Of a DNA stretch of 26,930 bases, positions 1 through 26,930 are shown one piece after another. A model generated the notes under the pieces. It made no database searches and was not told the origin of the DNA. It saw only the letters and a list, made by a program, of their open reading frames with translations. Each line of letters starts with the position of its first letter. Position 1 is the stretch's first letter. Both the position numbers and the translations under genes were made by a program. The stretch is from a virus. The DNA lies in the IMG/VR virus record IMGVR_UViG_3300005095_000028, positions 1 to 26,930 of that record, one strand, 5' to 3'.

Positions 1-2
1 GT

Positions 3-833
3 TCAAAGTTTTCTACAAATTTATCAAATTCAGTAGATGGAACAAAGATAGCTGCAAATGTTATTAACTATGGAAGAATGGATGATGATAACGGATATCT
101 TGAAATACCTTATTGGATGCCAGATATTATTGAGCTTGAATCCTATACAACTCAAAATGTTGTTGGTGCCAAATCAATACTAACAAAAGATTTTTACTTT
201 GAAATAGTAAAAGGCTCAGAATCAATTAAGTCAACAAAAACAGATAGATTTGACACAACAAATGTAACTGCTCCATATCCAAATAATTACAACTCAGATT
301 TAGTAGTTGGATCAAGAAATGGATGGAGAGCATTCAAAAACGGCTCAGCATTTACAATAAAAGATCCAAACAGTTCAATAACTGCAAGCTTTACCGATGA
401 TACAGACAATATAGTTGCTGGTTCAATGAGCTCTAGTGGAGACAAACTATTCTTACTTATTGCACAACCATATGATGAAAATACTGGTGGAGATCAACAA
501 TTAACAGCATCAATTAGAACATATGATACAATAACAGGTGCACTTCTAGGAGCAGATACATTAACAATACCATCAAGTCATCAAGTTGTTGGAATACATA
601 AACCAACAGAAGAATCTAACTTGCAAGTTGTAATGAGAAAGTGGGCTGATGATGGAAATGGAACTTTTGTTGAAAATAATTCAGTAGTTCAAGCATTTAA
701 GGATGGTATAATGTTAAAAGAAATATCTTTATCAGACAAAGTTGATCTTGTTGGACTGAATTATTGGGAAGATGCAGAATTTATGTGTCTTAACACAACA
801 ACAGGAAGATGTATAAGATGTTTTGGAAAATAA
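3..833 (+). CDS. Tail or adsorption protein, 3' part only
   Basis: The reading frame is open from the first complete codon at base 3, so the gene starts left of the window; the first internal Met is at base 78. The visible 276 residues are rich in Ser, Thr, Asn, Asp and Gly and look beta-stranded, with short repeated strand-turn units such as KLFLLIAQPYDE and ASIRTYDTITGALLG. These resemble blades of a beta-propeller or a receptor-binding beta-domain. Three cysteines cluster at the extreme C-terminus (FMCLNTTTGRCIRCFGK). I recognise no specific family. Because fibre genes follow, a role in the tail, baseplate or host adsorption is inferred. Another beta-rich virion protein is equally possible. 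Confidence 0.6.
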   Translation, partial: SKFSTNLSNSVDGTKIAANVINYGRMDDDNGYLEIPYWMPDIIELESYTTQNVVGAKSILTKDFYFEIVKGSESIKSTKTDRFDTTNVTAPYPNNYNSDLVVGSRNGWRAFKNGSAFTIKDPNSSITASFTDDTDNIVAGSMSSSGDKLFLLIAQPYDENTGGDQQLTASIRTYDTITGALLGADTLTIPSSHQVVGIHKPTEESNLQVVMRKWADDGNGTFVENNSVVQAFKDGIMLKEISLSDKVDLVGLNYWEDAEFMCLNTTTGRCIRCFGK

Positions 834-856
834 AACTGAAAAAGAGTGGTAACAAT

Positions 857-1231
857 ATGAAGAAAAAAGATGAAAACATAGAAGAGCTATCTTGTCCGTA
901 TCATGGAAGGATAGAGTTCTTGGAAGAAGGTGTAAAGAAGATTAACAGTACATGTTGCTCTCAGCAACATATGGAACAGCGTGTAAAAACAAATATGCTT
1001 CTACAACAATTAATAGAGCAGTTTGAAACACTTAAAAATGACATAAAGAACCAGGATATAGAAATAGAGAAAAAGTATATAACAACAGTTAAAACATTGC
1101 AAGAGGAACTGAGAGATTTAAAGGCTTCACAGGAACAATTTAAGCGTTACTTTAATTATTTGGCTGGTGCAGTGTTTGTTATATATTTTCTTGGTCTCGA
1201 TAAAAAAATAAAAATATTACTAGGTGGTTAA
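857..1231 (+). CDS. Small coiled-coil protein with C-terminal membrane segment
   Basis: I place the start at 857 (124 aa, MKKKDENIEEL), just after the upstream stop. An in-frame ATG at 809 would overlap the upstream gene by 25 bases and add a basic extension. Residues about 45-95 are heptad-like and charged (IEQFETLKNDIKNQDIEIE), followed by one hydrophobic segment at about 99-115 (LAGAVFVIYFLGL) and a short basic tail. This layout resembles XhlA-type or other lysis-accessory membrane proteins. The N-terminal part carries C13-x2-H16 and C33-C34-x3-H38, a possible metal site. The lysis genes lie about 4 kb downstream, so a lysis role is only suggested. An anchor for a tail component is an alternative. 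Confidence 0.6.
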   Translation: MKKKDENIEELSCPYHGRIEFLEEGVKKINSTCCSQQHMEQRVKTNMLLQQLIEQFETLKNDIKNQDIEIEKKYITTVKTLQEELRDLKASQEQFKRYFNYLAGAVFVIYFLGLDKKIKILLGG

Positions 1232-1233
1232 TC

Positions 1234-1488
1234 ATGGCAGAGGAAATAGAAAACGGTAGAATAAATATAGATCAATCAGAAACGAAAACACCTGTGCTGG
1301 TTCAGGTAGCAAACTTTATTCAAGTACCAACATTTCCTGATGATGCATATGCTAGAGTATTTATATCAAAACATGGAGACATGAACCAAACATGGGTTGG
1401 ACTAACTCAGGAAACATGTATGTCAATAGAACCACCATTTTATGTTTACACAAAGTTACCTTGTGTGATACCATGTATGGAGGTTTGA
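1234..1488 (+). CDS. Hypothetical protein, 84 aa
   Basis: A short acidic protein that begins two bases after the previous stop, with GGTGG as a plausible ribosome site. It reads MAEEIENGRINIDQSE and then VLVQVANFIQVPTFPDD, suggesting a small beta-domain. It ends TKLPCVIPCMEV with two cysteines. I do not recognise a family. Tight spacing on both sides (two bases upstream, one base downstream) places it in one transcript with the fibre genes, so a small structural or fibre-associated role is likely. Confidence 0.6.
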   Translation: MAEEIENGRINIDQSETKTPVLVQVANFIQVPTFPDDAYARVFISKHGDMNQTWVGLTQETCMSIEPPFYVYTKLPCVIPCMEV

Positions 1489-1489
1489 T

Positions 1490-1810
1490 ATGGCATGGAG
1501 AAGAAGATATAAAGAAACTCACTTCGTAGGAACAAGAAGATCAGGGTGGAGAATACCAGACAAGCCTGAAGAAGAAGGAAATTATCTTCTAGGAATAGAT
1601 GAAGATGGTGTAGCAGGATGGAAAATGGCTACAGATGATGGATCAGATGTAACACTTGAAGATTTAGGTGGAGCAAAATTAAATGGTGATTGTGAAGAAC
1701 AATTTAGCGTAAAAGAAGCAACAGATGATTGTCATGCAGTAAACAAAAAGCAATTTGATGATAAAATAGACTGGTTGATAGCACAACCTATAGATGGTGG
1801 TTCATATTAG
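1490..1810 (+). CDS. Small tail-fibre-like protein, 106 aa
   Basis: It starts one base after the previous stop behind a strong GGAGG site. After a basic N-terminus (MAWRRRYKETHFVGTRRSGW) comes YLLGIDEDGVAGWK, then GAKLNGD and the run FSVKEATDDCHAVNKKQFDD. The last resembles the repeated '...V..AT.D..AVNKKY.D' units of phage tail fibres and collar spikes. It is too short to be a complete fibre and is probably one piece of the multi-gene fibre module that continues to 4663. The fibre assignment rests on motif resemblance only. Confidence 0.65.
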   Translation: MAWRRRYKETHFVGTRRSGWRIPDKPEEEGNYLLGIDEDGVAGWKMATDDGSDVTLEDLGGAKLNGDCEEQFSVKEATDDCHAVNKKQFDDKIDWLIAQPIDGGSY

Positions 1811-1824
1811 AAAGGAATTAAACT

Positions 1825-2571
1825 ATGGCAGTAATAAAAGAGATACGAATAAGAAAAGGTGATGACGCTAATTTACCAGCAGAAGCAGCTGAAGGTGAAT
1901 TGTTATTTTCAAAAGATATAGACAAGGTATATATTGGTAAAGGTGCTGGAGTTGCTCCAGTTCCAATAGCTACTAACTTAAGCAATGTTGCACTACTTGA
2001 TTCAAATGGAAAGATAGATAATTCTGTACTTCCACCATTAGCAATAAGCGAAACATTTGTAGTTGACAATGAATCTGATCAATTAGCACTTGATGTTCAA
2101 GCAGGTGACATTGCAGTTAGAACAGATGAGAATAAATCATACATTGCACTAAATTCAGATAATACAGATATGGAAGATTGGCAAGAATTGTTAACCCCAA
2201 CAGATGCAGTTCAATCAGTTAATGGTGAAACAGGTGTAGTTGTTCTTGATACAGATGATATAGATGAAGGAAATAATAATCTATACTTCACAGATGCAAG
2301 AGCACAAAACGCTGCAAAAGGACTAAAACTGCAAGATTTAAGTGATGTTGATGATACTGATCCAGCAGCCGGACAAGTATTGCAGTACGATAGTGGTACT
2401 GGTTCATATAAACCTGTAGATGCAGATACACTTGGATCGACAACATTCATTGGGCTAACAGATACAGAAGATGACTATACTGGAAAATCAGAGTATACGC
2501 TAAAAGTGAAAGCAGATGAATCTGGTGTAGAGTTTGTAGACGAGTCAATTATTGATGGTGGTATATTCTAA
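1825..2571 (+). CDS. Tail fibre protein with Mtd-like N-terminal domain
   Basis: This 248-aa protein begins IKEIRIRKGDDANLPAEAAE, followed by GELLFSKDIDKVYIGKGAG. That matches the N-terminal domain shared by many fibre and receptor-binding proteins (Mtd_N/hyaluronidase-like: 'R.G....L...EGE......K.YIG.G'). Residues about 45-90 include LLDSNGKIDNSVLP. Residues about 130-160 carry SVNGETGVVVLDTDDI and NLYFTDARAQNAAKGLKLQD, typical phage fibre connector sequences. It has an SD (AAAGGA) and ends by sharing its last base with the next start. It probably forms a trimeric fibre segment attached to the tail. Confidence 0.85.
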   Translation: MAVIKEIRIRKGDDANLPAEAAEGELLFSKDIDKVYIGKGAGVAPVPIATNLSNVALLDSNGKIDNSVLPPLAISETFVVDNESDQLALDVQAGDIAVRTDENKSYIALNSDNTDMEDWQELLTPTDAVQSVNGETGVVVLDTDDIDEGNNNLYFTDARAQNAAKGLKLQDLSDVDDTDPAAGQVLQYDSGTGSYKPVDADTLGSTTFIGLTDTEDDYTGKSEYTLKVKADESGVEFVDESIIDGGIF

Positions 2572-2888
2572 TGGACTATAAAACGATACTTCTTCATAGA
2601 ACATACACTATAGATAGTGTTCCTGACTCTTCAAGCGTAGATATGGGAGAGGTATCGTTGAATACTATAGATGGTAGATTCTATGCAAAAAAAGTTGATG
2701 ATGATTCTGCTAAACCTAATTTTTGGACATCAAATGATAGGCATATAATGCATAAGAACCAGATAGTGATAAGTGAAGATGCTGAAGTTGAACCTAACTA
2801 CAATTCACTATCATTAGGTCCTAAAATAACAATAGAAGAAGGATATACTGTAACAGTAGCAGAAGGTTCAGTATGGCAAATTATATAA
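2571..2888 (+). CDS. Small fibre-module protein with Mtd-like N-terminus
   Basis: The ATG overlaps the previous TAA by one base, implying translational coupling. The 105-aa product has HRTYTIDSVPDSSSVDMGEV followed by SLNTIDGRFYAKKVDD. This is the same 'G.(I/V).LN..DGR.Y.KK' signature found at the N-terminus of many phage tail fibres and Mtd-like receptor-binding proteins. The rest (ITIEEGYTVTVAEGSVWQII) looks like a short beta-helix or capping sequence. It follows 1825-2571, which carries a related domain, so the two may be serial pieces of one fibre or two alternative tips. The exact role is unknown. Confidence 0.75.
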   Translation: MDYKTILLHRTYTIDSVPDSSSVDMGEVSLNTIDGRFYAKKVDDDSAKPNFWTSNDRHIMHKNQIVISEDAEVEPNYNSLSLGPKITIEEGYTVTVAEGSVWQII

Positions 2889-2897
2889 GGAGAAAAC

Positions 2898-3218
2898 ATG
2901 GCATTAAAAACAGATAATTTAATACCAATAAATCAATCAGATAAAATTGTTGAGATACATAAGATTGCCAGAGTTGAAAATAACAAGATAATAGATATAG
3001 ATGATGCAGAAATAGCAGTTGATGCAGGTAGTGCAGAACAGTTAGCTACTGCAAGAACAATTACATTTAATGATGCTGTGACCGGTTCATATCAATTTGA
3101 TGGAAGCTCTGATGTTGCTGTATCTATGACATTGTCAGATGTGAATGTTGAAAACAAATTATCTGATTTTGATGCTATAACATCATCTGAGGCACAAGAT
3201 GATTGGAATGGAGCATAA
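2898..3218 (+). CDS. Small tail-fibre protein, 106 aa
   Basis: It starts after a strong AAGGAG site. The middle contains ATARTITFNDAVTGSYQFDG followed by SSDVAVSMTL. This is the classic phage fibre element 'A.A..I...G.V.G...FDGS.DV...', which occurs repeatedly in long tail fibres, but here one copy sits in a 106-aa protein. The C-terminus (NKLSDFDAITSSEAQDDWNG) is acidic. Placement between two other fibre genes and the near-contiguous stop and start at 3218/3221 support one fibre complex. Confidence 0.75.
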   Translation: MALKTDNLIPINQSDKIVEIHKIARVENNKIIDIDDAEIAVDAGSAEQLATARTITFNDAVTGSYQFDGSSDVAVSMTLSDVNVENKLSDFDAITSSEAQDDWNGA

Positions 3219-3220
3219 AC

Positions 3221-4663
3221 ATGGGATTAAAACAATATATTAGAGATTCAATAAAAACATATTTAACAATAGTAAAAGATGCACTGGATCTAAAATCTGA
3301 TGCTACGCATAATCATAACCTAAATGATCTATCAGAAAAAGATTATGATAGCCTAGATAATAAACCTGATTTATCAGATCTACACAATCATACAAATAAG
3401 ACAGTTCTTGATAAGTTTGGTGAAGACTCAGACGGTAAGCCTACTTACAATGGAAATGCAGTTGACACAGTTGTACCACAAAGAGATGTATATGATGGAT
3501 TAGATTCAGATGACAACACTATATCACTGTCAGCTAAACAAGGTAAAGTACTTAATACGAAGATAACAGATCATGTAGACGATACATCAAATCCACATGG
3601 AGTAACTAAAGACCAAGTAGGACTGGATCAGGTTGACAATACATCGGATGTGGACAAACCAATATCTACATCAGTACAAAATGCATTAGATGGCAAATCA
3701 GACACAAGTCATAACCATAATGGAGTATATATACCTGTTGGTGGAGACGAAACAATGAATGTTGATTTTGCAACAATATCATTACCAAACGATGGATATA
3801 TTTATACTAACACGAATAACGACGAAAGAGCAATGCTTAGAGACAATTGCTTAAAGCTTATATCAAAAGCAAGTGATACAGACAATAAAATAACTTTTTG
3901 GGTAAATGCATTTGATAATGCAACAGCTATTGAGATACTTGGCAAAGACAACAATGGAGATGTGGTAACAAACACATTTAAAATAACAAAAAATGGTTAT
4001 GTATCCATAAAGCACAAAGATGGAAGTATACATAACGAGATACCAGTTATATCAGATGGAAACATGTGTCAACAAGACGGAACTGTTGTTCTTGAAAAAC
4101 CAACTTTTATATTTATGGAGTATGTATCATACAAGCCAAACGATTGGTACACAGGTCACAATGATAGAGAACAGGTGGCACAACTAAACTACCATGCACA
4201 GCTACCTATAGATAAAGACGACTTTGATGATCAAACATTCTATTTTAGGTACACTGCACAAGGTTTTGTTACTGCAGAAAGAGATGATGCAGAAAAGAAA
4301 AATGGTGAAAACTACAAAATAAAAACATTTACAATACCAGTAAAAGGATTATATAGAGTATATATGGATATAGATTACTATAGACATAAGATGTATACTG
4401 ATGATTGGTTCGGACTTGGTATAACAGACAGATTAACAGAAACAGATGGAAGTATATCGCACCGATTAAGATCAATCCAGGTAATGACAGACGACTATAA
4501 GACTGCATCAGGAGATGATGTAAAAGGTCAATATAGATATACAGGTGAAAACTATTGGGTATTAGATGAAGGTGTTGAATTTACTCCTGCAATTCAAAGT
4601 TTTGATAGTGGATTCATTATACAAGCACAGGTCAAAGTTGAATTAATAGAAAGGAGAACATAA
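3221..4663 (+). CDS. Large tail fibre protein
   Basis: I choose the ATG at 3221 (480 aa, MGLKQYIRDSIKTYL), which follows GGAG by seven bases and the upstream stop by two. An in-frame ATG at 3203 would add six residues and overlap the previous gene. The N-terminal 170 residues are fibre repeats: LKSDATHNHNLNDLSEKDYD, then NPHGVTKDQVGLDQVDNTSD and TSVQNALDGKSDTSHNHNG. These are well known in phage fibres (T4 gp12/gp37-type and prophage fibre repeats). The His-x-His units may bind metal along the trimer axis. The C-terminal 190 residues, from about FIFMEYVSYKPNDWY, form a distinct beta-rich domain, probably a C1q/jelly-roll-like receptor-binding head. Confidence 0.88.
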   Translation: MGLKQYIRDSIKTYLTIVKDALDLKSDATHNHNLNDLSEKDYDSLDNKPDLSDLHNHTNKTVLDKFGEDSDGKPTYNGNAVDTVVPQRDVYDGLDSDDNTISLSAKQGKVLNTKITDHVDDTSNPHGVTKDQVGLDQVDNTSDVDKPISTSVQNALDGKSDTSHNHNGVYIPVGGDETMNVDFATISLPNDGYIYTNTNNDERAMLRDNCLKLISKASDTDNKITFWVNAFDNATAIEILGKDNNGDVVTNTFKITKNGYVSIKHKDGSIHNEIPVISDGNMCQQDGTVVLEKPTFIFMEYVSYKPNDWYTGHNDREQVAQLNYHAQLPIDKDDFDDQTFYFRYTAQGFVTAERDDAEKKNGENYKIKTFTIPVKGLYRVYMDIDYYRHKMYTDDWFGLGITDRLTETDGSISHRLRSIQVMTDDYKTASGDDVKGQYRYTGENYWVLDEGVEFTPAIQSFDSGFIIQAQVKVELIERRT

Positions 4664-5262
4664 TGTTTGAAAAAGACATAGAAAAATATAAACAGCAAGC
4701 ACTACTGTTTATAACAGGAAAAGAGTTAAGTGAGGGTGAAATCGATATTGAAGTATCAAAGTTGTCTGAAGACTTAAAAACAATATTTGATAAGAAAATA
4801 AATGAGTATTATATAATTAATTTAAAATCTGAGATACATGGATTAATAGAAGATTTATATAGAGACAAATATTTAGAGATAGCGTCTGCATTAAGTGGTA
4901 GAAAAATAAACCAAGCTGGAATTGAAGCATACAAGGTTAAATATCAAAAGGCAGTACAGTATTTATCTGGTCAAATACAAATAATACCAAAAGTTATAGA
5001 GCTAGAAGCTTTAAGTAGAGGCATAGATCCAGCACAACTAATAAATATAATATATTACAAAGGCAAGGCATGGAACAACATTGTAGATACAGTACTGCTT
5101 GCATTTGAGACATCAAGAGCAAAGATACAAAACAAGACAAGCGAAGAAGAATTGCTTAATGCATATAACAAGTTGATAGAAATAAAAAAAACTTCATTTG
5201 CAAATCAAGAAATTTTAGCAAATATAGAAAATTATGTGTTAGAATTAGTAAAGGATTTATAA
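4663..5262 (+). CDS. Helical fibre-associated protein, unknown
   Basis: The ATG shares a base with the fibre stop and has an AAAGGAG site. The 199-aa product is predicted mostly alpha-helical and charged, with no hydrophobic segment (MFEKDIEKYKQQALLFITGK; IIPKVIELEALSRGIDPAQL). A gene directly behind a large fibre gene is often a tail-fibre assembly chaperone, but I see no signature that confirms this here. It is coupled by one base to the amidase that follows, so it is produced with the fibre and lysis proteins. Confidence 0.6.
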   Translation: MFEKDIEKYKQQALLFITGKELSEGEIDIEVSKLSEDLKTIFDKKINEYYIINLKSEIHGLIEDLYRDKYLEIASALSGRKINQAGIEAYKVKYQKAVQYLSGQIQIIPKVIELEALSRGIDPAQLINIIYYKGKAWNNIVDTVLLAFETSRAKIQNKTSEEELLNAYNKLIEIKKTSFANQEILANIENYVLELVKDL

Positions 5263-5711
5263 TGAGAAGAATATGGAATATATCTATACACTGTAGTGCA
5301 ACTCCAACTGGATCAGCATTATCATACGATAAGTATCATAGAGAACATAATGGATGGTCTTCAATTGGATATCACTTTGTTATAGGAAACGGAATAACAA
5401 CTGATGGGTACATCAAGTCATTAGATGGTCAAATAGAAACCGGTAGATCACTTCAAAGAGACCCAGCAGCAGTAAGAGGATACAATAGTGGAATGATAGC
5501 TATTTGTTTGACTGGATCAGATTTTGATGATTTCACCAAAAAGCAATTTAAGTCACTTAGAAAATTACTAAATGATTTGATTAATAAATATGATATTGCA
5601 TTAAACAATATAAAAGGACATAGGGATTTTAGTACACCTGAGCATCCAATATATAAAAAATGTCCATGTTTTGATGTTCAAGCATTTCTTGATGGAAAGA
5701 TAAAGGAGTAA
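5262..5711 (+). CDS. N-acetylmuramoyl-L-alanine amidase (endolysin)
   Basis: This is a complete 149-aa type 2 amidase of the T7-lysozyme kind, which cleaves the bond between MurNAc and L-Ala in peptidoglycan. Zinc ligands are H10 (SIHCSAT), H120 (IKGHRDF) and C134 (YKKCPCFDV). Y37 in SIGYHFVI and K132 match the catalytic Tyr and Lys of T7 lysozyme (Y46, K128). The usual CPGF motif reads CPCF here, adding a cysteine beside the zinc ligand. No signal peptide or cell-wall binding domain is present, so release depends on the holin encoded next. It starts on the last base of the previous stop with an AAGGA site. Confidence 0.95.
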   Translation: MRRIWNISIHCSATPTGSALSYDKYHREHNGWSSIGYHFVIGNGITTDGYIKSLDGQIETGRSLQRDPAAVRGYNSGMIAICLTGSDFDDFTKKQFKSLRKLLNDLINKYDIALNNIKGHRDFSTPEHPIYKKCPCFDVQAFLDGKIKE

Positions 5712-5714
5712 ACT

Positions 5715-6137
5715 ATGGCACTGATGGATTTTAATCTTGGAGATATTGGATCAGTATTTAAAGATATCAGAGAAAGCATTACTGGAGAAGTTATAGAAGA
5801 CCCAGTAAAAAGAGCAGAATTAGAAGTCAAGCTAAAAGCATTGCAAAACGAGCTTTTGAAGGGTCAAATGGCAATAAATCAAGTAGAGGCTTCAAGTAAA
5901 TCACTATTTGTATCTGGAGCTAGACCTTTTGTAGTGTGGATCGGTGGATTTGCATTGGCATATGAGTTTATAGCTGCACCATTTTTGCACTCAATATTCA
6001 ATGTGTACGGTTATGATTTTCCGTTACCTGAATTAGATAGTGGAACATTAATGGCTCTAGTATCAGCACTGCTTGGTATTGGTGGATTAAGAACATATGA
6101 AAAGGCTAGAGGAATACATAACAATGTTGCTGAATAA
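5715..6137 (+). CDS. Holin, 3TM family
   Basis: The 140-aa protein has an amphipathic charged N-terminal half, then SGARPFVVWIGGFALAYEFI with AAPFLHSIFNVYG, then LPELDSGTLMALVSALLGIG and GLRTYEKARG. The RP...YEF..P, LPELD and GLRTYEK..G signatures are those of the 'holin of 3TMs' family (PF11351), which forms inner-membrane lesions that let the endolysin reach the wall. It sits three bases after the amidase stop behind AAAGGAG, forming a lysis pair. Its 3' end overlaps the left arm of an inverted repeat (6123-6131 with 6148-6156). Confidence 0.92.
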   Translation: MALMDFNLGDIGSVFKDIRESITGEVIEDPVKRAELEVKLKALQNELLKGQMAINQVEASSKSLFVSGARPFVVWIGGFALAYEFIAAPFLHSIFNVYGYDFPLPELDSGTLMALVSALLGIGGLRTYEKARGIHNNVAE

Positions 6138-6260
6138 TGAGTATGTAAGCAACATTAGGAGATAATTTAATGTCGAATATTAGTGTAGCAATTAATCTTC
6201 ATATATGTCTCCTTGATGTTTTCTCCTATACAACATATTGCTACACATTATTCGATATAT
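6123..6260 (+). other. Folded intergenic segment with competing stems
   Basis: The gap after the holin gene is dense with inverted repeats. A perfect 9-bp repeat, AATGTTGCT (6123-6131) and AGCAACATT (6148-6156), spans the holin stop. A 17-bp stem pairs 6173-6179 with 6249-6255 and 6183-6192 (GTGTAGCAAT) with 6237-6246. Its 44-base loop contains two TCTCC copies. These can pair upstream: AACAT/GGAGA (6151-6162) with 6208-6220, or TAGGAGA (6156-6162) with TCTCCTA (6222-6228). The pairings interleave, so either a pseudoknot forms or the stems compete. No promoter was found, so it is probably part of the lysis/portal transcript. It could be a processing site, terminator or translational control element. 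Confidence 0.55.
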
Positions 6261-6262
6261 AA
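6170..6262 (+). CDS. Possible 30-aa leader peptide
   Basis: An ATG at 6170 follows TAGGAGA (6156-6162) at good spacing and opens a 30-codon frame ending at 6262, where the stop overlaps the next gene's AAAAGGAG. The peptide (MSNISVAINLHICLLDVFSY, then TTYCYTLFDI) is hydrophobic with two Cys. Its own coding sequence contains the TCTCC copies able to pair with its SD, so its translation could be self-limiting, or it could act as a leader for 6277-6588. It may also be a chance frame within the folded RNA. No homology is claimed. Confidence 0.3.
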   Translation: MSNISVAINLHICLLDVFSYTTYCYTLFDI

Positions 6263-6276
6263 AAGGAGTAAATATT

Positions 6277-6588
6277 ATGTATCACAGTGTATATGGATAT
6301 ACAAAAATAGTGTCACCAAGAGGCATAGATATAACAATTAAAATAAGAAACAAAGAAAAAACACAGATCTATGGAAATTACAATATAAAACTTAAAATAA
6401 TAACAGAAATTGATAAATGTACAATAGTTGATGAAATACCTATTGAATGCAATAGTGATGATACATATACACTTCCATCTACTATATCAAACAGATTATC
6501 AGGTTATTACTATATAATATTTATATTAACTGACAAAACTTCTGGAGAGATACAAGAAGACAGAAGTAGATTGATTATAACGGAGTAA
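6277..6588 (+). CDS. Hypothetical small beta-rich protein
   Basis: I choose the ATG at 6277 (103 aa, MYHSVYGYTKIV), nine bases after AAGGAG. An in-frame ATG at 6238 lies inside the right arm of the folded segment and has no SD. The product alternates hydrophobic and polar residues (IDITIKIRNKEKTQIYGNYN; GYYYIIFILTDKTSGEIQED), suggesting an immunoglobulin-like or other small beta-sandwich. The family is unknown. It lies five bases before the portal start, so it may be a small virion or head-decoration protein, but that is only positional. Confidence 0.6.
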   Translation: MYHSVYGYTKIVSPRGIDITIKIRNKEKTQIYGNYNIKLKIITEIDKCTIVDEIPIECNSDDTYTLPSTISNRLSGYYYIIFILTDKTSGEIQEDRSRLIITE

Positions 6589-6593
6589 ATATT

Positions 6594-8993
6594 ATGAGTG
6601 AGAACTGGAAAAATAAACCAAAACTAAAAGATCTTAAAAAGGATTATGATAACAGTAAAACCTTTAGAGACTATATGGTTGATGAGATAAACAATAGAAT
6701 AAAATTATACAAAGAAGAAACAAGAGATGTAAAGCAGAGAGCTGGTTCTGAAAGAATGAAGTCAAGATATACATCTAATCTTATAAAAAAGCAACTAAGA
6801 TGGGTAATACCAAATATAGAGGAACCTATACTTGCCACTGATGCATTGTTTAAATTGAATGCTAAAAATATTGAAGCAGTAGAACAAACTGGGATAAACA
6901 AAGATACACTAAATCATCAATGGAATATAGAAGTTGGTAAAACGAGCTTTATAAATAGAAGTGTAAGAAAGTTTGCAATAGAAGGTGTAACTGTAACAAA
7001 AATTGGATGGACTGTAAAAACCAAAAAAGAGAAAGTTGCTACACAAAAAACAATATATACATCTGATCCAGCAAGAGTAAATGAGATATTAATAAAAGCT
7101 CAACAGGATCCAGAGATGTTTAATAAGCTAAAACAAATGTATGAACAACAAGGTCAAGTACCATGTGGAGCAGAGATAGTAATAGATGAAAAAGATATAG
7201 TTATTGAAAACAGACCAAAACTAGAAGTAAGGGATAATAGAGCAATAATAATAGACCCTAAAGCTAATGGTGTATGGGAAGATGTAAAATTTGTTATAGA
7301 TATATGTGAAACAGATTACTCAACATTAAAAGGAAATGATTCATATTTTAATCTTGACTATGTAAAGAAATATATAGAATCAAAATTTGGTGATGAATAT
7401 CCAACATATAATGACATAATAGACAAAGATACAGAAGATTATGATACATTTCAATTCTCAGATCTTGCTAGAAAAAAGATTACAATGTATGAATATTGGG
7501 GATATTGGGATGTAAATGGTGATGGAACACTAGTATCAATTGTAGCTTCCTGGATCGGAGATAAGCTTGTTAGGCTTGAAGAAAATCCATTTCCTCATGG
7601 AGAGATACCATATGCAGTAGCCACTTTTGAACCAGATGCTGATTTGTTTATAGGTGAGTCAGATGTCAACCTGCTTGAAGAAGATCAAAAAGGCATGACA
7701 GGTACAATTAGAGCTATGCAAGATATAACAAATGATGATGCAATAGGTCAAGAGTTTATTGATGGATCAATATTTGAGAGTGCAGTTCAGAGACAAAATT
7801 ATGAAAAAGGTAAAACTGTATGGCTAAGAAAAAATGCTGATCCAAGAAATGCAATATACAGAAAAGAAACTAAGCCAGTACCAAATGTTCTATTTAATAT
7901 GAAACAATTATATGGAGAGCATGCAACCCTGCTAACAGGTGTTGAAGAAATGGATGGAGGAGCTGGTTCAAGAAAGCAACAAAGTTTAAGTGGACCTCCA
8001 ATATCTACAGATGCAAAAACAAATAGAGAAATGGGCGTATTAAGAAGATATTCTGCAATGCTAGAAAGAGTTGGCAAACTAATATTATCGATGAATAAGG
8101 AGTATCTACTTACTGGATATGCATATACAAAGCATAATAAAATAGAAATAATAAAAGATATAAAAGCACTAAGAGATGATTTTCATGTATCAACAAAAGT
8201 TCTCACCAATGCAATGAGTGATGCTATAGCAGCAAAGATAAACTTTATGTTACAAACAAATGGATCACATATGTCTCCAAAACTAGCTATGATACATTAC
8301 AAAGATATTGCAGAATTATGGAATAGAGAAGACCTGGTTCGAGCAGTTGACAACGAAATGAACCAGCCTCCATCAGAGCAAGAAGTAATGATGCAACAAC
8401 TAGAGCTTGAAAGGCTTAAACTTGAAAATAACAAGGTCAAATTAGAGATATTAACTAAAACAAAAGAGATGGAATACAAAGATGCATTGATAGCTGAAAA
8501 ACTTGGTAAACTAGATACTGAAATAGTTAAAGATAAAGCCAAAGCAGAACTTGATCTTGCACAAGCAGAAAAAATGGATGCACAAGTTAAACTGTTTAAC
8601 CAAGAGTTTGAACTTATAGATACAGGTACAAAACGAAAATGGGAAAAAGAAGATAACGAGTTCCATCATCTAGCAAACCTTGAAAGAGAAGAGGTTAGAA
8701 CTGCTAGAGAGCAAGAAAACATAAAGCTTAAAGAAGAGAAAACTTCAAAAGAAAAAAATATTGATTACATAAAAGAGGGAACATTGGAGAACCAGTCATA
8801 CGATGCAGCAGATGATATATTTAGAAATATATTAACAAAAAATAGTTTAGACACAAAAGATATAACAAAAGATGTTCCAAATATAAAGAGAATGCCTGGT
8901 ACTCCACAACCAATGAAGAAAAAAGGAGTAAAGGTTGAAAATGATATAATATCACAAATACCGAAAGGAGATATAGATGCCAGTAACATATGA
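6594..8993 (+). CDS. Portal protein, N4 gp59-like
   Basis: This 799-aa protein is similar in size to N4-type portals (N4 gp59 is about 760 aa). Residues about 55-140 (NLIKKQLRWVIPNIEEPILA; then NHQWNIE and VRKFAIEGVTVTKIGW) match what I recall of the N4 portal family: 'RKQ..WR...L.EPFLS', 'NHQFN' and 'VD.G....VGW'. It would form the 12-mer ring at the capsid vertex for DNA entry and exit. The central part (about 215-470) is the wing/stem region. Residues about 590-740 are a long coiled coil (EMEYKDALIAEKLGKLDTEI), as in portals with a helical barrel. Its last 17 bases overlap the next start, implying coupled translation. Confidence 0.88.
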   Translation: MSENWKNKPKLKDLKKDYDNSKTFRDYMVDEINNRIKLYKEETRDVKQRAGSERMKSRYTSNLIKKQLRWVIPNIEEPILATDALFKLNAKNIEAVEQTGINKDTLNHQWNIEVGKTSFINRSVRKFAIEGVTVTKIGWTVKTKKEKVATQKTIYTSDPARVNEILIKAQQDPEMFNKLKQMYEQQGQVPCGAEIVIDEKDIVIENRPKLEVRDNRAIIIDPKANGVWEDVKFVIDICETDYSTLKGNDSYFNLDYVKKYIESKFGDEYPTYNDIIDKDTEDYDTFQFSDLARKKITMYEYWGYWDVNGDGTLVSIVASWIGDKLVRLEENPFPHGEIPYAVATFEPDADLFIGESDVNLLEEDQKGMTGTIRAMQDITNDDAIGQEFIDGSIFESAVQRQNYEKGKTVWLRKNADPRNAIYRKETKPVPNVLFNMKQLYGEHATLLTGVEEMDGGAGSRKQQSLSGPPISTDAKTNREMGVLRRYSAMLERVGKLILSMNKEYLLTGYAYTKHNKIEIIKDIKALRDDFHVSTKVLTNAMSDAIAAKINFMLQTNGSHMSPKLAMIHYKDIAELWNREDLVRAVDNEMNQPPSEQEVMMQQLELERLKLENNKVKLEILTKTKEMEYKDALIAEKLGKLDTEIVKDKAKAELDLAQAEKMDAQVKLFNQEFELIDTGTKRKWEKEDNEFHHLANLEREEVRTAREQENIKLKEEKTSKEKNIDYIKEGTLENQSYDAADDIFRNILTKNSLDTKDITKDVPNIKRMPGTPQPMKKKGVKVENDIISQIPKGDIDASNI

Positions 8994-9480
8994 TGATGTT
9001 GAAACATTGGAGCTTGGTAAAAAAGCAAAGATAGACCAACTAGCAAATTTGAAGCTTGAAAATGATATGGCACAAGCAGATAGACAACTTGATGCAGAAA
9101 AACAAATGCTTAATGAAAAGCAAGATTCTGCATTAACAGAAGATGCTTTAGCATTCATAGATGAAATGGATAAGGCTCATGATAATGGTGAAGATCCAAT
9201 GAAAATATTTCAAAGTCTTACACCTGAATTACAGCAAAGAATATCAGAGATATTTGAAAACAAAAGAGGTCAACAACAAAATGATGGTGATATGGATGAT
9301 TTTCAACCTATGCCAATGAATCCAAATAATCCAAATCCAGGACAACCATTAATGGATGGTTCAGGACAAGGAAGAGGTATGGGAAGGCAAATAATGGCTC
9401 AACAAGGTCAAGGTCAACCAATACCTCAACAAGCACCAAGTACAACTGATATAGCAAAATCTATAGCTACAAACATTTAA
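8977..9480 (+). CDS. Head assembly protein after portal, unknown
   Basis: It overlaps the portal 3' end by 17 bases and has an AAAGGAG site. The N-terminal half is a charged coiled coil (ALTEDALAFIDEMDKAHDNG; ELQQRISEIFENKRG). The C-terminal half is low complexity and rich in Pro, Gln, Met and Gly (FQPMPMNPNNPNPGQPLMDG; then MAQQGQGQPIPQQAP), probably disordered. The position between portal and capsid genes corresponds to small N4-like head genes of unclear role. A scaffold or portal-associated function is inferred. Confidence 0.6.
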   Translation: MPVTYDDVETLELGKKAKIDQLANLKLENDMAQADRQLDAEKQMLNEKQDSALTEDALAFIDEMDKAHDNGEDPMKIFQSLTPELQQRISEIFENKRGQQQNDGDMDDFQPMPMNPNNPNPGQPLMDGSGQGRGMGRQIMAQQGQGQPIPQQAPSTTDIAKSIATNI

Positions 9481-9502
9481 AATATATATAGGAGAAAACA
9501 TT

Positions 9503-9919
9503 ATGGAAGAAACAACAACACTAGAAGAACTAATAGAACAATACAAAGATGTGTCAACAGAAGATATAAAAGCAGACCTTGAATATGCAAACAGTGAGCT
9601 AAATGACTGCAAAAGCATAATAGACAAGTTCAATGCATTAAAAGCATTAGAAGACAATGAAAACTGGAAAGCATTCAAAGAGATGTATTTCAAAGATGAA
9701 AAAGATAGAATTGCAGCAGCATTAACATCAACTCAAAAGTTTAGAGTCGAAGCAGAACTTCAATTACAACAAAAGCTTTCATCAATTAGGCATCTAAAAA
9801 TGTTTATAGAAAACATTGAAACTCAGGCTATAACAAATGAACAATTTGTTGAAGAACTAACAGAAAGAGTTGAACAACTTGAATCTATTTTAGAGGAGAG
9901 AGAAAATGGCAGAAAATAA
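9503..9919 (+). CDS. Coiled-coil protein, probable assembly factor
   Basis: A 138-aa acidic, almost entirely helical protein (LEELIEQYKDVSTEDIKADL; EEAL-like heptads through FVEELTERVEQLESILEERE) with no Cys-rich or membrane segment. It follows TAGGAG and its 3' end overlaps the next start by 14 bases. The combination of coiled coil, position before the capsid gene and tight coupling to 9906-11162 suggests a scaffold partner or tail-neck component. I do not recognise the family. Confidence 0.6.
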   Translation: MEETTTLEELIEQYKDVSTEDIKADLEYANSELNDCKSIIDKFNALKALEDNENWKAFKEMYFKDEKDRIAAALTSTQKFRVEAELQLQQKLSSIRHLKMFIENIETQAITNEQFVEELTERVEQLESILEERENGRK

Positions 9920-11162
9920 ACAAAACAATGAAGAAGTAGTTGATCTTGACAATATGAGTGATGAAGATTTTATTGCATATATGAATAAATTTCAATATGA
10001 AAATGAAAACTTTACACTAGAAAATAGTGACAGTGAATCAGTCAATCAAGAACCAGTAGCAAACACTGGTTCAGAAGAAGTTAAGGAAAGTAATGATAAT
10101 ATTGATGTTGATGATGATTCTCAAAGTGAAGATCAGAATATCGACACTGAACAAGAAGTAGAGAAATCAGAAAATGATGACGAAAATATAGAAGTTGAAA
10201 CCTCAACTGGTGATGAAAATCAGCAAGAAGAGATTGAAACTGAAAATACTGAAGTTAAGACAGATGACAACGATTTGCAAAAGCAATTAAAAGAGTTAAA
10301 ACAATTCAGGGAAGCTTTTAACAAGAAAGTTGTTATAGATGGAGTCGAACTACCAGCAATATCAGATCCAGACAAACTAATAGAGATGCAAAAAAGGTTT
10401 GTTGAGTATGAAAAGAAATTAAACAATTATGAAAAAAATAGATCTGTATATGAAACGCTTAGTGAAACAGGACTCTTAGAAGATAAAGAAAAGTTAGCAT
10501 TGTTACTTGATGTGGCAAAAGGTGATCAAGATGCAATAAAAACTATTCTTAAGCAAAATAATCTAAATCCTTTAGAATTGGATATAGATGAATTTGATGG
10601 TAAAAAAGTTGATCCAAACGAATACTTTGCCAGTCCAATTGAATTAAAATTTAAAGACATGGTTGAAGAATCAAGGGATCTAGGAATAGAAGATAAACTA
10701 TCTAAAGATGTTTTGAGTACTTGGGATAATGATGCAATAGCACAATTACTCCAAGATGAACAATCAAAACATACATTGTTAGAGCATCTTCGTACTGGTT
10801 CATTTTACAAAGTAAAAGAGAAGATCATAGATAATATGAGAACTGATTTTACAGGTGATTTTAAAAGCAAGAATGCTTTTGAGCAATATGCTATAGCTAG
10901 TCATCAACTAGCAGAAGAACTTAATAAGCAACAGCAACAACAAGAACCGGTACCAGTAGTAGATAATGTTGAAGTACCTGCTGAAAAACCTGCTAAAAAG
11001 GCTCCTGTGGTTGACACTAAAAAAGAGGAGGATAGATTAGCAAAGGCAAAAAAAGCAAGTAAATCTAGCAATACTACAAACAGTGAAACGGCTAAAGGTG
11101 GATCTAAATTAGAAGATCTAAATGATGAGGATTTCCTCAAAGCTATGTATAGCATGATATAA
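9906..11162 (+). CDS. Probable capsid scaffolding protein
   Basis: The 418-aa product begins behind GAGGAG within the previous gene. Residues about 1-125 are extremely acidic and low complexity (EEVKESNDNIDVDDDSQSED). The middle is helical (LKQLKEFREAFNKKV-type heptads; LIEMQKRFVEYEKKLNNYEK). The C-terminus turns basic (PAEKPAKKAPV; KKEEDRLAKAKKASKSS) and ends DLNDEDFLKAMYSMI. An acidic disordered N-terminus, helical core and basic tail directly upstream of the major capsid gene is the usual scaffold layout. The tail would bind the acidic face of capsid subunits, and the protein would leave before DNA packaging. The function is inferred from layout and order. Confidence 0.72.
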   Translation: MAENKQNNEEVVDLDNMSDEDFIAYMNKFQYENENFTLENSDSESVNQEPVANTGSEEVKESNDNIDVDDDSQSEDQNIDTEQEVEKSENDDENIEVETSTGDENQQEEIETENTEVKTDDNDLQKQLKELKQFREAFNKKVVIDGVELPAISDPDKLIEMQKRFVEYEKKLNNYEKNRSVYETLSETGLLEDKEKLALLLDVAKGDQDAIKTILKQNNLNPLELDIDEFDGKKVDPNEYFASPIELKFKDMVEESRDLGIEDKLSKDVLSTWDNDAIAQLLQDEQSKHTLLEHLRTGSFYKVKEKIIDNMRTDFTGDFKSKNAFEQYAIASHQLAEELNKQQQQQEPVPVVDNVEVPAEKPAKKAPVVDTKKEEDRLAKAKKASKSSNTTNSETAKGGSKLEDLNDEDFLKAMYSMI

Positions 11163-11184
11163 ACCATATAGAAAAGGATAAATT

Positions 11185-12534
11185 ATGGCAGATTTTAACG
11201 GACAAAGATATAACCAAGGTGGAGAAAATCCAGCTACTTCGAGTGCAGGACCACAGTTAAATGATTTTCATTTTAGTAGATTCGCAGTACTAGAGGCTGC
11301 TTACAAAAAAGTGTTCTCACAAATGGTTGCAAGAAGAACTCAGCCGAAGCATTTCGGGGTCACAATCAAGAAGTATCACGAGTATCCAATTCTTCATGAT
11401 GCAAACATTAACGATCAAGGTATTGATGCAAATGGTGTAAAAATGACAGCTGGTAAATGGTACTCTTGGACAGATCCAACAGATCCGGCAACAAGACAAG
11501 AGCACGATACAAAAGCTGATGCATTAGCAAGAGCTGGACAAGTTCGTATTCAAAAAGGTGATGGTAACTTATATGGTTCAAGTAGAGACTTTAATGTTCA
11601 AAATGGTGCATTCCCAATTCTTGGTGAAGAAGGTGGAGCAGTAAACATTGTTGGTACATCAAGAGATATTATTGAGGCTAAAATTAAAAGATATGGTTTT
11701 GCGATCCAATATACTCGAGCAGCAATGGATCTTGATACAGACAGTTCTCTATTGGTTAAAGAGGTTAAAAAAGTTGGTGAAGCTTATGGTGATATTAGAG
11801 AAGCTCAAATCAGAAATGAATTGATCACACAAGGTATGCAAAATGCTACATATGGTGGTTCAGCTACTCAAATCAGTGAAGTTGATGAAACATCTCAATT
11901 AACATTCAGACTATTAAGAATGCTTAAGTCAAGTCTTGATACAGCTAGATGTCCTGTAGATACAAACATGATTACTGGTTCAACAAAGATTGCTACTAAG
12001 ACAATTAAAGCTGCAAGATATATCTATGTACCACAAGAAGTTGTACCTGCTTTAGAAGACTTAGAATACAATGGTAAACTACTTTGGGAAGATGTTGCAG
12101 AGTATGCTGATGGTGGTAATGTAACAGACGCTATGGCAGAGTCTAAATCAAATGTAGCACAAGGTGAAATTGGTAGAATTGGTTCATTCAGATTCATCGT
12201 TGTTGAAGGTATGCCTTACTGGCAAGGAATGGGTGCAGACGCAACTGACGGAGCAGATAATGATGGCGATGGTATTGAAGATGCAGCTGACAATATTCAT
12301 GTTACAGATGGTAATTATGATGTATTCCCATTACTAGTTGTTGGTTCTGAAGCAGCTGAAACATATTCACTACAAGGTGAAGTTGCTAAAGTTAAACATG
12401 GTGCTCCAAGAGTAATTCCTAATGTTGATAACCATGGAGATAGAGGATCAATTGCTATTGATTGGTGGTTCGGACTACTTGTGAATAAACCTGAGTGGAT
12501 AAGAACTGTTTTGGTGAGTTCGAAAATTGCCTGA
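11185..12534 (+). CDS. Major capsid protein, N4 gp56 family
   Basis: This 449-aa shell protein matches the N4-gp56 major capsid family (HK97 fold) in length and in recalled sequence. The N-terminal region reads FSRFAVLEAAYKKVFSQMVA, then VTIKKYHEYPILHDANINDQ, RYGFAIQYTRAAMDLDTDSS and YIYVPQEVVPALEDL. It ends FGLLVNKPEWIRTVLVSSKI plus A. At residues 358-370 it carries DNDGDGIEDAADN, an exact thrombospondin type-3-like calcium-binding loop. Only one of 29 Ile codons is ATA (W-I-R near the end), unlike the neighbours, which suggests selection for high expression. Its last bases are repeated downstream at 12659-12683. Confidence 0.92.
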   Translation: MADFNGQRYNQGGENPATSSAGPQLNDFHFSRFAVLEAAYKKVFSQMVARRTQPKHFGVTIKKYHEYPILHDANINDQGIDANGVKMTAGKWYSWTDPTDPATRQEHDTKADALARAGQVRIQKGDGNLYGSSRDFNVQNGAFPILGEEGGAVNIVGTSRDIIEAKIKRYGFAIQYTRAAMDLDTDSSLLVKEVKKVGEAYGDIREAQIRNELITQGMQNATYGGSATQISEVDETSQLTFRLLRMLKSSLDTARCPVDTNMITGSTKIATKTIKAARYIYVPQEVVPALEDLEYNGKLLWEDVAEYADGGNVTDAMAESKSNVAQGEIGRIGSFRFIVVEGMPYWQGMGADATDGADNDGDGIEDAADNIHVTDGNYDVFPLLVVGSEAAETYSLQGEVAKVKHGAPRVIPNVDNHGDRGSIAIDWWFGLLVNKPEWIRTVLVSSKIA

Positions 12535-12540
12535 TTTTAT

Positions 12541-12557
12541 TAGCATAGTATAGCATA
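12541..12557 (+). repeat. Two 7-bp direct repeats one helical turn apart
   Basis: TAGCATA lies at 12541-12547 and again at 12551-12557, exactly 10 bases apart, just after the capsid stop codon. Spacing of one turn is typical of tandem protein-binding half-sites, but no protein is implicated and this may be chance in AT-rich DNA. Confidence 0.3.
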
Positions 12558-12588
12558 ATTCGGAACCACTCTGGCTAGAAATTCTACA

Positions 12589-12608
12589 AGCCCCTAGAAA
12601 TAGGGGTT
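12589..12608 (+). terminator. Terminator hairpin after the capsid gene
   Basis: CCCCTA (12591-12596) and TAGGGG (12601-12606) form a perfect stem with a GAAA loop, extended outward by a G-T and an A-T pair. It lies 54 bases after the capsid stop and is followed by TTCTTC-type sequence, a weak U-tract. It is the most GC-rich stretch locally and would limit read-through from the highly expressed capsid gene. Confidence 0.65.
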
Positions 12609-12732
12609 CTTCAAACATTACAAATAATCATAATTTTATTAATGTTAATTATAGTAAATGGATAAGAACTGTTTTGGTAAGTTACTTAAGTGTTACCTAA
12701 GTAAACCATTAAGCGTTATCGAAGCCATATTT

Positions 12733-12741
12733 TGTTATAAT
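12733..12741 (+). promoter_or_regulatory. Extended -10 promoter for the KilA-N gene
   Basis: TGTTATAAT matches TGnTATAAT perfectly and lies about 27 bases before the ATG at 12769, with a T-rich stretch (ATATTTTG) in front and no clear -35. A start near 12748 would give a leader of about 20 bases carrying the AAAGGA site. The same motif precedes four other units in the window. Confidence 0.65.
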
Positions 12742-12768
12742 TGTATTATCTAAACAGAAAGGACATAT

Positions 12769-13845
12769 ATGACAAGTATAACTAAAGTATTTAATGGAGA
12801 GCCGTTACCAATAGAAGTAATCAATGATAGAGAATTTATGATTGATGTATCAGGTGTTATTAACGCATATAATAAGGAACATGGAACATACAAGAGATTT
12901 TCAAGATGGAAGGATGATGCTGTAGGATATATAGACGCTGTGCGAGCTGGCACAAACTTAAAGCAAGATAAATTGATATTTGAAAGTGGAAATGTAAAAA
13001 AGATACACAATAAATTACTTATTAGCTTTGCAAGATACTTATCTGATGAATTTGCAGTGTGGTGCGATAACACAATCTATGATATTCTTCTTGGACTAAA
13101 AGATGATCAAATAGAAAAACTTACAAATGAAAAACATGTATGTAATATATATTTTAAAAATGGAAAAAATTACACATCTTGTAGAGGACTGGTTCAGCAC
13201 ACAGGAATCGAGTATGATGAAAAAACAATTAAACAAAATTTGTTTACAATGGGATATATTGAGCCATACTATAAAAGAACAAAACACTGGAGAGTTACAG
13301 AAAGAGGTAAAAAAACTGGATTATTTGATCTCGATAATGCAGGAACAGTACTATACGATATTGACAGGATAGAAGATGTGCTAAAAACAAAAGTTATCGA
13401 AATGAAAAACAGTAATCATATATTAAGAAAAGTTCATGTTTATAATGGATTTACAGGAGAGTACCATGCAACATTTGATAGTCATAGACAAGCAGAACGA
13501 GAACTTGGAATAAGCAATGTAAGTCAAGTTGTTGATGGTAAAAAAGATCATGTAAGAGGAATGGTATTTATTGAATCAGAAGAACCGAAAGATAAGATTG
13601 ATCCACTACCAGAAGAAAAGCTAAAGAAAGTATTTAGAGATATAAATGTATTCAAAGATGGAGTATTCATTGAAAGATGCAAAACAGCTAAAGAAGCAGG
13701 TGAAATTGGTGGCAATGGAGCAACACAGGTAAGAAGACTACTTAAGAGTGGAAAACAAAACAATAAAGGATATTCATATGCATATGCAGAATTAGACTTT
13801 AAAAGAAGAAGACCAAAAGAATATAATAGCAGAAAACGATCTTAA
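12769..13845 (+). CDS. KilA-N protein with C-terminal NUMOD-like repeats
   Basis: The 358-aa product has a KilA-N-like DNA-binding domain at about 1-110 (NKLLISFARYLSDEFAVWCD is the conserved end). A winged-helix-like KilAC-type stretch lies at about 125-190 (YTSCRGLVQHTGIEYDEKTI; TKHWRVTERGKKTGLFDL). Two NUMOD1-like helix-turn-helix units follow: about 222-270 (FDSHRQAERELGISNVSQVV) and about 292-345 (KTAKEAGEIGGNGATQVRRL). NUMOD units normally sit in homing endonucleases, but no HNH or GIY-YIG catalytic motif is visible. Role: DNA-binding regulator, antirepressor-like protein, or the DNA-recognition part of a former homing element. It has its own extended -10 promoter and interrupts the virion cluster behind a duplicated capsid 3' end. 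It uses ATA freely, unlike its neighbours. Confidence 0.78.
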   Translation: MTSITKVFNGEPLPIEVINDREFMIDVSGVINAYNKEHGTYKRFSRWKDDAVGYIDAVRAGTNLKQDKLIFESGNVKKIHNKLLISFARYLSDEFAVWCDNTIYDILLGLKDDQIEKLTNEKHVCNIYFKNGKNYTSCRGLVQHTGIEYDEKTIKQNLFTMGYIEPYYKRTKHWRVTERGKKTGLFDLDNAGTVLYDIDRIEDVLKTKVIEMKNSNHILRKVHVYNGFTGEYHATFDSHRQAERELGISNVSQVVDGKKDHVRGMVFIESEEPKDKIDPLPEEKLKKVFRDINVFKDGVFIERCKTAKEAGEIGGNGATQVRRLLKSGKQNNKGYSYAYAELDFKRRRPKEYNSRKRS

Positions 13846-13862
13846 TTAAAGGATACAATACA

Positions 13863-14042
13863 ATGGAATTAAATATAAAAGGATTAGTTATACAGAAAGC
13901 AGGACTAAGGATAGAAGAAACAGACAATAATGAAATTCTATTAAAGTTTGATACAAATGACAATAAACATCAAGTTCAGTTTATACTATCAAAGATAGAA
14001 GAAAAAATACTATTAAATTATTTACTATCAAGAAGAAAATAA
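13863..14042 (+). CDS. Hypothetical 59-aa protein
   Basis: A short frame starts 17 bases after the KilA-N stop, with AAAGGA about nine bases upstream. The product reads MELNIKGLVIQKAGLRIEET, then an acidic middle and a helical basic tail (SKIEEKILLNYLLSRRK). Codon use matches the other phage genes, with ATA and AGA common. The family is unknown. It ends 11 bases before a hairpin that could terminate both it and the convergent micro-gene, so it probably travels with the KilA-N gene. Confidence 0.55.
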   Translation: MELNIKGLVIQKAGLRIEETDNNEILLKFDTNDNKHQVQFILSKIEEKILLNYLLSRRK

Positions 14043-14053
14043 CAATTATTACA

Positions 14054-14078
14054 ATGAACCAGCACATAACTGGTTCAT
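14054..14078. terminator. Bidirectional hairpin between convergent genes
   Basis: ATGAACCAG (14054-14062) and CTGGTTCAT (14070-14078) form a perfect 9-bp stem with a 7-base loop. It lies 11 bases from the 59-aa ORF stop and 11 bases from the stop of the minus-strand micro-gene, the position expected of a shared terminator. It lacks a long U-tract. Its arms contain the heptamer GAACCAG/CTGGTTC found in two other intergenic hairpins. Confidence 0.6.
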
Positions 14079-14089
14079 AGAAACATAAG

Positions 14090-14140
14090 TTACTTCTTAC
14101 ATTTTTTACCTTTACATTTACGCTTCTTCTTACAAGCCAT
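14090..14140 (-). CDS. 16-aa Cys/Lys-rich peptide on the minus strand
   Basis: Reading the minus strand from 14140: ATG, then ACKKKRKCKGKKCKK, then TAA at 14090. Ten of 16 residues are Lys or Arg, and three are Cys (C3, C9, C14). The signals are unusually complete for so short a frame: AAAGGAG five bases upstream of ATG, an extended -10 promoter (TGTTATAAT, minus strand, 14171-14179) about 30 bases upstream, and a hairpin beyond the stop. It is the only minus-strand gene I can support. It could be a nucleic-acid or metal-binding peptide, an anti-host factor, or a DNA-condensing virion component. No family is known to me. Confidence 0.6.
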   Translation of the reverse strand: MACKKKRKCKGKKCKK

Positions 14141-14170
14141 GCAAACTCCTTTCATATAATGGAATACAAT

Positions 14171-14179
14171 ATTATAACA
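14171..14179 (-). promoter_or_regulatory. Extended -10 promoter for the micro-gene
   Basis: On the minus strand this reads TGTTATAAT, a perfect TGnTATAAT. A start near 14164 gives a leader of about 24 bases with the SD just before the ATG at 14140. It is divergent from the + strand promoter at 14196-14204, with only 16 bases between the two motifs. Confidence 0.6.
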
Positions 14180-14195
14180 CTTATCAGTTTATATA

Positions 14196-14204
14196 TGGTA
14201 CAAT
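14196..14204 (+). promoter_or_regulatory. Extended -10 promoter for 14236-14826
   Basis: TGGTACAAT fits TGnTAnAAT, one base off consensus in the hexamer, and lies about 31 bases before the ATG at 14236, with AAAGGA in the leader. No -35 is evident. It would restart transcription after the inserted block for a gene that appears highly expressed. Confidence 0.5.
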
Positions 14205-14235
14205 ATCACTAAATACATCATAAAGGATATATACG

Positions 14236-14826
14236 ATGAGAAAACAAGATGATGAATTATCTAAAATGAGAAGAGATGATCTGTTAGCGTATGCAAAAGA
14301 AGAGTACAATATTACTCACTTTCCAAATGCTAAAGATCCAGAAACTCCTATCAAAAGAGAAATCATAGAAGAAATTAAAAGAGAAGAAAAACAGATTGAT
14401 TCATTTATGAATACTAAACCTGCTGGTTCAGAACAACCTGTTAAGAAAAAGAAGAAAAGAAAAACAGCTAGAGAACTTAAACAAGAACTATTAGCACTTA
14501 AAAGAGTAATTGTTACTGAGCTTAGAAAACCAATGAATTTCCAAAATGATGACTCAAATAGAGTTGAGTTTATTACTTGGGGAAATGAAGTTGTTGGTAC
14601 ACATACAAATAGAGTTGTATTTAATACTCCATGGATGTTACCTGTTGGATGTATTAGAAACTTGGAAAATGTAATGTATTCACCAATCGATAATAAAAGA
14701 TCAACTGTACCAAGAGCATTGCCACCAACAAGAGCATATAAGATTGAGTACTTAGATCTACCATCAGAACAAGAACTTAAGCAAATTGCTGAAAGACAAA
14801 AACTAAGAGAAGCACAAGGAGTGTAA
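14236..14826 (+). CDS. Probable abundant virion protein after capsid
   Basis: This 196-aa protein begins helical and charged (MRKQDDELSKMRRDDLLAYA) and has a very basic linker (PVKKKKKRKTARELK) at about 69-83. A compact C-terminal part follows (VEFITWGNEVVGTHTNRVVF; WMLPVGCIRNLENVMYSPID), probably beta-rich. Only 1 of 12 Ile codons is ATA, a bias shared with the capsid gene and not with the genes around it, so it is probably made in large amounts. In N4 relatives gp55 follows the capsid gene, and this is the likely positional equivalent. Capsid decoration, vertex or neck roles are open. The next gene starts one base after the stop. Confidence 0.65.
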   Translation: MRKQDDELSKMRRDDLLAYAKEEYNITHFPNAKDPETPIKREIIEEIKREEKQIDSFMNTKPAGSEQPVKKKKKRKTARELKQELLALKRVIVTELRKPMNFQNDDSNRVEFITWGNEVVGTHTNRVVFNTPWMLPVGCIRNLENVMYSPIDNKRSTVPRALPPTRAYKIEYLDLPSEQELKQIAERQKLREAQGV

Positions 14827-14827
14827 A

Positions 14828-16567
14828 ATGCCTATACCATATCATGGAGATACAGATTATACTATTGATGACCTGGACACAGGTGTAGATGATAGTAATG
14901 CGTTGGATTCGCTTAAAGACATTATAGACAAAATAGACCCAGACGGATATACTGTATCCATTGATGAATTGGTTGGAGATAAAACACTTGAAAATGGTGG
15001 AGCTTTAGGAGATATCCTAGAGCTTTTAAGGCTTCATATAAATGATATGAAGAACAAATCAGAATTAACATCACAGATGACTGGTCAAGTTTATTCTGCA
15101 ATGATTCAACAAGCTTTAACTAGTGCAATAGACTTTTTATATAGATCAAAAGATATGCAGCAACTAGATAAGCAGAGAAGTTTGGATCTAGTTAAGAAGA
15201 TGTTTGATATAGAATTATCTAAACTAAACAATGATGATGTTCAAACAAAGCGTAAGCTAGATATATTCAACTTGAAGTTTCTAAAACCATTAGAACATGA
15301 GCAAATGATTGAACAAATTGAAGGCTTACATGTTGAGCATAATATTAAGCAATATGAACTTGACGAGTTATTACCAATAGATAAAGACACAAAAGAATAC
15401 ACGCTCAATAATACAATGCCAGTTCAAAATGCATTGACAAACGAACAAATGTATAAAACAATAGCAGAAAAAGACTTAACAGATGCAGAACGATATATAA
15501 AAAGCTATTACAATGATGAAATGCAACCTATTGAAAAAGATATATTGAATAATCAGAAAAAAACTGGAGATATAGATGTAGAAATAAAAGATTATTATAA
15601 AGAGGATATGCAACCTATAGAGAAGTCTATATTGGATTATCAAAGAGATACAGCAGCAAAAGACCTTGATGCAAAAGAATATTATAATAGCTATATGCAA
15701 CCAATTGAAAAGGATATACTTGAAGAACAAGAACTTGTACAACATAAAGATAACGAGATCAAGCAATACTATATCGATAATATCCAACCTCTTGAAAAAG
15801 ACGAACTAGAAGAAAAAGAATTACTTGCAAATAAAGAAAATGCTGTAAAACAATACTATATAGATGAAATGCAACCTGTTGAAAAGCTCATGTTAGATGA
15901 TGAACATTGTATAAAGTCAACTGATTGTGCAATAAAAATGTATTACAAAGATAATATTCAACAAAAAGAATTTGAACTAACTGAAAAAGAAGTTGATCTA
16001 AAAACAGAACAAATTGCACTAGAACATCAGAAAACACTTATTGCAGAAAAAGACCTTGATCTAAAAATAAAAGAGCTTAGCTTAAGAGATAAAGAGATTG
16101 AGTTAACGGGAAAAGAGTTAGATTTAAAAGAATATGAATTTGATGAAATGATGCCACTAAGAAAAGAATTGCTAAATAATCAATCTCTATTAACAGGCAA
16201 ACAAGCATGTGTACAACAAGCAGAATGTGATATAAAAAATTATTATCACAATGATATTCAACCATATGAAAGAGATCTTGCACATGCAAAAGCATTTCAA
16301 GAGGAGGTAATGGCAGGTAATTATACAATAGAAGATTCAATGGCTAAAAAGAAAATAGACCTAATGAATACACAACAAATATTATATGAGAGACAAACAC
16401 TATCGTATGATGATCACAAGTGGCAAAAACTGCTTGAAACACAAACAAATTATCAATCAATGATTTATGCAGACTTCGTAGGTGTTCCAGAAGTATTAAC
16501 ATATGCATTAAACGATCATGTAAAAACAGTTTATAGTAAACTTAATCCTGACGATACAATATCATAG
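14828..16567 (+). CDS. Repeat-rich coiled virion protein
   Basis: This 579-aa protein is coupled to 14236-14826 with an AAGGAG site. Residues 1-220 are acidic and helical. Residues 224-397 consist of six contiguous 29-residue repeats built on 'IK.YY.DEMQPIEKDIL', for example IKSYYNDEMQPIEKDILNNQ and IKDYYKEDMQPIEKSILDYQ. Copies degenerate into a heptad coiled coil (LKIKELSLRDKEIELTGKEL), and one more YY..DIQP unit lies near 469. The C-terminus (from WQKLLETQTNYQSM) is a short non-repeat domain. Regular helical repeats of this kind suggest a rod, ruler or tube-lining element of the short tail or internal core. The position after capsid and gp55-like genes matches unassigned N4 tail/head genes. 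Confidence 0.7.
   Translation: MPIPYHGDTDYTIDDLDTGVDDSNALDSLKDIIDKIDPDGYTVSIDELVGDKTLENGGALGDILELLRLHINDMKNKSELTSQMTGQVYSAMIQQALTSAIDFLYRSKDMQQLDKQRSLDLVKKMFDIELSKLNNDDVQTKRKLDIFNLKFLKPLEHEQMIEQIEGLHVEHNIKQYELDELLPIDKDTKEYTLNNTMPVQNALTNEQMYKTIAEKDLTDAERYIKSYYNDEMQPIEKDILNNQKKTGDIDVEIKDYYKEDMQPIEKSILDYQRDTAAKDLDAKEYYNSYMQPIEKDILEEQELVQHKDNEIKQYYIDNIQPLEKDELEEKELLANKENAVKQYYIDEMQPVEKLMLDDEHCIKSTDCAIKMYYKDNIQQKEFELTEKEVDLKTEQIALEHQKTLIAEKDLDLKIKELSLRDKEIELTGKELDLKEYEFDEMMPLRKELLNNQSLLTGKQACVQQAECDIKNYYHNDIQPYERDLAHAKAFQEEVMAGNYTIEDSMAKKKIDLMNTQQILYERQTLSYDDHKWQKLLETQTNYQSMIYADFVGVPEVLTYALNDHVKTVYSKLNPDDTIS
15497..16018 (+). repeat. Six tandem 87-bp (29-aa) coding repeats
   Basis: Starts are near 15497, 15584, 15671, 15758, 15845 and 15932, each 87 bases (29 codons). 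Conserved positions are K2, Y4, Y5, M/I9, Q10, P11, E13 and K14, with P11, E13 and K14 lost or shifted in copy 6. DNA copies have drifted while protein positions hold, so the repeat is maintained by selection on the protein. Confidence 0.85.
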
Positions 16568-16576
16568 GACAAGACA

Positions 16577-19141
16577 ATGGGACTAGGTTGGTTTAGAGGA
16601 AAACGAAAACATGTTCAATCAATAACTTTTCAAGAAATGAAAAGTACACCATTTGCAGAATATGAATATGCTAGAAAACAAATAGCGTATTCTCTTCATG
16701 GCAATTGGGATAGATATGGCTATGAATTATGGAAGTATAAACATGGATATAAGCATAAAATAAGTGATAGTGTAGCAGTAGCACTAGATGCATTACCTCA
16801 ATCATTAGACATGAGCCTAGTATCATTTGAAGACATAAGAAACTGGATCTTAGATGGTCATGATGAATATGGCGATTTTCAGTCAATAGAAACATTAGAT
16901 GACAAAGAAAAACAAATACTTGGACACACAGATGAAGATCCACCAATAGAAGATATAATTCATGAATATATGAATAGAGAACATCCAGATATGGCTTATC
17001 TTAGATATGATGATGAAGAAGATTATCATTATTATTGCAATCAAAGTTCTGGTGATCCAGATGAGAATACGATTAGATGGAAAATAGTAGATCAATACTT
17101 TCAAAATGACAAATCAGAAGCAGTATTAGAATATCATGAATATGGTTATCATATTGAAACAACTGAAGATGATCCAGACACAGAAGAAGATGAATCATCA
17201 GAGGAATTGGTACAAGATGATAATGGAACTGGATCATTTACATTTGATTGTAGAGAGTACTTTTATGCTAAAGTATTTTATATAAATACATCAAATGAAT
17301 TGGATGTATATAAATGGATATATGTACCATATCATTTTTATACAGATGGATATACACAGGACACTGGATCAAATACATTAACATTTGAACCAGTATTTGA
17401 GATAAAAACAGAAAACAATGCAGATTCAGATTATATGCAAAATCAGAAGAAAATGCTTAGGCAATATGGTATAGAGCTAGAATCATTGCAAACACTAATA
17501 GATAACGGTAAAATAAGTGACTTAAGAGTTACACATGCTGTTGCACCAGACGATGGTGTAAAATCAGCAGCAATAGCTAAGTATTTATATCAATTCTTTT
17601 CACAAGTTACTGGTGATGATTTTTCTGAACAAGAACATCTTGGGAGCGAAACAAATAGAGAAATAAAATTTACGCTATCAAATGATCTTGAAGTGAAACA
17701 AAAATTTTATCTCGAAGAACAAGTAGTTGAGGAATCATTTCCTAGACCAAGTGATTTTTATGAATATAAGCTAAAGCTTGTTCAAAAGGTTACAAACAAG
17801 GATATGTATTATGATGAAGTTAAAGAGGCATACGATTATTGGATAGATGGTTCAGAAACAAATATTAAGCTAATGTATTCAGCACTAGAAATGAAACAGA
17901 TAGAGGAACCAGACAACAACTCATATCAAGAAGCATTCGCCAAACTTCCACCAAAGGATTGCTGGAAAGACACATATCTAAGTAAATATGAATATGTATT
18001 TTGTGAAAACGATATAGATAATATGAATGAAATAATGCATGATGTACTGTTTGATACATCAGATCCTAACAACGAGATACAACTATGGGAGATAGATTCA
18101 ACATATACAAAAAGAGCAAGAACAATACAAAATGATGAAGAGGAACGACTATATATAACAATAGAAAAAATTGATACGCCAGCGATGTTTTATAACGATG
18201 AGGACACAACAAGATATGTAGGGGCAGTAAAAACAGTAGTAATAAACCTATACTACAAAATAGATGACAATTCGTATAGGCATTTTAGATTCAGAAATGG
18301 AAGACTCGAATACAAAGTTGATGGACATACTGCAATTGTTAGACATGAAAAAATAAATGGTGAATTTAGAATCTTTATGTTAAATGGCTATATGAACAAT
18401 CTTAGGTTTAAAGAATACACTGCATTGCATGATAGATCATTGTGTGCACTTGTGTATGTTCATCAAGTTATAAAAATACATTGGTATCAAAGAGCTGGAT
18501 GGAGAATAGTTGTACAAATAGTAGTATTGATAGTAACATATTATACTGGTGGTGCAGGATCAGTATTTGAATTCCTAATAGATGTTGCAGTAAATATAGC
18601 AGTTGGATATGTTGCATCAAAAATTGCATCAATGATAAGTGGAAGATGGGGTGCTGTTGTTGGAGCAGTTATTGCTGTTGCATTATTAATTTTAACAAAA
18701 AAAGTTGATGTAGATAATACTAGTCAATTATGGCTTGCTACTGCAGATGAATATACAAAATTACAATCACAACAGTTGGCAGACGAAGTTGAGGCAATGC
18801 AAAAAGAATATGAAAAATATAAGAAAGAAATAATAAAAAAAACAAGAATGTTACAAGAATATATTGATGCACAAGATCAAAAAGGTTACTCCAAAGAAAC
18901 AATAATAACAAACATAGCAAACCAAGCGTACTGGGAAGGATATGATGGTCCAGAATTAACAAGTGAACTATTTGATAAACTAACAGAATCTGAATTATTT
19001 GGAGAAGAGATAAAACCTATAGACTACAATTTAGCTGAAACAGAGTATAATAAAATAGTTGAGATACCAAGAAATGTATATGAATTTGAAGATAAGATGA
19101 GAGAAATAACATACTTTGGATCAGACCAATTTAGAACATAA
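16577..19141 (+). CDS. Large virion protein with Gly-rich hydrophobic region
   Basis: The 854-aa product begins MGLGWFRGKRKHVQS with a weak AGGAC site nine bases after the previous stop. Residues 1-630 are a soluble, aromatic- and acid-rich region (GNWDRYGYELWKYKHGYKHK) without a known motif. Residues 642-705 are hydrophobic and Gly/Ala-rich (VVQIVVLIVTYYTGGAG; VAVNIAVGYVASKIASMISG; WGAVVGAVIAVALLILTKK), like membrane-active helices of podovirus ejection proteins. Residues about 720-770 form a coiled coil, and the end is ITYFGSDQFRT. The location between tail-like proteins and the giant protein suggests an internal virion or ejected protein. I see no enzyme domain. Confidence 0.65.
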   Translation: MGLGWFRGKRKHVQSITFQEMKSTPFAEYEYARKQIAYSLHGNWDRYGYELWKYKHGYKHKISDSVAVALDALPQSLDMSLVSFEDIRNWILDGHDEYGDFQSIETLDDKEKQILGHTDEDPPIEDIIHEYMNREHPDMAYLRYDDEEDYHYYCNQSSGDPDENTIRWKIVDQYFQNDKSEAVLEYHEYGYHIETTEDDPDTEEDESSEELVQDDNGTGSFTFDCREYFYAKVFYINTSNELDVYKWIYVPYHFYTDGYTQDTGSNTLTFEPVFEIKTENNADSDYMQNQKKMLRQYGIELESLQTLIDNGKISDLRVTHAVAPDDGVKSAAIAKYLYQFFSQVTGDDFSEQEHLGSETNREIKFTLSNDLEVKQKFYLEEQVVEESFPRPSDFYEYKLKLVQKVTNKDMYYDEVKEAYDYWIDGSETNIKLMYSALEMKQIEEPDNNSYQEAFAKLPPKDCWKDTYLSKYEYVFCENDIDNMNEIMHDVLFDTSDPNNEIQLWEIDSTYTKRARTIQNDEEERLYITIEKIDTPAMFYNDEDTTRYVGAVKTVVINLYYKIDDNSYRHFRFRNGRLEYKVDGHTAIVRHEKINGEFRIFMLNGYMNNLRFKEYTALHDRSLCALVYVHQVIKIHWYQRAGWRIVVQIVVLIVTYYTGGAGSVFEFLIDVAVNIAVGYVASKIASMISGRWGAVVGAVIAVALLILTKKVDVDNTSQLWLATADEYTKLQSQQLADEVEAMQKEYEKYKKEIIKKTRMLQEYIDAQDQKGYSKETIITNIANQAYWEGYDGPELTSELFDKLTESELFGEEIKPIDYNLAETEYNKIVEIPRNVYEFEDKMREITYFGSDQFRT

Positions 19142-19155
19142 GAAAGGATATAATT

Positions 19156-19773
19156 ATGACACAACCTACAGATAATACTTACTCTCCACAATATGGAGAT
19201 TATTCATATGCAAGTGGATATGAACCAATGGGTTCAAATCAAAATGTTAGGACAACCGTTAATGGTCAAAATGTATACAATAATGGAATACAAGCACCTA
19301 AGATAGCAGATCTTAATTGGAGTAAACAATCAGGATATTCAAATGGATATGTTGAACCTTCAATGTATGAAGGAGAATATTCAACTGCATCTACACCAAC
19401 AACATATGAGAAAGCAGATTATAATGTACAGTATGGAGTTGATCAACAACAAAAAACAGGTGCAGCTACTGGTTCAGGAACAGGTAGCACAGGTGGTGGA
19501 ATGACTGCTGCAGGATGGACAAATGCAGGTATAAATACAGTTACATCAATAGCAAACCTATACAATGCATACCAGTCAAATAGACTTGCTAGGAAAACAT
19601 TTAACTTTAATAAAGATATGATGGAAAGAAACTACAATATGGTTCTTGATGAATATAATCAAAGAACAAGAAGAACAGATGGTATTCAAAGACAACTAAG
19701 TGGAGAATCATATAGTTCAGCAAATCAAAATGCTAGAAGTTATTCAGACAGAACAGGAACAAAACCTAAATAA
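19156..19773 (+). CDS. Probable internal virion (ejection) protein
   Basis: This 205-aa protein has a Tyr/Gly/Asn/Gln-rich flexible N-terminal half (TYSPQYGDYSYASGYEPMGS), then a Gly/Ala-rich hydrophobic helix (GGGMTAAGWTNAGINTVTSI) and an amphipathic helix (NAYQSNRLARKTFNFNKDMM). The order 'Gly-rich helix, then N.YQ..RLA...F.FN...M.RN' is common in small podovirus internal virion or DNA-ejection proteins encoded next to other core proteins. The SD is AAAGGATA. It likely forms part of the core or channel used during genome entry. Confidence rests on layout and position. Confidence 0.65.
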   Translation: MTQPTDNTYSPQYGDYSYASGYEPMGSNQNVRTTVNGQNVYNNGIQAPKIADLNWSKQSGYSNGYVEPSMYEGEYSTASTPTTYEKADYNVQYGVDQQQKTGAATGSGTGSTGGGMTAAGWTNAGINTVTSIANLYNAYQSNRLARKTFNFNKDMMERNYNMVLDEYNQRTRRTDGIQRQLSGESYSSANQNARSYSDRTGTKPK

Positions 19774-19782
19774 GGATAAGAT

Positions 19783-21012
19783 ATGGCTAATTACAGAGTA
19801 CCAAGATTTGCACCTACAACACTACAGGCACCAAGATTACAAAGCTATGGAGATGCATTAGCACCTATAGCTAATTGGGCTGACAAGATGCAACAACTTG
19901 AAGAAAAGAGAAAAGATATAGAGTCTCAAAGAGATTTTCTAAGAGAAAGAGATACTGTTAAGATGCAACACGATTTTGATGTGGCAGCACAAAACAATGA
20001 CTATGCATTAGATAGAATGGATATCCAAAATGATTTTACTCGCGAACAAAATGAAGCGAATAGAGGATTAACTAGAGAACAAATGGCTCAAAATGATGAG
20101 CATTTTAACAAAAATTATAATCTTACAAAAACTAATGCAGATAGAACATATGGACTAAAAACTAGAGAGTTAAACCTAAAAGAGAGAACATACACAGATG
20201 CACAAAATGCTCAAAAAGCACAACAAAAACAAGCAGAAGCAGTTGGTTCAATTATTGGACAATATTTAGCACCTACAGCAGATCCAATGAGAAAGGGAGT
20301 AATAGGAAAAGAAGAAACATGGGATACAGCAGAAGTTGATAATGTTGCAAAAAAATATGAACCAAAATTAAAAACAATAGATACAAAAATGAATTCAATA
20401 CTTGACAGATTACCAGAAGAGATGCCTGATAGTATAAAACAGGAGCTAAATAAAGGCAATATTGAAGCAGTTGAAAAATGGGCTAAAAAGAACGATCCTA
20501 AGGATCCATTTAGATATGATTTTAGAAGTCTTCCAGCACTAGCAAAAGAATATAAAGAACTTAATACTCAAAGAGAAACAATACAAGGAAAATATGAAAC
20601 CGATCTTAAGAAAGCACCAAAAACAAAAAAAAATATTTATGGTAAAGTGTTTGATCCAGACAAGAAGCTTGTAGATATAGACAATAAAATAAGTGGATTA
20701 AATCAAGCATTAGCAATGACAAATAATAGAGCAACTCAAACACAATTATTGTCAGCTATAAATATATTAAAAAATGAATATAGTGATGTATATAATAAAT
20801 ACAAGAAGTCAATAGTAGAAAAACAAGCTAAAGGAATTGCAGATAGAGCTAAAGCATTTGTTGATAAGCAAGATAAAGTAACTGATGCTAGATTAGATAT
20901 TGCAAAAATGAAATATCAAGAAGCTCTTAAAAGTGGAGATCAGGGCAGAATAGCAGCAGCAGAAAAAGAGTATCAAGATTTGGTAAACAACTTATCTTAT
21001 GGAAAAAAATAA
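19783..21012 (+). CDS. Coiled-coil virion protein, probable inner core
   Basis: The 409-aa product starts MANYRVPRFAPTTLQAPRLQ, a short N-terminal motif often seen in podovirus internal proteins. Long helices follow, rich in Gln, Asn, Arg and Lys (WADKMQQLEEKRKDIESQRD; TREQNEANRGLTREQMAQND). The C-terminal third is again helical (AKAFVDKQDKVTDARLDIAK). No enzyme motif is seen. The neighbours (the small ejection-like protein before it, the giant protein two genes on) make a core or ejection role likely. A stop-adjacent hairpin (21012-21035) marks the end of the unit. Confidence 0.62.
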   Translation: MANYRVPRFAPTTLQAPRLQSYGDALAPIANWADKMQQLEEKRKDIESQRDFLRERDTVKMQHDFDVAAQNNDYALDRMDIQNDFTREQNEANRGLTREQMAQNDEHFNKNYNLTKTNADRTYGLKTRELNLKERTYTDAQNAQKAQQKQAEAVGSIIGQYLAPTADPMRKGVIGKEETWDTAEVDNVAKKYEPKLKTIDTKMNSILDRLPEEMPDSIKQELNKGNIEAVEKWAKKNDPKDPFRYDFRSLPALAKEYKELNTQRETIQGKYETDLKKAPKTKKNIYGKVFDPDKKLVDIDNKISGLNQALAMTNNRATQTQLLSAINILKNEYSDVYNKYKKSIVEKQAKGIADRAKAFVDKQDKVTDARLDIAKMKYQEALKSGDQGRIAAAEKEYQDLVNNLSYGKK

Positions 21013-21035
21013 GAACCAGTCATCACTCTGGTTCT
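21012..21035 (+). terminator. Hairpin ending the unit before the Rha-like gene
   Basis: AGAACCAG (21012-21019) and CTGGTTCT (21028-21035) pair perfectly over 8 bp with an 8-base loop, beginning on the last base of the stop codon at 21010-21012. There is no strong U-tract. The extended -10 at 21047 follows 12 bases after CTGGTTCTAA, so end of one unit and start of the next are directly juxtaposed. Confidence 0.6.
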
Positions 21036-21046
21036 AAGTTGTTATA

Positions 21047-21055
21047 TGTTATAAT
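21047..21055 (+). promoter_or_regulatory. Extended -10 promoter for the Rha-like gene
   Basis: TGTTATAAT is a perfect TGnTATAAT. Transcription would begin near 21061-21063, at the left end of the first long helix of the leader. This gives an untranslated leader of about 157 bases before the ATG at 21219, far longer than at the other promoters here (20-31 bases). Confidence 0.65.
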
Positions 21056-21059
21056 GCTA

Positions 21060-21211
21060 TATGTAACTTATTGAGGAGTGCCTTACTCTTAATCGCTGGA
21101 GTATTTTGACAGCTCTTGTCAAAGTATTCCTCAATGAGTTATATGCGATTAAAAGATTAAGGCACTTTAATCAGCACTCATTAAATTTTATTGTTAAGTC
21201 CTTAGAAAGGA
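21060..21211 (+). ncRNA. Structured 5' leader with mutually exclusive stems
   Basis: An 18-bp helix (three G-U) pairs 21060-21077 with 21128-21145. A second, about 16-bp, helix pairs 21078-21085 (GTGCCTTA) with 21158-21165 and 21089-21096 (TTAATCGC) with 21145-21152. A 10-bp hairpin (21102-21111 with 21117-21126, loop GCTCT) lies between. The two long helices interleave with no connecting loops, so both cannot form fully and the RNA should choose between folds. A further GCACTC (21174-21179) can also pair with 21076-21081. A small stem, TCCTT-AGA-AAGGA (21199-21211), covers the SD of the next gene. This looks like a regulatory leader; no known riboswitch class is recognised. Confidence 0.65.
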
Positions 21212-21218
21212 AAATATC

Positions 21219-21923
21219 ATGGATATTTTAGTAAAAGAAGAAAATGGATTAATCTACTCTACTGTGGATTTAATTGCAAAACATTGTGAAGTAAATACAA
21301 AAAGCACGCAGGAATTAATAGTTAAAAATATAGATATGTTTAAAAAACTATCTGATGGAATTAAAAAAGATATATTGTCAATGTCCGTTTCAAACGGAGA
21401 TTTAAAAATTCCTGAACTTAAATTGGTAATGTCAAAAACAGGCAAAACGATAGATTGGAAAAATACTAAACTATATCAACCACATATAGAAGCATTATTA
21501 ATGTTAATGAAAAATACAAAAATAGTAACACAGCATAAATTTGATTTAATTAGAGAGTTATTTGTATTAAGAGCAAAAACTTTAATGCAAGAATATCAAA
21601 ATAGAATGTTGCAGAAAGAAAGAGATATGCTATTGTTGGAGAAAGAGAATAAAAAGTTAGAGAAGAAAGTCAGAAAACTTGAACTTGATAAATTCATAGA
21701 TTGGGATGAAGATTATACAACAGCTTCAAGATATGTGAAAGAGCATCCAGAATTAAATATAACAGCATCAGAACTACTTGACTTATTATCAGATAAAGAG
21801 CTTATAGAGACTAAAATAGTTACAAGACAAGTTAGAGTTCCAGTTGAAGGAAAATCTATTAATGGAAAGAATGGAACACTTTTAGTAAAAGAATTTGATA
21901 TAGACAAACTATTCAAAATCTAA
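21219..21923 (+). CDS. Rha-family phage regulatory protein
   Basis: The 234-aa product has an N-terminal Rha-like domain at about 1-115. It includes IYSTVDLIAKHCEVNTKSTQ (the 'S..IA......V...I' helix-turn-helix start) and YQPHIEALLMLMKNTKIVTQ followed by HKFDLIRELFVLR, matching 'QA.LL....RNT..V..FK..LVK.F'. Residues about 122-156 are coiled coil (MLLLEKENKKLEKKVRKLEL). The C-terminal part (ASRYVKEHPELNITASELLD; VTRQVRVPVEGKSINGKNGT) resembles antirepressor/ANT-type C-termini. It probably acts as a regulator of phage or prophage gene expression. It is odd inside a virion cluster and comes with its own promoter, structured leader and flanking hairpins. Confidence 0.7.
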   Translation: MDILVKEENGLIYSTVDLIAKHCEVNTKSTQELIVKNIDMFKKLSDGIKKDILSMSVSNGDLKIPELKLVMSKTGKTIDWKNTKLYQPHIEALLMLMKNTKIVTQHKFDLIRELFVLRAKTLMQEYQNRMLQKERDMLLLEKENKKLEKKVRKLELDKFIDWDEDYTTASRYVKEHPELNITASELLDLLSDKELIETKIVTRQVRVPVEGKSINGKNGTLLVKEFDIDKLFKI

Positions 21924-21945
21924 CTCACTCAATATGAGGGAGTTA
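21921..21945 (+). terminator. Hairpin at the Rha-like gene stop
   Basis: TAACTC-A-CTCA (21921-21931) pairs with TGAG-G-GAGTTA (21935-21945): ten pairs, one A/G mismatch and a 3-base loop, starting on the stop codon. It is followed by AAAAAC rather than a U-tract, so + strand termination is uncertain. On the minus strand it would be preceded by a T-run. Confidence 0.45.
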
Positions 21946-21963
21946 AAAACAAACAACAACCTA

Positions 21964-21992
21964 AGAACCAGTCACCCCCTCCATCTGGTTCT
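21964..21992 (+). terminator. Second GAACCAG hairpin, before the giant gene
   Basis: AGAACCAG (21964-21971) pairs perfectly with CTGGTTCT (21985-21992), with a C-rich 13-base loop. As at 21012-21035, CTGGTTCTAA is followed after exactly 12 bases by TATAATG. This repeated hairpin-promoter cassette separates the Rha-like gene from the giant gene. Confidence 0.55.
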
Positions 21993-22003
21993 AAATCCCT
22001 TAA

Positions 22004-22012
22004 TGATATAAT
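22004..22012 (+). promoter_or_regulatory. Extended -10 promoter for the giant virion gene
   Basis: TGATATAAT matches TGnTATAAT. A start near 22019 leaves a leader of about 27 bases with AAAGGGAT before the ATG at 22046. The promoter lets the giant gene be expressed independently of the upstream Rha-like unit. Confidence 0.6.
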
Positions 22013-22045
22013 GTTAACAATACATTAAAATATAAAGGGATATAT

Positions 22046-25000
22046 ATGCCTAACTATGACAAACAATATCAACAAGCAAAAGATGCATTAAGTAATGAAA
22101 TGAATGATTTTAATAGTCCTGAAGCAATTCAAAGAAGATATGAAGAGTGGAAAAGAGATTATGAGGCAGCACAAGAAAGTGCAAGCCAGGAAATGTATAA
22201 CACAGATCTCGCATTGGCTAGATCAAGGAGAGATGCTCAAAGTCAAGAAGAAATAGATGCTAGAAAATCTGATTTGATATTCGATAATGATGGAACGCTT
22301 AGGAATGATTCAGATATTACGAAAGCATTGAAATCTGCATGGAACAGTACAGTTGGAAAACTTGGTGAGCCATTAAAGTTTGATATAATGGACAATGGTA
22401 AAAGAGTTGACTCAGGAAATAAAGCATATGATTTATCTGGAAACTCATTCAGTAAGATGTCAGATGAAGAGTTTCTTAACTACTATAAAAGTGCTCCTGA
22501 TGATCCAGATGCTCAAAGTATATTATATTCATATAGAAAATATGATGGTAAAGATAAAGATGGAAAAGATAAATATTTATATAAGGTAGGAAAAACAAAT
22601 GCATCAGCATGGGATAGAGTAAAGGGAAACTTTGCACGACAAGGTATAGAACTATTGTCAGAAAAGAGATTTGGTGGTGCAGATGAATATGAAAGAGAAT
22701 TCCAAAAAAGATTTATAAAAGATAGAGCAATAGATAAAGGTAATAACTACAAATCAGGATTCAATTTCAATGATGGATATACTGAGTTTTATGATAGAGA
22801 CATATTAGGTGCTGATAATGGTCAAACAACTAGAGACACTAGACAAAATATGCTTGAATCACAAGTAAAAGGTGATGAATACTATAAGAAACACGCTGGT
22901 TCAAATAATTGGTACATGGGAGATAAACACTCATTTAGAAGAGATCTTGCATCAGGTACAACACAATTAGCAGGTGGACTAGTTGATCTATTGTCAACAG
23001 GGCTTGGATACGCATTAGAAAAGGCAGGAGTAGAAAACGACTTAGAAAACAATATAGGTGACTATATGCAAGAAAATGCTGCCAAATGGGCTGGCAAAGA
23101 CGCACAGTATGAAAAAGAAGCAATGAGAGAGTCTATTGCAGCATTTAGAAGAGGAGATTATTTTGATGCTGTATTTAATGATCTAGGTGCAAAATCAGGA
23201 GTTCTTGTAGAGTCATTACCGGAAATGGGTTTAATGTTTGCAGAAGGACCAGCAGGTTGGGCAGCAGCAAGTAAAAAAGTAGCTAATGCAGCTAAAGTGC
23301 TATCAAAAGCAAGAGAAGAACTTGCATGGATCAAAGGTGCAAAAGGTGTAGCAAATACACTTGAAGGAGCAAAAAAAGCTCAAAAGCTAGAGAGTCAAAT
23401 AGTTAGTGCTACAAGAGTTATAGAAAAGGCAGGTCATAGTGTAGATGATATAGAAAAGCTTGTTAACCCATCAGTGTTTGCGAAACTTGGAAGCAAACTA
23501 TCTAAGGATGCAGGATTTAATGCTGTATGGGCTAAAAATACAAATGAAATAGTTGAACAAAGAAAGCAAGAAAAAGGTGGACAAGATGTTTCACTTGGCG
23601 AAGTGCTTGGAATAGCAGCATCACAATACTTACTAACAGGTTTAGATAAGTGGACATTTGGTGATATAGCAAAATCTCCAGCAATACTTAACTCGTTAAA
23701 ATCTGCATACAAAACAGCTAAAGATGCAGGAATGGGTGGTGCAGTAATATCAGCACTAGCAAAAGGTGTAACAGAGGTTGGAACATCAGCATTAGAAGAA
23801 GGATTTCAAGAAGCTGCTCAAACAGCAGGTGAAATACTTGGTGCAAAATTAGATGTAAATGGTCAAAATATATATGATGTATTAGGTGATGAAAAGAACC
23901 AGAATGAAATAATTGGTGCATCAATGATGGGTGCTGGTGCTGGTGGACACATGTCACTTGTATCACAAGGAGTAAGAGGAACTTTTAATGCTGCAAAAAG
24001 TGGTATAGAAGCATTCAAGGATCACAGAGATGACAGAAGAGCTAACAACAGAGATGAAAATGGAAAACTATATTCTTCTCCAAATGTATTAAGAAAGAAG
24101 ATAGTTAATACTCTAAATGATCCATCTAAACCACTTGAAGAAAGAGTAGCACTTGGTCATGAAGCAATAGACGATTTACTAACATATGACGATATAAAAC
24201 CTGATGAATATGGAATGAAAGACATGTTTATAGCAGGTATAGATGGAGTGTTTAGCAGTACAATACCAAAAGAACATAAGGAACAAATGTTTAATAAGCT
24301 TATGTCAAGTGACAAGTTATCTGAACCAGACAAGAAGTATCTTGCAGATAATGTGATTACCTTAGCTATGGAAGCACTAGATGATGAAATACAAACTGCT
24401 TCATTTGGTTCAAAAACAGTGGAAACAAATGGAGATGATGTTTTTGGAGACGAAAGAGATTCATTTAACGATGGTGGAAACCCACCACCACCAATAAATC
24501 CAGTAAAAGGTCAACTTGGTCATATAATAGATTCACTTAGTTCAACTAAAAAAGCATTATTAGCACAAGGTCTTGATACATCAAAGGTAGATACTGCTTT
24601 AAAGGTAATAGAGTCATACAATAATGCAGATACTTTTGAAAAAGCAATAGGTGATGTATCAGCAGAAGTTGAAACTATAGGGTTTGTATCTCCTGATGCA
24701 AAAACAGTTAAACCATCAATAGGTGCATATGAAGCAGGACTAGAAAGAAGTGTATTGAGTGGTTCTGGTGGATTCACAGGTTTGACAAATTTTAGTAGCT
24801 TTGTAAAATCAAGAATTGGTAAAGAGATAGATTATAAGATGAAAGGTCAACAAAATTTTGTTGCTCAAACAAATGCAGAAAATAAAAGAATGCTAGACCT
24901 TACAACACATATACTGTCAACAAACGGTGAAAAACTAGATCAAGAAGTTAAAAAGGAATTAGAATCAATACAAAAAGGTTTAACAAGTAAAATTGTTGAC

Positions 25001-26929
25001 TCAAACAATGAATCATTAAAGTCATTTAATAGAGGTAAAGAGTTAAATGGTGAGTTTACACCTGAAGAAGAAGCAGTACTTGCTGCAGAAGCAACACAGA
25101 TAGAAACAGTTGGTGACGCAGTAGCATTAGCATCAAAGATAAATAAAAAGATGACTAATCCAGAAACATCAACAACCATACTTAAAGCTATAGCAGATGT
25201 AACAGCAGGTAAACCAAATCCATTTAAAGGAAAACAAGAACAGACCGGTTCAGATGAGCAAGTAAACAAAACACTAGATGATATGCTTCTTCAAGCTGAA
25301 AAAGGTACATTAGAACCAGCTGATATATCAACATTAGAAAACAGAAAAGATATAAATGAAGAAACAAAAGCATATATAAAAAGTGCATTTGTAAACAAGA
25401 AAAAGCCAGTACTTGACAATGTTGATCAAGAGCTTGATCTTATATCAAAAGCAACAAGCATTGAGGATGCAAAAAAAATAATTCAAGCTTCACTACAAAA
25501 CAATAGAGTTACATATGATCAATATAACAGCATGATAAAACAAGCATACAAGATTGATCAAGTTGCTAAGGCTAAATCAGATTTATTAAATGCAAGAACA
25601 AGACTAGATGCAGTAAAAATATGGAAAGATAATGCAAATGTAGCAAACGAATTAGAACAAGATAAAGAGTTTATGTCAAAGTTCAAAAAACATGTTGCAG
25701 CAGTTGAGAAAAGTAGAATAGATGGACAAAATAAAGCATCAAAAGATGAATTCAAAGAGTCTGCTACACAATCTACTGGCAAGAGCAATACATTAAACAG
25801 TGAAAAATCAGAAGATATAAAAGAAGAATATGATGTAAAAACTGCAGAGCAAGAAATAAAAGAATTTGAATGGCTACAAAATGAACTAGATAAACTTGAT
25901 AAGGATAATAGAGATCTATCTCCTGAGCATAAAAAAGTATTTGAAAATGCAAGAAAGCAACTTCAAAAAGAGATAGATACAGCAAAAGTTAGACTTGGTA
26001 AGGCATCAAGAATAAAAGATAACAAGATGCGTAACAGTGCAATAAAGCATGTTATAAAAATATTTAAAAAATCTATAGATAAGTTAAACAAGATAATAAA
26101 AAATATAGCAAAAAAAATTGGATTACTTAATAAATATACTGATCTAATAGATAGTTATCTTGACACTGGTAAAGTAAAAGATCTAAGAACAAAACCAACT
26201 GCTAAAAAAGCGATACAAGAAGCTATAGAGTCAAAGAAGAAAGAGGTAAAAGCTACCAAAGATAAAGCAAAGCGAGAACCAGAGGCTAAGCTAAAAGAGA
26301 AACTAAAAGAAGATATTGATAAGTCATCAAAGAGAGACACATCATCGCTTAGAAGTTCAATGAGAACAAAGCTTGAAGCATTGATATATCAATCTGCAAA
26401 AAGATTAGGTAAATTAAACAACGATATAGTTGACAAAACAAAAGATATTGTATCACTTACAAAAAGCATAGATTACTTAACTGATTACAAAGCTAAGATG
26501 ATAGAAAAATACAACAATATGATAATGTCTCATGCTAGATTAATAACAAGAGAGTTGAACATTGAAAAGAAGATAAATAAACAATTAGATTTGATTAAAT
26601 CAACACAAGAACGACTTGATTTATTGGTAATAAAATTAAAAAATAAAAAGATATCAAAAGAAAAATTTGACAAAGAAGTAAAAAAATATGAAGACTGGAT
26701 CAATAGCTATAAAGAAAATATAGCTAGATACAGATCAGAGATAAACTCTATTCGTGAAAACATAAGTAAGCTTGAAGAAAAAATGAATAAAGTTGAAGAA
26801 AACATCGATGATGAAAATGTTAAAGCTAAAATAGAAAAACTAAACAAATTAATTGAGATAAGAGATAAGGTAAACAATACACTTAGAAGATTAAACGAAA
26901 AAGCAAGAAAAGAACAATATGACAAACTA
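22046..26929 (+). CDS. Giant virion protein, N-terminal 1,628 residues
   Basis: The frame is open from ATG 22046 (AAAGGGAT upstream) to the right edge, giving at least 1,628 aa and running off the window. Residues about 165-260 resemble a GIY-YIG/T5orf172-type nuclease: LYSY at about 166, YLYKVGKT at 177-184, WDRV, EYEREFQKRF and GYTEFYDRD at about 244-252. Gly/Ala-rich hydrophobic stretches follow (LAGGLVDLLSTGLGYALEKA at about 307; ESLPEMGLMFAEGPAGWAAA at about 390; SMMGAGAGGHMSL at about 627), typical of ejected virion proteins. From about 1250 onward it is nearly continuous coiled coil. Position and size fit the packaged virion RNA polymerase of N4-like phages, but no polymerase motif is within view, so that identity is inference. 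Confidence 0.78.
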   Translation, partial: MPNYDKQYQQAKDALSNEMNDFNSPEAIQRRYEEWKRDYEAAQESASQEMYNTDLALARSRRDAQSQEEIDARKSDLIFDNDGTLRNDSDITKALKSAWNSTVGKLGEPLKFDIMDNGKRVDSGNKAYDLSGNSFSKMSDEEFLNYYKSAPDDPDAQSILYSYRKYDGKDKDGKDKYLYKVGKTNASAWDRVKGNFARQGIELLSEKRFGGADEYEREFQKRFIKDRAIDKGNNYKSGFNFNDGYTEFYDRDILGADNGQTTRDTRQNMLESQVKGDEYYKKHAGSNNWYMGDKHSFRRDLASGTTQLAGGLVDLLSTGLGYALEKAGVENDLENNIGDYMQENAAKWAGKDAQYEKEAMRESIAAFRRGDYFDAVFNDLGAKSGVLVESLPEMGLMFAEGPAGWAAASKKVANAAKVLSKAREELAWIKGAKGVANTLEGAKKAQKLESQIVSATRVIEKAGHSVDDIEKLVNPSVFAKLGSKLSKDAGFNAVWAKNTNEIVEQRKQEKGGQDVSLGEVLGIAASQYLLTGLDKWTFGDIAKSPAILNSLKSAYKTAKDAGMGGAVISALAKGVTEVGTSALEEGFQEAAQTAGEILGAKLDVNGQNIYDVLGDEKNQNEIIGASMMGAGAGGHMSLVSQGVRGTFNAAKSGIEAFKDHRDDRRANNRDENGKLYSSPNVLRKKIVNTLNDPSKPLEERVALGHEAIDDLLTYDDIKPDEYGMKDMFIAGIDGVFSSTIPKEHKEQMFNKLMSSDKLSEPDKKYLADNVITLAMEALDDEIQTASFGSKTVETNGDDVFGDERDSFNDGGNPPPPINPVKGQLGHIIDSLSSTKKALLAQGLDTSKVDTALKVIESYNNADTFEKAIGDVSAEVETIGFVSPDAKTVKPSIGAYEAGLERSVLSGSGGFTGLTNFSSFVKSRIGKEIDYKMKGQQNFVAQTNAENKRMLDLTTHILSTNGEKLDQEVKKELESIQKGLTSKIVDSNNESLKSFNRGKELNGEFTPEEEAVLAAEATQIETVGDAVALASKINKKMTNPETSTTILKAIADVTAGKPNPFKGKQEQTGSDEQVNKTLDDMLLQAEKGTLEPADISTLENRKDINEETKAYIKSAFVNKKKPVLDNVDQELDLISKATSIEDAKKIIQASLQNNRVTYDQYNSMIKQAYKIDQVAKAKSDLLNARTRLDAVKIWKDNANVANELEQDKEFMSKFKKHVAAVEKSRIDGQNKASKDEFKESATQSTGKSNTLNSEKSEDIKEEYDVKTAEQEIKEFEWLQNELDKLDKDNRDLSPEHKKVFENARKQLQKEIDTAKVRLGKASRIKDNKMRNSAIKHVIKIFKKSIDKLNKIIKNIAKKIGLLNKYTDLIDSYLDTGKVKDLRTKPTAKKAIQEAIESKKKEVKATKDKAKREPEAKLKEKLKEDIDKSSKRDTSSLRSSMRTKLEALIYQSAKRLGKLNNDIVDKTKDIVSLTKSIDYLTDYKAKMIEKYNNMIMSHARLITRELNIEKKINKQLDLIKSTQERLDLLVIKLKNKKISKEKFDKEVKKYEDWINSYKENIARYRSEINSIRENISKLEEKMNKVEENIDDENVKAKIEKLNKLIEIRDKVNNTLRRLNEKARKEQYDKL

Positions 26930-26930
26930 G

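Follow-up and report, generated by a model that had tools for sequence, protein, structure and literature searches.

In the hok mRNA and in the leader of the MS2 maturation gene, an early hairpin is replaced by a later and more stable fold, and the output of this exchange is the access of ribosomes to the gene. To our knowledge, phage leaders that switch folds have been described for just a few temperate phages. One such case is the Gifsy-1 IsrK leader, which has two folds of near-equal energy and an upstream frame, orf45, coupled to the antirepressor anrP (PMC4825925). As for the 5' end of the transcript, it is established that mRNA decay depends on its being unpaired, and RppH of B. subtilis requires at least two unpaired 5' nucleotides (PMC3997798).

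The window analysed here (the whole stretch of DNA, 26,930 bases) is a virus record, and its SU10/N4-type portal, N4-gp56 major capsid protein and N4 gene order place it among the N4-like phages (Schitoviridae relatives). In this window, the gene of a 234-aa protein is preceded by a real plus-strand leader RNA with two competing folds, which is probably conserved; the features are collected in Table 1. The gene sits between gene 19783-21012, in the place of N4 gp51, and a giant gene (22046 to the end of the window), which by its position would correspond to the virion RNA polymerase gene of N4. The genes in these two places are adjacent, 9–100 bases apart, in N4, Pollock, BUCT194, PT15-A5 and in the N4-like record G001 described below, which suggests that the 234-aa gene and its leader were inserted as a cassette. 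This putative cassette is flanked by two copies of the hairpin AGAACCAG...CTGGTTCT, which is present in many phages and which we read as a terminator, each copy being followed by a TGNTATAAT promoter. The window holds seven copies of TGNTATAAT (3.6 expected), and four of the seven lie in intergenic gaps, which make up 3.8% of the window. The promoter motif of the leader also precedes genes 12769 and 22046, where the predicted leaders are only about 21 and 27 nt long, respectively, while that of the 234-aa gene would reach 158 nt; these predicted starts agree with the original prediction in giving a long leader to this gene alone, and in placing the start at the left end of the first long helix.

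Table 1. Positions of the leader features, their surroundings and related hairpins (window coordinates unless L107 or L108 is named).
Feature	Position	Strand	Remark
Probable terminator hairpin AGAACCAG-N8-CTGGTTCT	21012-21035	+	Immediately at the stop codon that ends the preceding gene
Extended -10 promoter TGTTATAAT	21047-21055	+	Predicted start 21061-21063
Helix A, 5' strand	21060-21081	+	Begins at the predicted transcript start
Helix A, 3' strand	21124-21145	+	
Helix B, 5' strand	21077-21096	+	Shared segment AGUGCC (21077-21082) pairs in A or in B
Helix B, 3' strand	21145-21166	+	
Small hairpin inside state A	21084-21103	+	Loop complementary to 21145-21151, part of helix B
Central hairpin	21098-21130	+	7 bp (state A) or 14 bp (state B)
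Tiny reading frame MSYMRLKD	21134-21160	+	Inner AUG at 21143; without a good SD; role speculative
Helix C	21147-21172	+	GAUUAAA (21147-21153) pairs with UUUAAUC (21166-21172)
Third strand GCACUC	21174-21179	+	Complementary to 21076-21081
5-bp stem over the SD	21199-21203/21207-21211	+	SD AAGGA at 21207-21211; same in both states
234-aa protein gene	21219-21923	+	Long central helix; without significant family match
Second hairpin copy (21964-21992) and second promoter TGATATAAT (22004-22012)	21964-22012	+	Behind the putative cassette, before the giant gene
G001 long hairpins	L107 3148-3227, 8085-8166; L108 4727-4836, 4928-5026		Directly before genes

Several further features of the window were recorded. 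On the minus strand, 14090-14179 is a complete tiny transcription unit with a TGTTATAAT promoter, AAAGGAG, a 16-aa Lys/Cys peptide (MACKKKRKCKGKKCKK) and then a hairpin (TGAACCAG/CTGGTTCA). On the plus strand, a 30-codon frame with a long internal inverted repeat lies at 6172-6264, before gene 6278; in the relative L002 (about 5160-5250) the sequence differs, while an inverted repeat and the anti-SD-like TGTCTCCTTG are kept, and this may be a second structured control element. At 12480-13845, the last 40 or so bases of the capsid gene are repeated behind it (12643-12683), and next comes a KilA-N/NUMOD gene; L003 has a KilA-type gene here and L002 a different, HNH-like one. We regard this region as a mobile-gene hot spot. 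An inverted repeat (TTACTTAAGTGTTACCTAAGTAA, 12680-12741) immediately before the KilA-N gene's promoter, with a close copy in the same place in L003, is a candidate operator. Inside gene 14828-16567, imperfect repeats with 87-base (29-codon) spacing occupy 15498-16272.

No RNA fold in the 26.9-kb window is more stable than that of the leader (21060-21172). Among 1,340 windows (160 nt each, both strands), those at 21001 and 21041 on the plus strand come first in stability, and the top 160-nt stretch reaches -52.1 kcal/mol (z -6.6), while the leader stretch cited in the original prediction has a z of -4.7. Two long helices were found where they had been proposed. Helix A consists of 22 uninterrupted pairs, five of which are G-U, and the 18 bp originally described are its outer part; helix B has 19 Watson-Crick pairs with one mismatch and one 2-nt bulge (21077-21085/21158-21166, 21087-21090/21153-21156 and 21091-21096/21145-21150). 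The stem score of helix A (20.0) is the best of the whole window, with a runner-up of 15.0, and it was reached in none of 137 dinucleotide shuffles of the whole window (maximum 19.6); likewise, none of the 137 shuffles had three such stems inside 110 nt. The score of helix A drops to 12.2 on the minus strand because of its G-U pairs. Helix B has a score of 12.2; helix A is far beyond chance and helix B much less so.

The hairpin between the helices had been described as constant, with 10 bp, and in our folds its size varies: in state A it is formed by 21105-21111/21117-21123 and abuts helix A, while in state B it extends to 21098-21111/21117-21130. The small hairpin of state A could serve, through its loop, as the starting point of an exchange from A to B. 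Helix C is compatible with A and incompatible with B. The third strand and the small stem over the SD are both present as had been claimed.

Helices A and B cross (pseudoknot topology), and since 21077-21081 and 21145 belong to both, their full forms are mutually exclusive, in agreement with the original prediction; a partial A/B pseudoknot is possible. For a transcript starting at 21061, the best fold energy is -46.3 kcal/mol with A and -45.4 kcal/mol with B, values which leave out pseudoknots, Mg2+ and proteins, and thus the leader has two mutually exclusive folds of similar energy and is bistable in silico, as proposed. The A/B share depends on the start site, as the predicted share of A in the full leader goes from 0.59 (start at 21061) to 0.01 (start at 21064). 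In folding of the growing chain, A forms first and is present until 21160, B, which is formable only once 21165 has been transcribed, appears at 21170, and a mixture is found beyond.

The consequences of the exchange differ from those first supposed. Control through masking of the SD did not find support, since the SD is on average unpaired with a probability of 0.37 in state A and 0.35 in B, and the predicted access of the start codon region is the same in both. There is no U run behind helix A, B or C, and for this reason the reading as an intrinsic terminator was dropped. The two folds therefore do not differ in predicted access to the SD or the start codon, nor in a terminator; the exchange would alter only the pairing of the 5' end, which is paired in A and freed in B, and that of the tiny upstream AUGs (21134 and 21143), in whose region the unpaired probability rises from 0.01 in state A to 0.82 in state B. 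The equal SD access and the lack of a U run argue against SD masking and intrinsic termination; what is left is the chemistry of the 5' end, a processing step, or the tiny frame. A 5' leader with two competing folds also brings to mind a ligand-binding riboswitch, but this is a most improbable reading, because an expression platform is absent (no terminator, SD unchanged), the duplexes are long and simple without a compact conserved core, and no Rfam family, riboswitches and ribozymes among them, matched above the gathering threshold. The original prediction had likewise matched the leader to no known riboswitch or ribozyme class; the best weak matches in the Rfam search were eukaryotic microRNA and snoRNA models (E of at least 1.5).

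A sequence-blind scan for pairs of long crossing stems in approximately 2.3 Mb of viral DNA gave two outstanding matches, the leader of the window (32.2) and positions 18396-18498 of L108 (34.6), while the best scores in controls were 23.6 (an equal amount of shuffled DNA) and 24.2 (parts of four Schitoviridae genomes). A third match (L111, G002) falls in low-complexity DNA rich in repeats and was left uncounted. L108 belongs to G001, a 74.6-kb N4-like record whose capsid, portal and giant-gene homologues are 27–51% identical to those of the window. Its element precedes the gene of a 135-aa protein similar to phage replication protein O (weak match to PF04492, E 0.0024, below the family cut-off) and a DNA primase; the downstream genes of the two elements thus differ, and the G001 promoter is poor. 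Beside the G001 element and the O-like gene, 22-bp tandem repeats (iteron-like) occupy L108 18262-18335, possibly the replication origin of G001.

Both elements have the same order of parts, i.e., the 5' strand of A, the overlapping 5' strand of B, the central hairpin abutting the 3' strand of A, that strand itself, and the 3' strand of B. They also share three motifs in the same order: GUAACUU at the start of A, GAUUAAA after the 3' strand of A and UUUAAUC after the 3' strand of B. Their similarity was matched by one of 2000 shuffles and by two of 4000 real windows. The pairs were compared in a hand alignment of the two elements, in which A and B are offset in register by two bases. In helix A, nine pairs are identical, five changed on one side and four on both; in helix B, five are identical and four changed on both sides; and in helix C all seven are identical. 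No pair is broken, which is partly built in, because both elements were selected as strong stems; the same selection applies to the eight two-sided changes of helices A and B together. The original prediction had suggested looking for compensatory changes, and relative to this independently found element such differences are present in the hand alignment. Due to the shared motifs, the central hairpin and the compensatory pair changes, the leader and the G001 element probably form a conserved family of plus-strand leader RNAs with two members known. Neither the exact helix-B pattern nor the motif order revealed further members, and five helix-B matches were unrelated. The first helix to form in G001 is again A, after which B prevails by about 11 kcal/mol (-37.2 to -48.4), so the even A/B balance of the window is not conserved, and a one-way timed change would take its place there.

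The position of the G001 element next to tandem repeats and a replication initiator gene would suit a site acting at the level of DNA (an origin structure, or a site of recombination or packaging) and not as RNA. We consider this very unlikely, as the copy in the window lies in the late structural region without such repeats, and as strand asymmetry is evident both in the scores of helix A and in the 11 G-U and zero A-C pairs summed over both elements.

G001 has more long perfect hairpins before genes (arms of 20 or more bp, loops of 40–68 nt; Table 1). In phage N4, two very strong stems are found at L133 32702-33045, in the gp47-gp48 gap without annotated genes.

We propose that the plus-strand 5' leader RNA is a conformational switch which sets the life or processing of the mRNA and thus the output of the 234-aa protein, a reading that we hold with evenly divided confidence. 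Transcription would start at about 21061-21063, and once 21145 has been made, helix A would close and seal the 5' end, with helix C possibly forming beside it (state A). After 21165 has been made, helix B could displace A by strand exchange via the shared AGUGCC, and in this state B the 5' end and the tiny upstream start codon would be single-stranded. The choice between A and B, or its timing, would then most likely determine mRNA life or processing, either by protection of the 5' end or by a cut in one of the two long duplexes, perhaps assisted by a protein, a further RNA or a ribosome that sits on the tiny frame; through mRNA life or processing, the output of the 234-aa protein would follow. 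In silico, the proposal stands on the helices, their competition, the strand and, in a related phage, a second element built alike. From the fact that the 5' end and the tiny start codon change and the SD does not, we infer control of mRNA life or processing; since neither the SD nor termination shows a predicted change, the output is a guess, and the start site and the kinetics in the cell are likewise inferred.

The main rival of the switch is a plain mRNA stabiliser or RNase III site, in which the 5' duplex would protect the mRNA or be cut, helix B being a by-product that plays no part in switching; we regard it as possible, if rather unlikely. It would explain why helix A alone is far beyond chance and helix B much less so, and it has parallels in the long G001 hairpins before genes, which have no crossing partner, and in long intergenic stems of other N4-like genomes. 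Against it stand the recurrence of the crossing pair in two phages with similar motifs, the paired changes in helix B as well, and the fact that B is the stronger helix in G001.

The downstream gene had been called a Rha-type regulator, and this identity was not borne out: Rha PF09669 (pRha domain) did not match the 234-aa protein even at E 10, hhalign against a profile of 13 Rha/antirepressor proteins gave a probability of 0.2%, and in an hmmsearch with the Rha/antirepressor profile it ranked no better than unrelated structural proteins of the window. The sole hint of a regulator is phrog_2657, a PHROG transcription-regulator family (12.2 bits, E 0.16, truncated query). No relatives of the protein were found in IMG/VR, phages, plasmids or GTDB genomes, and the AlphaFold model of the protein alone is poor (pLDDT 51). 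For three other proteins of the window (16577-19141, 19783-21009 and 22046-24700), peptide patterns gave no IMG/VR relative, and an alignment-based scan found G001 only. As the Rha identity was unsupported in four tests, the idea of autoregulation has no footing yet.

The same crossing-helix design is thus found in two distantly related N4-like phages before different genes, with altered sequence and preserved pairing. Tentatively, and with less confidence than for the switch itself, this may be a new N4-related leader family, in which a nascent helix seals the 5' end and later gives way to another long helix; replication or regulator genes would be timed through the state of the 5' end, perhaps with the tiny reading frame, without any masking of the ribosome site. 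If true, N4-like phages own an undescribed layer of RNA timing whose output is mRNA decay or processing instead of ribosome access. The leader is small and suited to quick testing in reporter constructs.

Among known systems, the HDV-like ribozyme and the phi29 pRNA-like RNA were considered for their similar topology or layout and rejected, having the wrong helix lengths and no Rfam match. The nearest working relatives are the Gifsy-1 IsrK and P4 CI leaders, with membership in either unsupported. Like IsrK/orf45/anrP, this is a phage leader with two folds of similar energy and a small upstream frame; IsrK differs in possessing a terminator, a short RNA of its own and a genuine upstream gene (orf45) coupled to an antirepressor, none of which was seen here, and its downstream gene is a regulator, whereas the antirepressor profile tests of the 234-aa protein were negative. 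With the P4 CI leader (seqA/CI/seqC; PMC4825925) and P1 c4 (RF01695) it shares a segment with alternative upstream and downstream partners, and P4 and G001 both have replication genes downstream; unlike in those systems, both partners lie here within two long intramolecular helices, and no processing or termination site was seen. The leader might still belong to this kind, if its first 85 or so nucleotides were set free as a small RNA which, by pairing in trans or in cis with the same leader, controlled termination or translation. The layout (promoter, structured RNA, gene) would fit, as would the complementarity of AGUGCC and the UAAUCGCU loop to 21145-21166 and of GAGUGC to 21174-21179, and IsrK itself involves two folds of near-equal energy, an upstream frame and an antirepressor (PMC4825925). 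This seems improbable, however, as there is no Rfam match (c4 antisense RNA RF01695 was not among the matches of the leader even at E 10), no terminator or processing site was seen after helix A, the downstream protein fails the antirepressor profile tests and the SD lies outside the target.

Compared with the hok and MS2 leaders, the preferred reading as a switch has in common a first helix that gives way to a later, more stable fold, most clearly in G001, and differs in that access to the SD is unchanged here. As in ompA-type stem-loops and T7-type RNase III sites, a long duplex stands at the very 5' end of the transcript; unlike in those single stable stems, a second helix here competes with the protective one.
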